This document shows, piece by piece, positions 1-64,000 of a stretch of 64,000 bases of DNA. This stretch comes from Spirochaetales bacterium (GTDB taxonomy: Bacteria > Spirochaetota > Spirochaetia > DSM-2461), in contig JAFGXR010000061.1 in NCBI GenBank assembly GCA_016936555.1, positions 1 through 64,000 of the forward strand. The letters are read 5' to 3'. A program made the position numbers and the translations under genes. The notes under the pieces are model-generated. The model ran no database searches and had not been told where the DNA came from. It was given only the letters and a program-made list of their open reading frames with translations. Every line of letters begins with the position of its first letter. Position 1 is the stretch's first letter.

Positions 1-1
1 C

Positions 2-670
2 GAACTCTGGAGCCGCATGTCCGAAGAGGAGAGAGACCCCTACAACCTCATCAAAGAGGGATTTATGGAGAAGGTCGACGACTTCGAGTTCGAGGGAAAG
101 AAAGTCCCGGGAAGCCGCCTCGGCTTCAGGCTGACCAAAGAGTTCCTGTCCGCCTATATGGGACGCCTCTTCGACAATCCTGAGGTCGTGTTCAATGAAG
201 ATATGCTCAAGCCCGAACTGCAGAGTCTGGAAGACTATGTGGACGGAATCAAGAACATCTGCGAGGCTCAGCAGAAAGTGGCCAAAGCCTATGTGGAGGA
301 CGGCAGCGTGGAAGGAGCCATTCCTCCCCTTAAAGCCATTCTCCATATTATGGCTGAAGGCAGCTATGAAGGGAAAACCGCCGAGGATCCGGAAATCCGG
401 AAGCTCTTCGACAGGGAGTACGTCCTGGGAAGCGACTGGTACAAAGAGAGACTGGTCCGCTATCAGGAGAACAGGATCGCTCAGATCGAGAACAGCATCG
501 CCTATATGGAGAAATTCCTGACTCAGGAGAGACACCGGGATGAAGCCATGAAGCTGGGGATCCCCTCGAGAGTGGAGAAGGCGAAAGCTGAACTGAAAGA
601 GGTGAAGGATCCGAAGTTTCTTGAGAAGATCAAAGGGACTCTGGGGCTGGATCCGCTTTACAGAGGCTAG
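2..670 (+). CDS. C-terminal part of a large protein, possibly PPi-type PEP carboxykinase (5' end outside window)
   Basis: The reading frame is open to the left edge, so this is the last ~222 residues of a longer protein; the internal Met at base 17 is not a credible start because in-frame codons precede it. The visible part is charged, helical and soluble, with no membrane segment or signal. It includes a block around GSRLGFRL, RLFDNP and LKPELQ, and ends near TLGLDPL. From memory this block resembles the C-terminal end of the ~1100-residue PPi-dependent PEP carboxykinase family, which interconverts PEP and oxaloacetate using pyrophosphate. The catalytic part is not in the window, so the assignment is tentative; an uncharacterised large cytosolic protein is the alternative. 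A strong hairpin follows the stop codon. Confidence 0.45.
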   Translation, partial: ELWSRMSEEERDPYNLIKEGFMEKVDDFEFEGKKVPGSRLGFRLTKEFLSAYMGRLFDNPEVVFNEDMLKPELQSLEDYVDGIKNICEAQQKVAKAYVEDGSVEGAIPPLKAILHIMAEGSYEGKTAEDPEIRKLFDREYVLGSDWYKERLVRYQENRIAQIENSIAYMEKFLTQERHRDEAMKLGIPSRVEKAKAELKEVKDPKFLEKIKGTLGLDPLYRG

Positions 671-678
671 ATGAAATA

Positions 679-711
679 ATAGGGGCTGTTGAAAAACCGA
701 ACAGCCCCTAT
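679..711. terminator. Hairpin between convergent genes, likely bidirectional terminator
   Basis: A perfect 12-bp inverted repeat (679-690 with 700-711, core AGGGGCTGTT / AACAGCCCCT) with a 9-base loop lies between the stop codon of the leftmost gene and the stop codon of the antiporter gene on the other strand. There is no long T-run, so it is a strong hairpin but not a textbook intrinsic terminator. The tail-to-tail position supports termination for both genes. Confidence 0.7.
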
Positions 712-736
712 ATGAATCGATCAATCCCTTTCCGAA

Positions 737-2797
737 TTATTTCTGCCCCAGCAGCTGAAAAACCGTATCGCTGTTGTCGGCATTCATAATCTTCTCCCTC
801 AGTTCGGGATTGTTCATCTTCCGCCCGATCTCGGCCAGCAGCTGAATATGGGGACCCACGTGAGACTTGGGAGAAATAATCAGAAAAAAGAGCCTCGTCG
901 GTTTTTTATCGAGCGAATCGAAATCGATTCCTTCGCGGTCTATCCCCACGGCCATGACGATATTGTCCGAAGCATCGCATTTGGCATGGGGAATGGCGAT
1001 GCCGTTTTCAAACCCCGTGGACATGGAAGCTTCCCTTTCCAGAACGGCTTCGAGAACCATTTCGCGGTTTTCAATGGCTCCGGCGTCGGCGACGAGATCG
1101 ACCAGTTCTTTGATCACGGCATTCTTCTCGCGGCTCTTCAGGTCGAGGGTGATAAGGTCTTTCCTCAGGTATTTCGCTATGTTCAGCGTCGTTTTAAAAT
1201 CCGCCGCATCCTCTTTGACGATTTCCCGCATTTCCGGAGATTTGACCAGTTCCTCGAGAGAGGAAACGGAATTGTCCAGCTCGACCAGAGTTTCATAAAC
1301 CGTCTGGCGGCCATAGGCCAGATCGTCCTGGTTTGAAGCGGAAACTTTCATGACGCTTCCCTTCAGGTCGACGCCGAGGTACTTCTGCCCCCGGCTCATC
1401 AGAAAGGAACGGCCGGGCTGCGTCTCCGAATCGGTGACGAAGAAGCCCTCGTCCTTGAAACTGCCGATCACCTGGGACGCCACCAGTTCCACCAGGCGAA
1501 CCGTCGGGAATTTGACCTTGTAGGAAACCCCTTTATGGTAGTCGAAATAGGATTTTTCCGCTTTGACATTCAGCTTGTCCATCAGCTTCTTCACGGTCGT
1601 CCCCTGAACGAGGAGCGTGAAGAGGATATATCCGAGCGTGATGTGGACTATGACATCCTTTCCGGGAAAACCGGCGGGAATGGCCAGGACCAGAGCGACG
1701 GGAACAGCGCCGCGCAGCCCGCCCCAGAACAGAATGGCCTGAAAAGCCGGTGAGATTTTTATCCCTCTTTCAAAGCGGTTATACAGGGGAATGATAAGAT
1801 AGATAACAGCCGCCCGGGCTACCGTGACAGCGGGTATGACCAGCAGCATAAGTTTGAGACTGGTAATGAGTCCCGAGGAATCGGAAAAATTCTGTGCTTC
1901 CGTCAGCCCGAGCAGAAGAAACACGAAACTGTTGGCCACGAAGGAGAAATAATCCCAGAAGTTTTCCATGAAGTAGTGGTTTTCATGTTTCAGAACATCA
2001 TTGCTCAGAAGGGAGACAACGATTCCCGCCGCGAGCGTGGACATGACTCCCGAAACATGAAGGAGGTCCGCCGTAATAAAAGAGATGTAAGCCATGATAA
2101 GACTGACGGTAATCTGAAGGGGCACATTGTTGCGCTGCAGCCGGACAATAAAACCGCCGATCAGTCCGACAGCCGAACCGATCAACAAGCCGCCGAGCAG
2201 CACGATCAGGAAGCTGATAACAGAATTGAAAACAAGGGTTCCCACAGTACTGATGCCGCTGTTGAGAGCCGAAAGAATAATGGAAAAGAGAACGATCGCC
2301 GTGGCGTCGTTGAAAATGCTCTCCCCGTCGACCAGAGTCACAAGCTGCCGGGGGGCTCCTATTTCATTGAAAAGGGAGATAACGGCTACGGGGTCGGTTG
2401 CGGAAATCAAAGCCCCGAAGAGCAGCGCCGATCCGATCCCCAGTGTCGCGGACAAGCTCAGAACGCCGCCTATGATTCCCGTGGAAATCAATACGCCCAC
2501 AACAGCGAGCAGGAGGATCGGGACGATATTCTTCTGGAGGGCTTTTAAATCCATATTGATAGAGGCGTCGTAAATCAGGGTCGGAAGAATGAGATAGAGA
2601 ATCGTATCGGGAGTGAGGCTGAGACTGACAAGAGGTTCATAAGCGACCTGAATGGCCAGAATACCCAGTGCGAAGCCGACGACCACCAGTCCGATCGTAT
2701 AGGGGAAATGCAGTTTTTTAAGCAAAACCGAAGAAGCTACGGCAATAGCCAGAAATCCGATAATGACAAATATATTCAGTGCCAGTTCATGCTCCAT
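737..2797 (-). CDS. Cation:proton antiporter (CPA1/NhaP type) fused to a PTS EIIA type-2 domain
   Basis: The protein has 686 residues from the ATG at 2797, which has GAGG eight bases upstream; a longer upstream extension lacks a ribosome site and is rejected. The first ~400 residues form about a dozen membrane helices with the CPA1 hallmarks SATDPVAV and an ESIFNDA block, indicating Na+(K+)/H+ exchange at the inner membrane. A linker of ~130 residues follows. The last ~145 residues match a fructose/nitrogen-type PTS EIIA domain with the phospho-acceptor context GIAIPHAKCD. The transport half is confident. The idea that phosphorylation or PTS state regulates ion exchange is inference. The gene is monocistronic, convergent with the leftmost gene and divergent from sdaA. 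Confidence 0.88.
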   Translation of the reverse strand: MEHELALNIFVIIGFLAIAVASSVLLKKLHFPYTIGLVVVGFALGILAIQVAYEPLVSLSLTPDTILYLILPTLIYDASINMDLKALQKNIVPILLLAVVGVLISTGIIGGVLSLSATLGIGSALLFGALISATDPVAVISLFNEIGAPRQLVTLVDGESIFNDATAIVLFSIILSALNSGISTVGTLVFNSVISFLIVLLGGLLIGSAVGLIGGFIVRLQRNNVPLQITVSLIMAYISFITADLLHVSGVMSTLAAGIVVSLLSNDVLKHENHYFMENFWDYFSFVANSFVFLLLGLTEAQNFSDSSGLITSLKLMLLVIPAVTVARAAVIYLIIPLYNRFERGIKISPAFQAILFWGGLRGAVPVALVLAIPAGFPGKDVIVHITLGYILFTLLVQGTTVKKLMDKLNVKAEKSYFDYHKGVSYKVKFPTVRLVELVASQVIGSFKDEGFFVTDSETQPGRSFLMSRGQKYLGVDLKGSVMKVSASNQDDLAYGRQTVYETLVELDNSVSSLEELVKSPEMREIVKEDAADFKTTLNIAKYLRKDLITLDLKSREKNAVIKELVDLVADAGAIENREMVLEAVLEREASMSTGFENGIAIPHAKCDASDNIVMAVGIDREGIDFDSLDKKPTRLFFLIISPKSHVGPHIQLLAEIGRKMNNPELREKIMNADNSDTVFQLLGQK

Positions 2798-2898
2798 AAA
2801 AAGATCCTCACTGCTCTTATCTTCAAATATTAAGTATATACAAACAGGAACAGTATTCTCATTAAAATCAATAATCAATATAAGTCGGCACATTTTTA

Positions 2899-2928
2899 TT
2901 AAAATGCGGAATAGACCTGTGTTAGAAT
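2899..2928 (+). promoter_or_regulatory. Candidate sigma-70 promoter of the serine dehydratase operon
   Basis: TTAAAA (2899-2904) and TAGAAT (2923-2928) are separated by 18 bases. They lie 18 bases before the start codon, which has its own site CAGGAGAGG. The -35 box is weak, so this is a candidate only. Confidence 0.4.
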
Positions 2929-2946
2929 CTCAATCAGGAGAGGACT

Positions 2947-4158
2947 ATGGAATCCATCAGGAATATTTACAGAATAGGCTACGGACCGTCCAGTTCGCAC
3001 ACGATGGGACCTCAGAGAGCGTCGGAAATTTTTCTTAAAAGAAATCCGGATGCCTCAAAGTACGAAGTCATACTCTACGGCAGCCTGGCCCTTACGGGCA
3101 AAGGCCATTTTACAGACAGAATTCTCTATCAGACCTTTCCTGCGGAAACCCTGGAAATGATCTGGAAGCCCCAGGAAGTCCTTCCCTTTCACACAAACGG
3201 CATGAAACTGAAAGCCCTTGGCCCCGGAGGCGCGATACAGGATGAGGCAACGGTTTACAGCGTCGGCGGCGGTGCCATAAGATGGGAACCGGAACCGGAA
3301 AAAGCGGAAGAATCCATCTATCCCCTGACATCCATGAAAGAATTGATCCGCTACGCCAGGCAATCGGGAAAGTCTCTCTGGGAAATTGTCGAGGACAGAG
3401 AGGGCGTTGAAATATGGGACTATCTGAAAGAAATCTGGGAACAGATGAAACAGAGCATCCGCAACGGGCTGGAGAACGAACACGTTCTGCCCGGCGACCT
3501 GAACCTGCCCAGAAAAGCAGCCTCCTATTACGCCAAGGCGATTAATTCTACGGGCATTCTCAAACACCGGGGCAAAATCTTCGCTTATGCCCTGGCTGTT
3601 TCCGAAGAAAATGCCGGCGGGGGAAAAGTCGTAACCGCGCCGACCTGCGGAAGCTGCGGAGTCCTCCCTTCGGTACTGTTCAATCTTCAGGAGCAGTACA
3701 ATTACAGAGACAGCAAAATACTCAAGGCGCTGGCCACGGCGGGACTTATCGGCAACCTGGTCAAGTACAATGCCTCCATATCGGGAGCAGAAGTGGGTTG
3801 CCAGGGCGAGGTGGGAACGGCCTGCGCCATGGCGGCCGCAGCGGCAGCCAAGCTCTTCGGAGGGACACTCGACCAGATTGAATACGCTGCGGAAATGGGT
3901 ATCGAGCATCACCTGGGACTGACTTGCGATCCCGTGGGCGGCTACGTGCAGATTCCCTGTATTGAAAGAAACGGTCTTGCGGCGGGACGGGCTTACGAAT
4001 CAGCGGTTTACGCCCTTTTTTCCGACGGACGCCACAGGGTCAGCTTTGATGAGGTGGTGCAGACCATGAAGGAGACGGGGCGGGATCTCCACTCCTCATA
4101 CCGGGAGACTTCGATCGCGGGATTGGCCAGGCATTCGGGGAGGAACAGTGAATCGTAA
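2947..4158 (+). CDS. sdaA: L-serine dehydratase, single-chain iron-sulfur type
   Basis: This 403-residue cytosolic enzyme deaminates L-serine to pyruvate and ammonia using an oxygen-labile [4Fe-4S] cluster. The N-terminal beta part begins with the family signature GYGPSSSHTMGP, and the alpha part carries TAPTCGSCGVLP. Candidate cluster cysteines sit in GCQGEVG, in TCDPVGG and in QIPCIERN. Alpha and beta parts are fused in one chain, as in the E. coli enzyme rather than the split Bacillus form. The start ATG follows a strong GGAGAGG site. The 3' end overlaps the next gene by 11 bases, so the two are probably translationally coupled. Serine-derived pyruvate would feed fermentation. Confidence 0.93.
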   Translation: MESIRNIYRIGYGPSSSHTMGPQRASEIFLKRNPDASKYEVILYGSLALTGKGHFTDRILYQTFPAETLEMIWKPQEVLPFHTNGMKLKALGPGGAIQDEATVYSVGGGAIRWEPEPEKAEESIYPLTSMKELIRYARQSGKSLWEIVEDREGVEIWDYLKEIWEQMKQSIRNGLENEHVLPGDLNLPRKAASYYAKAINSTGILKHRGKIFAYALAVSEENAGGGKVVTAPTCGSCGVLPSVLFNLQEQYNYRDSKILKALATAGLIGNLVKYNASISGAEVGCQGEVGTACAMAAAAAAKLFGGTLDQIEYAAEMGIEHHLGLTCDPVGGYVQIPCIERNGLAAGRAYESAVYALFSDGRHRVSFDEVVQTMKETGRDLHSSYRETSIAGLARHSGRNSES

Positions 4159-5281
4159 AATTGAGATAACAGAAACAGGCACGACGGGAGATCTGAAGGA
4201 TTTCATCAATCTTCCCCGGATCATATACAAAGATGATCCTCTCTGGATTCCCCCTCTGCCACTGGGTGAAAAAGAGGAATACGACAAAAGAAAAAATACG
4301 ATACTGAAACGGTCCGACCATGTATTTTTTTTAGCCAGAGCCGATGGGAAACCGGTTGGAAGAATGATCGTGTACATCGATCCCCGCTATAACAGATATC
4401 ATCAGAGCCGGACGGGGTTCTTCGGATCTTTCGAATCCATCGAAGATGGCAATGTGAGCCGGTGTCTTTTTCAGAAGGCGGAGCAATGGCTGCGGGACCG
4501 CGGAATGGAGGAGATTCTCGGTCCGATCAATCCCGTTTCCGAGTCCTGGGGCTTTGTCCTGGAGGGAAACTCTCCACCGGTTTTTCTCTCTCCCCATACT
4601 CCGCTCTACTACAACCGGCTGGCCGGTGAAGCGGGCTATGAAAAAGCCAAGGATCTCCTTGTTTATGAGGCTGATGCGCGCAAGGGCTATGTCATTCCCG
4701 ATCGATTCACCCGATTTTCCGATACTCTGCTGACGCGGAAACCGGAAATTACAGTAAGACCGATACAAAAAAGCAGACTGAAAGAGGAAGCATTACATGT
4801 ACTGAGAATTCTCAACGATTCGGTTGCGGGCAATTGGGGTTACGTACCAGTAGAAGAGGACGAGATGGCCGGAGTTCTCAAGCAGCTGAAACCTGTCATG
4901 GATGAACAGGCCATCTGGTTCGTGGAAGAGAAGGGCTTTCCTGTCGGTGTAGCTCTGGGATTTCCCGATATCAATGTTCTTCTCAGAACAGAAAGACCGG
5001 GAAAAGAACTGTCCATACCCGCAGCACTTTGGAAGCTGCTGACGCAAAAGGGCAGAATAAAGGACTACCGTTTATGGGGACTGGCTGTACTTCCCGAATA
5101 TCACGGCCTGGGGCTGGATGTGCTCCTTTATGTGTCTCTCTACAGAGCCCTGGAACCGAGGGGAATCCGGCTGGAGGCCAACTATATGCTCGAGGACAAC
5201 CCGAAGATACTCAATGCTCTGGAGAAAATGGAACTGGCTCCCGTAAAAAAATACAGGGTGTACCGGAAATCCCTGAACTGA
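4148..5281 (+). CDS. GNAT-superfamily protein (YghO-like N-acyltransferase family)
   Basis: A 377-residue soluble protein with a characteristic N-terminal block (YKDDPLWIPPL), a central GRMIVYIDPRYNRYH and the segment GPINPVSESWGFVLEG. These match a widespread uncharacterised family annotated as acyl-CoA N-acyltransferases and exemplified by YghO. The family fold is GNAT, but the substrate is unknown. The start overlaps the end of sdaA by 11 bases, which suggests co-expression with serine dehydratase. The C-terminal half looks like a second GNAT-type half with HGLGLDVLLY in the acyl-CoA-binding region. Function beyond the family level cannot be assigned. Confidence 0.75.
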   Translation: MNRKIEITETGTTGDLKDFINLPRIIYKDDPLWIPPLPLGEKEEYDKRKNTILKRSDHVFFLARADGKPVGRMIVYIDPRYNRYHQSRTGFFGSFESIEDGNVSRCLFQKAEQWLRDRGMEEILGPINPVSESWGFVLEGNSPPVFLSPHTPLYYNRLAGEAGYEKAKDLLVYEADARKGYVIPDRFTRFSDTLLTRKPEITVRPIQKSRLKEEALHVLRILNDSVAGNWGYVPVEEDEMAGVLKQLKPVMDEQAIWFVEEKGFPVGVALGFPDINVLLRTERPGKELSIPAALWKLLTQKGRIKDYRLWGLAVLPEYHGLGLDVLLYVSLYRALEPRGIRLEANYMLEDNPKILNALEKMELAPVKKYRVYRKSLN

Positions 5282-5289
5282 GCAGCCGG

Positions 5290-5469
5290 TCAGACTCCGA
5301 AAGCCTTCCGCTCATATCCGGTCGATTCGATCGTAGAGAGGATTTTTTCTCCCATTCCGGGAATTCCCGTATCGATCATCGTAAGCGTCCCTTCATGTTC
5401 CAGAAGATAGACCCTGACAAAACCGGTTGTCAGTTCAAATACACCTTTGCTTAATTCTGTATGTTTCAT
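5290..5469 (-). pseudogene. N-terminal remnant of a metallo-beta-lactamase-fold hydrolase
   Basis: Only 59 residues remain. They match the first strands of MBL-fold proteins: a short N-terminal beta unit, VYLLEHEGTLTMIDTGIPG, then a helix ending in GYERK. Intact members have 200 or more residues and the HxHxDH metal motif, which is absent here because the frame stops and the next gene's 3' end begins within 10 bases. The remnant lies just downstream of the AEC transporter gene on the same strand and has no clear ribosome site. A deletion has probably removed the catalytic part. An expressed short peptide is less likely. Confidence 0.6.
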
Positions 5470-5503
5470 ACAGCAATTTTCAGAAAGAAAAACCACAAGT
5501 TTT

Positions 5504-6475
5504 TTATGTCCAGAAGAAGAAAATGACCGGAATAATCAGAAGGAATAGCACTGTGGAAATAATCGTGGAATTGGCAATGAACTGTGTATCCATGCCGAAC
5601 ATATCACCTATGATAATGGGATTGACGCCCAGAGGAGCCAGTGCATTGATCATAAGGACCCCTCTCGAGGGCCCGTCGAACCAGGGCAGCTGTATCAGAA
5701 GAAACGTGGCGCCGATCCAGACGGCCATTCTCAGAAACAGAAAGGGGATGAGCGGGGGGACTGTTTTCAAGGATTTCCCGATTGACAGGGATAGGCCCAT
5801 CCCGAAAAGAATCAGCGGTATCGCCGTATTTCCGAAAGCGGAGATAAAACCGGAAAGCCAGAGGGGTATTCTGATTCCCGAAATCCCGACCGCTAATCCC
5901 CCGGCCATACAGATCAGAACCGGTGTCAGATTGTAGAGAAGCTCTCTTTTATCCAGGGCCTTCTCCTGCCTCAAGCCGAAGACCGCTATTGTCAGGAAAG
6001 AAAATATCAGAAGAAAGGGCCAGTAGAATGCTGTATAGAAGATTCCCCGCTGAAGTCCCTCGGGGCCTATAATCAACTCGTGGAGCCTCCAGCAGATATA
6101 GGCCAGATTACCGGTGAATGCCATAACGAGCAGTTCCGATCTGTAATGTCTGACCCATGAAGATTTTTTCTGGAGCAGAAAAATCAGTAAGAAAAGTGAG
6201 GACCAGCTCAGGGAGAAAAAAAGAAAGAGCCCGAGAGACATAGGCAGAAACTGCCCGGCTGTTTCATGGTCCAATGTTGAGAGAGACGAAAAGACAAGAG
6301 CCGGAATGGCGATACGAACCGCGAACTGCTGAAGAACCGGGCGGTTTTTGACCGGGATATAGCTGCCTCTGCGGGCCAGAACTCCGAGAAATATGGGGAG
6401 GAAAATCCCGGCAAGAGCTGAAGTGAGTGATTCCATAAAATCATTCAACAGGGATAATCTTTTATAGTCAAGCAC
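5504..6475 (-). CDS. AEC-family transporter (auxin efflux carrier superfamily)
   Basis: A 323-residue inner-membrane protein with about ten hydrophobic helices arranged as two halves of five. The N-terminal FLPIFLGVLARR and the C-terminal APLGVNPIIIG are typical of AEC permeases, which export small organic anions such as malate-type acids. The start is uncertain. GTG at 6475 follows GGGGAG closely, while ATG at 6436 begins right before the first membrane helix but has a weak ribosome site. I kept the GTG. The substrate cannot be read from sequence. Confidence 0.82.
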   Translation of the reverse strand: MLDYKRLSLLNDFMESLTSALAGIFLPIFLGVLARRGSYIPVKNRPVLQQFAVRIAIPALVFSSLSTLDHETAGQFLPMSLGLFLFFSLSWSSLFLLIFLLQKKSSWVRHYRSELLVMAFTGNLAYICWRLHELIIGPEGLQRGIFYTAFYWPFLLIFSFLTIAVFGLRQEKALDKRELLYNLTPVLICMAGGLAVGISGIRIPLWLSGFISAFGNTAIPLILFGMGLSLSIGKSLKTVPPLIPFLFLRMAVWIGATFLLIQLPWFDGPSRGVLMINALAPLGVNPIIIGDMFGMDTQFIANSTIISTVLFLLIIPVIFFFWT

Positions 6476-6585
6476 CGGTCTCCCCTGTTTTATTATATGA
6501 GGTTTAGAAAAGCATGATTCCCCGGGGCTGCCGCGGCGGATCCCCTCTTCACAAAAGACAAAGAATTATTCACTATATAATCCAT

Positions 6586-7191
6586 ATGGAAACAAAATAT
6601 ATACAGGATCTGCATATCCACACCACCTACTCGACAGGTGACAGCTCCGTCGAACCCCAGCAGACGATTCCCTTCATAGCCGAACTGGACCATGCACAAA
6701 TCAGGGGAATAAGCGATCATTTCGAATATCTGACCGGACCGGTCTTTGATCAATACAGAGAGGAAGTTCATCATTACGGGTTCTGGTGCGGCTGCGAAGT
6801 CAACGACAGCATAGATGCCCGGGAAGCCGTAACCTATCCCTTCGATTACTATATATATCACTGCCGGCACAGGGAATCGGAATACAGAGGAGCGGAAAAG
6901 CTTCTGGAGACGGGTAAACCCGTTATTGTATCCCATCCCATGGCTATGGGAGCGGATCTGAACAGAGTCCCCACGGGATGCCTTCTGGAAATCAATAACC
7001 GCTATGTATGGAAAAATGACTATATGGCCTATTTTTCGCCCCATCTCCACAGGTTCGGTTTTACAATCGGCTCCGATGCGCACAAACCGAACTGGCTTAA
7101 CCAGCATGTCGCCCGCCATGCGGCAGCCATGCTCGGAATAGAGGAAACTGTCCTATTCCCCTCTCGGTACAGCCTGTCCGTATATTCATAA
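6586..7191 (+). CDS. PHP-domain phosphoesterase family protein
   Basis: From the ATG at 6586 the protein has 201 residues. It carries the metal-binding motifs of the PHP (polymerase and histidinol phosphatase) fold in order: DLHIHTTYS, ISDHFE, GCEVND, VSHPMA and GSDAHKPNWL. Such proteins are metal-dependent phosphoesterases, but the substrate here is unknown. An in-frame upstream extension to 6514 looks non-coding. There is no ribosome site before 6586; instead a TATAAT box lies five bases upstream, so the message may be nearly leaderless. The next gene starts nine bases after the stop and is probably co-transcribed. Confidence 0.78.
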   Translation: METKYIQDLHIHTTYSTGDSSVEPQQTIPFIAELDHAQIRGISDHFEYLTGPVFDQYREEVHHYGFWCGCEVNDSIDAREAVTYPFDYYIYHCRHRESEYRGAEKLLETGKPVIVSHPMAMGADLNRVPTGCLLEINNRYVWKNDYMAYFSPHLHRFGFTIGSDAHKPNWLNQHVARHAAAMLGIEETVLFPSRYSLSVYS

Positions 7192-7200
7192 GGAAAAAAA

Positions 7201-8124
7201 ATGGAAAATATCGAATCCGTGGCCCTTATAGGCGCCGGAGCTCTGGGTCTGATGTATCTTGATACCATAAACAGAAAAGGAGGAAGTATGTCATATTTCC
7301 TCTCCGATGCGCAAAGACACGACCTCCTGAAAGAGAAAGTATTTAACATCAACGGAACTGAAACCAGACTTCCGTCGCGCCGTCCTTCAGATCTATCCAC
7401 TCCGCCGGATCTGGTTATTCTCTGCGTAAAAAATCATCATCTGGAAAGCGTCAGACACCTTCTCGGGGAAGTTTGCGGACCGGAAACCATTATCATATCG
7501 GTACTCAACGGAATCCGGAGCGAGGCTTTCCTCGAAACGGCGGTACCGGCCCCGACAGTCCTCTACACCGTCGTCCTGGGAATGGATGCCGTCAGGGAAG
7601 GGGATGGACTGACTTATACAAGACAGGGGAAATTTATAATCGGAACCAAAGACAACGCTCCTTCGGAAAAGCTGGATCAGGTGCGGGCATTTCTTGAGAG
7701 GAATGGATTCATATGCGAAATCCCCGAAGATATTCACAGAGAAATCTGGTTCAAATGGATGATCAATATCGGAATAAACCAGACCTCAGCCCTTCTCGGA
7801 GCCACCTACAGCGCATTTCAGAGAACTGGCGAAGCCAGAGCTCTTATGGATGACGCCATGAGGGAAACTATTTCGGTAGCCGAAGCCTCCGGGATCTCAC
7901 TTCATGAGGGAGACCTGGAAAGATGGTATTCCGTTTTGTCGACCCTCGGAGGCGGAGGAAAAACCTCCATGCTGCAGGATATGGAAGCCATGAGAAAGAC
8001 CGAAGTGGAATCCTTTGCCGGTGAGCTGATAGAGCTGGCCGGAAAGCTGGCTGTACCTGTTCCGGTCAACAGAGCCCTGTACAGACTGATAAAAGCCAAA
8101 GAAGAAATTTACTCAGGAAAGTGA
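7201..8124 (+). CDS. 2-dehydropantoate 2-reductase family protein (ketopantoate reductase-like)
   Basis: A 307-residue soluble protein with an N-terminal Rossmann NADP site (LIGAGALG) and a central stretch VILCVKNHH typical of ApbA/PanE. The helical C-terminal domain holds KWMINIGINQTSALL, where the catalytic Lys and the substrate-binding Asn of the family lie. PanE reduces ketopantoate to pantoate in coenzyme A synthesis, but the family includes other 2-keto-acid or imine reductases. It follows the PHP gene by nine bases with an AAGGA site. A second, more divergent relative lies at 60387, so which of the two is the pantothenate enzyme is unclear. Confidence 0.82.
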   Translation: MENIESVALIGAGALGLMYLDTINRKGGSMSYFLSDAQRHDLLKEKVFNINGTETRLPSRRPSDLSTPPDLVILCVKNHHLESVRHLLGEVCGPETIIISVLNGIRSEAFLETAVPAPTVLYTVVLGMDAVREGDGLTYTRQGKFIIGTKDNAPSEKLDQVRAFLERNGFICEIPEDIHREIWFKWMINIGINQTSALLGATYSAFQRTGEARALMDDAMRETISVAEASGISLHEGDLERWYSVLSTLGGGGKTSMLQDMEAMRKTEVESFAGELIELAGKLAVPVPVNRALYRLIKAKEEIYSGK

Positions 8125-8237
8125 CATAAAGACTCATTTAGTATGTTTAATTATTAATCTTTGTTAATTTTTGGAAAAAGTAATGTTTTCTTTTCCAATA
8201 CCTGATTAATTTATGCAAAGACTTAATTGGACTTATT

Positions 8238-9224
8238 ATGAACATCAAGATTTTAAAGCCATTATTAATTGCATTTCTGGCAGGACAGACTCTTTACGGA
8301 GCGGAAATAGATCAGTTAACGGATCGTGAAAAATACCAGGACTTGGCCGGAGATTTTACGCCGATTCTCAATGCCTATACGAACAGTCTATTGCTGGAGG
8401 CTGTTGAAAACTTCAATACCCAATATAATGTTCCGGACATGACTCTGCATGAAATCCACAGGAAAATGGCTTTTGAGATACATAAAAGCACAGCGGGGGA
8501 AAACCCGGAGAGCTACAGCGGGAAGATACCCGACAGAATCAATCTTGTTTACGCTCTGGGGAAAAGCGGACACGGCCCGGTCCAGACCTGGATCGTAAGC
8601 GAAGAGAACAGAGACTGGTGGACGAAGCTGGGCGAAAATATCTATTCAGGCTTCCTGCCCGAACCTGTCAACCGGAATTATATTGTCAAAGTGGCCGGGG
8701 AGTTTATCGGTCCTGATAAAATCGATCACTTTTTCGATCAGGGCTACTCCTACTGGCTGAAAAGCGGTTTCGGTGAAGATGATAAAGCTGCCATCGAGTT
8801 TGGAGTGGAGTCGGAAAACGGCTGGTACGGATTAAAAGCGGGAGGCGTTTTCTCCTTTGCCGACCTGAAAGCCAATTGGGAAGGTTACCGATTCTATATT
8901 GATCTGTTCGATGAGGAGAAAGGTTATCTCAAAATCAGCGAAGAAGGTTTAATCTCGATGAGAGAACCTTTTGACTGGTCCGATTATATCGACTGGCAAT
9001 TCGACGAACTAAAAAACCCTTCTGTCATGACTGAAATAACCTATCAGTTAATCTGCAGGCATATAAAAAGACATTACGAACAGTATAAAGAAACCTATGA
9101 CTATCTGGAAAAAAAAGGAATCCTCGATTTTGCCGTCAACCGGGATTCCATATACCTGACAGACGATCTCGCTTTCAGCAGAGATCGTGTTTTCGATCTG
9201 AAAGAGATTATGGCGGGAACTTAA
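8238..9224 (+). CDS. Secreted protein of unknown function
   Basis: A 328-residue protein with a Sec signal peptide ([19 protein letters not shown], cleavage near residue 21). The mature part is rich in Trp, Tyr, Asp and Glu. It includes [28 protein letters not shown] and [12 protein letters not shown], which suggests a compact extracytoplasmic fold with little membrane character. I recognise no family. It is preceded by an AT-rich spacer of about 113 bases and lacks a clear Shine-Dalgarno site. Its stop codon overlaps, on the opposite strand, the stop codon of the chemoreceptor gene. No functional claim is made. Confidence 0.7.
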
Positions 9225-11269
9225 AAATCCCCGAAATCCTTATCTTCATAAGTCTCTTTCAATTCCTCTTCAGCCGGAGAGATTCTCATTTCGCTTTTCC
9301 CGGAGGGAAGTGTTTTTACGGATCCGGATCTTTCGAGAGCCGGTCTGCGGTTTTCCCTTATAGCACGGTCCCGCTGTACGGCCCTGTATTCCCGTTTCTT
9401 TCCCGTGTTGAAGAACTGGATCATCTCCAGAAGTGTCATAGCCTGTGAGGAGAGCTCCTCGGAAGTGGCGGCGAGCTCTTCCGAGGAGGCGGAGTTCTGC
9501 TGTATAACCTGATCGAGCTGCAGGATCGATGTGTTGATCTGTTCCACGCCGGTTCTCTGTTCGCTGCTGGCGGCACTGATCTCCTGGACAAGCTCGGCGG
9601 TCTTCTGAATATCGGGAACCAGTTTGGAGAGCAGATCCCCCGCCTGTTCGGCTATCTGAACCGACTCATTGGAAAGTCCGCTGATTTCTCCCGCGGCGAC
9701 GCCGCTCCTCTCCGCCAGTTTCCTGACTTCCGATGCGACGACGGCAAAACCTTTACCGTGATCTCCCGCCCTGGCCGCTTCGATGGCGGCGTTGAGAGCC
9801 AGAAGATTTGTCTGCCGGGCAATTTCCTCTATTATCGAGATCTTGTTCGCTATCTGTTTCATCGCCGTTACGGTCTTGGCAACCGATTCGCCGCTTTTGT
9901 TGGCATCATCCACGACCTTGCGGGCAATGCTTTCGGTCTGCATGGCATTATCGCTGTTCTGCTGAATATTGGCGCTCATCTGTTCCATGGAAGCCGAGAC
10001 TTCCTCGGCACCGGCGGCCTGTTCCGTCGCCCCCTGGGAGAGAAGCTGGGCACTCGAACTGATCTGATCGCTGCCCTGAGAAACGTTTTCAACCGATGTA
10101 ATGATGTTTTCCACAATCTCTTTCAGCTTGCCGTTCATATTGTCCATGGATGCGGCCAGCATGCCGATCTCATCGGAGCGGTTCTCGAAACCGGCGCGGT
10201 GAGTCAGATCTCCCCGGGCCAGATATTCGGCATGACTGGAAATCTGAACAATAGGTCTGGAGATGGATTTACTGTAGAAGAAAACGATCAGCCCCATAAG
10301 AATAAGAGCGGAGATTCCGATGACAACAACAATGATTACCATTTTGTTGAACGGCTTCATTATCTCCTCTTCCGGAACGGCGATAGTGAGAATCCACGGA
10401 TCGTCGATATACTTGATGAACATGGGCGCCGAAATATGCCAGAACCCCTCTTCCACCAGTACTTCATTGAACTTCTGCTCCCTTTTTTCATAAAAGGGGA
10501 AAGCTTCCGGGAGCGTCTTTCCCAGGAATTCCTTTTTATATCCGACGATCGTTCCCGCGGCAGTGGTCAGATAGGCGTAACTGCCTTCATATGGTTTGAC
10601 TTTTTCTATTTCCTCCTGATAGTAGGAGAGCTCTACGGAATAACCGATGACACCTATGCTTTTTCCCTGATAGACGAGAGCCCGGCACATACTGGTTTCA
10701 AAAGTCTGCCCTGTCTCCCCGCCGTAATCCCAGGCGTACGGTTCGGTCAGAACCATTTTCTGAGTCTTCATGGGATCGTTCCACCAACTGTCATAATCGC
10801 CGGGATCATAGGTAAGAACAGTCTGGTTTTCTTTTGTTCCTCTCAATCTCAGAACACTGAAGTTAAACCATTTATCATAGGGAGCGCCGGTGTTGCCGCG
10901 GTATTCGAAATTACTTAAATACCCCGGATAGATGATGCTCCACTGGTTGAATCCGAGAATATCATCGAAATCATCAAAATGATGATCCAGAAATTTACTG
11001 AAATAATCGGCATTATCCTCTACGGGGTTTTCTATGGCTGCCAGGAATATACCATGGAGACCCATGATTTTCGTAGCGATGGGATTCAGTTTATCCTGAT
11101 ACAGATAAGCCTGAGCTTCCGCCAGATTCTGCACTTTCTCTATGGTCTGGGCTTTGTAAATGGACGCCGTCTGGGACATGATGAAGAGAGCCAGTAGAAC
11201 CATCCCCGAACCGGCCAGAAGCGATGTGGCTAGAATCAGTTTCGCCCTGATTTTCAATCTGTTTAGCAT
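9221..11269 (-). CDS. Methyl-accepting chemotaxis protein with periplasmic Cache sensor
   Basis: A 682-residue chemoreceptor. Membrane helix 1 spans residues ~12-32, followed by a periplasmic double-Cache-like domain to ~310, helix 2 ([17 protein letters not shown]), a HAMP linker and a long coiled-coil signalling domain. The hairpin tip has the invariant stretch [20 protein letters not shown] and contacts CheA/CheW. Glu/Gln-rich helices supply methylation sites. No CheR-tether pentapeptide is seen at the C-terminus. The start ATG has AGGGAGAAAGG upstream, and a promoter lies 36 bases further back. The ligand is unknown. Confidence 0.93.
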
Positions 11270-11304
11270 ACCTTTCTCCCTGTTCAGAAAACCGTATAAT
11301 GCAA

Positions 11305-11333
11305 ATTCTAGTTTGCTGAAGGGCTCAGGTCAA
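11305..11333 (-). promoter_or_regulatory. Sigma-70-type promoter of the chemoreceptor gene
   Basis: Read on the minus strand, TTGACC (11333-11328) and TAGAAT (11310-11305) are separated by 17 bases. A leader of about 30 bases and an AGGGAGAAAGG ribosome site follow. No sigma-28 CCGATAA element is visible here. Confidence 0.6.
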
Positions 11334-11357
11334 AAAAAATCAGGATTATAGTGAACT

Positions 11358-11570
11358 TTACTTTTTCATATAGTTCTTTTTGATCCACTCTCTGTTGAGA
11401 AAAAGATGCAGAACCGTCATGCCGGCGAAGAGAAATCCGGGCAAAGCGTGCAGCGTTCCGTAAATACCCCGCTCCAGCCAGAAATCGTGGGTTATGGCCG
11501 TTATGACGATTAAAAGAAAATCAGCGGCCATAAGGGCATTGAGAATTTTCAGGGCTTTAGCTTTTTTCAT
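11358..11570 (-). CDS. Small membrane protein, DUF4405-like
   Basis: A 70-residue protein with two hydrophobic helices (ALMAADFLLIVITAITH and LPGFLFAGMTVLHLFL) and conserved-looking histidines at the helix ends (TLHALPG, VLHLFLNREWI). The layout resembles DUF4405-type small membrane proteins, some of which are thought to bind haem or act in respiratory complexes. The start has a GGAG-type site. It is encoded alone between the chemoreceptor and the glycerol-3-phosphate operon, on the opposite strand to the latter. The function is unknown. Confidence 0.65.
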   Translation of the reverse strand: MKKAKALKILNALMAADFLLIVITAITHDFWLERGIYGTLHALPGFLFAGMTVLHLFLNREWIKKNYMKK

Positions 11571-11667
11571 AATACACTCCTGTTTTTTTGTTTCTTTTCA
11601 ATATCTGTTTATGATTATAGAAGAGAAATACAAACTGATCATCTCTCTTTTTTTAGACAAACCTGAA

Positions 11668-11706
11668 TGATTGTTCTTGATCGTTTATGATTTTTTATGA
11701 TATACA
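11668..11706 (+). promoter_or_regulatory. Promoter of the glp-type operon overlapped by four 10-bp phased TGAT repeats
   Basis: TGAT occurs at 11668, 11678, 11688 and 11698, exactly one helical turn apart. The last two lie within the repeated octamer TTTATGAT, which also occurs once at 11608-11615. A candidate promoter, TTGATC (11677-11682), 18 bases, TATACA (11701-11706), is overlapped by the repeats. This geometry fits repression by a regulator that reads direct repeats on one face of DNA. DeoR-family GlpR proteins are plausible candidates, but none is encoded in the window. Confidence 0.5.
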
Positions 11707-11757
11707 TAGAGCAATAAAAGAAAATTAACGGTCCTGATAGATCAAAAAGGGGTTAAT

Positions 11758-13218
11758 ATGGCCGATATATATGATGTAGCGATCATCGGAGCGGGAGTCA
11801 TCGGTTCCGCTATTGCCAGAAAGCTTTCATCCTACAATTTAAAAACCGCATTGCTCGAGAAAGAGTGCGATGTGAGTTTCGGCGTGTCTAAAGCCAATTC
11901 GGGAATCATTCACGGTGGATTTCATCACGATTCGGCGACTCTCAAATCCCGTCTGGAAGTCAAGGGGAACCTGATGTTCGATCAGCTGAAGGATGAGCTG
12001 CATTTTCCCTTTAACCGCTGCGGGATTCTCGTAGCCGCTTTCAGCGGCGATGAAATGAGGACGGTGGAAAAACTCTATCAGAACGGGTTAGGCAACAAGG
12101 CGATCGGCATTGAACTCTGCAACCACGAACGGATGATCAGTCTCGAACCGAAGCTGAACCGCGATGTCGTCGGCGGGCTCTATGCCCCGGGAGGAGGCAT
12201 AATCGAACCGTACCGTTTCGTATTCTCCCTGGTCGAATCGGCAAAGAAAAACGGAGTCGAAGTTCTGACGAAGTTCGAGGTCGCGGAAAGTGAAGAGAAA
12301 AATGACTGCTATATTCTGAAAAGCGCCGACGGACGATCGCTGAAAGCAAAATGGGTGGTCAATGCGGCAGGACTGTACAGCGATGAAATATCCCGGATCT
12401 TCGGGGCCGAATCCTTTACCATTACACCGCGGAAAGGAGAGGAATTTCTACTGGACCGCAATGCCACAGCTTACACGAGCAAGGTCATATTCCCGGCGCC
12501 GAGTCATGTTTCCAAAGGGATGCTCGTTATCCCCACAGCCGAGGGAACAACCATGGTCGGGCCGACAGCCCAGATGGTCGATGACAAACAGGACGCCTCC
12601 ACGTCGAAAGCCAATTTTCAGGCTATATTCTCCAGCGCCAGGCGGCTCGTTCCCGCTGTTTCCGAAAGGGACATCATTACATCTTTTACGGGGCTCCGCC
12701 CCACAATGGAAGGGGACGATTTCTATATAGAAGCTTCTAAAATCAAACCCCGCTTTATACAGGTTGCGGGGATCCAGTCCCCGGGACTGACGGCGGCGCC
12801 GGCCATAGCCGATTACGTGAAGGACATCCTGAAAGTCGAAGGACTCGCCCTTTCGGAAAAACCGGACTTCGATCCCTATATAGAAGATGTACCCCGTTTC
12901 CGGAACAGTTCAAAAGAGGAGCTGGATGCCCTGATAGCGGAAAATCCCGCATACGGAGAAGTTATCTGCCGGTGCGAGAATATTTCCGAAGCGGAGATCG
13001 TCGCGGCGGTCCGTCAGGGTCATGATACGCTCGATGGTGTTAAATTCTATACGAGAGCCATGATGGGGCGGTGCCAGGGAGGTTTCTGCACCCATAAGAT
13101 TATGAAAATCATCTGCCGGGAAACGGGAAAATCCATGGATGAGCTGACCAAAAGAGGCGGCGGCAGCTGGCTGGTCCATAAAAAAGTGGGAGATTACGCC
13201 CTGGAGGACAGAGCATGA
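11758..13218 (+). CDS. glpA: FAD-dependent glycerol-3-phosphate dehydrogenase-like subunit with BFD-type [2Fe-2S] domain (GlpA-like)
   Basis: A 486-residue protein. Residues 1-~360 form a DAO-type flavoprotein with the FAD site AIIGAGVIGSAIAR near the N-terminus and GIIHGGFHHD. The C-terminal ~120 residues contain a BFD-like [2Fe-2S] motif (ICRCEN, then GRCQGGFC). This is the layout of anaerobic GlpA-type dehydrogenases, which oxidise glycerol-3-phosphate to dihydroxyacetone phosphate. Its stop overlaps the start of the next gene by four bases. An equivalent role on another 2-hydroxy acid cannot be excluded. No glycerol kinase or facilitator gene lies nearby. Confidence 0.82.
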   Translation: MADIYDVAIIGAGVIGSAIARKLSSYNLKTALLEKECDVSFGVSKANSGIIHGGFHHDSATLKSRLEVKGNLMFDQLKDELHFPFNRCGILVAAFSGDEMRTVEKLYQNGLGNKAIGIELCNHERMISLEPKLNRDVVGGLYAPGGGIIEPYRFVFSLVESAKKNGVEVLTKFEVAESEEKNDCYILKSADGRSLKAKWVVNAAGLYSDEISRIFGAESFTITPRKGEEFLLDRNATAYTSKVIFPAPSHVSKGMLVIPTAEGTTMVGPTAQMVDDKQDASTSKANFQAIFSSARRLVPAVSERDIITSFTGLRPTMEGDDFYIEASKIKPRFIQVAGIQSPGLTAAPAIADYVKDILKVEGLALSEKPDFDPYIEDVPRFRNSSKEELDALIAENPAYGEVICRCENISEAEIVAAVRQGHDTLDGVKFYTRAMMGRCQGGFCTHKIMKIICRETGKSMDELTKRGGGSWLVHKKVGDYALEDRA

Positions 13219-14474
13219 AAACTATCGAAAAAGACGTGCTGGTAATCGGAGGAGGTTCGGCCGGAATGGCGGCGGCCGCAGAGATCCGGGAGAGGAACCA
13301 TTCGGTCGCTATTGTGGAAAGGGACAATATTCTGGGTGGGATTCTCAATCAGTGCATTCACAACGGATTCGGACTGCACCGATTTAAAGAAGAGCTGACC
13401 GGACCGGAATATGCCGAGCGCTATGCCGAAATCATTGAAGCGTCGGATATGGAAGTCTTTACGGGGACAACCGTAACGGAAATTGAGAAACGCGATGAGG
13501 GGAAGACCGTTTACGCCTATTCGGCCCGCCACGGCATGCTGGTTTTCCAGGTCAAAGCTGTGGTGCTGGCCATGGGATGCCGCGAGAGAAATAGAGGCAA
13601 TATAGGCACCCCCGGAACCAGGCCTGCGGGAGTCTATACGGCGGGGCTGGCCCAGCGGCTGGTCAATATGGAGGGGCTGATGCCCGGTTCCAAATGCGTG
13701 ATTGTCGGGTCGGGAGATATCGGCCTGATTATGGCCAGACGAATGTCCTGGGTCGGTGCCGACGTCAAAGCCGTGGTGGAAATACAGCCCTATCCCGCCG
13801 GGCTGACGAGAAATATCGTTCAGTGCCTCAATGACTTCAACATTCCCCTGCACCTCTCTCATGTTGTCTCGAAGATTCACGGGAAAGACAGAGTCGAGGG
13901 GATCGATATAACACCGCTGAGGGACGGGATTGAAGTGACGGAAGAGACATTCCATATCGAATGCGACACCCTTCTGCTATCGGTCGGATTGATTCCCGAC
14001 AATGAAATCGCCCGGAAAGCCGGTATCGACATCAATCGGGAAACAAACGGCCCTCTGGTGGACAGCAGCCTTATGACCAGTGTCGAAGGCATTTTCGCCT
14101 GCGGCAATGTCCTTCATGTCCACGACCTGGTCGATTATGTCAGCGAAGAGTCTCACCGCTGCGGCGCCTTTGTCAGCGATTACCTGGAACATCAAAGTGA
14201 AACCAAACAGTTTAAAATGGTTTCGGGGAGCAATCTCAAATACGTTATCCCCAATCAGTTCAGGGCCGACAGGGATAACCACTTTTATATGCGGAGCCTG
14301 ATTGTGAGGAACCACGCCGAACTGGTTCTGACACTGGACGGAAAAGAACTGGGGCGGAAAAAACTCCGCCATATTCAGCCTTCGGAAATGATCAGCTTTA
14401 CACTGAAGGAAAAGGATCTGGACAAGGCGGCTTTAGACGACAACAGCACGCTGGAAATCAGTCTTGTCGGCTAA
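13215..14474 (+). CDS. NAD(P)/FAD-dependent oxidoreductase, GlpB-like partner
   Basis: A 419-residue pyridine-nucleotide-disulfide-oxidoreductase-type protein with two Rossmann sites: VLVIGGGSAGMAAAAE near the N-terminus and VIVGSGDIGLIMARRM in the middle. GIFACGNVLHVHDLVDYV near residue 300 is the second FAD contact. In clostridia and Thermotoga this type always sits between the GlpA-like protein and a DUF1667 protein, where it is thought to pass electrons from glycerol-3-phosphate to NAD(P) or a carrier. Overlap with both flanking reading frames supports a three-subunit complex. The gene order, not biochemistry, drives this assignment. Confidence 0.78.
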   Translation: MKTIEKDVLVIGGGSAGMAAAAEIRERNHSVAIVERDNILGGILNQCIHNGFGLHRFKEELTGPEYAERYAEIIEASDMEVFTGTTVTEIEKRDEGKTVYAYSARHGMLVFQVKAVVLAMGCRERNRGNIGTPGTRPAGVYTAGLAQRLVNMEGLMPGSKCVIVGSGDIGLIMARRMSWVGADVKAVVEIQPYPAGLTRNIVQCLNDFNIPLHLSHVVSKIHGKDRVEGIDITPLRDGIEVTEETFHIECDTLLLSVGLIPDNEIARKAGIDINRETNGPLVDSSLMTSVEGIFACGNVLHVHDLVDYVSEESHRCGAFVSDYLEHQSETKQFKMVSGSNLKYVIPNQFRADRDNHFYMRSLIVRNHAELVLTLDGKELGRKKLRHIQPSEMISFTLKEKDLDKAALDDNSTLEISLVG

Positions 14475-14489
14475 AGGGAGTAAGATAAA

Positions 14490-14846
14490 ATGACAAAAGA
14501 GTTAATCTGTATCAGCTGCCCCATAGGGTGCCATCTCGAAGTGACGCAGAAAGGCGATGAAATAACCGTTCGCAACAACAAATGCTCCCGCGGTGAAATC
14601 TACGGGAAAGAGGAGCTTCTGGCCCCGAAGCGGGTCGTGACAGCAACCTGTCCTGTGAAATCGGATCTCATGTTGAGAATACCGGTAAAAACGACAGAAG
14701 CCATACCCGTAGAGCTTATAAACCGACTTCTGGAAGAGCTTTACAAAAGGGAAGTATCGGCACCGGTCAGAAGAGGCGACATCATTCTGGAGAATTTCAT
14801 GGATTCGGGAATTGATGTCGTTTCGACGAAGACTCTGTCCGGCTAG
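14490..14846 (+). CDS. DUF1667 protein, probable third subunit of the glycerol-3-phosphate oxidoreductase
   Basis: A 118-residue protein with cysteines CISCPIGC at the N-terminus, NNKCSRGE at residue ~32 and TATCPVKS at ~52. These are the spaced cysteines of the DUF1667 family and may hold zinc or an iron-sulfur cluster. The family is found almost only behind GlpA/GlpB-like pairs, as here. A ribosome site AAAGGGAG precedes the start. The stop codon is shared in part with the stop of the cyclase gene on the opposite strand. Confidence 0.8.
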   Translation: MTKELICISCPIGCHLEVTQKGDEITVRNNKCSRGEIYGKEELLAPKRVVTATCPVKSDLMLRIPVKTTEAIPVELINRLLEELYKREVSAPVRRGDIILENFMDSGIDVVSTKTLSG

Positions 14847-15490
14847 GATTTATCTTCAACCGCGGCGACGGCCCGTACCGGGGACCCGTCGGCCGACCGG
14901 ATCTTCAGAGGAAAGGCGGAAAAAGTAAAACCGTATTCGGGAAGACGGTCCAGGTTTGTCAGGTTTTCCACAATGACAAAATTTTTGTGAAGAAGTTTCC
15001 TGTGAACGACGAAATCGGTGGTTTCAACCGGATCGACCGATATGGCATCGATTCCCAGCCCCTTGAGAGGGACCTTGCTCAGCCAGAGTGCCGCCTGTTC
15101 CGTCAGAACCGGAAAGTCCCGGAAGTACTTTTCCGTTCCCCAATAGCGGTCCCAGCCCGTGCGGATCAGAAGGAAATCACAGTGCTCAAGGAGAGGCTCT
15201 ATCCCCGTCAGATCGGCGATTTCGATAGCGGGGCGGCTCTTTCCGGAAAAATCGAAGAGACAGGCCCGTCCGGAAAACTTATCGACGGGAAAGTCATCAA
15301 GAGCCGCCCGGCCTTCCAGAAGATGGGCCGGCGCGTCCATATGGGTGCCCGTATGGGAGAACATGGTGATTTTCTTTTCGGCGAAACCGTCTTTCTCTAT
15401 GGTGTTCCCTGCGAGAAAGACCGGCTCTTCCGTGCCGGGATAAACGGGCATATCTTCGCTGAGCGTATGGGTCAGGTCTATAAAAGTCAT
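14843..15490 (-). CDS. Cyclase family / kynurenine formamidase-like metal hydrolase
   Basis: A 215-residue protein from the ATG at 15490, which has GGAGAG seven bases upstream. Its metal-binding signature HTGTHMDAPAH at residues ~45-55 defines the cyclase (KynB-like) family of Zn or Mn amidohydrolases. The opening FIDLTHTLSEDMPVYPG is also typical. The substrate cannot be read from sequence. The start overlaps the stop of the YesN-type regulator by four bases (ATGA), so it is the last gene of the binding protein / kinase / regulator operon. That suggests a role in the same sugar or sugar-acid pathway rather than in tryptophan breakdown. Confidence 0.8.
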   Translation of the reverse strand: MTFIDLTHTLSEDMPVYPGTEEPVFLAGNTIEKDGFAEKKITMFSHTGTHMDAPAHLLEGRAALDDFPVDKFSGRACLFDFSGKSRPAIEIADLTGIEPLLEHCDFLLIRTGWDRYWGTEKYFRDFPVLTEQAALWLSKVPLKGLGIDAISVDPVETTDFVVHRKLLHKNFVIVENLTNLDRLPEYGFTFSAFPLKIRSADGSPVRAVAAVEDKS

Positions 15491-16305
15491 GATCTCTCCT
15501 TTTTTGCCGCGGCCTGTCCCTTCCGGAATTCCTGGGCGGTACACTTGTAAGTTTTTCTGAAAATTCGGGAAAAATAATTGGCATCCTGAAAGCCGATAAT
15601 CCGGGCGATATCGCCGATCGCCAGTTCCCTGTGATTAAGAAGAAGGTCTTCCGCTTTGGCAAAACGGAGTTCGTTCAGATAGCGGTTGAATCCCTTTCCC
15701 ACCTCTTTTTTAAAGAGTTCTGAAAAATACGACACATTGAGAACCAGGACATCGCACATTTCATTGAGCGAGAGGGGGCGGCTGAAATTTTCGTGGATAT
15801 ATTTGAGCGCCGCCCTTATTTTCTCGTTTTCGATCAGGGGGAACTCCTCTTCGGACGGCATGGGATATTCCGTCGTCAGCCGTTTGACCTGTCTCTCCAG
15901 AACCGCGGTTCCCTCCTGCTCCATACGCCTCTTCCGGAGCCGTTCGATGGCCTTCCCGATAGCCTTCTCAAGCTCTTCCTTTTCAACGGGCTTCAGAAGG
16001 AAATCGCTCACACCCGATTTAATGGCTTTTTGTGCGTATTCGAAATTATCGAACCCGGAAATAATAATAATCTCCGCTTTGGGCAGAAGTATTCTGATAT
16101 TCTCAATCAGTTCGAGGCCGGAGAGGACCGGCATTCTGATATCGGTCAGAATGATATCGGGGCGGGTCCGTTTAACCAGATCAAGACCTTCCCGGCCGTC
16201 TTCCGCTTCACCGGTCACCTGCAGGGAATAGCGTTCAAGGGGGAGCAGCTTGCGGATCAGCTCACGGATCCACTTCTCATCATCAATAATGGCGACATCA
16301 AACAT
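15487..16305 (-). CDS. Response regulator, YesN/AraC type
   Basis: A 272-residue protein with an N-terminal receiver domain: acidic pair DDE at residues 8-10, phospho-acceptor Asp55 in LTDIRMP, and a Lys in LLKPVEKEELE. A linker and a C-terminal AraC-type double helix-turn-helix (residues ~165-265) with YFSELFKKEVGKGFN and IIGFQDANYFSRIFRK complete it. It is the DNA-binding partner of the YesM-type kinase encoded immediately upstream with an eight-base overlap. The likely targets are the divergent sugar ABC genes at 19465-22559. Confidence 0.92.
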   Translation of the reverse strand: MFDVAIIDDEKWIRELIRKLLPLERYSLQVTGEAEDGREGLDLVKRTRPDIILTDIRMPVLSGLELIENIRILLPKAEIIIISGFDNFEYAQKAIKSGVSDFLLKPVEKEELEKAIGKAIERLRKRRMEQEGTAVLERQVKRLTTEYPMPSEEEFPLIENEKIRAALKYIHENFSRPLSLNEMCDVLVLNVSYFSELFKKEVGKGFNRYLNELRFAKAEDLLLNHRELAIGDIARIIGFQDANYFSRIFRKTYKCTAQEFRKGQAAAKKERS

Positions 16306-18019
16306 GTTCTTCCTCTCTGGAAAAAGGTATTTTAATGGTAAATTTTGTCCACAGATTTTTCTCGCTTTCAGCGGTCAGACCGTAACTGTTCCCGTAGAGC
16401 AGCTTGAGTCTCAGATTCACGTTATCCAGCCCGTGGGCCTGTTTGATACTGCTCAGCCTCGGATCCACAGCGAATCGTTCATTCATTTCCACAAGGGTCC
16501 CGCCATCGATTCCCGGTCCGTTATCCAGAATGGCGATGAGGAGAGAATCACTCTCTTTCCGGGCGTTGATCTTCAGAAATCCCCCCTTCCCTCTCAATTC
16601 CAGACCGTACTTGAAGGCATTTTCAATAACAGGCTGGAGAATAAACCGTGTTATCCGGACTTTCTGATACTCTTCGGGAATATCGATTTCCACGGCGATA
16701 CGGTCGCCGAAACGGAACTTCTGAATCTGAAGATAATTGTGGAGATACTCGATTTCGCTTCCCAGATCGGTGTTTTCGCTGAGGTTCCCCACGTTGTACC
16801 GGAAAAGACGGGATAAAGCCAGGGTCATTCCGGAAATATCCTCATTGCCTTCCGAAAGAGCCAATCCCCTGATAACATCAAGGGTGTTATAGAGGAAATG
16901 GGGATTGATCTGAGCCTGAAGGGCGTGAAACTTCGCTTCAGCCGACTCGTTTTCCTTGGCCACGACAGTTTCGATCAGTTCGTTGACCTCGCTGACCATG
17001 GTCTGAAACCGGGTAATGAGAAAGGACAATTCCTTGTATTTCGTCGAGGGATAGTGAGGCGAAAAATCCCCCCGACCCACCTGCTGCATTCCCAGATAAA
17101 GCTGATGAAGCGGTTTCGTAATGGTCCGGGACAATATAAGAGCCACGATCAGGCTGGCCAGAACGATGAGTGAAATGATTATAGTCGTCCCGACAATGGC
17201 CGAATTGAAACGGCTCAGGATTCTGTCTTTCCGGACAAATGCGTGAAGATCGATCTTTCCGGGACGGATTTCCTCGACAATTTCCAGTCCTTCGTTCCGG
17301 TTCTCTTCCGGCAGCTCCTGATAGAGACTGTTTTCCAGAAGAATCCCCTCTTCGGCAATGTTTTTCAGATACATGGGTATCGGCTCTTCCGTGGAGGGGA
17401 TTTCAACAAAATCGCTGAAAGCCGTCGTCTCGATATCAATCAGGATCAGCACTTTCGCGCCCTGTTTCATGGGAAGTTCAAAGACCTGCAGGAAGGACAT
17501 GACCGAATCGTATTCGTCGCGCACGACCGCCACGTTGTACTGGGCCGCGTGAATCCCCGTGAATACTTCCTCCTTTCCCGATATCCAGGCTCTGCGGATC
17601 CACTCCCTGTCGAGAAGCAGATTGGCCCGGATCCCGTTCCGCGAACTGACCACATACCCCGACTCGAAAACGACATAAATCCCGTTTATATAGTGGTTGG
17701 CGTTATCGATGACATAGAGATACTCGAACAAATCCTTCAATTTGACGATCTGCTCTTTCTGCAGGGCGCTGTCCAGTGTTATGGGAATATAATCTGTCAG
17801 AATCTTTCCCAATGTGGCTCTCTGGGCTATTTTTACGCTATCGAAAATATTGAGGAGACTCTTCTCCCGCTGTTTGATCAAAGCTTTCTGATAGGAAACC
17901 ACATCATTGTCGATGATGTTTTTCACATTGCTGATATAAAGCAGGGTAATCAGGGCGAAAGGAATGATGATCGCCAGGGAGAGGAGAAATATCAGGTCTT
18001 TTCTGATGGTTCTATTCAT
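16298..18019 (-). CDS. Sensor histidine kinase, YesM type
   Basis: A 573-residue membrane kinase. Helix 1 is at residues ~9-29, followed by a ~240-residue extracytoplasmic sensor, helix 2 at ~274-297 (IIISLIVLASLIVALIL), a HAMP linker, and a His_kinase domain with His374 in QINPHFLYNTLD. The C-terminal ATPase domain contains NAFKYG and NGPGID. This family senses carbohydrate availability together with a YesN-type regulator. The 5' end overlaps the binding-protein gene by eight bases, an unusual coupling. It suggests the binding protein presents a ligand to the periplasmic sensor; that link is inference. Confidence 0.93.
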   Translation of the reverse strand: MNRTIRKDLIFLLSLAIIIPFALITLLYISNVKNIIDNDVVSYQKALIKQREKSLLNIFDSVKIAQRATLGKILTDYIPITLDSALQKEQIVKLKDLFEYLYVIDNANHYINGIYVVFESGYVVSSRNGIRANLLLDREWIRRAWISGKEEVFTGIHAAQYNVAVVRDEYDSVMSFLQVFELPMKQGAKVLILIDIETTAFSDFVEIPSTEEPIPMYLKNIAEEGILLENSLYQELPEENRNEGLEIVEEIRPGKIDLHAFVRKDRILSRFNSAIVGTTIIISLIVLASLIVALILSRTITKPLHQLYLGMQQVGRGDFSPHYPSTKYKELSFLITRFQTMVSEVNELIETVVAKENESAEAKFHALQAQINPHFLYNTLDVIRGLALSEGNEDISGMTLALSRLFRYNVGNLSENTDLGSEIEYLHNYLQIQKFRFGDRIAVEIDIPEEYQKVRITRFILQPVIENAFKYGLELRGKGGFLKINARKESDSLLIAILDNGPGIDGGTLVEMNERFAVDPRLSSIKQAHGLDNVNLRLKLLYGNSYGLTAESEKNLWTKFTIKIPFSREEEHV

Positions 18020-19307
18020 GGCTCTCCACCACGGCGTTTTGAACCATTTCCAGGAATTCCTCTTTTCCCAGCACGCCGCTCCACAGCAGATCGACCGCTT
18101 CCTTGTAGGTTTCGAAAGCCGTCAGGGAATTGAAGTAGAACTCCTGTATGCCCAGAACTTCAACTCCTTCCCTGTAGTCGAAGACTTTCCGGTACATGGA
18201 GTTTTTCAACTCGGGATATGCCATTTTCTTAGCCGGAATATTACCGGACTGGAGCATGCGGGTCTCGTATATTTCATCGGAGAGAAGCCAGTCGACCACC
18301 TTGATGATGGATTCCCTTTTTTCCGGATCATTCCAGGATTTTCTATTGATACAGACGCTCTGGGCCATTCCGCCGATAGTGAAATTCTCCGTGTCGAGCG
18401 ATCTGGAATTCATCCGGGGGACCGGTATGATAACCGTATCTTTAGCGATATCCTCGCTGAAAAGGGCGAGGCTCCAGGTAAAGGAATAACTGAGAGCCGT
18501 GCGCCTTTCGTTGTATTCATCTATCTGCTGTTCAAAGGAACCGGCATAGATGGTGTTCTCCGGAATGGCCTTCATATCGATCAGATCGATAACTCCGTCG
18601 GCAGCCATTTCCGTAGCCGGGGTAATGAATTTCAGACTGCTGCGGAGATCGAGTGTATCCCTGTATCCGTCGGGATGCTGATAGGTCAGGGCGCTGAAGA
18701 AAAGATGACCCGGATCGCCCCTGAAACTCCCCAGATAAAAGGGAACGATTCCGTGCTCACGAAAAACCGGCGTAATAGCCCGCAGATCATCCCAGGTTTC
18801 AGGAAGATCGAGACCGTACTGGTCAAAGAGGCTCTTATTGGCGGCCATAAATCCGAAAAAGACTTCGTGGGGCACGGCATAATTGATCCCGTTCACTTCC
18901 GTGGCCTTCAGGCTCTCTTCGAAAAAATCATCCCGTTCCACTGTTTCGGAAGCATCGAAATACTCCTGTATATCGAGAAGATAGCCCTTCTCCGCCAGGT
19001 ATTTGAGATTGGTCTCATAGCTCCAGAAGAGGAACACATCGGGCAGCGTCCCGGAGGAGAGATCAATGAGTATTTTCTGTTTGTGGTTCAGCCCGATGCT
19101 CTCTTCCGTTTCCAGAATGAAGTCATCCTTCATTCTCTCTTTATAGGCGGCTACGGTATTCTTAAATCCGTGGCCCCAGGAATAAGCCATTCGAATCACC
19201 GGTTTCCGCTGCTCCACAGCCGTTTCACCGGAATCATCGTGACCGAATGCCGTCAGAGAGATGAGGCAGGTCGTAAAGAATATCAGCTTCAGCGCTGCGG
19301 ATTTCAT
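18012..19307 (-). CDS. Sugar-type extracellular solute-binding protein co-encoded with the sensor kinase
   Basis: A 431-residue family-1 solute-binding protein with a Sec signal peptide (LKLIFFTTCLISLTAFG). Mature features include IRMAYSWGHGFKN, LPDVFLFWSYETNLKYLAEKG and FTWSLALF. The second operon across the divergent promoter encodes another binding protein with its own permeases, so this one has no dedicated permease. Its position as first gene of a kinase/regulator operon suggests a sensory role, as in other three-component sugar systems. The start has AAGGGGAGC upstream. Confidence 0.85.
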   Translation of the reverse strand: MKSAALKLIFFTTCLISLTAFGHDDSGETAVEQRKPVIRMAYSWGHGFKNTVAAYKERMKDDFILETEESIGLNHKQKILIDLSSGTLPDVFLFWSYETNLKYLAEKGYLLDIQEYFDASETVERDDFFEESLKATEVNGINYAVPHEVFFGFMAANKSLFDQYGLDLPETWDDLRAITPVFREHGIVPFYLGSFRGDPGHLFFSALTYQHPDGYRDTLDLRSSLKFITPATEMAADGVIDLIDMKAIPENTIYAGSFEQQIDEYNERRTALSYSFTWSLALFSEDIAKDTVIIPVPRMNSRSLDTENFTIGGMAQSVCINRKSWNDPEKRESIIKVVDWLLSDEIYETRMLQSGNIPAKKMAYPELKNSMYRKVFDYREGVEVLGIQEFYFNSLTAFETYKEAVDLLWSGVLGKEEFLEMVQNAVVESHE

Positions 19308-19328
19308 TAATGCTCCCCTTTTGATTTT

Positions 19329-19384
19329 CAGATGATACCAGTATATATGACATCTGGAAATCGCGACCCGAAAAATATCCAGAT
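19329..19384. promoter_or_regulatory. Divergent control region with alternating CAGAT boxes
   Basis: The spacer between the two divergent operons holds CAGATG (19329-19334), CATCTGGA (19351-19358) and TCCAGAT (19378-19384). The middle box forms an inverted repeat with either neighbour. This spacing suits an AraC-type regulator such as the YesN homologue encoded next door. No perfect -35/-10 pair was identified, so binding is a proposal only. Confidence 0.35.
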
Positions 19385-19464
19385 TTACTGAAAAAGCTCT
19401 TCTATCGCCTTACGGGGAAGTGGGGGTAGCCTGTATTCAGTTAATTTTTAAAGGAGATTTATTG

Positions 19465-20748
19465 ATGAAAAATGTAAAATCGATTCTGATCGCAGCTCTG
19501 ATCGTATCGTTGGCTCTCACCTCAGCATTCGCAGGAGGTCAGGAAGACAAAGCAGCGGACGGAAAAACAACTGTTACCGTATGGACTCTCTGGACTGAAA
19601 CGACAGACGATGCCAACGCCGTAGCGTTCCGCAAAGCCCTGGAAACAGCCAAAACTGATCTTCCCAATATTATTATCGAGCACGATGCCGCTGAAAACGA
19701 AGCATACAAAACAAAAATTAAAACAGCCATGGCTGCCGACGAAGTACCCGATGTCTTTTTCGCCTGGGGTGCCGGATTCGTTAAACCCTTTGTCGATGCC
19801 GGAAAAGTTATGCCCCTCGACTCCTACCTCGCTGACGGAACGGCCGACCGCATCAAAGGCGGAGCCAATACGAACTTCATGTTTTCAGGCAAAACTTACG
19901 GTCTGACTTTCACACAGTGGGTCGCGTCTCTTTACTGCAACAAAGCCCTCTTTGACAAATACGGACTGAAGATTCCCGAGACTTACGACGATCTGATGAC
20001 AGCCGTTAAAGTTTTCAACGAAAACGGTGTTATCCCCATAACAGTAGGTGAAAAAGACAAATGGCCCGGTATGTTCTGGCAGAACGCTTTCGCCATCAGA
20101 ACAGCCGGCGCGGACATGTCCAACAAAGCCCTGTCCGGAGAAGCCTCTTTCAATACTCCCGATTTCGTCGAGTCCGCCAGACTGCTGAGCGACCTCGTTG
20201 CGGCCGGCGGATTCGTAGACGGAGCTCTCGGGCTCGACTACAACGAAGGCGGAGCCCTCTTCCTGGAAGGTCAGGCGGCCATGTACTACATGGGCGACTG
20301 GTTCGCAGGAGATATCGCCAGCGCGGAAAGCGGAATCGTCGATTCTGTCGTAGCGGCCAAATTCCCCACAATTCCCGACGGAAAAGGTGATGCCACTCAG
20401 TTCCTCGGCGGATCCATCGACGGTCTCTGCGTCTCCGAAGCATCCGAAAACAAAGATGCCGCGGCTGCAGTTGCAAAATATCTTATGGAACAGGTTTCCA
20501 GAAACCTCGTCGCAGCCGGATCCGGTATCCCCACATGGAATACCGACGGTGTTGTCAGTTCAGGTTCCAACCCTGTCGTTGACCAGATCAAAGCGAATAT
20601 CGCCGATTCGACCGGATACGTTCTGGCATGGGATACGTTCCTGTCCGGAGCAGATGCCGACGACCACAAAAACTACGTTGCCGAGCTCTTCGGTCAGACA
20701 ATGACTCCCGAAGCATTTGCAGCGGCCATGCAGGAAATGAACGAGTAA
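19465..20748 (+). CDS. Carbohydrate ABC transporter, extracellular binding protein
   Basis: A 427-residue family-1 binding protein from the ATG at 19465, which has AAAGGAG nine bases upstream. An upstream in-frame extension is rejected because it lacks a ribosome site and the signal peptide would be internal. The signal peptide SILIAALIVSLALTSAFAG is followed by a GQED-rich linker without a lipobox Cys. Mature motifs include VTVWTLWTETTDD, VPDVFFAWGAGFVKP and GLTFTQWVASLYCNK. It delivers a sugar or oligosaccharide to the two permeases that follow. A terminator-like hairpin separates it from them, which would give more binding protein than permease. Confidence 0.92.
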   Translation: MKNVKSILIAALIVSLALTSAFAGGQEDKAADGKTTVTVWTLWTETTDDANAVAFRKALETAKTDLPNIIIEHDAAENEAYKTKIKTAMAADEVPDVFFAWGAGFVKPFVDAGKVMPLDSYLADGTADRIKGGANTNFMFSGKTYGLTFTQWVASLYCNKALFDKYGLKIPETYDDLMTAVKVFNENGVIPITVGEKDKWPGMFWQNAFAIRTAGADMSNKALSGEASFNTPDFVESARLLSDLVAAGGFVDGALGLDYNEGGALFLEGQAAMYYMGDWFAGDIASAESGIVDSVVAAKFPTIPDGKGDATQFLGGSIDGLCVSEASENKDAAAAVAKYLMEQVSRNLVAAGSGIPTWNTDGVVSSGSNPVVDQIKANIADSTGYVLAWDTFLSGADADDHKNYVAELFGQTMTPEAFAAAMQEMNE

Positions 20749-20777
20749 AGCCTTTTTAGTAATTTGATAATACCTTT

Positions 20778-20825
20778 GGAACTGTCCCCTTGCCTTTCCG
20801 GGCATCGGGGCAGTTCCGCTTTTTT
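20778..20825 (+). terminator. Leaky terminator between the binding-protein and permease genes
   Basis: GGAACTGTCCCC (20778-20789) pairs with GGGGCAGTTCC (20807-20817), leaving one bulged base. A six-base T-run at 20820-20825 follows. It sits between the binding-protein stop and the first permease. Partial termination here is a common way to express a binding protein in excess of its permeases. Confidence 0.75.
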
Positions 20826-20844
20826 ACGATTTTCAGGAGTTCAC

Positions 20845-21729
20845 ATGAACAAAGTTCTATCGGATAAAAGAATCATTGCCCTTTTTATGCTGCCGGCAAC
20901 GGTCGTTTTTGTCATGATTGTCATAGTTCCCATCATCCGGTCCGGTTACTACAGCACCCTGGACTGGGATGGAATCGGAAAGGGCAGATTTTCGGGGATA
21001 GATAACTATATCAAGCTGCTTGTCCACAACAAGAGCGGATTTTACCAGGCCATATGGAACTCCCTGCTCCTGGCCCTTCTCTCAGTCTTCATACAGCTTC
21101 CCCTTGCCTTTCTCTTTGCGAGGGCTCTGGCTTCGGGAGTCAGAGGTGAGGGATTCTTCAGGACGGTCTATTTTATTCCCGTTATTGTCTCCACGGTCGT
21201 CATCGGGCAGATGTGGCGGAAAATCTACAATCCCCAGTACGGGCTTCTCAATTCCTTCTTTGAGCATCTGGGCGCGGGATTCCTTCAGCAGGAATGGCTG
21301 GGCAACCCCGATCTGGCTTTGGAAGCCGTTTTCATACCCCTTCTATGGCAGTATGTGGGTTACCATATTCTCCTTTTTTACGCAGCCATAAAAACCATTC
21401 CCAAAGAGCTGATCGAAGCGGCCAGAATTGACGGGGCTTCACACAACAGAATTACGCTCAGCATTGTCATTCCCTATATCGTTCCCATCATTGAGATCTG
21501 CGTCATACTGGCTGTAATCGGATCATTGAAAACATTCGATCTGATTTATATCCTGACCGGCGGCGGACCGCTCCACGCGACGGAAGTGCCGACGACGATC
21601 ATGTTCAACACGATTTTTCACAGAGTCAATTACGGATACGGAAGTTCCATGGCCATGTTTATCATAGCCGAGTGTCTGCTTCTCACCGTTGTCATAAAAA
21701 GAATATTCGGGAGGCTGGCGCAGCAATGA
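20845..21729 (+). CDS. Carbohydrate ABC transporter permease (MalF/UgpA type)
   Basis: A 294-residue permease from the ATG at 20845, which has CAGGAG nine bases upstream. The longer frame beginning at 20764 runs through the terminator hairpin and is rejected. It has six membrane helices and the cytoplasmic EAA loop KELIEAARIDGASHNRI, which contacts the ATPase. The C-terminal part has the LKTFDLIYILTGGGP block typical of MalF-type subunits. The next permease starts four bases before its stop. Confidence 0.92.
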   Translation: MNKVLSDKRIIALFMLPATVVFVMIVIVPIIRSGYYSTLDWDGIGKGRFSGIDNYIKLLVHNKSGFYQAIWNSLLLALLSVFIQLPLAFLFARALASGVRGEGFFRTVYFIPVIVSTVVIGQMWRKIYNPQYGLLNSFFEHLGAGFLQQEWLGNPDLALEAVFIPLLWQYVGYHILLFYAAIKTIPKELIEAARIDGASHNRITLSIVIPYIVPIIEICVILAVIGSLKTFDLIYILTGGGPLHATEVPTTIMFNTIFHRVNYGYGSSMAMFIIAECLLLTVVIKRIFGRLAQQ

Positions 21730-22559
21730 GAAAAAGAAAATTAGGGCAGAGAGTGTTAATTATCGGTCTTTCACTCTATGCCGTCATACAGGTTTATCCC
21801 TTTTTCTGGCTTATCCTGTTCTCCTTCAAGAGCAACTCGGAGATTTTCGGAGGCAATATCGCCGGATTTCCGGAAAAAATGCTCTGGAGCAATTATCAGG
21901 ATGCCTTTTTCGGCGGGAAAGTCGGTCTTTACCTGTTCAACAGCACTCTGGTGACAGCTCTGACTATAGCGCTGACCCTTTTCGTGTCGGCTCTGGCAGC
22001 CTACGCCATTGCGAGACTCCGCTGGAAATTCAGCAAAACGGCCATGGTCATTTTTCTGACAGGGATGATGATACCCATTCACGCGACGCTCCTTCCTCTG
22101 TTTATTTCCTTCAGGGATATGAAGATTCTCAACACGTACTGGAGCCTCATCCTCCCCTACACAGCTTTCGGGATTCCCATAGCCATGTACATCCTCGTCG
22201 GCTTTATGCAGGCCATACCGGGAGAGATGGAGGAATCGGCTTTTATGGACGGAGCGGGAGTGTTCAGCTCATTTTTCCGGATCATTCTGCCCATAGTGAA
22301 ACCGGCCATGGCGACGGTCGCCATATTCACATTCCTGAGCGCCTGGAACGAACTGATGTTCGCCATAACCTTCATCAGCAAAAGCCAGTTCAGAACCCTG
22401 ACGGTCGGGCTGCAGTCCATGGTGGGCCAGTACGCGACCAAATGGGGGCCTATCGGCGCGGGACTTGTGATCGGAACCATTCCGACCATTATCATCTACG
22501 CCATAATGAGCAAGGAAATCCAGAACAGCCTTGTCACCGCCGGAGCGGTCAAGGGCTGA
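21726..22559 (+). CDS. Carbohydrate ABC transporter permease (MalG/UgpE type)
   Basis: A 277-residue permease with six helices, a short cytoplasmic N-terminus and the EAA loop PGEMEESAFMDGAGVFSSF. The conserved FLSAWNELMFAITF near the C-terminus is typical of MalG-type subunits. The ATG overlaps the stop of the first permease (ATGA), so the two are coupled. No ATP-binding subunit is encoded in the window; a shared MsmX/MsmK-type ATPase elsewhere on the chromosome is expected. The stop codon directly abuts the stop of the lactonase gene on the other strand. Confidence 0.92.
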   Translation: MRKRKLGQRVLIIGLSLYAVIQVYPFFWLILFSFKSNSEIFGGNIAGFPEKMLWSNYQDAFFGGKVGLYLFNSTLVTALTIALTLFVSALAAYAIARLRWKFSKTAMVIFLTGMMIPIHATLLPLFISFRDMKILNTYWSLILPYTAFGIPIAMYILVGFMQAIPGEMEESAFMDGAGVFSSFFRIILPIVKPAMATVAIFTFLSAWNELMFAITFISKSQFRTLTVGLQSMVGQYATKWGPIGAGLVIGTIPTIIIYAIMSKEIQNSLVTAGAVKG

Positions 22560-23633
22560 TTATACCAACGGAACGATACAGACAGGCGACCCAGTTCCAT
22601 ATGATACGGGACGGGAGGATTCCGGTTTACCGGTCTTCCCGTCAAACCGTTTCGCCGCAATGTTATGGGAATCCTGGTTGGCGATGAACAGCCAGTCACC
22701 GGAGGGGCTGAACGTTATATCCCGGGGAGTTTTCCCTTCCGGGGAAAAACCGTCCACCCATTGCAAAGTCAACCGATCTTCCTCACGGACAAGTCCATAG
22801 ACTTCAATCCGGTCGATAAAGCGGTTTGAAAGTGCCAGAGTGCATCCCGAAGGATGCATTTTTACCGCCGCCGGAGCCGGTGTGCCTGAAAATGAACCGG
22901 CAGGCAATGGAATATCCTCTACGATTTTCAGCGTCCCGTCGCTTTTGTTCCGCCGGGCGAGTATCAAATGGGCCTTCAGCTCACAGAGAATAAAAGCATA
23001 ATCTCCCGACGGATCAAAAACCATATGCCTGGGACCGTATCCCGGCGGCAGTTCAAGAGACCCCTCTTCCCGTTTCAGTCCTCCTTCGAGGCTGTGGATA
23101 TGAACCCTGTCGGTCCCCAGATCGCAGATATAGGCCCGGGTCTCTTCCGGATCGAGCAGAATCTGATGGGCATGGGAAGCCTCCTGTCTAATGGAATCAG
23201 GCCCTTTCCCCCCATAGGAAATCCGGCCCCATTCCTCCGGTCGGGAATCCTTATTCAAATGAAATCCGCAGATGGAACCGTTCTGATAGGATGCCGCGTA
23301 AAGGCTATCCCCTGAATGATTTACAGAAATATGACAGAGCGCTCCGCATTGGCTTCTCAGGGAAATTCCTTTGCGGAACGACCCATCCCTCGCTCTGATG
23401 AACTGCCGTATCATTCCGACGTTTTCCGGATCTTCTTCTATCGCGAAAAGAGACGAGGTTTTTCCGTTCCAGCTCAGGTAGGTGGGATTTGTCATTTCCC
23501 CCAGCGTATGCGGTTCGGAAAATGTTCCGCTCCCTTCATCAAATGATAAGATTTCCACGCCCTGCCCTCTCGCATCGGGCACATGGCCGGCGCACAGGGT
23601 ATAAGTTCCTACAGCCAGTTTCAGTTCGCTCAT
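22560..23633 (-). CDS. Lactonase family protein (6-phosphogluconolactonase / YbhE-type beta-propeller)
   Basis: A 357-residue soluble protein with repeated seven-bladed propeller segments such as VGTYTLCAG, TNPTYLSWN, SHAHQILLDPEE, GPRHMVFDPSGDYAF and TPRDITFSPSGDWLFIAN. These are the blade signatures of the lactonase_7_beta family, which includes E. coli 6-phosphogluconolactonase and many sugar lactonases of unknown specificity. The ATG follows GGGAGAC. It is tail-to-tail with the sugar permease operon and divergent from lactate permease, so it may work on a lactone from the imported sugar. That link is inferred from position only. Confidence 0.8.
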   Translation of the reverse strand: MSELKLAVGTYTLCAGHVPDARGQGVEILSFDEGSGTFSEPHTLGEMTNPTYLSWNGKTSSLFAIEEDPENVGMIRQFIRARDGSFRKGISLRSQCGALCHISVNHSGDSLYAASYQNGSICGFHLNKDSRPEEWGRISYGGKGPDSIRQEASHAHQILLDPEETRAYICDLGTDRVHIHSLEGGLKREEGSLELPPGYGPRHMVFDPSGDYAFILCELKAHLILARRNKSDGTLKIVEDIPLPAGSFSGTPAPAAVKMHPSGCTLALSNRFIDRIEVYGLVREEDRLTLQWVDGFSPEGKTPRDITFSPSGDWLFIANQDSHNIAAKRFDGKTGKPESSRPVSYGTGSPVCIVPLV

Positions 23634-23701
23634 ATTGTCTCCCGGTACAACTTTAGCACGGTATATCCTTTTGGAACAGGGGGAACTCCAAAACGAACAC
23701 C

Positions 23702-23741
23702 ATGACCATAGTCATCGACCTCAGTCATTGACTGCAGTCAA
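23702..23741. promoter_or_regulatory. Three tandem 13-bp palindromic operator sites
   Basis: The 13-mers starting at 23702, 23715 and 23728 read ATGACCATAGTCA, TCGACCTCAGTCA and TTGACTGCAGTCA. Each is a TGAC-N4-GTCA palindrome, the middle one having one mismatch. The third extends to a perfect 14-bp palindrome, TTGACTGCAGTCAA (23728-23741). They end eight bases before the -35 box of the lactate permease promoter and also lie in front of the divergent lactonase gene. A GntR/FadR-type lactate regulator is a natural guess, but none is encoded here. Confidence 0.65.
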
Positions 23742-23749
23742 CATAAACA

Positions 23750-23779
23750 TTGACAACTTGAAAAATCAGGGCGTAGTAT
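23750..23779 (+). promoter_or_regulatory. Promoter of the lactate utilisation operon
   Basis: A perfect TTGACA (23750-23755) is separated by 18 bases from TAGTAT (23774-23779). A leader of about 25 bases ends in the ribosome site AAGGAG before the permease ATG at 23811. The three 13-bp palindromes sit immediately upstream, a position that suits either an activator or a repressor that also covers the divergent gene. Confidence 0.65.
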
Positions 23780-23810
23780 ATATTAATTTCGGAATATTTA
23801 AGGAGCAATT

Positions 23811-25487
23811 ATGTACGCATTACTAGCCTCTATCCCTATTCTTCTCACGATCGTCCTCATGGTCGGCTTAAACTGGCCGGCCAAAAAAGTCATGCCTCTG
23901 GCCTGGGTTTCCGCTCTGCTGCTGGCGGCACTTGTATGGAAAATGCCGGTTCACTGGATCGCCGGAGCCTCTGTATCCGGAGCTTTGAGTGCCTTCAACA
24001 TTCTGATTATCGTATTCGGAGCTATTCTGCTGATGAACACTCTGAAAAACTCAGGTGCCATTAAATCGATAAACAGAACTTTTCACGGCATCAGTCCCGA
24101 CAGAAGAATTCAGGCGATCATTATCGCGTTCCTCTTTGTCTCCTTTATCGAAGGCGCCGCGGGATTCGGGACTCCGGCAGCTCTGGCGGGACCACTTCTC
24201 GTTAGCCTGGGCTTTCCCCCTCTCGCCGCTGTCGTTCTGGCTCTGGTCGGAGACTCGACTGCTGTCAGTTTCGGAGCCGTGGGCACGCCCATCATCGGAG
24301 GCGTAGCCAAAGTGCTCGATTCTCCCGCCATCAGAGAGACAATCGGACAGTACGGCTGGTCCTGGGATACGTTCATTCAGCAGATCGGAATCTGGTCGGC
24401 CCTCCCCCACTTCGTCATGGGGACGCTTATGCCCCTTCTCATCGTCATGATTCTCACAAAGCTCTTCGGACCCCGGAAAAGCATACACGATGCCTTTGAA
24501 GTGGCTCCTTTCGCCATTTTCGCCGGTTTGAGTTTCACCATCCCCTACACTCTTCTGGCCGTCTTTATCGGACCGGAACTTCCCTCCGTTCTGGGAGCTC
24601 TTATCGCTATCGGCATAACCATAACGGCGGCGAAGAAAGGCTTCCTCATGCCTAAAAAGACCTGGGATTTCGCCGAACGCTCAACCTGGTCGGAAGACTG
24701 GATCGGGTCTGTCGAGCCGGAGCAGGAGAGTTCCTCAGTAGAAATCAACGGCTTTATGGCCTGGCTGCCCTATATCCTGGTAGCGGCAATCCTCGTCATA
24801 ACCCGTATCCCCGCCCTGGGAATCAAACAGCTCATCACGGCTCCCGCCGTTACCATCGCCTGGAAAAACATGATCGGAACCAATCTGAGTTACAGCCTCC
24901 AGCTGCTCTATCTTCCCGGAACGGTTCCCTTCGTCCTCGTCTCTCTGCTGACCATCTTTCTCCACAGAATGAAAGGCGATGCCGTCAAAGCGACCTGGTC
25001 GAAATCGCTGAAACAGCTGGTTCCCGCCACGATCGCCCTTGTATTCGCCGTGGCCATGGTCAATATCATGCGGTTTTCCGGAAACAACGCTTCGGGAAGC
25101 ATGGATATGCTGAAAACCCTGTCCACCGCCGCGGCCGCCCTGCTCAGCCCCGTCTGGGTCTTCATGGCCCCTCTGGTCGGCATACTCGGCGCTTTCATGA
25201 CCGGATCGAACACCGTCTCCAATATCCTCTTTTCGGGATTCCAGTACGAAGTCGCCACACAGGCGGAACTGTCCCGGACGATTATTCTCGGACTCCAGGT
25301 CATCGGGGGAGCAGCGGGCAACATGATATGCGTCCACAATGTCGTAGCCGCCAGCACCACGGTCGGCCTGACCGGAAGGGAAGGAAAAATTATCAGAACC
25401 AATATCGTGCCGGCGGTAATCTACTCGCTGGTTGTCAGCCTCGTTGCGCTGCTGGCGATGGGAATCTTCGTTCCCGCACTTTTTTAA
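23811..25487 (+). CDS. lctP: L-lactate permease (LctP/LldP family)
   Basis: A 558-residue inner-membrane protein with about 12-14 hydrophobic helices and the length usual for the family. Typical segments are [49 protein letters not shown] and [15 protein letters not shown]. It imports lactate (and often glycolate) with a proton. Start ATG follows AAGGAG. Nine bases after the stop begins etfB, so permease, Etf and dehydrogenase form one operon, as in organisms that oxidise lactate by electron confurcation. Confidence 0.93.
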
Positions 25488-25496
25488 GGAAGAAAT

Positions 25497-26294
25497 ATGA
25501 ATATTATCGTACCAATCAAACAGGTTCCCGAAACCAGTAATGTTAAAATGGATCCCGAAACGGGGACAATGGTCCGCTCCGGTGTGGAATCGGTTGTCAA
25601 TCCTCTGGATCTCTATGCCCTCGAAGCCGCGCTTTCCCTGAAGGACAGCCACGGAGCGACCGTTACGGCTGTCACCATGGGTCCGCCCAAGGCCCGCAAA
25701 GTTCTCGATATGGCCATATCGATGGGCTGTGACGACGGCGTTCTCGTTTCGGACAGAAAATTCGGCGGAGCCGATACCTGGGCCACCAGCTACACCCTCT
25801 CCGAAGCGATCAAGGCCCTGGGAAATGTCGATCTGATTATCGCGGGGGAACGGGCCACTGATGGGGATACGGCCCAGGTGGGGCCGGGCATCGCCGCCTG
25901 GATGAATCTGCCGCTGGCGACCTATATATCCGACATTGAAGTGGAAAGCGAAAAGAGCCTCATTGTCGAACGCCTGGTGGAAGAGGGATACGAAAGGCTG
26001 AGGCTTCCTCTGCCCGCTCTCATAACCGTGGTCAAAGAGATCGCCTCTCCCCGCCTTCCCACGCTGCGCGGCAAGAAAAAAGCGATGCAGACAGAGATAC
26101 GGACCCTCAGTACGGAAAACCTCACGCTCGAAAGCACCAACCTCGGTCTGAAAGGCTCGCCGACAAAAGTTGTAAAAATCGAAACCCCTAAAGTGACAAG
26201 AGGCGGAACTGTTGTGGAGGCCATGGACGATGCCTCGGTCACCGAAGCTGTCGACAGGCTGATGGATTTCCTCCGTCAGCGTGAAGTGGTGTGA
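25497..26294 (+). CDS. etfB: Electron transfer flavoprotein, beta subunit
   Basis: A 265-residue cytosolic subunit with the EtfB opening IIVPIKQVPET and internal VVNPLDLYALEAAL. A conserved LIIAGERATDGDTAQVGPGIAAWM block precedes the C-terminal lobe. EtfB binds a nucleotide or a second flavin and moves electrons from the dehydrogenase. Its place between lactate permease and etfA matches lctB of Acetobacterium woodii. Whether the second site holds FAD (bifurcating type) or AMP cannot be judged by eye. AAGGAAG precedes the ATG. Confidence 0.92.
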   Translation: MNIIVPIKQVPETSNVKMDPETGTMVRSGVESVVNPLDLYALEAALSLKDSHGATVTAVTMGPPKARKVLDMAISMGCDDGVLVSDRKFGGADTWATSYTLSEAIKALGNVDLIIAGERATDGDTAQVGPGIAAWMNLPLATYISDIEVESEKSLIVERLVEEGYERLRLPLPALITVVKEIASPRLPTLRGKKKAMQTEIRTLSTENLTLESTNLGLKGSPTKVVKIETPKVTRGGTVVEAMDDASVTEAVDRLMDFLRQREVV

Positions 26295-26308
26295 ATAAAG
26301 GAGAAACA

Positions 26309-27298
26309 ATGAGTTATATATGGACACTGGCCGAACAGGCCAACGGACATCTGAAGCAGGTGTCCTTCGAATTGCTGACCAGAGGGAGAAAGCTGGCCGA
26401 CTCTCTCGATACGAAACTGGCATCGCTTCTGATCGGAAACGGAGTTTCCGCTGAAGCGCTCAGAGAACTGATTCTGTCGGGCGCCGATGAAGTGTACTAC
26501 GTGGAAGATCCCCGATTGGCCAGTTTCTCCTGCGAAACCTACTCGAATATCATGGTCGAGCTGATCAAAACCTTTCAGCCCCATACGATACTTGCCGCGG
26601 CGACCTCTTCCGGACGGACCCTGATGCCCTACGTGGCGGTCAGAGTGAAAACCGGACTCACCGCTGATTGTACGGAACTGGACATTGAAGAGACGACGGG
26701 AAACCTGCTCCAGACCAGACCGGCCATCGGCGGCAACATTCTGGCGACTATTAAAACGCCGAACCACCGCCCCCAGATGGCGACGGTCCGCCCTAAATCG
26801 ACCAGACCGCCGGAACCCGATGCAGACAGAGATGGCAAAATCATCAATGTGCCTTTTAAAGAGGAATGGCTCGACGGGCGGGTAGAATTTCTGGGCTACC
26901 GGAAAGACGCCGGGGATTTCGAGAACATAGAAGAAGCCGACATCATCATTGCCGGCGGAAAGGGCATGAAAAAGGCGGAGAACTTCAAGATGCTCCGCCG
27001 CCTGAGCGACAGCCTCGAAGGCATGGTCGGCGCCACAAGAGATGCGGTGGACCGCGGCTGGATCGGCTATTCCCATCAGATCGGGCTTTCGGGAAAAACA
27101 GTTTCTCCCAAATTGTATATCGGAGCGGGGATTTCCGGTTCGATACAGCATCTGGCGGGAATCAAGACAAGCGAAATCATTGTGTCCATCAATAACGATC
27201 CCGAGGCGCCGCTTCATAAAATCGCCGATTTCGCTATCGTAGGCGATCTGTTCAACGTTCTTCCGGAACTGCAGAAACGCCTGGAAGGAGGAAAATGA
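26309..27298 (+). CDS. etfA: Electron transfer flavoprotein, alpha subunit
   Basis: A 329-residue subunit from the ATG at 26309, which has AAGGAG eight bases upstream; a GTG 18 bases earlier precedes the ribosome site and is rejected. The C-terminal FAD domain has KTVSPKLYIGAGISGSIQHL and SINNDPEAPLHKIADFAIVGD, hallmarks of EtfA. The N-terminus begins directly with the EtfA fold; there is no ferredoxin-like cysteine cluster such as some lactate-dehydrogenase EtfA subunits carry. The stop overlaps the start of the dehydrogenase gene. Confidence 0.92.
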   Translation: MSYIWTLAEQANGHLKQVSFELLTRGRKLADSLDTKLASLLIGNGVSAEALRELILSGADEVYYVEDPRLASFSCETYSNIMVELIKTFQPHTILAAATSSGRTLMPYVAVRVKTGLTADCTELDIEETTGNLLQTRPAIGGNILATIKTPNHRPQMATVRPKSTRPPEPDADRDGKIINVPFKEEWLDGRVEFLGYRKDAGDFENIEEADIIIAGGKGMKKAENFKMLRRLSDSLEGMVGATRDAVDRGWIGYSHQIGLSGKTVSPKLYIGAGISGSIQHLAGIKTSEIIVSINNDPEAPLHKIADFAIVGDLFNVLPELQKRLEGGK

Positions 27299-28707
27299 TG
27301 GGTTACGCACCAGTCACACCAGCGATAATCAGGGAACTGAAAGAAATTCTGGGAGATAAAAACGTCCTTGTCGATGAGGAAAAGATCGAAGCCTATTCCC
27401 ACGATGAAACGAATGAAGAGGAATACGGCCATATGCCGGAAGTCGTTGTGACCCCGGAAACGGCTGAACAGACTGCCGCTGTCGTCAAACTGGCCAACAG
27501 GGAAGTGATTCCCGTAACGCCCCGGGGCGCCGGCTCGGGGCTTTCGGGAGGAGCCATTCCCATATTCGGGGGGATTCTTCTCTCCGTGGAGAAAATGAAC
27601 AAGATCCTGGAGGTGGATTTCGACAACATGGTTGTCACCGCCGAAACAGGTGTCGTCACCAACGACATCATCTCCATGGTAAAGGAAAAGAACCTCTTTT
27701 ACGCCGGCTATCCCATGTCGGTCCAGACCTGTTATCTCGGGGGAAATATCGCCGAGAACGCCGGAGGAGGCAAAGCCGTCAAATACGGCGTGACGGGCCG
27801 CTACATACAGGGCATGGAAGTGGTCACGCCGAAGGGGGATATCGTCAACCTCGGCGGGAAACTGGCCAAGGATGTTTCGGGGTACGACCTCAAGCAGCTG
27901 CTGATCGGTTCCGAGGGGACTCTGGGAATCGTCACGAAGGCGATCGTCAAGCTATCGGGGCTCCCCACGGCCAGCGCCGTTCTTCTGGTGCTCTACGAAA
28001 CGGCGAGACAGGCCATAGATTCGGTACCCGTCATCATCTCCAACGGGATCGTACCGACCAGCATCGAGTTTATGGACAAACTGTCCGTACAGACTTCCTG
28101 CAAATACCTGAACGAAACACTGCCCTACGAAAATTGCGGAGCCATGCTGGTCATCGAAGTGGACGGCAGCAGCGCCGAGCAGGTGGAGTCCGACATGATC
28201 GCCATAGGCGACTTATGCATGGAAAACGCCGCCCAGGAAGTTTATATCGCCGAAGACCGCAACGCCGTCGAGAGGATCTGGAACGTCCGGAGAAATATCG
28301 CCGAAGCCTTCAAGGTCTACAGTCCCATTCAGAGCCTCGAGGATATCGTCGTTCCCACAGCGGCCATTCCCGATATCATTCCGGAACTGGACAGGATCAG
28401 CGAAAAGTTCTCCATGAAGATCCCCTGCTACGGCCACGCGGGAGACGGCAACCTCCACGCGACTCTGGTCAAAGACCCCGAAATGTCCATGAAAGAATGG
28501 CATAAAGCCGAGCCTGAAGCCCTGAGGGATCTCTATTCGGTGACTCGGAAGCTGGGAGGGAAGATATCAGGCGAACACGGAATCGGCATCAAGCGGAGAG
28601 ATTACCTTGAGCAGCTGATCGACCCTGTGGAACTGGAGCTTATGAAAGGGATCAAAAAAGCCTGGGATCCCAACAACATCATGAATCCCGGTAAAATTTT
28701 CAACTGA
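27295..28707 (+). CDS. FAD-linked lactate dehydrogenase (GlcD/LctD type)
   Basis: A 470-residue flavoprotein of the FAD_binding_4 family. The FAD domain has PVTPRGAGSGLSGGAIP and GGNIAENAGGGKAVKYGVT, and the C-terminal domain has YGHAGDGNLHATL and GEHGIGIKRRDYL with candidate metal and flavin contacts. It oxidises lactate (or glycolate) to the keto acid. In this operon Etf is its electron partner, which points to the LctBCD-type enzyme that drives NAD+ reduction by lactate with reduced ferredoxin as co-reductant. Start is ATG at 27295 or 27298 behind GGAAGGAGG. Confidence 0.88.
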   Translation: MMGYAPVTPAIIRELKEILGDKNVLVDEEKIEAYSHDETNEEEYGHMPEVVVTPETAEQTAAVVKLANREVIPVTPRGAGSGLSGGAIPIFGGILLSVEKMNKILEVDFDNMVVTAETGVVTNDIISMVKEKNLFYAGYPMSVQTCYLGGNIAENAGGGKAVKYGVTGRYIQGMEVVTPKGDIVNLGGKLAKDVSGYDLKQLLIGSEGTLGIVTKAIVKLSGLPTASAVLLVLYETARQAIDSVPVIISNGIVPTSIEFMDKLSVQTSCKYLNETLPYENCGAMLVIEVDGSSAEQVESDMIAIGDLCMENAAQEVYIAEDRNAVERIWNVRRNIAEAFKVYSPIQSLEDIVVPTAAIPDIIPELDRISEKFSMKIPCYGHAGDGNLHATLVKDPEMSMKEWHKAEPEALRDLYSVTRKLGGKISGEHGIGIKRRDYLEQLIDPVELELMKGIKKAWDPNNIMNPGKIFN

Positions 28708-28730
28708 TCAATTCAGAACCTTCTTTTTTC

Positions 28731-28772
28731 GGATGCCCCGCCGGCTCATGGCAGCCGGAGGGGCATCCTTTT
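28731..28772 (+). terminator. Intrinsic terminator of the lactate operon
   Basis: GGATGCCCC (28731-28739) pairs with GGGGCATCC (28760-28768) around an inner CCGGC/GCCGG stem, followed by TTTT. It lies 24 bases after the dehydrogenase stop and just ahead of the TetR-type gene's own promoter. Confidence 0.85.
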
Positions 28773-28780
28773 CCCTCTTC

Positions 28781-28809
28781 TTGTTCCCCCTTATCATCTC
28801 TGATATAAT
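28781..28809 (+). promoter_or_regulatory. Promoter of the TetR-family gene
   Basis: TTGTTC (28781-28786), 17 bases, and a perfect TATAAT (28804-28809). The start codon is only ten bases beyond the -10 box, so transcription would begin about four bases before the ATG. No Shine-Dalgarno site is present. Confidence 0.65.
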
Positions 28810-28819
28810 CAGACCTCTT

Positions 28820-29464
28820 ATGGCCGATACGGAAGAATTACAATCAAAAAAGCCGGGAAAACGGAAAGCCCGGGCTATGGAAACAAAAAGGAAACTGCTG
28901 GAAAGCGCTATGTCTCTCTTCAAGGAAAAGGGATTCGATGCCGTTACGGTTGAGGAGATTACCCAGAGAGCCGGAACAGCCAAAGGTTCGTTCTATACGT
29001 ACTTCGCCACTAAGAGCGATATCATAGTGGAAGAGTTCTGGGATATCGATGCCTATTACCGCAAATACTCCCGGAACCTGAAGCGCTGCGCGACAGCAAG
29101 CGAGAAGCTGACGTCGTTCACACGCGCCCAGACCCGTTTCGTCCGCGAGAAGGTGGGCGTGGATATGCTCAAAATCCTCTATGCCAACCAGACGTCAACC
29201 TACGGAGACAATAAAATCATCATCGACGAATCGCGCTTCTGGTTCACCCTGATTACCGATATTATCTCGGAAGGTCAGGAAAACGGTGAATTCCGTACCG
29301 ATCTCCCGGCTGAACAGATGGCGCGGTGGTTCAACCGGACCATGAGGGGAAATTTCCTGGACTGGTGCATCAGCAGCGGTCAAAATTTTGACCTGGTGGA
29401 AGAAGCCGTGAGCTACTGCGATAACTTCATTACCACGGCTCTGCAAAAAAATACCCGCAGCTGA
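28820..29464 (+). CDS. TetR/AcrR-family transcriptional regulator
   Basis: A 214-residue protein. A basic N-terminal arm (KKPGKRKARAMETKRKLL) precedes the TetR helix-turn-helix FDAVTVEEITQRAGTAKGSFYTYFATKSDI. A helical ligand-binding domain follows. The chosen start is the ATG at 28820, because the longer frame runs back through the terminator hairpin. Its nearness to the lactate operon makes a role in that operon possible, but the palindromes there do not look like a typical TetR site. An inverted repeat spanning its stop codon terminates the opposite-strand gene. Confidence 0.85.
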   Translation: MADTEELQSKKPGKRKARAMETKRKLLESAMSLFKEKGFDAVTVEEITQRAGTAKGSFYTYFATKSDIIVEEFWDIDAYYRKYSRNLKRCATASEKLTSFTRAQTRFVREKVGVDMLKILYANQTSTYGDNKIIIDESRFWFTLITDIISEGQENGEFRTDLPAEQMARWFNRTMRGNFLDWCISSGQNFDLVEEAVSYCDNFITTALQKNTRS

Positions 29465-29476
29465 CAACTGCGGGTA
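29444..29476 (-). terminator. Intrinsic terminator of the SPOR-protein operon, overlapping the end of the TetR gene
   Basis: Read on the minus strand, TACCCGCAG pairs with CTGCGGGTA (29476-29468 with 29460-29452, 7-base loop) and is followed by a run of seven T. It lies 20 bases after the SPOR gene stop. The left arm and T-run fall inside the last codons of the TetR gene on the other strand. Confidence 0.8.
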
Positions 29477-29495
29477 CAGAAAACCAATAGCACAC

Positions 29496-30221
29496 TTAAT
29501 TATTAACGGGAACTTCGCGGATCATAGTGGTCTGAACCACATAGCTTTCCTCGAAATTCTTCACATCTTTAATGGGATCGAGGAATTTATCGGCTTCCCC
29601 CTTGGACTGGAACGCTCCGATTCTGACCCGGTAATAAGTCGTACCGTCCACCGATCTGGTCTGGATTTCACTTGAAATATCGCGGGTGAGAAGATAAGAG
29701 CGTACATCCTCCGCTTTGGTCAGATCCGTGTAGGAGCCGACCTGAATCCAGTACACCGTGACACTGATTTTTCTGGTTTCCTGAACTCTGGCGGCAGGAG
29801 CAACTGATACGGCAGGCTTAGCAGGTTCAGCCTGTTTCACCGGAGTCACTTCAACGACATTAGGAACCTCTTCTTCCGATTCTTCAGCGACCGATTCTGT
29901 CCCGACTTCTTCTGAAACCGTTTCCACAGGAGCGGCAGCTGCCATTTCCCCTGTCTCTTCACCCATTGAGAATTCTTCTTCGGTTGCTTCGGGAGCCACC
30001 ATTTCGGGATAACCGTCGGCATTGCGGACGAATTCCACGGGATCGAAATCGCGGCCTGGAGTTTCGGTACTCAATGAGCTGAGTCTCGGCAGTCCGGCAG
30101 AGCCCTCATCAGAGGGGAAAAAGAAAAACAATCCGGCTGCAATGACTATGGCGATGACGGTCAGCGCCGAAAGAACCCCCCATAAGATTCTGGACTGGTC
30201 CGGATTTTCCCGATTAGTCAT
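29496..30221 (-). CDS. SPOR-domain membrane protein
   Basis: A 241-residue protein from the ATG at 30221; a TTG seven codons upstream is possible but AAAGAGATG favours the ATG. A short cytoplasmic N-terminus leads into one membrane helix (GVLSALTVIAIVIAAGLFFFF). A Glu/Pro/Ala/Val-rich linker of about 90 residues follows, then a C-terminal SPOR fold (VYWIQVGSYTDLTKAEDVRSYL, YYRVRIGAFQSKGEADKFLD). SPOR domains bind glycan-denuded peptidoglycan at division sites. It is the last gene of the fliS-polA-coaE cluster, 42 bases after coaE. Confidence 0.85.
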   Translation of the reverse strand: MTNRENPDQSRILWGVLSALTVIAIVIAAGLFFFFPSDEGSAGLPRLSSLSTETPGRDFDPVEFVRNADGYPEMVAPEATEEEFSMGEETGEMAAAAPVETVSEEVGTESVAEESEEEVPNVVEVTPVKQAEPAKPAVSVAPAARVQETRKISVTVYWIQVGSYTDLTKAEDVRSYLLTRDISSEIQTRSVDGTTYYRVRIGAFQSKGEADKFLDPIKDVKNFEESYVVQTTMIREVPVNN

Positions 30222-30263
30222 ATTTTCATCTCTTTCGTCCAATATTATACCCTCTAGATATTC

Positions 30264-30839
30264 TCATAGATCGGAGAGGAACAAGTCAACCTGTTTTTTC
30301 AGATCCTCAAGACTTCCCCGGTTCCTTACCATATAAATATCGACACCTGAAAAAAAATGTTGAACCGTTAGATGCCGTTGAAGGCGAATTCTTGAAAATA
30401 TATGGGCGATTTTATTTCTATCCCTTTTAAAAGCTCTGATTATGCGATGAACAAGGGGAGCCTCGACCCAGAGGACTTTGTCACAGAGCCTGTCCAGCCC
30501 GGCCTGACCCAGTATAGCCGCGTTGAGAACCAGATCCCGCCCCCTGTTCTCATCGAGAAAAGACTGAACCATTTCAAAAACTGCGGGATGGGTAATCGAT
30601 TCCAGCTCTTTCATTCTGTTCCGGTCGGCAAAAACGATTTCACCGAGCGCCCTGCGGTCCACCGATCCGTCTTTCCCGGCTATCTCCGGCCCGAAATGTT
30701 CGATGACCTCATCTTTTTTCAACTCCAGAGCCCGGTGTCCCAGAGTGTCCACATCGAGTGAGAGAAATCCCTTTTCCTCAAGAAACCGGGAGGCTGCATT
30801 CTTCCCGCTGCAGGCTTTCCCGGCGAGACCGAGAACCAT
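30264..30839 (-). CDS. coaE: Dephospho-CoA kinase
   Basis: A 191-residue P-loop kinase that phosphorylates dephospho-CoA in the last step of coenzyme A synthesis. The nucleotide site is LAGKACSGKNAA, a slight variant of the usual GxxGSGKS. The CoaE features DVDTLGHRAL, GSVDRRALGEIVF and ITHPAVF follow. It sits three bases after polA, an arrangement seen in many bacteria where coaE and polA are neighbours. A membrane or other nucleotide kinase is unlikely given the motif set. Confidence 0.9.
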   Translation of the reverse strand: MVLGLAGKACSGKNAASRFLEEKGFLSLDVDTLGHRALELKKDEVIEHFGPEIAGKDGSVDRRALGEIVFADRNRMKELESITHPAVFEMVQSFLDENRGRDLVLNAAILGQAGLDRLCDKVLWVEAPLVHRIIRAFKRDRNKIAHIFSRIRLQRHLTVQHFFSGVDIYMVRNRGSLEDLKKQVDLFLSDL

Positions 30840-30842
30840 AAA

Positions 30843-33536
30843 TCAGTGGATCTCCCCCCAGCTGGCCGCGCTTTCCACGCTGACCCTCAGGGGTACGGAA
30901 AGGGCTGCCGCCCCTTCCAGAGCTTCTTTCATGAGCGGTTTTATGATTTCAACTTCGGCCTCGGGAACTTCGAGAATGCACTCATCGTGAACCTGCAGAA
31001 GGATTTTCGATTTGAGACCCCTCTCTTTCAGTTCTCCTGCCAGACGGATCATCCCCATTTTGACGATATCGGCGGCAGTCCCCTGAATGCGGGAATTGAC
31101 GGCGATTCGCTCGGCCGCTTTCTTTTCCATTTTATTGCGGCTGTTGATCATCCGGATATGGCGGATGCGGCCGAAGAGGGTTTCCGCCAATTCGGTTTCC
31201 TCAGCCATCTCAATCGTCTTATCGATAAAGACCTTTATGCCGCTATACTGTTCAAAATAGGATTTGATAAAAGAAGAGGCTTCGCCTCTGGGAATCGACA
31301 GTTCGTTTGAGAGCCGGAAAGCCGACATGCCGTACATAACCCCGAAATTGATAACTTTGGCGATCCGCCTCTGCTCTTTGGTAACGGAATCCGGATCAAC
31401 ATGAAAGATGAGAGCCGCGGTCCGGCTGTGAACATCCTCTCCCGAAATAAAAGCTTCGGTGAGAGCCTTGTCTCCCGAAAGATGGGCCAGAACAACCAGT
31501 TCGATCTGGGAGTAGTCGGCGGAGACGAACACATGGCCGGGTGACGCTTTGAAGGCCGCCCGGATCCTTCTGCCGTTTTCGTCCCGCACCGGAATATTCT
31601 GGAGGTTGGGATCCTTGCTGGAGATTCGCCCCGTCTCCGTTCCCGTCTGAATGAAATGGGTATGGATCTTTCCTGTATCCTCGTTGATAAATCTGGGGAG
31701 AGCATCGACATAGGTCGATTTGAGCTTGGCGAGAGTTCTGTGGGCCAGAATCTTTTCGGGAACAGGGTCTTCTTTCGCCAGTTCCTGAAGAACAGCCGTA
31801 TCGGTGGAATAACCGGTTTTCGTCTTTTTGGTGGGCGTGAGCTTTCTCTCTTCGAAAAGCACTTCCTGAAGCTGTTTGGTCGATTTTATATTGAACTCGC
31901 GGCCGCAGAGGAAATAGATCTCCTTTTCCAGAGCTTCCAGTTTCTCTTCCAGCTCGACGCTGTATTCCGCCAGTTCGCCGTCATCGATGTGAATGCCCGC
32001 CAGCTCCATATCGGAAAGGATATCCACAAAAGGCATATCCACCTCTGAAAAGATCTTCTCCATCCCCAGCTCTTTCAGTTTACCGCTGAGGATTTCATAG
32101 AGCCGGAACGTGATATCCGCATCTTCCGCCGCATAGTGGGCGGCTTTCTGTATGGGAACCGTGTCGAAGGTCTTTCCCTTCTCCACGATATCGTCGAAAT
32201 GAACGGTCTGATACCCCAGATACTGCTCCGCCAGATAATCCATATTGGAGGGGGTGGAACTGTCGATCATCCAGGCGGCAATCATCGTATCGAAATAAAA
32301 TCCTTTCGGATGAATCCCCCACTGCTTGAGGACCTTCATATCGTATTTGAAATTCTGACCGATGATTTTAATATTTTCGTCTTCGAGAATATTCCGGAGT
32401 TTCTCACGGATGACATCTTCGGGAATACAATCGAGCTCAGGGGCCTTCACCGGAATATAACAGGCTTCCTCCGACTGCACGGAGATGGAAAACCCAACGG
32501 GATTGGCCGAGACGGAATCGAGGCTGTCGGTTTCGCAGTCAAAAGCGAAAAGACCCGATTTCTTTACTCTTCCGATCCATTTGTCCAGGTGGTCCTCACT
32601 GACCACTCCGCAGTAATTTCCCGGTCGGGCCGCTGTTTTGGCTTCGGGAACAGCCACCTCTTCACCGGCTTTGGCGGCGCTCTCTTCGGCGAGGCGTTTG
32701 AGTCCGATCCTCTGGAGAATCGGAGCAGCGGCGCCGTAATCAGGCTCCCGGGCTGCCAGCTTCTCTATATCGGTTTCGCAGGGGCAGTCCTTTTTGATAA
32801 TGACAAGTTTCCGGCTGAAAAAGGCATTTTCCTTTCCGTCTATCAGCTTCTGCTTCTGGGCTTTGGCCGTAATGGTATCGATATTTTCATAGAGACTTTC
32901 GAGTGTATCGAACTCATTGAGGAGCTTCACGGCTCCCTTGTCTCCAATCCCCTTGACACCGGGAATATTGTCGGCCGCATCGCCGACCAGTGAGAGATAA
33001 TCGATGATCTGATCGGCCCGGAGCCCCCATGTATTCAACACCTTTTCCGGTCCCATATCGGTGTAGAGTCCGCCTTTTTCCGGCTTGAGAACGTGCACTC
33101 TGTCGCTGACGAGCTGGAGGATATCCTTATCGCCGGAGATGATCCGGCAGTCCCGGCCCTCCTCCTCGCAGAGGCGGGCATAAGTTCCCATCAGGTCGTC
33201 TGCTTCATAACCATCGGCCTGGACTATGGGTATTTTCAGGGCTTTGAGGATTTCCAGAATAACAGGTACCTGTTCGATCAGCTCTTCGGGAGCTTTGGCT
33301 CTGTTGGCCTTGTACTCTTCATACAATTCATGACGGAAGGTCGGCGTTCTCGATTCCAGCAGAACGGCGAAATACTCCGGTTTGTAGGTGCTGAAGATTT
33401 TATATAATGTGGAAAAAAAGCCGTAAACGGCGGAAACGTTTTTATCGTCGGTTCCTCTGAGAGGATTGTTTATAAAGGCATAATAGGAGCGGAATATGAT
33501 CGCGAAAGCATCCAGTACATATAGGGGTTTCTTCAT
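30843..33536 (-). CDS. polA: DNA polymerase I
   Basis: An 897-residue three-domain enzyme. The 5'-3' nuclease spans about residues 1-290 (DAFAIIFRSYYAF, YEADDLMG, GDKDILQLV). The 3'-5' exonuclease (about 310-500) keeps all key motifs: FDCETDSLD (exo I), GQNFKYDMKVL (exo II) and YAAEDADITF (exo III), so proofreading looks intact. The polymerase domain has SADYSQIELVVLAHL (motif A), RRIAKVINFGVMYGMS (motif B) and LLQVHDECILEVP (motif C). It fills gaps after repair and removes primers. It overlaps the upstream chaperone-like gene by four bases. Confidence 0.97.
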   Translation of the reverse strand: MKKPLYVLDAFAIIFRSYYAFINNPLRGTDDKNVSAVYGFFSTLYKIFSTYKPEYFAVLLESRTPTFRHELYEEYKANRAKAPEELIEQVPVILEILKALKIPIVQADGYEADDLMGTYARLCEEEGRDCRIISGDKDILQLVSDRVHVLKPEKGGLYTDMGPEKVLNTWGLRADQIIDYLSLVGDAADNIPGVKGIGDKGAVKLLNEFDTLESLYENIDTITAKAQKQKLIDGKENAFFSRKLVIIKKDCPCETDIEKLAAREPDYGAAAPILQRIGLKRLAEESAAKAGEEVAVPEAKTAARPGNYCGVVSEDHLDKWIGRVKKSGLFAFDCETDSLDSVSANPVGFSISVQSEEACYIPVKAPELDCIPEDVIREKLRNILEDENIKIIGQNFKYDMKVLKQWGIHPKGFYFDTMIAAWMIDSSTPSNMDYLAEQYLGYQTVHFDDIVEKGKTFDTVPIQKAAHYAAEDADITFRLYEILSGKLKELGMEKIFSEVDMPFVDILSDMELAGIHIDDGELAEYSVELEEKLEALEKEIYFLCGREFNIKSTKQLQEVLFEERKLTPTKKTKTGYSTDTAVLQELAKEDPVPEKILAHRTLAKLKSTYVDALPRFINEDTGKIHTHFIQTGTETGRISSKDPNLQNIPVRDENGRRIRAAFKASPGHVFVSADYSQIELVVLAHLSGDKALTEAFISGEDVHSRTAALIFHVDPDSVTKEQRRIAKVINFGVMYGMSAFRLSNELSIPRGEASSFIKSYFEQYSGIKVFIDKTIEMAEETELAETLFGRIRHIRMINSRNKMEKKAAERIAVNSRIQGTAADIVKMGMIRLAGELKERGLKSKILLQVHDECILEVPEAEVEIIKPLMKEALEGAAALSVPLRVSVESAASWGEIH

Positions 33537-33949
33537 CTCTCAATATCTATCAGCACCGGCACTGATTCCTGTCTGTAGTTTTTCGCTCTTCCCGGAACAC
33601 GTATAGAGCTCAGCTCAGTTTTAATCCTCGCCATTCTGTTTCGAAGCGAGGAGCGGAGCTCCCGGCTCTTCATGAGGGCTTCCATCCTGCACGGCACGAG
33701 GACCGGGGACAGGCCGGACCGGAAGGAAGGAGAACAACCCTGCAGATGGGTGTTCAAGACCTTCTCGACGGAACTGATCTGCTGAAATCTATGTTGCTCT
33801 ATAGACAGAAAAGTTTCAAGAACCCCGACGGAGGAATCGCCGAGGCTCCCGAGAATGATGTCCAGTTCTGATATGTATTCACCATAGAGAGACTGGAGAC
33901 GGTTTACCAGTTTCCGGGTGTACTGTTCGGCTTTTGTTAATCCTGTCAT
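33533..33949 (-). CDS. Small helical protein, probable FlgN-type flagellar export chaperone
   Basis: A 138-residue, almost entirely helical, charged protein (TKAEQYTRKLVNRLQSLY, ELRSSLRNRMARIKTELSSI) without membrane segments. Length, coiled-coil character and place directly after fliS (four-base overlap) suggest a FlgN or FliT-like chaperone for a late flagellar substrate. Sequence similarity to a named family is not strong enough for a symbol. It also overlaps polA by four bases, so flagellar and replication genes are translationally linked. Confidence 0.55.
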   Translation of the reverse strand: MTGLTKAEQYTRKLVNRLQSLYGEYISELDIILGSLGDSSVGVLETFLSIEQHRFQQISSVEKVLNTHLQGCSPSFRSGLSPVLVPCRMEALMKSRELRSSLRNRMARIKTELSSIRVPGRAKNYRQESVPVLIDIER

Positions 33950-34368
33950 CCCGCAATATTGACACCGGGGTTGGCGCCGGGATTGGAATTGACCTGAGTG
34001 TTTTCGATGGCGGCCCAGGCTTCGCGGAGCTCACTCATGAAATTTCTGACTTCCTTGATCGGTTTAATGTCTTTCTGGATATTCGCCTCGACAAGCTGGC
34101 GGTTGAAATACATGTAAAGATTGAAAAGATTCTGGGCGATTTCGCCCCCTTTCTCAAAATCGAGAGAGGCCATCAGTTCGGTAATGACATCCTGTGTTTT
34201 GGAAATGGCGTTATGTATGGTATCGAATTTCTTCTTCTCCGCGCTCATTTCCCTTACGGCAATGTCCATCTGCTTGATGGCTTCATCATAAAGCATAACG
34301 ATCAGTCTTCCCTGGCTGGCGGTTTTAACACTTGTCTGTTTATAAGCATTAAGTCTGTTTAAACTCAT
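33946..34368 (-). CDS. fliS: Flagellar export chaperone FliS
   Basis: A 140-residue helical protein from the ATG at 34368, with the family opening LNRLNAYKQTSVKTASQGRL and LIVMLYDEAIKQMDIAV. FliS keeps flagellin unfolded in the cytosol until export. The C-terminus ends in an Asn/Pro/Gly tail. An ATG nine codons upstream is possible, but the FliS family normally begins near MSLN. A sigma-28-like promoter is placed about 42 bases upstream of the chosen start. Confidence 0.92.
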   Translation of the reverse strand: MSLNRLNAYKQTSVKTASQGRLIVMLYDEAIKQMDIAVREMSAEKKKFDTIHNAISKTQDVITELMASLDFEKGGEIAQNLFNLYMYFNRQLVEANIQKDIKPIKEVRNFMSELREAWAAIENTQVNSNPGANPGVNIAG

Positions 34369-34409
34369 AGGAAAGCTTTCCCCCCTCGACCTCAATACGG
34401 CTATTTTAT

Positions 34410-34436
34410 TTATCGGTTAATATAACCCGGCTCTTA
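34410..34436 (-). promoter_or_regulatory. Sigma-28 (FliA)-type promoter of the fliS operon
   Basis: Read on the minus strand, TAAG (34436-34433) is separated by exactly 15 bases from ACCGATAA (34417-34410). The FliA consensus is TAAA-N15-GCCGATAA, so eleven of twelve specified positions approximately fit. Transcription would start near 34402, leaving a leader of about 34 bases before the fliS ATG. Confidence 0.75.
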
Positions 34437-34465
34437 AATAAAAATATAGACCATTAATCGGGAAT

Positions 34466-36763
34466 TTATCTCGAATTCCCGATCAATTCCGAAACAGTAA
34501 CCAGTTCATATCCCGCGGCCGTCAGAGCCTCGATAAGCAGATCGATCTTGTCAAAAAGATAATCATCTCTGTAGGCCTGCATCCCGATTGTAACGGGAAT
34601 GATGGATCCCGGCTGTTTGAATTTGATGATTCTTTCAATAATTTCAGAACTGCGAAGATAGAGAGTTCCCAGCACGCCGCCCCCGTCTTTCGGAACCCAG
34701 TCCAAAGTGTCGAAGTCGCGCCCCACATAGGTGTAATTCTGCTTTGCCGAAGCGTTTAATATGATCGAATTCTCAAAATAATAGGGACTATGCCACAGAG
34801 GTTCAAGCTCCTTACCCGTAGTGGAAAAATACTCCTCCTCGTTATAGGAAAGCCCCTGCCGGATATAATCCTCATCGATATTGAACCGCGAATCGGTCAT
34901 ATCGAAGTCGGCATAAAACATAGACCCCACTTCGTGACCCGATTTTTCCAGTTCCACAACAGCATCGGGATGACGGCGGATAAACTCGCCGTTGACGAAG
35001 AACGTGGCCCGGATCCGGTAATCGGACAGGGCATTGAGAACTTCCGGCAATCCTTCGACGGAATTGGTTAAGTTGAAGACCAGAGCCACGTCTCTGGCTC
35101 TCACCCGCGAACCGTGGCTGAAAACCGGACCGGACGAAGATTCATCTTTTTCAGGGAAAGGATCGTAGAGGGCGGCAGGAACATCGAAAAGAGGCGTCGA
35201 CTGGAGAGAGCCCGCTTCCTTGATCATAATGCGGTTGCTGTATCGGGAAGAGGGAGCTGTCTCACTGTAGGTTCTATAGTCTTCCGTAAAAGTCACAGGA
35301 TCGACAACGGTCGTATAACGCCCTGTGGAAGTCCATGTACCGTCGTATTCGTTGTATAGATATTTCACATCTTCCTGTCTCAGAACAATCCTTCCGTCCT
35401 TGGTGAATCCCGTGCTGTCGAACTGGGAGAAAAAACAGAGCTGCGATGTATCATCGCGGAAATTGTACACAAGGGAATTGCGGGCTCCCGTCACAAGGAC
35501 TGAATAATTATCTATCCAGAAAAGATTGAGGGGATTGTCGTGGACCCGGTAGGAAAGAACACTCCAGGTCGTAAAAGTCCGGAGGGTCACCCCCTCTTCC
35601 CCGGCCATGATAATCCGGTCCTCGAGAGGAGATAGCGACATGGCTATGATACCGCGGTCGACTGTCTGTACAAATTCCAGAGGACTTTCCCCATGGGGAT
35701 CATGAGTGAAAACCATACTCTCGCCGCTGTTCCGGTTTGAGGCCAGAATAGCCAGCTTTCCGCTTTTCGCCCAGAGGAGCTGCTTGACATTCATGCTTCT
35801 AGGAAGCTGAAGATAAGGGAGAGACCTCACTCTCTTGCCGTCGGCTCTGTAGTCCGTCTTATTCATATCATATAGAATCAGGTCTCCCCCTTTGCGGATG
35901 ACAAGCCCCCGCATCCCGTCGGGAGAAATGGTGAAACTGTCGGAACGGCTGTCGAAATCGAAGGGGACCCGACCAGTCACGGAACTCATATTGAACTCGC
36001 CGTTGTAGAGAGACCGGGTGAAAATATCGGAGCTGTTGAGCCTGTATACAATTCCCTTATTGATGAAATAGAGAATGGAACTCTCTTCCTCTTCATTCCA
36101 GCTGATGCTGTTCAGTTTCCCCTCTCCCACTTGCCTCAGCGGTTCGTTGAGAACCCTGTTCTCTTCAAACTGATCGATAGAAAAATAGTACAGACTTTCC
36201 TCTCTCGAATAAATGAAGATCCGGGAATCAGGAGACCACAGAGCGTACTCACCTTCAAACTGCAAATCTATTGTGGTATTCAGATCATAGTGCTTCTTTG
36301 TCCCGATATCGAAGAGATACAGCCCGGCGCTGACCTGCGATAATATTTTCACATAGAGGATTTTTGTTCCGTCGGGAGAAAGGACGACCGGAGGGATTTT
36401 GCCGTCCTTTATATATTCTCCATCGGCAAAGGAGGGGAAGCCCGCCAGAGGTGTCATCCCCTTAAGGCCGTCGCGGCTGACAAAAAGACCGAAACGATTC
36501 TGAACATACAATTTCTCCGTAGCCCTGTTGTACCAGCTTTTCTCGGGAAAATATGTGAGGGGATAAAAAGTCCCCTCTTCAGCAGAACCGGTGAAAAGAG
36601 TCTGAAAATCTCCCGATCCCGGAAAAAAATCAGCTGCCGAAAAAAGAAACAGATTTTCACTGTTCATGTTAATATGGGAGAATAGAACTTCCGTTGAAGC
36701 TCCGCTGATTACAAGACAGAGCATAGCTGCCGCTAAAAAGAGACGTTTCATCCCTTTCAGCAT
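34466..36763 (-). CDS. Secreted beta-propeller protein with degenerate polysaccharide-deacetylase (NodB-like) domain
   Basis: About 765 residues from the ATG at 36763 (36751 is the alternative). A signal peptide (FLAAAMLCLVISGAS) is followed by ~480 residues of WD40/TolB-like blades, such as PPVVLSPDGTKILYV, YALWSPDSRIFIYS and DSFTISPDGMRGLVI. The C-terminal ~220 residues follow the NodB fold (YRIRATFFVNGEFIRRHPDAV, KSGHEVGS, DTLDWV). The catalytic TFDDG is VFNLT here, the second metal His of the HxxxH motif is lost, and RPPYG is HSPYY. It is therefore probably an inactive domain that binds glycan. It is divergent from the PerR-like gene. Confidence 0.78.
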   Translation of the reverse strand: MLKGMKRLFLAAAMLCLVISGASTEVLFSHINMNSENLFLFSAADFFPGSGDFQTLFTGSAEEGTFYPLTYFPEKSWYNRATEKLYVQNRFGLFVSRDGLKGMTPLAGFPSFADGEYIKDGKIPPVVLSPDGTKILYVKILSQVSAGLYLFDIGTKKHYDLNTTIDLQFEGEYALWSPDSRIFIYSREESLYYFSIDQFEENRVLNEPLRQVGEGKLNSISWNEEEESSILYFINKGIVYRLNSSDIFTRSLYNGEFNMSSVTGRVPFDFDSRSDSFTISPDGMRGLVIRKGGDLILYDMNKTDYRADGKRVRSLPYLQLPRSMNVKQLLWAKSGKLAILASNRNSGESMVFTHDPHGESPLEFVQTVDRGIIAMSLSPLEDRIIMAGEEGVTLRTFTTWSVLSYRVHDNPLNLFWIDNYSVLVTGARNSLVYNFRDDTSQLCFFSQFDSTGFTKDGRIVLRQEDVKYLYNEYDGTWTSTGRYTTVVDPVTFTEDYRTYSETAPSSRYSNRIMIKEAGSLQSTPLFDVPAALYDPFPEKDESSSGPVFSHGSRVRARDVALVFNLTNSVEGLPEVLNALSDYRIRATFFVNGEFIRRHPDAVVELEKSGHEVGSMFYADFDMTDSRFNIDEDYIRQGLSYNEEEYFSTTGKELEPLWHSPYYFENSIILNASAKQNYTYVGRDFDTLDWVPKDGGGVLGTLYLRSSEIIERIIKFKQPGSIIPVTIGMQAYRDDYLFDKIDLLIEALTAAGYELVTVSELIGNSR

Positions 36764-36801
36764 CGGTATTCCGGAGGAAATTATCAAGTTTTTTGTGGCG
36801 A

Positions 36802-36850
36802 TTGACGGCATGGGAAAAAAACGATACACTAGTAATAGTTATCAATAATG
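36802..36850 (+). promoter_or_regulatory. Promoter of the PerR-like gene with AT-rich putative autoregulatory box
   Basis: TTGACG (36802-36807), 17 bases, TACACT (36825-36830). Directly downstream, the AT-rich stretch TAATAGTTATCAATAAT (about 36832-36848) overlaps the expected start of transcription and loosely resembles Fur/PerR boxes. Autoregulation is plausible but unproven; the promoter itself is well formed. Confidence 0.6.
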
Positions 36851-36858
36851 GAGGAGCC

Positions 36859-37251
36859 ATGAGGAATACGGAACAGAAAAGCGTAATTCTCGAAGTACTG
36901 CAGACTCATAAAGATCATCCCACGGCCGATCAGATCTACAGTGAAGTCAGGGAGAGAATGCCGAGAATCAGCCTCGGAACAGTATACAGAAATCTCGAAA
37001 AGATGTCCCGGAGCGGAGTCATCCTCAAGCTAGAACTGGGCGGGGGGCAGAAACGCTTTGATCCCACACCGACAGACCATGCCCATTTCCGCTGTATCAG
37101 CTGTTCCGCCGTGGAAGATCTTCCGGAGGATCTGCGAATTGATTTACCGGATATCAATTCGATTGACCAGTCCCGCAGGGTTGTTCTGGGCAATACACTG
37201 GAGTACTACGGCTACTGCGAAAAATGCGCCGCCGAAAGACAGTTGAACTGA
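36859..37251 (+). CDS. Fur-family regulator, PerR-like
   Basis: A 130-residue protein from the ATG at 36859 with GGAGG upstream. The N-terminal winged helix includes HPTADQIYSEV and ISLGTVYRNLEKM. The metal ligands of PerR are present: His in DHPTADQ, Asp in KRFDP, the two His of DHAHF and Asp in VEDLPE. Structural-zinc CxxC pairs are in CISC and CEKC. PerR senses peroxide through metal-catalysed oxidation of these His residues. A Fur or Zur role remains possible. The next gene starts inside its 3' end. Confidence 0.82.
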   Translation: MRNTEQKSVILEVLQTHKDHPTADQIYSEVRERMPRISLGTVYRNLEKMSRSGVILKLELGGGQKRFDPTPTDHAHFRCISCSAVEDLPEDLRIDLPDINSIDQSRRVVLGNTLEYYGYCEKCAAERQLN

Positions 37252-38003
37252 CACTGAACCGTATTTACGGTGAATATCACAGAAGAGAAATGGTCCTTCC
37301 GGACCCTCTTCAGTTTCTTTACAATTACCCCGAAACAGAAGACCGGGAGATCGTGGGACTGATCTCATCATCCCTGGCTCTGGGTCGGGTCAATTCCATA
37401 ATTAAAGCAATTAACGAAGTATTATCTCTCCTCCCTTCGCCGCGATTGAACTTGTTACAGATGAGCGAAAGGGATATGAAAACACAATTCCGCCGGTTCC
37501 GCTACAGGTTCTTCAGCGATGAAGATCTGGTGGATCTGCTTCTGGCGGTAAAGCTGGTTCTGGAGAAACAGGGATCCCTTAACAGGCTCTTTCTGTCGGG
37601 ATATGATGATAAGGACGAAACGATCCTCCCCGCTCTCACTCATTTCACTCTGGAATTGAACAGCCGGAAAAAACTGAAAATGCTCGCCGATCCGTCAAAG
37701 AACAGTGCCTGCAAGAGACTGATGCTTTTTCTAAGGTGGATGGTCCGTTCAGACTCCGTTGATCCCGGCGGCTGGACAGGCGTGTCCCCGTCGAAGCTGA
37801 TTATTCCCCTGGATACCCATATGCTTAAAGTGGCGTCTCTGCTGAGGCTGACTGAGAGGAAGGACGGCGGGATGAGAACGGCAGTGGAGATTACCTCAGC
37901 TCTGAAAAAATACGACGACTCCGATCCTGTCCGCTTCGATTTCTCCCTGACCAGACCGGGTATACATCCGGCTCTGAATTATTCCGCTTTCTCTGATCGT
38001 TGA
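37224..38003 (+). CDS. TIGR02757 family protein (DUF2400)
   Basis: A 259-residue soluble protein with REIVGLISSSLALGRVNSI, RFRYRFFSDEDLVDLL and IIPLDTHMLKVASLLRLT, features of the conserved but uncharacterised TIGR02757 family. It overlaps the PerR-like gene by 28 bases, so expression probably follows that gene. The ATG at 37224 is the first in frame; a later Met (residue 23) would avoid the overlap but has no better ribosome site. Function unknown. Confidence 0.8.
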   Translation: MRRRKTVELTLNRIYGEYHRREMVLPDPLQFLYNYPETEDREIVGLISSSLALGRVNSIIKAINEVLSLLPSPRLNLLQMSERDMKTQFRRFRYRFFSDEDLVDLLLAVKLVLEKQGSLNRLFLSGYDDKDETILPALTHFTLELNSRKKLKMLADPSKNSACKRLMLFLRWMVRSDSVDPGGWTGVSPSKLIIPLDTHMLKVASLLRLTERKDGGMRTAVEITSALKKYDDSDPVRFDFSLTRPGIHPALNYSAFSDR

Positions 38004-38050
38004 AAATAATTTCATATCATCCCAAGCGAAAGATGGTATACTGGGATCGT

Positions 38051-40093
38051 ATGCAGGCTTTGCACAAAAAAATAGACGAGCTCAATCAGAAAGCCTATTC
38101 CAGAGTATATACAGATATCGCCAGCGCTCATTCCCTGCTGAAGGAAGCGAAAGGTCTTCTCGAAGGCACGAATTACACGGAGGGGATAGCCTGGTCCCTG
38201 ATGATATCGGGACTTCTGGAAATGGAACAGGGGAATCTGGACCAGTCGGCGGGACAGATCGACCAGGCTTATCATATTTTTCTCGATTTAAACAGCGATC
38301 TCCGCGGAATCTCGGCTGCCCTGAATGCCAAGGGGTTGGTCTGCATAAGACAGAGCCGAGTCAAGGAATCCTTCAACTATCTGGAAAAAGCACTGGAGAC
38401 GGCCAGAGAACATAATTTCAAAGATATGGAATACAGGGCTGTCAATCTGCTGGGGATTCTGCAGTTCCAGATGGAAAATTACAGCCAGGCACTCCGCTTT
38501 TTCAAAAAGGCTCTGAAACTTATCACCAGAGAAAAACAGAGCTCGATTTTCAATAATCTGGGCTGTACCTACAGAGCTCTCGGGAAATACGACCTGGCGC
38601 TGGAGCATCTGAACAGAGCCCTGAAAGAGAATGAACTGAACGGTTCAAGTGATATCCTGATCCCCATACTCGAAGAGATCGGCCTGACTTACGGTAAGAT
38701 GAAGAATTACGGAAAGGGAATAGAAATCCTTCATCTGGCCCTGGAGAAATGCAACGACTTCCACAGGCGCTTCAAGCTGAGTATCTATATCAAACTGGGC
38801 GATCTCTACATAAAACAGTGCGAATACGAAAAGGCGGAAGAGGTACTTGGCAAAGCAAGAGACCTGATCAATTACGCCAATTCCATCCAGAACAGGGATC
38901 TCTATCTCTACTTATCCGGATTGAATGAAATCCGGGAGAACTACAAATCAGCCTTAACCCATTACAAGAATTACCATATGCTTTCGGGAAAGGTCAAATC
39001 TTCGGAAATCGATGAGAAAGTGTGGGAGCTGGAAACAGAATCCTTCAGGGAAGTGAACAGAAGAATAAGGAAAATAAGTGAAATGGGCCGGCTTCTCACC
39101 GCTCTGCTCGAACGGGATCAGGTTATAGAGACCCTGTTTCACTCGGTTCAATCCATATTTAATATGGACTGTTTTATCATCGGATTGTACAGATCAACAG
39201 AGAATGTTCCCCTTGAGATCTACAACGGCAAAGGGGAGAAAATCAGTCATTCGACTCTAAGGGTGACGCATCCGCGGAACCCCGAATCATGGGTCGCCAT
39301 TCACAGGACCGGCCTGATCTTCAACGAGCTTTATGAGGATTTTCTCCCCTATTTCCCTGTTCTGGAAAATATCGTTTCAATCGGTGAAATGTCATCTGTT
39401 TTATGCCTGCCCTTTGATTCGGGTGACGAAAAGGGGCTTATTTCCATTTACAAGGTTAAATCGGGAGCCTTTAACAGGGAAGATTATGAAATACTGGAAA
39501 TGCTAACCTCTTTTGCCTCCATTGCTCTGAGCAATGCCAGGCAGACTGAAATCAGCCGGGAGAAAAACAGAGAACTGGAAAAGCTGAATAAATTCGATGA
39601 TCTGACAGAAATATACAACAGACGGCACCTTCAGAAGGAACTGGAAAGAAGCTGGAATCTCTGCAGGAGAGCCGGCCACTACCTCCACATCCTGCTAATC
39701 GATGTGGACCACTTCAAAAGAATTAATGACACCTATGGCCATGCCGCCGGGGACCAATGCCTGAAAAGACTGGGAAGGCTCTTCATGGAATTTCTTCAGA
39801 GAAGCTCCGATATTTACGGCCGCTACGGCGGAGAAGAATTTCTGATCATACTCCAGGACATACCCATATCCGAAGCCCGGGAAATGACTGAAAAAATACG
39901 TCAGGCCGTTGAAAGCGAAGAGGCTGTTTGGAATGATGACCGGATAAACATGACAGTGAGCATAGGACTGTGCAGCGTCAGACTTTCGGACACCCATTCT
40001 GTCGACAGCGACACCATTGTAGGCCAGGCAGATAAAAACATGTACCTGTCCAAATCCAGAGGGCGGAACCGGATCACCAGCTCAGAGCTTTAA
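38051..40093 (+). CDS. Diguanylate cyclase with TPR and GAF domains
   Basis: A ~680-residue cytosolic protein from the ATG at 38051. The N-terminal ~330 residues form about seven tetratricopeptide repeats (for example SQALRFFKKALKLITREK, KYDLALEHLNRALKEN). A GAF-like domain follows (FNMDCFIIGLYRS, SVLCLPFDSGDEKGLISIYK). The C-terminal GGDEF domain has YGRYGGEEF, with the inhibitory RxxD site (RSSD) exactly placed before it. It should make cyclic di-GMP from two GTP under control of protein partners and a small ligand. A TATACT box is nine bases upstream of the ATG. Confidence 0.9.
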   Translation: MQALHKKIDELNQKAYSRVYTDIASAHSLLKEAKGLLEGTNYTEGIAWSLMISGLLEMEQGNLDQSAGQIDQAYHIFLDLNSDLRGISAALNAKGLVCIRQSRVKESFNYLEKALETAREHNFKDMEYRAVNLLGILQFQMENYSQALRFFKKALKLITREKQSSIFNNLGCTYRALGKYDLALEHLNRALKENELNGSSDILIPILEEIGLTYGKMKNYGKGIEILHLALEKCNDFHRRFKLSIYIKLGDLYIKQCEYEKAEEVLGKARDLINYANSIQNRDLYLYLSGLNEIRENYKSALTHYKNYHMLSGKVKSSEIDEKVWELETESFREVNRRIRKISEMGRLLTALLERDQVIETLFHSVQSIFNMDCFIIGLYRSTENVPLEIYNGKGEKISHSTLRVTHPRNPESWVAIHRTGLIFNELYEDFLPYFPVLENIVSIGEMSSVLCLPFDSGDEKGLISIYKVKSGAFNREDYEILEMLTSFASIALSNARQTEISREKNRELEKLNKFDDLTEIYNRRHLQKELERSWNLCRRAGHYLHILLIDVDHFKRINDTYGHAAGDQCLKRLGRLFMEFLQRSSDIYGRYGGEEFLIILQDIPISEAREMTEKIRQAVESEEAVWNDDRINMTVSIGLCSVRLSDTHSVDSDTIVGQADKNMYLSKSRGRNRITSSEL

Positions 40094-40143
40094 ATTAATA
40101 AAAAAAAAATCACCGCCATCTGTTTTCTTCTATAATTAGAGTG

Positions 40144-42351
40144 ATGTCCCTGCAAAAAAGTCTGAAAAATGCTCTGACAATGAGCTTCATTTTCATATCT
40201 CTCCTTCCGGTCCTTTTCATCGGAATCTTTTCTCTGCAGATTCTGAGCCGCAATATGCAAAGTGAAATAGAAGTGAAAAATCTCCTTCTCTCCAGAACCC
40301 TCTCCAGGGAGCTGGACGTTTTTCAGAGCGAATCCATGGACTTTCTCAACCTGATTGAGGATCTGACGGAAAACAGAGCCGTCGCGGAGGAAAGAGAAAT
40401 CGATGAATTGCTCCTATCCATGATTTCCATTAACAGGAATTTCGATATGATTCAGATTCTCGATGAAGAAGGGAGAGTCCGGCATCTGGCTCCGGCCGAT
40501 GAAAGTTTAAGATTGATGAATCTCTCCTATCTGGAGATTTACAAAAGTACGGAGGAGACGGGAGCACCTTTATGGTCTCCTACCTATATTTCCCCCCAGT
40601 CCGGCAGTCCCACGGTTATTCTCTCCCGTCCCATGGCGAAAGGCATGATTCTCGGATATCTGAATCTGGATTACCTGAGCCACATCGTCGAAGAGACCGA
40701 TATAGCAGGAGCGGGATTTGCCGCCGCGACGGACAGGGACGGAACTGTTATTGCCCACCAGGACCGGCAGATCGTAAAAGAGCGGCAGAAACTGGTCAGC
40801 CTCATGCCCGTTAAAAAGGCCATTAACGGAGAAACGGGAACCTTTCGTTACAGATATCTTGACCGGGAGTATCTGGGCAGTGTTTCACGGACGGGAGGAA
40901 CCGGCTGGATCGTTCTTGTCTCTCAACCGGTCAAGGAAGCCTTCGGCTCCGTTTACACCATTGTAAAAGTCGTTCTTCTCGGTTCCTTTCTCGCTGTGGC
41001 GCTGGCCATCGCTTTAGCCTATTTCAGCCTGAAAAGAATTCTCCAGCCTCTGGCATTATTGAGTCACGATTCCAGATTCGTCGCGGAGGGAGATTACAAC
41101 CGGCCTTTCCATTCCAGCTCCTACCATGAGATCGATCAGCTCATAAGATCGTTTCAGGCCATGATCGAAGCGGTAAACCAGCGGGAGGTCCGGCTGAAGG
41201 GACTCCAGTATTTTCTAAAGGATATCATTAATTCCATGCCCTCCGCCCTTATTTGTATCGATACTGATCTGAAGATCACGCTTCTGAACAGAACAGCAGA
41301 AAACAGACTTTCCGGCGAGGCGGCAGATCTTATCGGCCGGGAGATGGGAGATGTTCTTCCCGGGCTGTCCGATGAAAAAGAGACCATCAGGGAAAGTATG
41401 CAGAACGGAATTCCCAGAGAATTGAGGAAAATCCGGCGGGAGGAAAAAAGCCTGACGTTCTTCGAAAATGTCCTTATCTATCCACTCACAGATTCTGATA
41501 TGGACGGAGCCGTTATCCGTATAGATGATGTGACAGAAAAGACAAAAATAGAAGAATTGCTGATTCAAAGCGAAAAAATGCTCTCCATCGGCGGACTGGC
41601 TGCCGGGATGGCCCATGAAATCAATAATCCGCTGGCGGGGATAACCCAGACAGTCAATGTTTTAAAGAAAAGACTGATCGACAAGGTGGACATACCGTCG
41701 AATGCAAGGATTGCCGAGGAGCTCGGTTTTGATCTGAATAAAATGAAAACATTTATGGAGAGAAGAGAAATTCCCCGTATGCTCGACGCTATGGTGGAGT
41801 CGGGCAAAAGGATTTCATCGATTGTCTCCAATATGCTGAACTTTTCCCGAAAATCGGATTCGCGCAAATCGACGGTATTCCTTCCGGATCTGATTGAAAA
41901 AACCATTGAAATCGCAGGAACGGACTATGACTTGAAAAAGGAGCAGGATTTCAAAAATATCAGTATCATCAGGGAATTCGAAGCGGATATGAAACCGGTC
42001 GTCTGCGAATCTTCCAAACTCCAGCAGGTGTTCCTCAATCTGCTGCGCAACGGGGCGCAGGCGATGGTGAACCGTGAAGAGGCTCCGCAATTCATTATAC
42101 GGCTCTATCACGACAGAGAAAAGGAAATGGCTTGTGTGGAGATAGAGGATAACGGACCGGGAATGGATGAAGAGATTAAAAACAGGATTTTTGAACCGTT
42201 CTTTACAACGAAACCGCCGGGAGTCGGTACGGGCCTTGGCCTGAGCGTTTCCTTTTTTATTATACATGAAGAACACAGAGGACTGATGAATGTTGTTTCA
42301 GAACCGGGAAAAGGAACCCGCTTCATCGTTCATCTGCCCTACGCGCCTTAA
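40144..42351 (+). CDS. Sensor histidine kinase with Cache, HAMP and PAS domains (NtrB-like catalytic part)
   Basis: A ~735-residue membrane kinase. Helix 1 is at ~15-35, then a periplasmic Cache-like sensor to ~275, helix 2 (VVLLGSFLAVALAIALAYF), a HAMP linker, and a PAS domain with DIINSMPSALICID. The HisKA domain has its His in GMAHEINNPLAGI, and the ATPase domain has NGPGMDEEI and GTGLGLS. No receiver is attached and no response regulator lies beside it. Its stop overlaps that of an amino-acid-type binding lipoprotein on the other strand, which could act as its sensory partner. That pairing is inference. Confidence 0.92.
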   Translation: MSLQKSLKNALTMSFIFISLLPVLFIGIFSLQILSRNMQSEIEVKNLLLSRTLSRELDVFQSESMDFLNLIEDLTENRAVAEEREIDELLLSMISINRNFDMIQILDEEGRVRHLAPADESLRLMNLSYLEIYKSTEETGAPLWSPTYISPQSGSPTVILSRPMAKGMILGYLNLDYLSHIVEETDIAGAGFAAATDRDGTVIAHQDRQIVKERQKLVSLMPVKKAINGETGTFRYRYLDREYLGSVSRTGGTGWIVLVSQPVKEAFGSVYTIVKVVLLGSFLAVALAIALAYFSLKRILQPLALLSHDSRFVAEGDYNRPFHSSSYHEIDQLIRSFQAMIEAVNQREVRLKGLQYFLKDIINSMPSALICIDTDLKITLLNRTAENRLSGEAADLIGREMGDVLPGLSDEKETIRESMQNGIPRELRKIRREEKSLTFFENVLIYPLTDSDMDGAVIRIDDVTEKTKIEELLIQSEKMLSIGGLAAGMAHEINNPLAGITQTVNVLKKRLIDKVDIPSNARIAEELGFDLNKMKTFMERREIPRMLDAMVESGKRISSIVSNMLNFSRKSDSRKSTVFLPDLIEKTIEIAGTDYDLKKEQDFKNISIIREFEADMKPVVCESSKLQQVFLNLLRNGAQAMVNREEAPQFIIRLYHDREKEMACVEIEDNGPGMDEEIKNRIFEPFFTTKPPGVGTGLGLSVSFFIIHEEHRGLMNVVSEPGKGTRFIVHLPYAP

Positions 42352-43460
42352 GGATTTATAGTTACGAGCCGGCCGTCGCGGACTTGAAGGTAAAAGTATT
42401 CTTCCTGTCGGTTTTCTCCGTTTTCATCAAAAGAGACGGCCTGTTGAAGACCTTCGAACTTTCCAATCGACTTGATCTCGTCTCTCATTTTATCCCTGTC
42501 TGTAGTTTTCCTCAGCAGCTCGATCATAACCAGAGCGGATTCATAACTGTAGATAGACGCCATATCGGGCACTCTGTTGTAAGCTTCTTTAAAAGAGTTT
42601 ACGAAGTTCCGGTACTTTTCAGCGGAACTGTTCAGATCCCTGGCCTGAGCAAAAGTAACCCCGTTAACCGAGGGACCTCCCGTCTGGATAAAATCCTCCG
42701 AATTGGCCCAACCTGTGGAAAGCCGGCTTATCCCGGCTTCCATTTTATCAAGCTGCTGGCAGATAAGAGCTGTACTGATCGTATTGGATACAAAGAGAAG
42801 ACCGTCCGGTCCGGCATCCATAATGACAGTAGCGATTTCCCTGTAGTCTGGATTCTCACTTGAGTTAAAAGGAACGGATTTGACAAAGCTGCGGCCGCTC
42901 TTTTTCAATTCCCCATTAAAATCAGTATTCCATCTTTCGCTGTACCCCTGATTGGATATATCATAAACACAGACGATTTTTTTAAGGTCGAGACTTTCCA
43001 CAGCGTATTTCGCCAGCTTCTCGATTTCCATGGACGCGAGCGGAGCAATACGGAAAAAATAATCATCCTTCCCTGAAAGCTGGTCGGAGCTGGCTGTAGG
43101 ACTTATCATCAGGATCTTCTGCTCATTGATCTGGGGCAGAGCGGCGATACACATGGAGCTGTGCATATGGCCCAGGATAGCCACACATCCCGCATCGATC
43201 AATTCGCGATCGCCTTTTATAGCCTGTTCGGCTTCACCCCGGTCGTCTTTAATAACCAGCTCGACCAGACGGCCCTTTATGCCTCCGTCAGTATTAACCT
43301 GATCAAAAGCCAGCTGAACCGCATCCCGTCCGGCAATCCCCAGTACCGAATTGGGTCCGCTGAGCCAACTGGTAAACCCGACCTTCAGCGGCTCCTTTTC
43401 TCCGCAGGATAAAAACAGAAAACCTATTATAACAAGAACTGAAAACTTCAGATATTTCAT
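42348..43460 (-). CDS. Branched-chain amino acid-type ABC binding lipoprotein (LivK-like, stand-alone)
   Basis: A 370-residue lipoprotein (signal peptide with lipobox FLSC at residues 16-19). The mature domain begins LKVGFTSWLSGPNSV and has DAVQLAFDQVN, VAILGHMHSSMCIAALPQI and IYSYESALVMIELL, typical of the Peripla_BP_6 family. No LivHMGF permease or ATPase genes are near. The gene is tail-to-tail with the Cache histidine kinase, so a sensing role is as likely as transport. The start has a G-rich site GGGGGG and its own promoter. Confidence 0.85.
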   Translation of the reverse strand: MKYLKFSVLVIIGFLFLSCGEKEPLKVGFTSWLSGPNSVLGIAGRDAVQLAFDQVNTDGGIKGRLVELVIKDDRGEAEQAIKGDRELIDAGCVAILGHMHSSMCIAALPQINEQKILMISPTASSDQLSGKDDYFFRIAPLASMEIEKLAKYAVESLDLKKIVCVYDISNQGYSERWNTDFNGELKKSGRSFVKSVPFNSSENPDYREIATVIMDAGPDGLLFVSNTISTALICQQLDKMEAGISRLSTGWANSEDFIQTGGPSVNGVTFAQARDLNSSAEKYRNFVNSFKEAYNRVPDMASIYSYESALVMIELLRKTTDRDKMRDEIKSIGKFEGLQQAVSFDENGENRQEEYFYLQVRDGRLVTINP

Positions 43461-43483
43461 AGAACCCCCCGTCTCTTCCCTTA

Positions 43484-43512
43484 ATCATAATGAAGCGGTT
43501 GTCGGGCTGCAA
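43484..43512 (-). promoter_or_regulatory. Promoter of the LivK-like gene
   Basis: On the minus strand TTGCAG (43512-43507), 17 bases, TATGAT (43489-43484), followed by a leader of about 20 bases with a G-rich ribosome site. Confidence 0.5.
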
Positions 43513-43591
43513 AAAAAACCAGAAAGAATCTGCTTCAAGCATTTGTGTGCATAAAACAACAGGAATAATCGATAAGGGGCTCTATTGTTTT

Positions 43592-44701
43592 CTATCCCTG
43601 TAACTTCTTTTTTGTTTCAGCTGTCACGTTCGGGGCATTCGCGGCGGTCTTATCAATAACCACACCGAATTCCAGGAGCAGGTCAACCAGATCATCAAGC
43701 CGGTTATTGGCTGCGATATAGAGCATCGATGTCCCGTCGTAATAGTCGCATGGGGCATCGGGATTGCTGCCCGCTTCCAGAAGGATACGGGCCAGGCCGG
43801 CTGAGCTCCCCTTAAGGTCTCCGTTATCCCGGCTGTCCGATTTTATCAGCAGGTAAAGGGGGGTGTCTCCGCGCTTGCTCTTGTGGTTTACATCGGCACC
43901 TGCGGCAATGAGTTTTACAGCGAGATCTTCCAGATCTGAGAAGGGTTTGTCGTAGGGCCGGCCGTCGCAGAGCATGTGAAGCAGGTTATCTCCTGTTTTT
44001 TCGTCCACATACGTTGCGGGAGCCCCCATTTCCAGGGCATACGCTGCTATGGCAGGCGCCTTCCAGGAACCCAGAGTATCCTTGAGCAGCATTCCATCGA
44101 TAAGCAGGTGTTTTTCTACGGCTTTGAATTCCTGAACTGAGTCATTTCTGATAGCTTCGTAGACTTTCTGACGGGGGGCCGTGATAATGCTTCTCAAATA
44201 TTCATCCCGGTCGGTAGCCTCAAGACCAAATTCGCCGATCAGATAGTCGGCATATCGGCCCTGGCTGTCTCTCAGAAGGATCGGAGCCTTCTTTTCAACC
44301 AGAAGTTGGGTAAAGGGATTGACCTGTCCGCCATCACCCATGGCCTCCTCGGCCCTGTGAAGAAGGAGAGTCCCCCGGGGAAACAGTCTGGTGACATCAT
44401 CCACCGGAGCCAGAAGGGATTCAAAAGCGGCATAATCTCCTTCATCAATGGCTTCGAGTATCCCTGCGGCCCGCTCTTCATCGGACAGATTGGAACTTTG
44501 TATATCACTGACAGATTTATTTTCGGGAGATGACTCTGCCCCGGAACCGGTACTTTCTCTTTCATTGATCGATTTTACTGTCAAGTACGCCATGCGGTTC
44601 TGCAACCCACCGCTTGTTGTTATCATCAGACAGCCCGATCCCGTCAGTAAAATAGCAGGGACGAACAGCAAAAGATATATCTTTTTTCTGAGAAGTCTCA
44701 T
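43592..44701 (-). CDS. Ankyrin-repeat lipoprotein
   Basis: A 369-residue protein with a lipoprotein signal (LLTGSGC at residues 19-25). A Ser/Glu-rich linker is followed by ankyrin-type repeats, clearest at GADVNHKSKRGDTPLYLLI, LLEAGSNPDAPCDYYDGTSMLYIAA and LLLEFGVVIDK. Ankyrin repeats bind proteins; the location at the membrane suggests a scaffold facing the periplasm. AAGGAGAAAGAG precedes the ATG. No neighbour gives a function. Confidence 0.82.
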   Translation of the reverse strand: MRLLRKKIYLLLFVPAILLTGSGCLMITTSGGLQNRMAYLTVKSINERESTGSGAESSPENKSVSDIQSSNLSDEERAAGILEAIDEGDYAAFESLLAPVDDVTRLFPRGTLLLHRAEEAMGDGGQVNPFTQLLVEKKAPILLRDSQGRYADYLIGEFGLEATDRDEYLRSIITAPRQKVYEAIRNDSVQEFKAVEKHLLIDGMLLKDTLGSWKAPAIAAYALEMGAPATYVDEKTGDNLLHMLCDGRPYDKPFSDLEDLAVKLIAAGADVNHKSKRGDTPLYLLIKSDSRDNGDLKGSSAGLARILLEAGSNPDAPCDYYDGTSMLYIAANNRLDDLVDLLLEFGVVIDKTAANAPNVTAETKKKLQG

Positions 44702-44828
44702 CTCTTTCTCCTTGGTTTATACAGTTTTCTTCATTCTGGACGGAATCAGAGGAAGCAGGAAGTGTCGATTGTACCTGGTCGATTATTCTTTAGTCATGGC
44801 CGGGGGGTGACCCCTGAAAAGGGGGAGA

Positions 44829-46418
44829 TCACGATTCGGGGTAGGGAACTCTCAGTGTCAGTTGAAAACCTTCACCGGGGGAGCTGCAGAAAGCCAGGGT
44901 TCCCGATAACCGGGCTATTCCACTCTGCATAAGAGTCAGACCGTTACCGGGGCGGTATAACTGGCATCCCTTGCCGTTGTCCAAAATCAAGAGAGCCACC
45001 TGTTTATCTCCGTAGAGCAGAACCAGGTCAACCCTTTCAGGTTTCCCGTGTTTGACCGAATTGGTTAAAGCCTCCCTGCAGCAGTCCGTAAGTTCCTTAA
45101 CCAGAGCTTCCGGCAGCGGACGATGTCTGCCGCGAACAGTAAACTCCAGAGTAATTCCGGGGAGAAGAGTATCCTGAATAAGATTTCCCAGGGCTATGGA
45201 GAGGCTGTTTCCCTCCTTCACTTTTTCGGAGAGTCTCTCTTCGAGCCGGGCAAGCCCCCGATTGACGATCTCCCGGGCTGCGGTTATCCGCGATTCTCGT
45301 TCAGAGTCAGGAGATGGTGATTCCTGTTCCTGTCGTAACAGATATATGACCTTGGTCAGACTGTAACCCAGTATGTCATGCATCTCCCGTCGCGAACGGT
45401 TAAGAAGATCAGATTCCATCATTTCAATGATTCGCCGGTTATGAATTAGTATATCCTCGATGGATTTTTCAAGCAGCCGGTTTTTATCTTCCAGTTCCCG
45501 CTTCAAACCCTCCAGCCGGCTTACATCTACGTAGTGGTAGAGAGTTCCTTTATGGCTGTGACTTTTACGATGAAGGCGGTAGAGCCTGCCTGCCTGATTT
45601 ATCTCTTCCTCCGGAAGTGTTTGAGGAGCAAGCTTGGTGACCTGGCAAACCCGGCCTTTCCGGTCAGTCAGGATTAACGGATCCTCAAGGTCCATTATTA
45701 TCTTTTTCCATGCTGATGGGATAATCCCCAGGAACCGGGTCCGGAAGGCAGCCATTCCGAAAAAAGCCAGAGAAAGTGTCATAAACAGGGGGGTGTAATC
45801 GAATTTCTGCCTGAAGCCGAATAGCCGGTAAGTGTAAACGGCATTAATGAAGAGAGGAATGACTGCACCGATAACCAGTAAAAAACCTCCCGGTAAACCG
45901 GTTTTCTTCAGACGGATCATGCCTAGAACAAAGAGGAAAATCCCCGCAGCGGTAAGAAGGTAGGTATAAGCCGATAGTAAGTAAAAGACCGGGCCGAAGG
46001 TATCCCTGTAGAAAGTATAGGTTTTGTAAAAAAGGTGATGCAGCGGATTAGTTGCTGCCAGGATGAAAAAAATAGCTGATGGGGCTGCCAGGATGCTCCG
46101 GATCGGTCTTGAAAGCTCCCGGCGAAACACGTAGTGCCAGGCGAAGTAAAAAAAAAGCGGTCCCAGGGCGCAGACAGCAAGATACTGGGTTACGATGAAA
46201 AACCAGCGCAAGCCAATGTGGGGTGCCAGAGTTTTCAGCATCTTGCTGATTATCCAGAGGAAAGGGACCCCCTGGAGAATCAGGTAACGTAATAGAAGAC
46301 GTCCTTTTTTTCCATTGCGGAGAAACCAGCTGTTTACTCCAAGAATGAACAGCAGGGCCAGAAAATGCCAGGCTTCAATAAGAAATATCTCGCGGCCCAG
46401 AGCCTCGCTCATCTCCAT
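44829..46418 (-). CDS. Sensor histidine kinase with seven-helix N-terminal domain (HisKA_7TM)
   Basis: A 529-residue kinase. Seven hydrophobic helices fill residues ~10-245 with TNPLHHLFY typical of the 7TM histidine-kinase sensor family. A PAS-like segment (DLEDPLILTDRKGRVCQV) follows. The dimerisation helix has His in SRREMHDILGYSLTKVIYLL, NarX/DesK-like rather than classic HisKA, and the ATPase domain has REALTNSVKHGKP and DNGKGCQ. Encoded 22 bases after its LuxR-type response regulator, so it is the third gene of a three-gene signalling operon. Confidence 0.88.
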   Translation of the reverse strand: MEMSEALGREIFLIEAWHFLALLFILGVNSWFLRNGKKGRLLLRYLILQGVPFLWIISKMLKTLAPHIGLRWFFIVTQYLAVCALGPLFFYFAWHYVFRRELSRPIRSILAAPSAIFFILAATNPLHHLFYKTYTFYRDTFGPVFYLLSAYTYLLTAAGIFLFVLGMIRLKKTGLPGGFLLVIGAVIPLFINAVYTYRLFGFRQKFDYTPLFMTLSLAFFGMAAFRTRFLGIIPSAWKKIIMDLEDPLILTDRKGRVCQVTKLAPQTLPEEEINQAGRLYRLHRKSHSHKGTLYHYVDVSRLEGLKRELEDKNRLLEKSIEDILIHNRRIIEMMESDLLNRSRREMHDILGYSLTKVIYLLRQEQESPSPDSERESRITAAREIVNRGLARLEERLSEKVKEGNSLSIALGNLIQDTLLPGITLEFTVRGRHRPLPEALVKELTDCCREALTNSVKHGKPERVDLVLLYGDKQVALLILDNGKGCQLYRPGNGLTLMQSGIARLSGTLAFCSSPGEGFQLTLRVPYPES

Positions 46419-46440
46419 AGTCCTTTTCCTTCGAACCGTC

Positions 46441-47082
46441 TCAGTCCAGGTTGTCCAGAAGATTATGACGAATGGCGTAAACAGCTATCTGGGTCCGGTC
46501 CTCAAGCCCCATTTTCCCGAGAACGGAGCTGACCCGATTCTTTATTGTACCTTCGGTACATCTCATTTGATCGGCAATGGCTTTATTACTCCGGCCTTCG
46601 GCAATGTACCTAATAAGGTCCATATCCCTGTCCGTAAGACCGAAAAGGCGGGGAGGTCCCTTTTCCCAGTCACGGCATTCCATCTGTTTTTTAACAGCCG
46701 GATGATATACCAGAAGCCCCCGGGCTACGGCCGTGAGGGATAGGGCAAAAAGATCAGGCTCGATGTCTTTGAGAAAGATTCCTTCAACACCTGCGTTAAG
46801 AGCTTTGCTAAAGACTTGATCCTCTTCGAACGTTGTAAGAAGTACAGTTCGTGTCCGGCTGCTTTCCCGCTTCAGCGCTTGTGCAACCTCCAAGCCGTTC
46901 ATTAAGGGCATTCTGATATCAAGAACGGCCAGGTCAGGTGTGAATTCCCGGCAAAGATTAAGGGCTTCGGCTCCATCAGCAGCAGAAGCCAGTACTTCAA
47001 GTTCGGGGTGCATCGATAGAAAAGAACAAAGGGAATTCCTTATGAGGCTTTGATCTTCAGCCAGAACAATGGAGTAACTCAC
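46441..47082 (-). CDS. Response regulator, NarL/LuxR type
   Basis: A 213-residue protein starting at GTG 47082, which overlaps the stop of the upstream membrane PAS protein (GTGA) and has GGGAG four bases before it. An in-frame ATG far upstream is rejected because the receiver fold begins at VSYSIVLAEDQ. Phospho-acceptor Asp55 is in VLDIRMP, with a Lys in GIFLKDIEP. The C-terminal LuxR helix-turn-helix is GLTDRDMDLIRYIAEGRSNKAIADQM. It partners the seven-helix kinase next to it. Confidence 0.92.
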   Translation of the reverse strand: MSYSIVLAEDQSLIRNSLCSFLSMHPELEVLASAADGAEALNLCREFTPDLAVLDIRMPLMNGLEVAQALKRESSRTRTVLLTTFEEDQVFSKALNAGVEGIFLKDIEPDLFALSLTAVARGLLVYHPAVKKQMECRDWEKGPPRLFGLTDRDMDLIRYIAEGRSNKAIADQMRCTEGTIKNRVSSVLGKMGLEDRTQIAVYAIRHNLLDNLD

Positions 47083-47912
47083 TGCGCTCCCTCTTCCCGG
47101 GCCAGCCTGCTCACCTCCCGGCGTATTTCGGTCATAGCCTCCCCCGTGCACTTCAGAACCGTTTCGATCTCCACGGTCTCTGTCAACAGACTCTCGATCT
47201 CACGTAGTTTTATCCTTACCATCTCAAGAATCCGGGAAGATAGTTCTACCCGATATTTTTCCCGGCGGGTTTGAAGTTCCAATGTTTCTGATGATTCGAG
47301 CAGAGCGTACCGTCTCTGGAGGAGCCGGTTTTTTTCCATGACTTCATCCAGCAGTTTCTGTTCTTCTGTCATATCCAGAAGAGTGAGAAGATGCCCCCGG
47401 CTGACCGGTTGAAAACGGTAACGATAAGTCTTATTTCCGCTAAGGAATAGACCTTCAGAGGGAGTTTCAGAAAAGGGGGCTGAATCGATGTGAGTCTTCA
47501 TTTCTTTCACCAGACCGGCCAATTGCCCGGATTCAAGACCGGAAAGGATACCGCTTTGTTCAATCAGATTGAATTGACGGTCGAAAACAAGTACAGATTC
47601 TCTCAGCGTATCGATGATCCGGTCCTGATGACGCAAAAGTACCGGTCTCTCTGTTCCGCCGATTAAGGAGAGAATCAAAGCTGCCGAACAGGGTATCGAA
47701 AGCCATAGAAAAACCGGCGAAATTCTCCGGATTTCCGGATAGGGGACGATGGGAGCAAGGGCCTGAATGACTATTAATGTTATGACGGAGACATATAACA
47801 GTCTTTCATGGTGAGAAGACGCTTTCAGAACCAGACGTGGAACCAGAAAGCACAGAGCTCCCAGTGCGACGAGTATTCGCAGAAAATTGCTGTATGAGTA
47901 AAAACTTTCCAT
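47079..47912 (-). CDS. Membrane PAS protein with coiled coil, no kinase domain
   Basis: A 277-residue protein with four hydrophobic helices in the first ~105 residues, a PAS-like domain with DTLRESVLVFDRQFNLIEQ, and a long C-terminal coiled coil of Glu/Arg/Leu heptads. There is no HisKA His, no ATPase domain and no GGDEF. Its helices and PAS resemble the sensor half of the kinase in the same operon, so it may be a truncated paralogue that dimerises with it or with the regulator. The ATG lacks a Shine-Dalgarno site, and a promoter ends eleven bases upstream. Confidence 0.75.
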   Translation of the reverse strand: MESFYSYSNFLRILVALGALCFLVPRLVLKASSHHERLLYVSVITLIVIQALAPIVPYPEIRRISPVFLWLSIPCSAALILSLIGGTERPVLLRHQDRIIDTLRESVLVFDRQFNLIEQSGILSGLESGQLAGLVKEMKTHIDSAPFSETPSEGLFLSGNKTYRYRFQPVSRGHLLTLLDMTEEQKLLDEVMEKNRLLQRRYALLESSETLELQTRREKYRVELSSRILEMVRIKLREIESLLTETVEIETVLKCTGEAMTEIRREVSRLAREEGAQ

Positions 47913-47923
47913 GATTGAAAATC

Positions 47924-47952
47924 AGTATGCACCATTATTTTTGTCACAGCAA
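47924..47952 (-). promoter_or_regulatory. Promoter of the three-gene signalling operon
   Basis: On the minus strand TTGCTG (47952-47947), 17 bases, CATACT (47929-47924). The ATG is eleven bases downstream of the -10 box and has no ribosome site, so the leader would be about four bases. Confidence 0.5.
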
Positions 47953-48016
47953 CCTGTTTCAACGGGGGAATAATCCGCTGATGAGATCCGTAGTTTTGAA
48001 AATATGAAAAAAGAAA

Positions 48017-48238
48017 TTACTTGGTAGCCAGGAACCGGGAAATTTCGGAATCGAGGATATCCAGACAAGCCTCAAGCAGATCCAGTTTGTCCAGGTTCTC
48101 ATGCTCTTCCACGATCTCCGGTTCCATTGGCAGCCTGAACTGCCGGTCATCCAGATTCAGGGCTCCGCAATAAGGGCAGAACTGGTATTCGGCTTTAAGA
48201 GGTTTTTGACAATGTTTGCAGAACTTCTCCTCTTCCAT
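48017..48238 (-). CDS. Small zinc-ribbon protein
   Basis: A 73-residue protein with a zinc ribbon made of CKHC and CPYC in the first 25 residues, then an acidic helical tail (EIVEEHENLDKLDLLEACLD). Such small proteins are usually adaptors or scaffold factors of unknown role. It has its own consensus promoter just six bases before the ATG. A function cannot be assigned. Confidence 0.75.
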   Translation of the reverse strand: MEEEKFCKHCQKPLKAEYQFCPYCGALNLDDRQFRLPMEPEIVEEHENLDKLDLLEACLDILDSEISRFLATK

Positions 48239-48244
48239 ACCTTT

Positions 48245-48273
48245 ATTATAATCCTATGAAAGATCTAATTCAA
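48245..48273 (-). promoter_or_regulatory. Consensus promoter giving a leaderless zinc-ribbon mRNA
   Basis: On the minus strand TTGAAT (48273-48268), 17 bases, perfect TATAAT (48250-48245), then AAAGGT and the ATG at 48238. Transcription starting seven bases after the -10 box would begin at or next to the start codon. Confidence 0.7.
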
Positions 48274-48292
48274 GAAACATAATTTTTTTTCT

Positions 48293-48613
48293 TTATACTT
48301 TCAGGATTTCTATCAGTAACTCGAGACGGGACAGAAGTTCGGGCGAAATATCGCTCTCTTTCAGATATCCGTCGGTCAGCGCTTTGGCGATCGGCATCCC
48401 CGGATCGGAACCGGAGGTGTATTTGCCGCCTTCCAGACTGATAAAATACCATTCCTTTATATGAGACGCCAGCGTCCGGGAATCGAGGGTCTTTTTTTTC
48501 CATGCGTTGAACTGCCTGGAAAGATTCCCGAGGCTTTTCTGAAGCCGGTTCTCATCGGCTCTTTCCTTTAGAGCTTCTATCTCTGCAAGCAGTTCTTCAC
48601 TGTATTTTTCCAT
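48293..48613 (-). CDS. Small helical protein of unknown function downstream of phoH
   Basis: A 106-residue charged protein from the ATG at 48613 (KYSEELLAEIEALKERADEN, WKKKTLDSRTLASHIKEW). No membrane segment or known motif. The start lies seven bases after the phoH stop, with GGGG just before it, so it is probably co-transcribed with phoH. An in-frame upstream ATG at 48673 lies inside phoH and is less likely. Family unknown. Confidence 0.6.
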   Translation of the reverse strand: MEKYSEELLAEIEALKERADENRLQKSLGNLSRQFNAWKKKTLDSRTLASHIKEWYFISLEGGKYTSGSDPGMPIAKALTDGYLKESDISPELLSRLELLIEILKV

Positions 48614-48620
48614 GACCCCA

Positions 48621-49961
48621 CTATAAAAGTTCCGTAGCCAGTTCTGCAAGCATGCTTCTCTCCGATTTTCCAAGGGTTATATGGCCGGCCAGTTCCTGCC
48701 CTTTAAACGCCTCGACAAGATAGGTGAGACCGTTCGATTCCTCATCGAGATAGGGGTTGTCAATCTGATAGGGATCCCCGGTCAGAACGACCTTGGTATC
48801 GCTGCCCGCCCGGCTGACGATGGTCTTCACTTCGTGGGGCGACAGATTCTGGGCCTCATCAATAATGATAAACTGTTTGGGGAGAGTCCGCCCTCTGATG
48901 TATGTCAGAGCCTCCACTTCAATCAGTTTGTTATTGAGAAGGTGGTCGATGCTTTTCAGATTCTGGGATTTTGATGACCCGATGATGTATTCGAGGTTGT
49001 CGTAGAGGGGCTGCATCCAGTGAGACATCTTGTCCTTTTTGGCCCCGGGCAGATATCCCAGATCCTTACCCATGGGAATAATGGGCCGGCTTACAAGAAC
49101 CCTGGTGTACTCCTTGTCGTCGAGAACCAGCTTGAGACCCGATGCCAGCGCCAGCAGGGTCTTGCCGGTTCCCGCCTTGCCGACCAGGGTGACGCACTGG
49201 ATGGCGGGATTGAGAAGGAGCTCGAAAGCCATTCTCTGTTTGACATTGAGCGGAGAGACTCCGAGAACCGGTTCTATTGTCGACGGAATGTGGATATATT
49301 TGTTCTCTTTTTTATCATATCGGCTCAGGTATACGGTTTTGCCCGATTCCTCCGTGGAAAACTCCGTAAACTGATTGGCTATGACATCATTGCTCAGACA
49401 TTCAGCCTGCCCTTTCTCAATAAGCTCTTTCACAAAATCCTCTTTGACTTTATCCTGCCGGTATCCCGCATAGAGAGTCTGGATACTGACTTTATGCTTC
49501 TCGTAATCGACAGCATGGACGCCCAGCGACAGAGCTTTGATCCTCGCGTTTATATCTTTGGAGACAAAAAAGACCTTATTCCCCTCCTGCTGGAGATCAT
49601 AGGCGCAAAGTATGATTTTATTATCCGCCTTGGTGAGCGAGAGATCGAGATCTTTGAAATCGTGATGGGTCAGCATGACCTGCAAAGTTATGTTATCGGA
49701 CAATTTCAATCCGTCCCGCAGGTTGCCGCTGCAGTTTTTATTGGAGTCGTTGAGAAAACGGATGGCATGGCGGGCGCTCCGCCCCCTGTCGGAATGTTCT
49801 GTTTTCAGATGGTCGAGCTCTTCCAGCACCCATAAGGGTATAACGACATGACTTTCCTTAAAAGAGAGTACCGCGTCGGGCTTGTGAATAAGAACATTGG
49901 TATCGAGAACAAAAATCTTTTTATTACTGCTGTTACTGATGTTGTTTTCGCTATCTGACAT
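48621..49961 (-). CDS. PhoH-family protein with N-terminal PIN domain
   Basis: A 446-residue protein from the ATG at 49961, with AAGGGG upstream. Residues ~15-150 form a PIN nuclease-like domain (FVLDTNVLIHKPDAVL, VVIPLWVLEELD, ADNKIILCA). Residues ~230-440 form a PhoH ATPase with Walker A TLVGKAGTGKTLLAL and Walker B FIIDEAQNLSPHE. PIN-PhoH fusions are RNA helicases/ribonucleases in other bacteria. An RNA-processing role is likely. An inverted repeat overlaps its -10 region (49971-49992). Confidence 0.9.
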   Translation of the reverse strand: MSDSENNISNSSNKKIFVLDTNVLIHKPDAVLSFKESHVVIPLWVLEELDHLKTEHSDRGRSARHAIRFLNDSNKNCSGNLRDGLKLSDNITLQVMLTHHDFKDLDLSLTKADNKIILCAYDLQQEGNKVFFVSKDINARIKALSLGVHAVDYEKHKVSIQTLYAGYRQDKVKEDFVKELIEKGQAECLSNDVIANQFTEFSTEESGKTVYLSRYDKKENKYIHIPSTIEPVLGVSPLNVKQRMAFELLLNPAIQCVTLVGKAGTGKTLLALASGLKLVLDDKEYTRVLVSRPIIPMGKDLGYLPGAKKDKMSHWMQPLYDNLEYIIGSSKSQNLKSIDHLLNNKLIEVEALTYIRGRTLPKQFIIIDEAQNLSPHEVKTIVSRAGSDTKVVLTGDPYQIDNPYLDEESNGLTYLVEAFKGQELAGHITLGKSERSMLAELATELL

Positions 49962-50086
49962 AAAACATCCCCTTATAGTTTTAATTATAAGGTGCCCTTG
50001 GGAAAAAACACTCAAATTCCGATTTCATACGATATTTTGAAGATAAAAAAGAATTGCCGCTCTCCTTTTCGCGTCGGTCCGGCTGT

Positions 50087-50116
50087 TTGACTTTAAAAGC
50101 CAAATACAAGTATTAT
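50087..50116 (+). promoter_or_regulatory. Promoter of the beta-barrel protein gene
   Basis: TTGACT (50087-50092), 18 bases, TATTAT (50111-50116). It lies 39 bases before the ATG at 50156 and has a weak AAGGA site between. Confidence 0.55.
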
Positions 50117-50155
50117 CTATGAATCAATTTATCGACGAAGGACATTTCCTGCCTA

Positions 50156-51586
50156 ATGAGAAGTATTCAGCTCAGGATCCTGTTCATATCCCTGTTGATA
50201 CCGCTATACGCCTCCCCCTTCCTGACGGACCTGCTGCCCGATTACCGTTTTGATTTTTCACGACTTGAAACTGAAGATCCGGGATGGCAGATCTACAGCG
50301 GGATCAATTACACCCACTTTTATGAAAACGAGAATGGGAAGTTTAACGATTATCAGATAAATACGGGGATTCTCTATCAAAACGAATTACTATCAATCAA
50401 TGCATTGTGGAAAGGCTCCTTTCTGGATGGCCTGTTGACAGTTCAGGGCCTGGATCAGGTTATTGATGAAGGGGAACGGGATATCAGTTCCGACCGTTTT
50501 TACAATGGCTTCCAGTTTGATATGACCATGAAATACTTAGATCTCTCCGTACACAGTTTGGGAGAACAGGCATTTTACGACGTATCGATACAGACTCCCG
50601 AATTGTACGGCTTTTATCTGGCCCTGAATGCGGAACGGAGACCGGCGACCTTTTTTCATGCCGATCTGGTCAAAAACTATTCGTTCAACGGATTTCTGAT
50701 GGGAGAAGGCTACAGTCCCCGGTTCGGATGGAGAAATGATTTTATTCATGCGGATATTGCCTACGTCTCCAGTAAATACCATTTTGACCCGGGACCGGTA
50801 GAAGAAAAGCCGCTGTCTATCGATCTCGGCTGCGAAAGTTTATACGGATTCGCCGCTTCCCTCCTGATTGATACACCGGTTATAGATTTCGAAGGGACAT
50901 TCCGGCAATCACGATATGAAATATCCCTGTCAGGACGCACAGAATCGACCGGGATACTATCTGTTGAGAGCCAAAATGATCCCGATGGATTGATAAACCT
51001 CATATTCAGAGAGATCAATTCCCGATTCGAATTACTCGACGGGAAATTGCAGATCGGCGGTTTTTTCCAGTCGATCCATATACCCAATGAAAACCTGAAC
51101 AGAGGATATGTCGACATGGATCCCCTTTCTCCGGTCGGAGTACTTTACCGGCGGAAGGATATAGTTGAAGACTTCGGATTGTTTTTCCAGCAGGCCGGCG
51201 GAGCATTAGGAACGACCTGGGATTGGGGGAGATACGGGATCAGTGCGAATGTAAACCTTTCCTATATGTCCATTAATACAACGGGCACATACTATTACAA
51301 AGACGGATTATTAAACCCGATCCCGTTGCCTCATTTAACCAATGTCGTCATTCATGATGAACAGGATATGACTGATCAGATTGAATATCTTCTTATCGAA
51401 CCGGAAATTGCTTTTAATGTCTCTCTCGGAAAGCTCACTCTCCACACCACAATGAGTCAGATATTTCCAGTTGAACTGAATGATGAAGGGAATATATCCG
51501 GAGAACCGGGGAGTTCCGGAGATTCAGAACTATTTTCAACAACCGGAGGTTTCCGGGCTTCCCTGCTGTTGAGCTTCAGCTTCTGA
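50156..51586 (+). CDS. Putative outer-membrane beta-barrel protein
   Basis: A 476-residue protein with a short signal peptide (RILFISLLIPLYASP). The mature part shows many amphipathic beta strands (YSGINYTHFYENENG, GISANVNLSYMSINTTG) and ends in Phe in RASLLLSFSF, as outer-membrane proteins do. No family was recognised. The gene is alone, divergent from phoH and convergent with a large lipoprotein gene. Confidence 0.7.
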   Translation: MRSIQLRILFISLLIPLYASPFLTDLLPDYRFDFSRLETEDPGWQIYSGINYTHFYENENGKFNDYQINTGILYQNELLSINALWKGSFLDGLLTVQGLDQVIDEGERDISSDRFYNGFQFDMTMKYLDLSVHSLGEQAFYDVSIQTPELYGFYLALNAERRPATFFHADLVKNYSFNGFLMGEGYSPRFGWRNDFIHADIAYVSSKYHFDPGPVEEKPLSIDLGCESLYGFAASLLIDTPVIDFEGTFRQSRYEISLSGRTESTGILSVESQNDPDGLINLIFREINSRFELLDGKLQIGGFFQSIHIPNENLNRGYVDMDPLSPVGVLYRRKDIVEDFGLFFQQAGGALGTTWDWGRYGISANVNLSYMSINTTGTYYYKDGLLNPIPLPHLTNVVIHDEQDMTDQIEYLLIEPEIAFNVSLGKLTLHTTMSQIFPVELNDEGNISGEPGSSGDSELFSTTGGFRASLLLSFSF

Positions 51587-51588
51587 TT

Positions 51589-51750
51589 GCCCTCATCTCC
51601 CGGGGGAGGCTGTCGCAAAAGTCCGTTTTCTAAACCCTCACCCGGCCTCTCCCAGAGGGAGAGGTGTCTAAAGTGAGCGATTACCCCCTTCTCCCACTGG
51701 GCTGGTCGGAAGCAGGATTCCTGCCCGCCGACGCAGCCAAGGGAGGGACA
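51589..51750. repeat. GC-rich intergenic element with stacked hairpins, repeat-like
   Basis: Between two convergent genes lie several short palindromes: CTCCC/GGGAG near 51598, CCTCTCCC (51646-51653) with GGGAGAGG (51657-51664) and a three-base loop, and a nested GTCGG...CCGAC with GCAGGA/TCCTGC near 51705-51732. The phrase CCCTCACCCGGCCTCTCCC recalls REP-type dispersed elements of other bacteria. It codes for nothing visible. Copy number in the genome is unknown from this window. Confidence 0.5.
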
Positions 51751-51754
51751 GAGA

Positions 51755-51784
51755 GGGGTTGTTATAGACTTTTATAACAACCCC
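51755..51784. terminator. Bidirectional hairpin terminator between convergent genes
   Basis: A perfect 12-bp inverted repeat: GGGGTTGTTATA (51755-51766) and TATAACAACCCC (51773-51784), with a six-base loop. It ends seven bases before the stop codon of the large lipoprotein on the minus strand and serves both converging genes. Confidence 0.8.
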
Positions 51785-51790
51785 GGAAAA

Positions 51791-54700
51791 TTAGAAATTT
51801 GTCAGGTTGATTGTATAGTCGGAATAGTATTCCCAGTAATTATCAGAACTGAAAACATTAATGTAATATGTTCCGGCTTCTGTTACCGCGAAGGAATGAG
51901 TAATTCCGGAATCCAGATCACCCCATTCGCTGGAGACATATGATCCGTCGCTACCGTAAATATAGACATAGGTCCAGAGCCAGTCCTCTGGGTTGCCGTT
52001 TACCTGGATGGTATATGTCGTGTTTGCCAGTGCCTCTAAACTATAGAAATCCTCATCGAAAATCGTCAAACCAGCACTGATACTATCGCCATTTGAAACA
52101 AGGACCTGTGCTGTGCTGAAATCGCCATTTCCATCATCATTAAGGAATACTGTCGAAGCGGAGATATCGTAGGGAACCGCGGATGACACGTAGTCATCAT
52201 TGACCTTCAGATAATATGTACCGGTTGTATCGCATTGGTAATACATGAATTTGCTATAGTCTGAAGTGTTATAAGATGAGCCATAGGCTAAAGGATACTC
52301 GCTATCAGTCAGGAGAGCAAAACTATAATTATCCGTATCGATATTCGAGACATCAAATCTATAAGCCTCTCCGGCGGTCAAAGATACCTCGTAAAAATCA
52401 CTATCGATACTGTTCAGGTCGCTGCTGACCATGGCACCATCTATCGTTAAAGCGACCGCTTCCGATATATCGTCATTGCCGTCGATATAGGGCGACGCCT
52501 CGGAAATAGAGAAGGAATAGTCTCTTTCATAGAGATTACTGCTATCATCGATAGTCAGGATGTATGTACCTGTTTCTCCGGCCAGAAAAACAAGATCATA
52601 GTTGTATTGCTCATTATCATAATATGACGCATTCCTCGCATGGAAATTATCAGACAGATCCTCTACCGTCATGCTGGTATCGAAAGAATCACTGACAGCA
52701 AGGGAGACCTTGTAATACGTTCCATCGGTGACAGAAAATGAAAAGTAATCGTTATCATTATATGTCAGCGTTCTGTCATAAACTGTACCGTCGGTAAGAA
52801 CTGCGATCGCTTCATCTACAGTGTCGTTGCCGTCGAGAACTCTTTCCGTCAGCCCTTCGATCATGGGAACCAGGGCATACCAGAAGGATCCGGTCGCTTC
52901 CACGTAATAATCCAGAGTTGTATCTTCCGTCGTTTTCGATCCGACCGTATTGAGGGCGCTGAAAACCGCGGAAGGTTCGATGATGTTGTAATAGTAGGAG
53001 ATAGCTCCCGTGGTTGCGTCAACCTTCTGATCCAGGGCATCGGCGATATAAGAGGGAAGATCCAGATCGGCCAGAATGCTCTCTATGACAGAACCGGGAA
53101 TATCTACGAGACCTCCGAAGGTGATATCTTTGACTTTGACAGCAAACTTCTTGTCTGTTCCCATATCGGCAATAGCCTGCACACCTGTGTAAGACGTAAC
53201 TGCACTGTAGCTGCCGGAATTCTCACTGTAGAGGACCGGTTCGCCGAAGCTGTCCAGTTCGATCAGATTATCCAGAGCAAAGATCGGTTTTTCGAAAAGT
53301 TTAGACATATTGATTGCCATATCGGCACTGAAAATATCATCTATCACGGCGACGCCGGACCAGTCAGCCGTCGCAGGCCAGTTGGTCTCTACATCGTAAC
53401 CGGTAAAGCTTCCCATAAGGATTTCACCGGGGATAACAACGGATTTGTTGTTTGTCAGAGAGTCATTGAGTTTGTCGACCAGAATTGCGGCAACATCGAC
53501 CACTTCCTTAACAGTTGCCCAGCTATCCATTTTTGCTTCTGAAAAGGTGAAAGAACTTTCCGTTCCGGTTCTAGCCTGAAGATCATCCGCCGCTGCGGCG
53601 AGATTTGCAAGAGCATCGCTCATGTACTGCTTCGAAGCGGCCATAACGGTATCGGAATCGGCAGAGGTCTGAAGGAATCCCGAAGCAAAGGGCTTCTGAG
53701 GCAGAGAAGACCAGTGGTAGGCCGACTCAAGCTCTTCGTTCCAGTCATACTCTCTCTGGTCCGCCAGATAAGTGGCATCCCAGAATAAACCGTCCTTCAT
53801 ATTGAATGCGGAGTAGAATGCGGCGAGATCGACTGAAAGATCGACGGCCAGAACGGAATTGAGCAGAGAATTGACAATCTGAAGAGATGCTACGCTCAGA
53901 AGAACTTCCGCTTCCCCGATAACAATAGCCATGGGCTCATCATTCCCGTCTGTGGGCCAGAGACTCGTAAAGGGATCATATTGCTCTGTCATAAACATAT
54001 CCGCTTCCAGAGAAATGGAATCATTTGATGCAATGCCCTCGAGTGCGGAGATCGTTCCGTCCAGTTTCTCTTTGACAAGGTTGACGACATTGGTTACGGG
54101 AGTGTTAAAGCCGTCGGGATAGCTGTTCTGGAAATTATAGGCGATGATATTCATATACTCGCCGAGACTCAGTTCCGGAGCATCCTCCAGATCTAAACCG
54201 TAGAACGGAAGAGAATCAAAACCCTCGGGTATATTAATTTCGGGATAGAGATTGGTATAGACCCCCATGACAACCTGAATATCTCCGGAATAGCTTTTCC
54301 AGATGCCGTCCATAACAGGCATGGCCTTTGTCCAGTCACTGGTAATAAACTCTTCCATAGTTTCGGGATATCCGAGAATTCCCGCAGCGGCTATGACTTC
54401 CTGGACTTTTGGGTCTACCAGTGTCGAACCGATATTAAGAATGGCCCAGAACAGGGCAGCCTCAGTATTGGCGGGATCAGCGGTCTTCGCTTCTTCAAAG
54501 AGATTCAGGGCTTCGGTAAAGTTTTCGAGGTTTAAAGCGTTCCTGGCTTCAAGGACCAGTCGCGCCGCAGCTTCTTCGTCTGTTTCGCTCGTATCGGCGA
54601 GAACGGTGAGAAAAGCCGTGTCCCTGACAGATTTATAGCCGTCGCTGACAATGGCTGTTATGGTAAAATCCCCGGTGAAATCCGGAACGGATACTGTGAT

Positions 54701-56146
54701 CACAGCCGTGCCGTCTCCGCTGATGATAGAAAGTGCGGAGGAGAGATCCCAATTATAAGTGAGTGTATCACCATTACTATCAGTTGCCGCGACAGTAACT
54801 GTTACTGTCTGGCCTGAACCGGGATTCACTGTTACAGAACTCTGGCTCAGGGTCAAAGAGGTTATGACTGGGGCTGCATTCGCAGCAGCGGTCTGTCCGT
54901 CAGAAACGGCCTGATCTACATTTACACCGGAAGTGTCTTCTCCGGAATCCGACAAACCCTCCGCAATAATTGTAGCGACAACAGCTGTGCTATCCGCCGT
55001 TGTAACCGCTTCGGCCACAGACTCGACGATATCCGTAATGACGCCCGTTAAGTCTGCGGTGTTGGCAGCAGCGGCCGATTGGACTGCAATCGACGTGACC
55101 TCTTTAGCAAGGGTACTTATATCACCGGAATCGGCGGCCAGTGCTGAAATAGTGCCGGAGATGACCTCTTTCAGAAAATCCCCGTCGTTATCCGTTCCGA
55201 TTTCCAGAATTTTATCCGTAACCGTGGAAATAACCGTACCGGCCAGACCGGTCACCATGCTTGCCGTTGTCACGTCCGCTCCGAGGACACCGGAGCCGAG
55301 ATTTCCCGCCAGTATGCCGATGGAGGAGTTAACACTGCCCGTTACATCGACCATTGTCTCGCCCAGAGCATTGCCTTCGAGGGAAGCGAATGTCTGAACT
55401 TCGCTGAGAATGGAACCTGTCACGACCGACACCCCTGTCTTAACATCATCGGCTGTTGCGCCGCTGGCATTGTTGTATGCTACGGACAGAGCCTGAATGG
55501 AAGATGAGGCAATGCTCGAAACGACATTGCTGATAGAATCGATTGTAAACAGACTTTCCGTTGTCGATGTGACGATGGAGATGGCGCCTCCGGCGACATC
55601 GCCTATTTCATCGGCGCCGACTCCGGCACCGGGTATATTTTTAATCACGGTTTCTGTGACCGTTATCATAAGACTGGTTTTCCCGGCTTCCGATCCGATT
55701 TCCTCAGCAATAACATCGATGGTGCTTGATACCATTTTACCGATGATATTCATTTTTACAGCCGTTGTTGATGCACTTGGCGTTGCGCTCAGCTGAGACT
55801 GGGCACCCTCGAGAACGAGGGGGAGAAAGGCCGCCAGATTCGTTGATTCGAGAAGATCCTGATCCTGGACCTTTGCTCTGGCTGCGGCGATTATCGCATC
55901 GATCTCAGCTATAGTGAGGTTGTTATCCCATGATGAGGCAACCCGGGCCGATGAGGAAGCGATCAGATCAGCTTTCAGGGAGCTCAGCACTCCATCGACA
56001 TAGGAGGTATCGACATCTGTTTCTGTTGTTTCCTGAGGATCTTCATCCTTGGGCAGATCTTCAACCAATGGATTGGAGCAGGCTGTTATAAACAGCATGA
56101 ATGCCAGAGCCATAAGACCTATCAGTTCAAATTTGTTTTTTTTCAA
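51791..56146 (-). CDS. Giant lipoprotein with PKD-like, TPR-like and three PPC-like domains
   Basis: A 1451-residue surface lipoprotein, lipobox ITAC at residues ~20-23. It starts at TTG with a perfect AAGGAG six bases away. Residues ~60-430 are Ala/Ser/Thr/Val-rich helices. A PKD/cadherin-like domain follows (VNPGSGQTVTVTVAATDSN, ~435-520), then a TPR-like unit (NFTEALNLFEEAKTADPAN). A long region without known family spans ~600-1110. Three C-terminal beta units (~1115-1451) resemble bacterial pre-peptidase C-terminal domains (DYFSFSVTDG, DFYEVSLTAGEAYRF, DFYSLEALANTTYTI, each ending in GTYY-type turns). No protease motif was found. It is probably an adhesin or surface scaffold. Confidence 0.82.
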   Translation of the reverse strand: MKKNKFELIGLMALAFMLFITACSNPLVEDLPKDEDPQETTETDVDTSYVDGVLSSLKADLIASSSARVASSWDNNLTIAEIDAIIAAARAKVQDQDLLESTNLAAFLPLVLEGAQSQLSATPSASTTAVKMNIIGKMVSSTIDVIAEEIGSEAGKTSLMITVTETVIKNIPGAGVGADEIGDVAGGAISIVTSTTESLFTIDSISNVVSSIASSSIQALSVAYNNASGATADDVKTGVSVVTGSILSEVQTFASLEGNALGETMVDVTGSVNSSIGILAGNLGSGVLGADVTTASMVTGLAGTVISTVTDKILEIGTDNDGDFLKEVISGTISALAADSGDISTLAKEVTSIAVQSAAAANTADLTGVITDIVESVAEAVTTADSTAVVATIIAEGLSDSGEDTSGVNVDQAVSDGQTAAANAAPVITSLTLSQSSVTVNPGSGQTVTVTVAATDSNGDTLTYNWDLSSALSIISGDGTAVITVSVPDFTGDFTITAIVSDGYKSVRDTAFLTVLADTSETDEEAAARLVLEARNALNLENFTEALNLFEEAKTADPANTEAALFWAILNIGSTLVDPKVQEVIAAAGILGYPETMEEFITSDWTKAMPVMDGIWKSYSGDIQVVMGVYTNLYPEINIPEGFDSLPFYGLDLEDAPELSLGEYMNIIAYNFQNSYPDGFNTPVTNVVNLVKEKLDGTISALEGIASNDSISLEADMFMTEQYDPFTSLWPTDGNDEPMAIVIGEAEVLLSVASLQIVNSLLNSVLAVDLSVDLAAFYSAFNMKDGLFWDATYLADQREYDWNEELESAYHWSSLPQKPFASGFLQTSADSDTVMAASKQYMSDALANLAAAADDLQARTGTESSFTFSEAKMDSWATVKEVVDVAAILVDKLNDSLTNNKSVVIPGEILMGSFTGYDVETNWPATADWSGVAVIDDIFSADMAINMSKLFEKPIFALDNLIELDSFGEPVLYSENSGSYSAVTSYTGVQAIADMGTDKKFAVKVKDITFGGLVDIPGSVIESILADLDLPSYIADALDQKVDATTGAISYYYNIIEPSAVFSALNTVGSKTTEDTTLDYYVEATGSFWYALVPMIEGLTERVLDGNDTVDEAIAVLTDGTVYDRTLTYNDNDYFSFSVTDGTYYKVSLAVSDSFDTSMTVEDLSDNFHARNASYYDNEQYNYDLVFLAGETGTYILTIDDSSNLYERDYSFSISEASPYIDGNDDISEAVALTIDGAMVSSDLNSIDSDFYEVSLTAGEAYRFDVSNIDTDNYSFALLTDSEYPLAYGSSYNTSDYSKFMYYQCDTTGTYYLKVNDDYVSSAVPYDISASTVFLNDDGNGDFSTAQVLVSNGDSISAGLTIFDEDFYSLEALANTTYTIQVNGNPEDWLWTYVYIYGSDGSYVSSEWGDLDSGITHSFAVTEAGTYYINVFSSDNYWEYYSDYTINLTNF

Positions 56147-56284
56147 TTTTTTCTCCTTATTTATTCTTTAGAAAAAAATAATTTTATTTTTAAAGTAATT
56201 GGACTTAGAATAAAAAATATAACACGTAATTAATTCTTACACATATAGAAATATTGCCTATTTTCCTCAGAAATATACATCTGG

Positions 56285-56380
56285 TCGATATTCCGATCTA
56301 TCGAACATGGGATATCAGTTACTCTGCAAAGAAATGAGTTGCCGCTCACTACTTCCGGGTTTACAATGACAACCCGGAGG
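56285..56380 (+). promoter_or_regulatory. Structured 5' leader with alternative stems and a hairpin over the ribosome site
   Basis: TCGATA (56285-56290) pairs with TATCGA (56299-56304). Alternatively GATATTCC (56287-56294) pairs with GGGATATC (56309-56316), sharing four bases with the first stem, so the two exclude each other. Further down, TCCGGGTT (56354-56361) pairs with AACCCGGA (56371-56378), and this arm contains the first bases of the GGAGG ribosome site (56376-56380). The layout looks like a switch that hides the ribosome site. No known riboswitch class was recognised. Confidence 0.5.
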
Positions 56381-56385
56381 ACCTT

Positions 56386-57648
56386 ATGGGAAACATCAAA
56401 GTCTACAGATACCGATGGATCGTTCTGGCGGCCTTTTTTCTTATAACCATGGCCGTGGAAATACAATGGCTCACTTTCGCGCCCATTGCGAGAGCGGCCC
56501 AGTTCCACTACGGCTCACAGCTCACGCCGGGCTCTCTCTTCAATATCGATTTTCTGTCCATGATCTATATGTTCGTGTTTCTTATCCTCTGCATTCCCGC
56601 TTCCTATGTTATCGATACATTCGGTATTAAAAAGGGAATCGCCCTGGGCGCCCTCATAGCGGGATTCAGCGCTCTGGGAAAGGGAATCTTCGCAGATAAT
56701 TATAAAGCTGTTCTGCTCTTCCAGACGGGACTCGCCATCGCCCAGCCCTTTATCCTCAATGCTGTTACCGCTCTGACAGTCCGGTGGTTCCCCCTGCGAG
56801 AAAGGGGCACTGCCGCCGGTCTGGCGGCATTGGCCCAGTACCTGGGAATCATTGTCGTTATGATCGCCACTCCCTTTCTCATCACTGTGGGATACGGGGA
56901 AAAGGGAGAGATCGTCTCGGTCGAGGGAATCCGCTCCATGCTTCTGATCTACGGATTCTTCACCCTTTCGGCCGGTCTTACCGCGGCTTTTCTCATTAAG
57001 GAAAAACCTCCGACAGCCCCTTCGGGAGAAAACATGGAGAGACAGGATTTCATACAGGGCATAAAGAGAATTTTGGGATTGAGGGATATGCAGCTTCTGC
57101 TCGTTCTCTTCTTTATCGGTCTGGGATTGTTCAATGCCGTATCGACTGTCATCGACTCTATCTGCGCTACAAAGGGATTATCCATGGAGCAGAGCGGACT
57201 GACCGGAGGGATTATGCTTCTGGGAGGCATTATCGGAGCTCTTATCATTCCGGTCCTCTCCGATAAATTGCGGAAAAGGAAAATTTTCCTGCAGATTTGC
57301 ATGATCGGGATGCTGCCCTCCGTTGCGGGTCTGGCCTATTTCACATCATTCGCCCCGCTGATGGCCAGTTCTTTTTTTCTCGGTTTTTTCGTCATGAGCG
57401 CCGGACCGCTGGGTTTTCAGTACGCGGCCGAAGTCAGTTCCCCCGCTCCGGAATCGACGTCGCAGGGAGTCATTCTTCTTTCGGGACAGATTTCCGGCCT
57501 GATTTTTGTCGCCAGGATGGGCACGGAGCAGGGAATAAAACTCTGGATGGTTATTTTCGTTGCGCTGGCGGCGGCAGCCGTCTTTCTGACATCGCTGCTG
57601 AAAGAATCACCGATGATCATTACGGAAGCGGAAAAATACGGATTATGA
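56386..57648 (+). CDS. MFS transporter, FLVCR-like
   Basis: A 420-residue protein with twelve membrane helices. The N-terminal block (YRWIVLAAFFLITMAVEIQW, LTFAPIARAA, IDFLSMIYMFVFLI) and PFILNAVTALTVRWFPLRERGTAAGL match the branch related to eukaryotic FLVCR haem/choline carriers and various bacterial exporters. The substrate is unknown. The ATG has GGAGG five bases upstream, but that site is partly enclosed in a hairpin. The last six bases overlap the stop of a GGDEF gene on the other strand. Confidence 0.82.
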   Translation: MGNIKVYRYRWIVLAAFFLITMAVEIQWLTFAPIARAAQFHYGSQLTPGSLFNIDFLSMIYMFVFLILCIPASYVIDTFGIKKGIALGALIAGFSALGKGIFADNYKAVLLFQTGLAIAQPFILNAVTALTVRWFPLRERGTAAGLAALAQYLGIIVVMIATPFLITVGYGEKGEIVSVEGIRSMLLIYGFFTLSAGLTAAFLIKEKPPTAPSGENMERQDFIQGIKRILGLRDMQLLLVLFFIGLGLFNAVSTVIDSICATKGLSMEQSGLTGGIMLLGGIIGALIIPVLSDKLRKRKIFLQICMIGMLPSVAGLAYFTSFAPLMASSFFLGFFVMSAGPLGFQYAAEVSSPAPESTSQGVILLSGQISGLIFVARMGTEQGIKLWMVIFVALAAAAVFLTSLLKESPMIITEAEKYGL

Positions 57649-58677
57649 GACAACCCGGACCAGTTTGACTGTAAAATCTGCTCCGATTTCTATGCGGTCC
57701 CGCCCTGAATCCTTGGCTCTGTAGAGAAGTGTGTCGGCTTCCTTGAGAAGGCGCTCGACTTCTCCCTCGGCTCCGTTCAGTTTACCGCCGGTGACGCCGC
57801 AGCTGAAAGTGGGGCGGATATTGCGACTGTAGGGGTAGGAAGCGAAGTCGGTCCGGACTCTTTCCAGATAATTCAGAGCGTTGTCCGGTCTGGTATGGGG
57901 GAGGAGAACGACGAATTCCTCTCCTCCGTAACGGCAGATGATATCGAGGCTCCGGCAGTCCTTGCGGAGAACCGCTGAGAAAACGCGCAGCACTTCATCG
58001 CCGAAATCATGGCCGTAGGTGTCATTGATTTTTTTAAAATGGTCCAGATCAATCATAGCCAGCGTGCAGTCAAGCCCTGTCCGGCTGGATCGGTCTATCT
58101 CTTTTTTCAGCTCCAGAAGAAAGCTTCTCCGGTTCAGCAGTCCCGTGAGAGCATCTTCATTGGCCATTCTGAGCAGCCTGTCCTGTTCCTGAACAATCTC
58201 TGTCAGATCTTCGATAAAAACGGCATAGGAATCTTTATATTCCCGGTCAAGTCTTTTAACATGCACCTCTGCCGGAAAATGCGTACCCATATCATTGAAA
58301 AAAATGGTTTTGAAACGGCGGTTCGCCGAGAGGGAGCAGTCGATATTACGGAAGAGGGATTTGCCGCAGATATCTTCCCGTGCCCCGTAAAACCAGGACT
58401 CGCCTTTCAGATTCAAATCGAGAATAATCCCTTCGGAATTGATTATGAAAATCCCCTGGGGGGAATGACGCAATAAAGAATCTTCTATTCCTTCGCTTTT
58501 CACGATTGCTTCAGCGGTTCCCGTCAGTCTGCTGCTGACAAATCCCCCGAGAAAAAGAAGCAGGGCTAAAAAAGCATAAGAGGAAACAGGAATCGCGGGG
58601 AAAAAACACAGACCTGTCCCTGTGAAAATTATGAGAAGTGCGGCATTGGACAATAGAAATTTATAAGAGACCTTCAT
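57643..58677 (-). CDS. Diguanylate cyclase with membrane anchor and PAS domain
   Basis: A 344-residue protein. Two membrane helices in residues ~8-50 are followed by a PAS domain (SLLRHSPQGIFIINSEGIILDL) and a GGDEF domain. Its active site ICRYGGEEFVVL is preceded at the right distance by the inhibitory RxxD site (RSLD). It should make cyclic di-GMP near the inner membrane. GGGAGAG precedes the ATG. No EAL or HD-GYP phosphodiesterase is encoded in the window. Confidence 0.92.
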   Translation of the reverse strand: MKVSYKFLLSNAALLIIFTGTGLCFFPAIPVSSYAFLALLLFLGGFVSSRLTGTAEAIVKSEGIEDSLLRHSPQGIFIINSEGIILDLNLKGESWFYGAREDICGKSLFRNIDCSLSANRRFKTIFFNDMGTHFPAEVHVKRLDREYKDSYAVFIEDLTEIVQEQDRLLRMANEDALTGLLNRRSFLLELKKEIDRSSRTGLDCTLAMIDLDHFKKINDTYGHDFGDEVLRVFSAVLRKDCRSLDIICRYGGEEFVVLLPHTRPDNALNYLERVRTDFASYPYSRNIRPTFSCGVTGGKLNGAEGEVERLLKEADTLLYRAKDSGRDRIEIGADFTVKLVRVVS

Positions 58678-58744
58678 CTCTCCCTATTTTCGGCGGAAAA
58701 AAAAAGGATTTGAGAAAAAAAGAAGAATCCCGGAAAATGAAGAT

Positions 58745-60169
58745 GTGAAAACACTAATATTTGAAAAACGCACTGAAGAAATCCGGGGGGCCGTATTTCT
58801 GAAGGATATTACACTGACGATCGAAGAAGGTGTCCATTGGGTCTTTCTGGGAGCCAATGGCTCGGGGAAAAGCCGGTTGGCCGAGCTGATCGGCCGTGAA
58901 TGGCCCGGGAAATGCGGCTATGTCTCCTTTGAAAAAGAGAAAGAGATTATAGACCGGGAAAGGCGGGACGATGAAAGCGATATCCTCGACCGCCCCGATC
59001 CGGGCCGATCCGCTTCGGATTTTATTCTCGAACGGAACGGAACGGAAGAGGAAATGACAGTTCTCGCCGGAAAGTTCCGATTTACCGAACTGCTGGACAG
59101 AGGACTGAAATACCTGTCCACAGGAGAGCTGAGAAAAGTGCTCATAGCCGAAGAACTGATGAGCCGTCCCGAAATGCTCATACTCGATGAACCATATGAA
59201 GGCCTCGATGTCTCCTCCCGCTCCGATCTGGAAAAGCTGATCGGGGATCTGATGGAACAGGGGATTCAGCTCATACTGATGCTCAACCGATTCAGCGAAA
59301 TACCCGAAGGCATCGATTCCCTCGGTTATCTCCAGGACCGCTCTCTGGTCCTGCAGGGGAACAGGGAAGCGATTCTCCGTTCCGAAGAGCTGAGACGGCT
59401 CCATCACTTCCACGGGGAAAGCCTCCCACCTCTGCCGCCCCCCCCATCGGAGGGTGAGGATTTATATGGCGGACCGGTTCTTGTTTCAATGAAAGATATA
59501 CACGTTGCCTATGAGGGGAAGGAAATCCTCAAAAATCTCAACTGGGACGTTTTAAGAGGGTTTCACTGGAAAATTGTCGGCCCCAACGGTGTGGGGAAAA
59601 GCACCCTTCTGAGCCTTATTAGCGGAGACAATTCCCAGGCCTATGCCAATGACATAACTCTCTTCGGAATGAAAAAAGGGAGCGGAGAAACGGTCTGGGA
59701 TATAAAAAAGCACATTGGGTACCTCTCTTCGGCGCTGCAGCGCGACTACCGGGTCCGGGTTTCCGTCAAACTCGTCGTCATCTCCGGATTTTACGATTCC
59801 ATCGGTGTCTACAGCCACTACAGCGAAAATGAAGCCCGGCTGGCGGAAGAGTGGCTGAAGCTCATAAAAATGGAGCACAAAGCCGATAAGCCCTTTCAGA
59901 GTCTCTCCTTCGGAGAACAGAGACTGGTTCTCATAGCCAGAGCCATGGTGAAACACCCTCCCCTGCTTATTCTCGATGAACCCTGTCAGGGACTGGATGA
60001 AGTGAACAGGCTTATGATACTCAAGCTGATAGATATTCTGGGGCAGAAAGGCGAAACGACACTGCTTTACGTTACCCACCACAGCGAAGACAGAATTCCC
60101 TCGATCAGAAAAGAACTGCGGATGGATTTCGGCGGAAAAACATTTGAAATCGAACTGGAAGAGAGCTAA
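58745..60169 (+). CDS. Tandem-ATPase ABC protein (ModF/PhrA-like)
   Basis: A 474-residue soluble protein starting at GTG. Two nucleotide-binding domains lie in one chain: Walker A FLGANGSGKS, signature LSTGELRKV and Walker B LILDEPYEG in the first; Walker A VGPNGVGKST, signature LSFGEQRLV and Walker B LLILDEPCQG in the second. It has no membrane domain and no ABC-F linker motif, matching the ModF/PhrA type whose role is uncertain. A very short gene follows 12 bases after its stop. Confidence 0.88.
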   Translation: MKTLIFEKRTEEIRGAVFLKDITLTIEEGVHWVFLGANGSGKSRLAELIGREWPGKCGYVSFEKEKEIIDRERRDDESDILDRPDPGRSASDFILERNGTEEEMTVLAGKFRFTELLDRGLKYLSTGELRKVLIAEELMSRPEMLILDEPYEGLDVSSRSDLEKLIGDLMEQGIQLILMLNRFSEIPEGIDSLGYLQDRSLVLQGNREAILRSEELRRLHHFHGESLPPLPPPPSEGEDLYGGPVLVSMKDIHVAYEGKEILKNLNWDVLRGFHWKIVGPNGVGKSTLLSLISGDNSQAYANDITLFGMKKGSGETVWDIKKHIGYLSSALQRDYRVRVSVKLVVISGFYDSIGVYSHYSENEARLAEEWLKLIKMEHKADKPFQSLSFGEQRLVLIARAMVKHPPLLILDEPCQGLDEVNRLMILKLIDILGQKGETTLLYVTHHSEDRIPSIRKELRMDFGGKTFEIELEES

Positions 60170-60181
60170 GATAAGCTGGAT

Positions 60182-60352
60182 ATGAAAGAAAAAATCGGAG
60201 AACAATATATTCGTCTCGACCTTTTATCCTTTGAACAGGCCGAACTGATTCTGGAGTACCAGAAAGAACACGGAGACATGAAATTCGGTGATATCGCCGT
60301 CTATCTGGGTTTCCTCGATGAAGATCAGGTCGGAAATTCTTTAAAAGAATAA
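60182..60352 (+). CDS. 56-residue stand-alone protein with two MshEN-like motifs
   Basis: This short open frame begins 12 bases after the ABC gene. Its two halves each fit the 24-position MshEN pattern (RLGxx-hydrophobic pair-xxG-hydrophobic pair-x4-L-x3-L-xxQ). The first runs from Lys4 to Gln27 (KIGEQYI, LLSFEQAELI, LEYQ); the second from Lys34 to the C-terminus (KFGDIAVYLGFL, QVGNSLKE), where the last Gln position is the stop codon. MshEN is the cyclic di-GMP-binding domain at the N-terminus of type IV pilus/type II secretion ATPases. The ribosome site is weak, so expression is likely but not certain. Confidence 0.6.
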   Translation: MKEKIGEQYIRLDLLSFEQAELILEYQKEHGDMKFGDIAVYLGFLDEDQVGNSLKE

Positions 60353-60386
60353 GGCGGAATTCCATGCAGTCTCTTATGATAGAAGA

Positions 60387-61352
60387 ATGAGGATACTGAT
60401 TATCGGAGCCGGCGTAACCGGCAGCCTTTTTGCCTCCTATTTAGCCGGCAGCCGGGAAAAGCTTGAAAAAAAGCTCCGGGAAAAATTCGAACTGAAGATA
60501 CTGGCCCGGGGGGAAACCTTCAGGAGACTGAATGAAAACGGCCTGAAAATTCATCATGTTGTTCAGAACATAACGACCATAGACAGCATACCTGTCATAA
60601 AAACTCTGGAAAGCGGCGACGTATATGATTTTGTATTTGTATTCCTGCGGAAAACCCAGGTTGCCGCGATTATGGAGGAACTGAAATCGAACCGGTCCGG
60701 TCTCTTTGTTTTCGCCGGCAATAACGGAACCGGCCTGGAAGGATTGTCCCCTCCTCTGAAACAGCAGAAAATCAGCCTGGCTTTCCCCGCAGCGGGTGGA
60801 CGGAGAGAGGAAGGTACTGTTTTCTCGGTACACGGTAACAAGCCCTCGCTCATATTGGGCAGAAACAAGAATACGGCTAAAAGAATCAGAAACCTGAAAA
60901 AAGTATTCCGTCTATCGGGCATTTCCCTGAAAACAACCGGCGCCATGGACTCCTGGCTGAAACACCATCTGGCTCTTATCATTCCCCTGTCTCTGGCGCT
61001 CTACAGCGATGGAGGAGACAATGTATCTCTCTCGAATAACAGCGATCTGATCAGGCAGAGCATAAAAGCTGCAAAAGAGGGATCCGCCGCCCTGAGCCGC
61101 CTCGGACACCCCCTGCGGCCCTGGAAACTGCGATTTTCCTTGTGGCTTCCCTGTCCCCTTATCAGAAATAAGGTGAAAAAGCTGCTGGCATCGCCCATGG
61201 GAAAACTTCTGGTTTACGACCACTGCATGGCCGCTCCTGAAGAGATGAAAGAACTGGCGGGGGAGCTGGAAAGACTGGTTGCGCCCGATGAGCGTCCCAG
61301 ACTGAACCTTGAGGACCTGTTCCTTAAAACAATTGACAACAGAACCGAATAG
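60387..61352 (+). CDS. Ketopantoate reductase-like NADP-binding protein
   Basis: A 321-residue protein with an N-terminal NADP site (ILIIGAGVTGSLFASYL) and the ApbA/PanE stretch VFVFLRKTQ. The C-terminal part is shortened in the catalytic region compared with the protein at 7201: the K-x4-N-x3-N pattern is not evident, and SWLKHHLALIIP takes its place. It may reduce a different substrate or be non-catalytic. A TATGAT box ends six bases before the ATG. It lies between the MshEN-like gene and a diguanylate cyclase gene. Confidence 0.7.
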   Translation: MRILIIGAGVTGSLFASYLAGSREKLEKKLREKFELKILARGETFRRLNENGLKIHHVVQNITTIDSIPVIKTLESGDVYDFVFVFLRKTQVAAIMEELKSNRSGLFVFAGNNGTGLEGLSPPLKQQKISLAFPAAGGRREEGTVFSVHGNKPSLILGRNKNTAKRIRNLKKVFRLSGISLKTTGAMDSWLKHHLALIIPLSLALYSDGGDNVSLSNNSDLIRQSIKAAKEGSAALSRLGHPLRPWKLRFSLWLPCPLIRNKVKKLLASPMGKLLVYDHCMAAPEEMKELAGELERLVAPDERPRLNLEDLFLKTIDNRTE

Positions 61353-61379
61353 GAAGAAGATATTATAAACAGAAAAATA

Positions 61380-62603
61380 ATGATTGACAGGGATTCAATA
61401 TTCTCGGACATATCTGTAAAAATCTCTCTTCACGACAGAAAAACTGTTATATCTCTCAATGAGTCCTGCTTATTTGAACCGGAAAACAGAGACGAGCTGA
61501 CGTCCTACTTCCATCCCGATGACCTTAAAGACTTCGAAAGGGAATTCAATGACAGTCTCGACAGAGCCGAGCCGCTGTTCCAGATGTCGGATTGCCGCCT
61601 CAGAGATAAAAGGGGCAACACGAAACACGTCAGAATAAGAGGCGTCCTCAATGAGGGCTATGCGTCGCTGTTTTTTACCGATGTCTCCGAATACTACGAA
61701 AAGTTCCGCGACAGCAGTAATCTGATTAACCGCTATGAACAGCTTCTGCTGACTCTCAAGGAAGCTGTCTGGGACTGGAATCTTACCGATGATACGGTAT
61801 TCTATTCCGACCGGTGGTTTGAAATGCTGGGGCTGACCGGAGAAGAGTCCGGGGGGACTTTCGATTTCTGGAAAAGTCTTGTTCATCCCGATGATCTGGA
61901 AAGTGCACTGGAGGCTCTAGAAGATCATATAAGTGGCAAAAAAGACATTTATGAAGCGATTTACCGGATGAAGCGGAAAGACGGATCCTGGATATGGATA
62001 AGAGACAGAGGGAAAAGTCAGCTGGACAACCACGGAGCAGTCAAGAGAATGATCGGTTCTCATCGTGATATTACAAATGAAAAAACAGTGCGGGAAAATC
62101 TCGAAAAGATGATTATCACCGATGAGATGACCGGATTGTACAACCGGAGGCACTTCGACACCCAGATACGCGATGAAATCCTCCGGGCCGAAAGATACGG
62201 CTCCAGATTATCCATAATTATGATCGACATAGATCTCTTCAAACAGATCAATGACACATACGGACACAGCGCCGGTGATACGGCTCTGAAGGAGCTGGCC
62301 AGGACAATCAAGGGAAAAATCCGCAATACCGACTCGGCTTTCAGGACAGGAGGCGAAGAATTCGTCGTCATAGCACCTCTCACCGATGAGAGCAGCGCCA
62401 TGAAGGCGTCGGAGCGGTTGCGGAAAGCTGTATCGGAAATTTGCGTCGACACGGGCTACGGATCATTTACCTTCACCATCAGCCTGGGAGTGACTACTTT
62501 CGTAAAAGGCGATACCTACAGCAGCCTCTACGAACGGTCCGACGTGGCGCTCTACCTCTCCAAAGAGTCGGGCCGGAACTGCTCGACACTCAAACTCCAC
62601 TGA
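61380..62603 (+). CDS. Diguanylate cyclase with two PAS-like domains
   Basis: A 407-residue cytosolic protein without membrane helices. A PAS-like N-terminal part contains FHPDDLKDFEREF and a second PAS with PAC segment holds WDWNLTDDTVFYSDRWFEML, VHPDDLESALEALEDHI and DGSWIWIRDRG. The C-terminal GGDEF domain has RTGGEEFVVIAP and the inhibitory RxxD site (RNTD) five residues upstream. It should be an active, product-inhibited cyclase that responds to a soluble signal. The gene follows the reductase-like gene by 27 bases. Confidence 0.9.
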   Translation: MIDRDSIFSDISVKISLHDRKTVISLNESCLFEPENRDELTSYFHPDDLKDFEREFNDSLDRAEPLFQMSDCRLRDKRGNTKHVRIRGVLNEGYASLFFTDVSEYYEKFRDSSNLINRYEQLLLTLKEAVWDWNLTDDTVFYSDRWFEMLGLTGEESGGTFDFWKSLVHPDDLESALEALEDHISGKKDIYEAIYRMKRKDGSWIWIRDRGKSQLDNHGAVKRMIGSHRDITNEKTVRENLEKMIITDEMTGLYNRRHFDTQIRDEILRAERYGSRLSIIMIDIDLFKQINDTYGHSAGDTALKELARTIKGKIRNTDSAFRTGGEEFVVIAPLTDESSAMKASERLRKAVSEICVDTGYGSFTFTISLGVTTFVKGDTYSSLYERSDVALYLSKESGRNCSTLKLH

Positions 62604-62622
62604 CCGGGCCGATCCTCTTCTA

Positions 62623-62651
62623 TTGAAAATTCACAGCCCGTAGTTTAAAAT
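62623..62651 (+). promoter_or_regulatory. Promoter of the helicase gene, close to its start codon
   Basis: TTGAAA (62623-62628), 17 bases, TAAAAT (62646-62651). The ATG at 62660 lies eight bases beyond the -10 box without a ribosome site, so the mRNA would start one or two bases before it. Confidence 0.65.
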
Positions 62652-62659
62652 GAAATCTT

Positions 62660-64000
62660 ATGGTTGGAAACAGCGCGAAGCCCCTGATCGTTCAGGGAGA
62701 CAGTTCTATACTGCTTGAAGTACACAACGGAAGTTTTGAAGAGGCCAGGGCCGACATCAGCCCATTCTGTGAATTGGAAAAATCCCCCGAGCACATTCAC
62801 ACCTACAGAATATCCCCTCTTTCCCTCTGGAACGGCGCCTCGGCGGGTATCACGGCGGACGAAGTTCTGGGAATACTGGAAAGACATTCCCGCTACCCCA
62901 TCCCTGACAATGTGAGCTTTCGCATCAGGGATCTGATTTCCCGTTTCGGAAAACTGAAACTGACTGAGACCGAGGATCCCGCCATTCTGCAGCTCCATAT
63001 CTCCGACAGGCTCATCGATGCGGAAATAGCCGCCAGCAGAAAGCTGGCGAAATACCTGAGTAGACATGGAGACTCCTTTCTCCTGCAGCTCTACGATCGC
63101 GGAACCATCAAGCTTGAGCTGATAAAACTGGGCTACCCCGTGGAGGATCTGGCGTCTCTCAAGGAAGGGGATCCCCTCGATTTCAGCCTGAGAGAAAAAA
63201 GACTGGACGGCAGCGATTTCCGGATCAGAGACTATCAGAGAGATGCGGCGGAAGCCTTTGTCGGCAACAACCGTCCCGGCACGGGTTTCGGAACTATCGT
63301 TCTGCCCTGCGGCTCGGGAAAAACCATCGTCGGAATGACCGTCATGGATCTGCTGAAAACAAACACCCTGATCCTGACGACCAATGTGGCGGCGGTCCAT
63401 CAGTGGATTGATGAACTGACCGACAAAAGTACCCTCTCCCGCGATGAAATAGGAGAGTATACCGGCGACAGGAAAGAAATAAAAGGAGTCACCATCGGAA
63501 CCTACCAGATCCTGGTCTGGAGAAAGGACAAGGAAAGCGAGTACAAACACTTCCAGCTCTTCCGCGAGAGAAACTGGGGACTGATCATCTACGATGAAGT
63601 CCATCTGCTTCCCGCACCGGTTTTCCGGGTTACGGCCGAACTGCAGACGGTCAGACGCGTCGGCCTGACGGCCACTCTGGTGAGGGAGGACGGCGCCGAA
63701 GAGAACGTATTTTCCCTTGTCGGTCCCAAACGGTTCGAAATCCCCTGGAAACAGCTCGAAGCCCAGGGATGGATAGCCGAGGCAATCTGCCACGAAATAC
63801 GGATTGATCTTCCGGAAGATGAAAAAATCGATTACGCTATAGCCGATCAGAGACGGAAATTCCGCATAGCATCGGAAAACCCCATCAAAATGGAAATCAC
63901 ATCGGAACTGATTGCCAACCACCGGGAGGATTCCATTCTGGTTATCGGACAGTATATCGACCAGCTGCAGAAGATATCAAAAGCCCTGAATGCGCCCATC
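62660..64000 (+). CDS. XPB-type DNA helicase, N-terminal and central part (3' end outside window)
   Basis: At least 447 residues are in the window and the frame stays open to the right edge. The N-terminal ~190 residues form a non-catalytic domain typical of bacterial XPB/Rad25 relatives. The helicase core begins at FRIRDYQRDAAEAFV (Q motif-like) and has Walker A LPCGSGKTIVG, DEVHLLPA (DEAH-type box), and GLTATLVREDG (motif III). Bacterial XPB proteins unwind DNA 3'-5', probably in repair. The second RecA-like domain begins within the last 100 residues and is cut by the window edge. The minus-strand frame over this region is a shadow. Confidence 0.9.
   Translation, partial: MVGNSAKPLIVQGDSSILLEVHNGSFEEARADISPFCELEKSPEHIHTYRISPLSLWNGASAGITADEVLGILERHSRYPIPDNVSFRIRDLISRFGKLKLTETEDPAILQLHISDRLIDAEIAASRKLAKYLSRHGDSFLLQLYDRGTIKLELIKLGYPVEDLASLKEGDPLDFSLREKRLDGSDFRIRDYQRDAAEAFVGNNRPGTGFGTIVLPCGSGKTIVGMTVMDLLKTNTLILTTNVAAVHQWIDELTDKSTLSRDEIGEYTGDRKEIKGVTIGTYQILVWRKDKESEYKHFQLFRERNWGLIIYDEVHLLPAPVFRVTAELQTVRRVGLTATLVREDGAEENVFSLVGPKRFEIPWKQLEAQGWIAEAICHEIRIDLPEDEKIDYAIADQRRKFRIASENPIKMEITSELIANHREDSILVIGQYIDQLQKISKALNAPI

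Follow-up and report, generated by a model that had tools for sequence, protein, structure and literature searches.

Free-standing MshEN-type small proteins with an asymmetrically altered motif pair in Spirochaetota

The N-subdomain of Vibrio cholerae MshE is built from two tandem 24-residue motifs that form a four-helix bundle. Its crystal structure shows one guanine of cyclic di-GMP (c-di-GMP) lodged in each motif and Gln residues in contact with ribose and phosphate, and the isolated subdomain, VcMshEN_N(1-62), binds the ligand with a KD of 0.35 uM (PMC5013675). Fusions of MshEN to CheA and CheX have already been recorded by Wang et al. (PMC5013675). In Thermus thermophilus the related GSPII domains belong to PilF, an 889-residue ATPase. 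GSPII-B is a very tight binder in which the Lys at position 1 of the motif promotes c-di-GMP binding; the Q218E substitution at its motif-II site lowers affinity 77-fold, to 460 nM, and the double mutant does not bind (PMC11731258). For GSPII-A to bind again, both motifs had to end in Gln and motif II had to begin with Arg (PMC12002112). Spirochetes have many cyclases, yet few MshEN receptors are described in them in the PMC papers searched; for Leptospira interrogans a single MshEN receptor, in GspE, has been reported (PMC12943098).

The window analyzed here is a 64,000-nt stretch of a Spirochaetales genome (GCA_016936555.1, contig JAFGXR010000061.1, positions 1 to 64,000 of the forward strand). 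It contains a short gene, mini-MshEN, whose 56-aa product P0001 (MKEKIGEQYIRLDLLSFEQAELILEYQKEHGDMKFGDIAVYLGFLDEDQVGNSLKE) carries two MshEN-type motifs and little else. The gene runs from an ATG at 60182 to a TAA at 60350-60352, the same limits as those originally assigned to it. The features of the locus are given in Table 1.

Table 1. Mini-MshEN, its motifs and the neighbouring genes in the window
Feature	Position	Strand	Remarks
PAS-GGDEF diguanylate cyclase	57643..58677	-	lies ahead of the ABC gene, on the other strand
Protein with two ABC ATPase domains	58745..60169	+	upstream neighbour, 12 bp ahead of mini-MshEN
Mini-MshEN gene (P0001)	60182..60352	+	orthologs; dN/dS 0.07-0.11; AlphaFold2 pLDDT 88.8
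Motif I, K4-Q27, KIGEQYIRLDLLSFEQAELILEYQ	60191..60262	+	K4, G6, L24 and near-invariant Gln27 retained
Spacer KEHGDM, 6 residues	60263..60280	+	between motifs I and II
Motif II, K34-E56 then stop, KFGDIAVYLGFLDEDQVGNSLKE (stop)	60281..60352	+	F35-G36 retained; no terminal Gln
ApbA/PanE-like (ketopantoate reductase) protein	60387..61352	+	downstream neighbour, 34 bp after mini-MshEN
PAS-GGDEF diguanylate cyclase	61380..62603	+	second gene downstream of mini-MshEN

Conservation of the mini-MshEN gene

Mini-MshEN is a real, conserved gene under purifying selection. A scan of the genome collection queried with P0001 alone returned no relatives, and the scan with an alignment of its orthologs gave matches in Spirochaetaceae, Spirochaetales and Spirochaetota MAGs. 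The same small gene, the search for which in relatives had been proposed as a check in the original prediction, was found in several Spirochaetota genera. Orthologs with the same start and the core MxE[KR]IG...(VI)..LLSFEQAE..L..Q......KFG[ED]IA are present in two genomes of the same genus (G011, 84% identity; G013, about 72% identity), in five genomes of the same family beyond the genus (G001, G004, G014, G015 and G016) and in three genomes of other families (G250, G394 and G400). Seventeen positions are invariant in an alignment of ten orthologs, and the genera share the start Met. Between P0001 and its G011 ortholog, 20 of 30 substitutions fall on third codon positions, and it is from this pair that the dN/dS range in Table 1 was obtained by three methods. 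A scan for promoters and terminators found nothing clearly above chance. A chance open frame in an intergenic spacer might be suspected from the shortness of the gene and from the lack of a clear Shine-Dalgarno sequence upstream of it. Such an origin is refuted by the conservation across genera, which persists despite differing neighbours, and the codon-position bias, the purifying selection and the confidently predicted fold all speak against it.

It had also been suggested at the outset that the protein could be a cut-down remnant of a larger MshEN ATPase of the GspE/PilB type that had lost its ATPase part, and MshEN is indeed best known as the N terminus of such ATPases. This suggestion did not hold up and we consider it very improbable. 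Start and length are alike in several genera, the start Met is retained and the dN/dS is about 0.1, as expected of a gene under purifying selection. No GspE/PilB-type ATPase was recognized beside the orthologs examined, among the translated neighbours that were read, and the genome's own GspE (L103) has no MshEN above the cut-off. Behind the MshEN bundle there is no T2SSE ATPase domain, as P0001 ends after 56 aa and the adjoining genes encode the ABC ATPase and the ApbA-like protein. In addition, the FGEIA signature is common to the small proteins and to MshEN of the chemotaxis type.

Homology to MshEN and the state of the two motifs

P0001 is a true homologue of MshEN. It scored 50 bits (E=2.5e-14) against a profile built on 89 MshEN segments, all taken from longer proteins and none from small ones. 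There is a mild circularity in this value, in that the segments had been gathered with a profile including small proteins; the best of 2000 shuffles of P0001 reached 12 bits, and the other 762 frames of the window were absent from the best matches listed. When a profile of 26 small proteins was compared with the PDB, the best match was the c-di-GMP complex of MshE, 5htl (E=2.5e-6), with PilF at 4.9e-6 and PilB at 7.7e-5, and the profile of P0001 orthologs matched PilF (3.1e-4) and MshE (4.7e-4). The single P0001 sequence also had 5htl as its best PDB match, at a weak E=0.053. AlphaFold2 predicts P0001 to be a confident four-helix bundle, with the mean pLDDT shown in Table 1, in keeping with the fold of MshEN_N. 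In a Foldseek search of the PDB with this model, the top 12 matches were all MshEN (MshE) or PilF GSPII structures, and the match to 5htl_B had a TM of 0.91, an rmsd of 0.5 A over 53 columns and a probability of 1.00, with weak E-values (0.06) because the chain is so short.

Family databases capture these proteins unevenly. When P0001 and 25 relatives were scanned against Pfam, none matched MshEN (PF05157), and P0001 had no Pfam match of any kind; FumaraseC_C and other weak Pfam matches in this set were treated as noise. The NCBIfam model NF053729, "cyclic di-GMP-binding domain, MshE-related", recognizes 36 of 37 small members. P0001 itself scores 27.1 bits, under the 38-bit cut-off, and its orthologs L017, L029 and L061 are above it; L061 has retained the Gln that P0001 lacks. 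If the preferred reading set out below is right, bare MshEN bundles lying under the Pfam threshold would constitute a set of receptors or adaptors overlooked until now in spirochetes.

The original prediction held that P0001 fits the 24-position MshEN pattern twice. Compared with the relaxed motif of Wang et al. (PMC5013675), each of the two motifs has one violation: in motif I, position 10 is Asp where the pattern calls for Gly/Ala/Ser, and in motif II the stop codon stands at position 24. Agreement with the strict MshEN consensus is poorer, since by our own count motif I matches 6 of 11 specified positions and motif II 5 of 11. The prediction that the final Gln is missing and that the stop codon stands in its place was confirmed: the TAA occupies the site of the last residue of motif II and is one base from CAA. 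P0001 resembles MshE (5htl) in that both motifs have Gly as their third residue and motif I ends in Gln, and differs from it in lacking both the MshEN_C subdomain and the ATPase, in the Lys that replaces Arg, the Ile/Phe that replace Leu at position 2, the Asp that replaces Gly at motif-I position 10, the loss of the motif-II Gln and a spacer of 6 residues rather than 5. Six residues is the spacer length in 43 of 49 small proteins, whereas copies in longer proteins mostly have 5. The departure of P0001 from a 5-residue spacer is indecisive because PilF and PilB have a spacer of 7 in our own reading of the alignments. Like PilF GSPII-B, the protein begins motif I with Lys (PMC11731258), and in common with GSPII-A it has a terminal Gln that is changed or missing (PMC12002112); unlike the GSPII domains, its bundle is the entire protein.

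The absent last Gln of P0001 is a family trait. Gln closes motif I in 48 of 49 small proteins (Q27 in P0001) and closes motif II in 7 of 49, as against 88 of 92 MshEN copies in longer proteins, which, unlike P0001, are fused to signalling domains. In seven of the 49 small proteins, P0001 included, a stop lies at or before the motif-II Gln site. Nearly invariant among the small proteins are the ligand residues of motif I (Lys/Arg, Gly and Gln) and a Phe that replaces Leu39. The half of the pocket based on motif I is therefore kept, with K4, G6, L24 and Q27 joined by F35 of motif II in the place of Leu39, and the other half is relaxed, its phosphate-gripping Gln having been lost family-wide in the small proteins.

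Proposed roles: a half-site adaptor or a docking module

With moderate confidence, we interpret P0001 as an MshEN_N adaptor that acts in trans and whose c-di-GMP pocket is weakened or reduced to a half-site. The gene product would consist of the MshEN_N subdomain alone, its two tandem MshEN motifs folded into a four-helix bundle, and because it lacks an effector domain it must act by binding something. Such a small adaptor would still bind a guanine nucleotide, c-di-GMP being the likeliest, either with reduced affinity when alone or with its site completed through dimerization or docking on a partner, and the signal would be relayed through the binding of the adaptor to that partner. A further arrangement, which we regard as rather unlikely, is that two copies, or one copy and a partner, enclose a single c-di-GMP, so that the ligand would glue the proteins together. 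Direct c-di-GMP binding by P0001 has, in our estimate, close to an even chance; it is possible and not to be assumed, because PilF GSPII-B tolerates Q218E and GSPII-A needed both Gln residues. If the ligand does glue two proteins together in the way described, these proteins, dispersed trans-acting adaptors of about 55-80 residues, would be among the smallest c-di-GMP receptors. The asymmetric loss of half the pocket allows one to ask cleanly whether c-di-GMP can still be sensed by half an MshEN site.

The alternative with a tentative yet substantial claim is that P0001 is a degenerate MshEN bundle that binds no nucleotide and serves purely as a protein-protein docking module. The loss of the motif-II Gln in most of the small proteins, together with two residues of motif I, Ala at position 17 and Asp at position 10, is consistent with such a role, and PilF GSPII-A provides an example of a folded, c-di-GMP-blind bundle with two imperfect motifs (PMC12002112). 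Complexes of the Xanthomonas PilB N-domain with PilZ (7lkm, 7lkn and 7lko) were among the weak Foldseek matches of the P0001 model. This N-domain reportedly docks PilZ. Pure docking would, however, place no obvious demand on the motif-I ligand residues and the Phe, which are nearly invariant, and close orthologs exceed the cut-off of the c-di-GMP-motif model NF053729.

For the adaptor reading, motility control is the first place to look for a partner, since close MshEN relatives by sequence are located inside CheA and CheX/CheC-type chemotaxis proteins, with which P0001 shares profile similarity and the FGEIA signature of motif II. In the CheA of this genome (L010:226-2364, contig C64) two MshEN motifs follow each other nearly without a spacer (SQKKVGE), and in many other Spirochaetota CheA proteins the motifs have the usual spacing. 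Small stand-alone MshEN proteins of another type, with Gln closing both motifs, were observed in two genomes that also carry a P0001 ortholog (L051:3969-4175 in G013 and L052:4964-5191 in G001); these Gln-retaining proteins are candidates for a positive control in binding assays.

Genomic neighbourhood, paralogs and the wider family

Mini-MshEN is part of a same-strand run in the order ABC, mini-MshEN, ApbA, PAS-GGDEF and a helicase-like gene. Its two GGDEF neighbours, no more than about 2.5 kb away, could suggest that P0001 is the dedicated receptor of the adjoining cyclases, forming a local cyclase-receptor pair, and the gene order is common to three congeners. We consider this improbable. 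The order is preserved only within the genus (G000, G011 and G013); in seven other genomes with orthologs, from the same family (G001, G004, G014, G015 and G016) and from other families (G250 and G394), the neighbours are unrelated and the flanks that were read hold no GGDEF gene. GGDEF domains number 50 in this 4.7-Mb genome, so an adjacent cyclase carries little weight. The other four paralogs have no GGDEF nearer than about 25 kb, judged by the listed places. Of the originally proposed free-standing mini-receptor beside cyclases, what survives is a conserved free-standing MshEN-type protein belonging to a paralog family; the link to the cyclases does not, given the genus-only order and the unrelated neighbours.

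Four further free-standing MshEN-type paralogs of 60-78 aa (L002-L005) are encoded in the same genome, making five with P0001, and each of the four has counterparts within the genus. AlphaFold2 predicts the same four helices for one of them (pLDDT 93.6). A survey of 393 Spirochaetota genomes found further small MshEN members in several families. The MshEN domain is already known; in the open-licence PMC papers searched we found no description of a conserved family of free-standing, half-degraded MshEN proteins with several members per genome. In a tree of small and embedded MshEN copies the labels cluster strongly yet require 6 changes, and a single origin of the small proteins is not claimed because of these changes and because the columns are too few for deep forks. 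In phylum-wide counts of GGDEF candidates, the genomes with clear small MshEN members are all rich in GGDEF; no clear small member was found among the listed genomes without GGDEF or in the one-GGDEF family f5, an absence estimated to be non-significant.

Several other arrangements of MshEN motifs were observed in the course of this work. In one genome (G404) a single 490-aa frame fuses malic enzyme to mini-MshEN with no intervening stop (L067:1486-2955), and in two others (G121 and G311) mini-MshEN is a separate gene immediately after the malic enzyme gene. Proteins of 270-340 aa from genus g3 (L022, L023 and L024) carry two MshEN-like motifs C-terminally, and the two that were scanned, L023 and L024, have a DnaJ domain. 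Two or three MshEN-like motifs in series occur in proteins from Bacillota, Xanthomonadaceae and another bacterium (L122, L127, L187 and L129), accompanied by CheC and receiver domains in L127, a weak CheX match in L187 and HDOD in L129.
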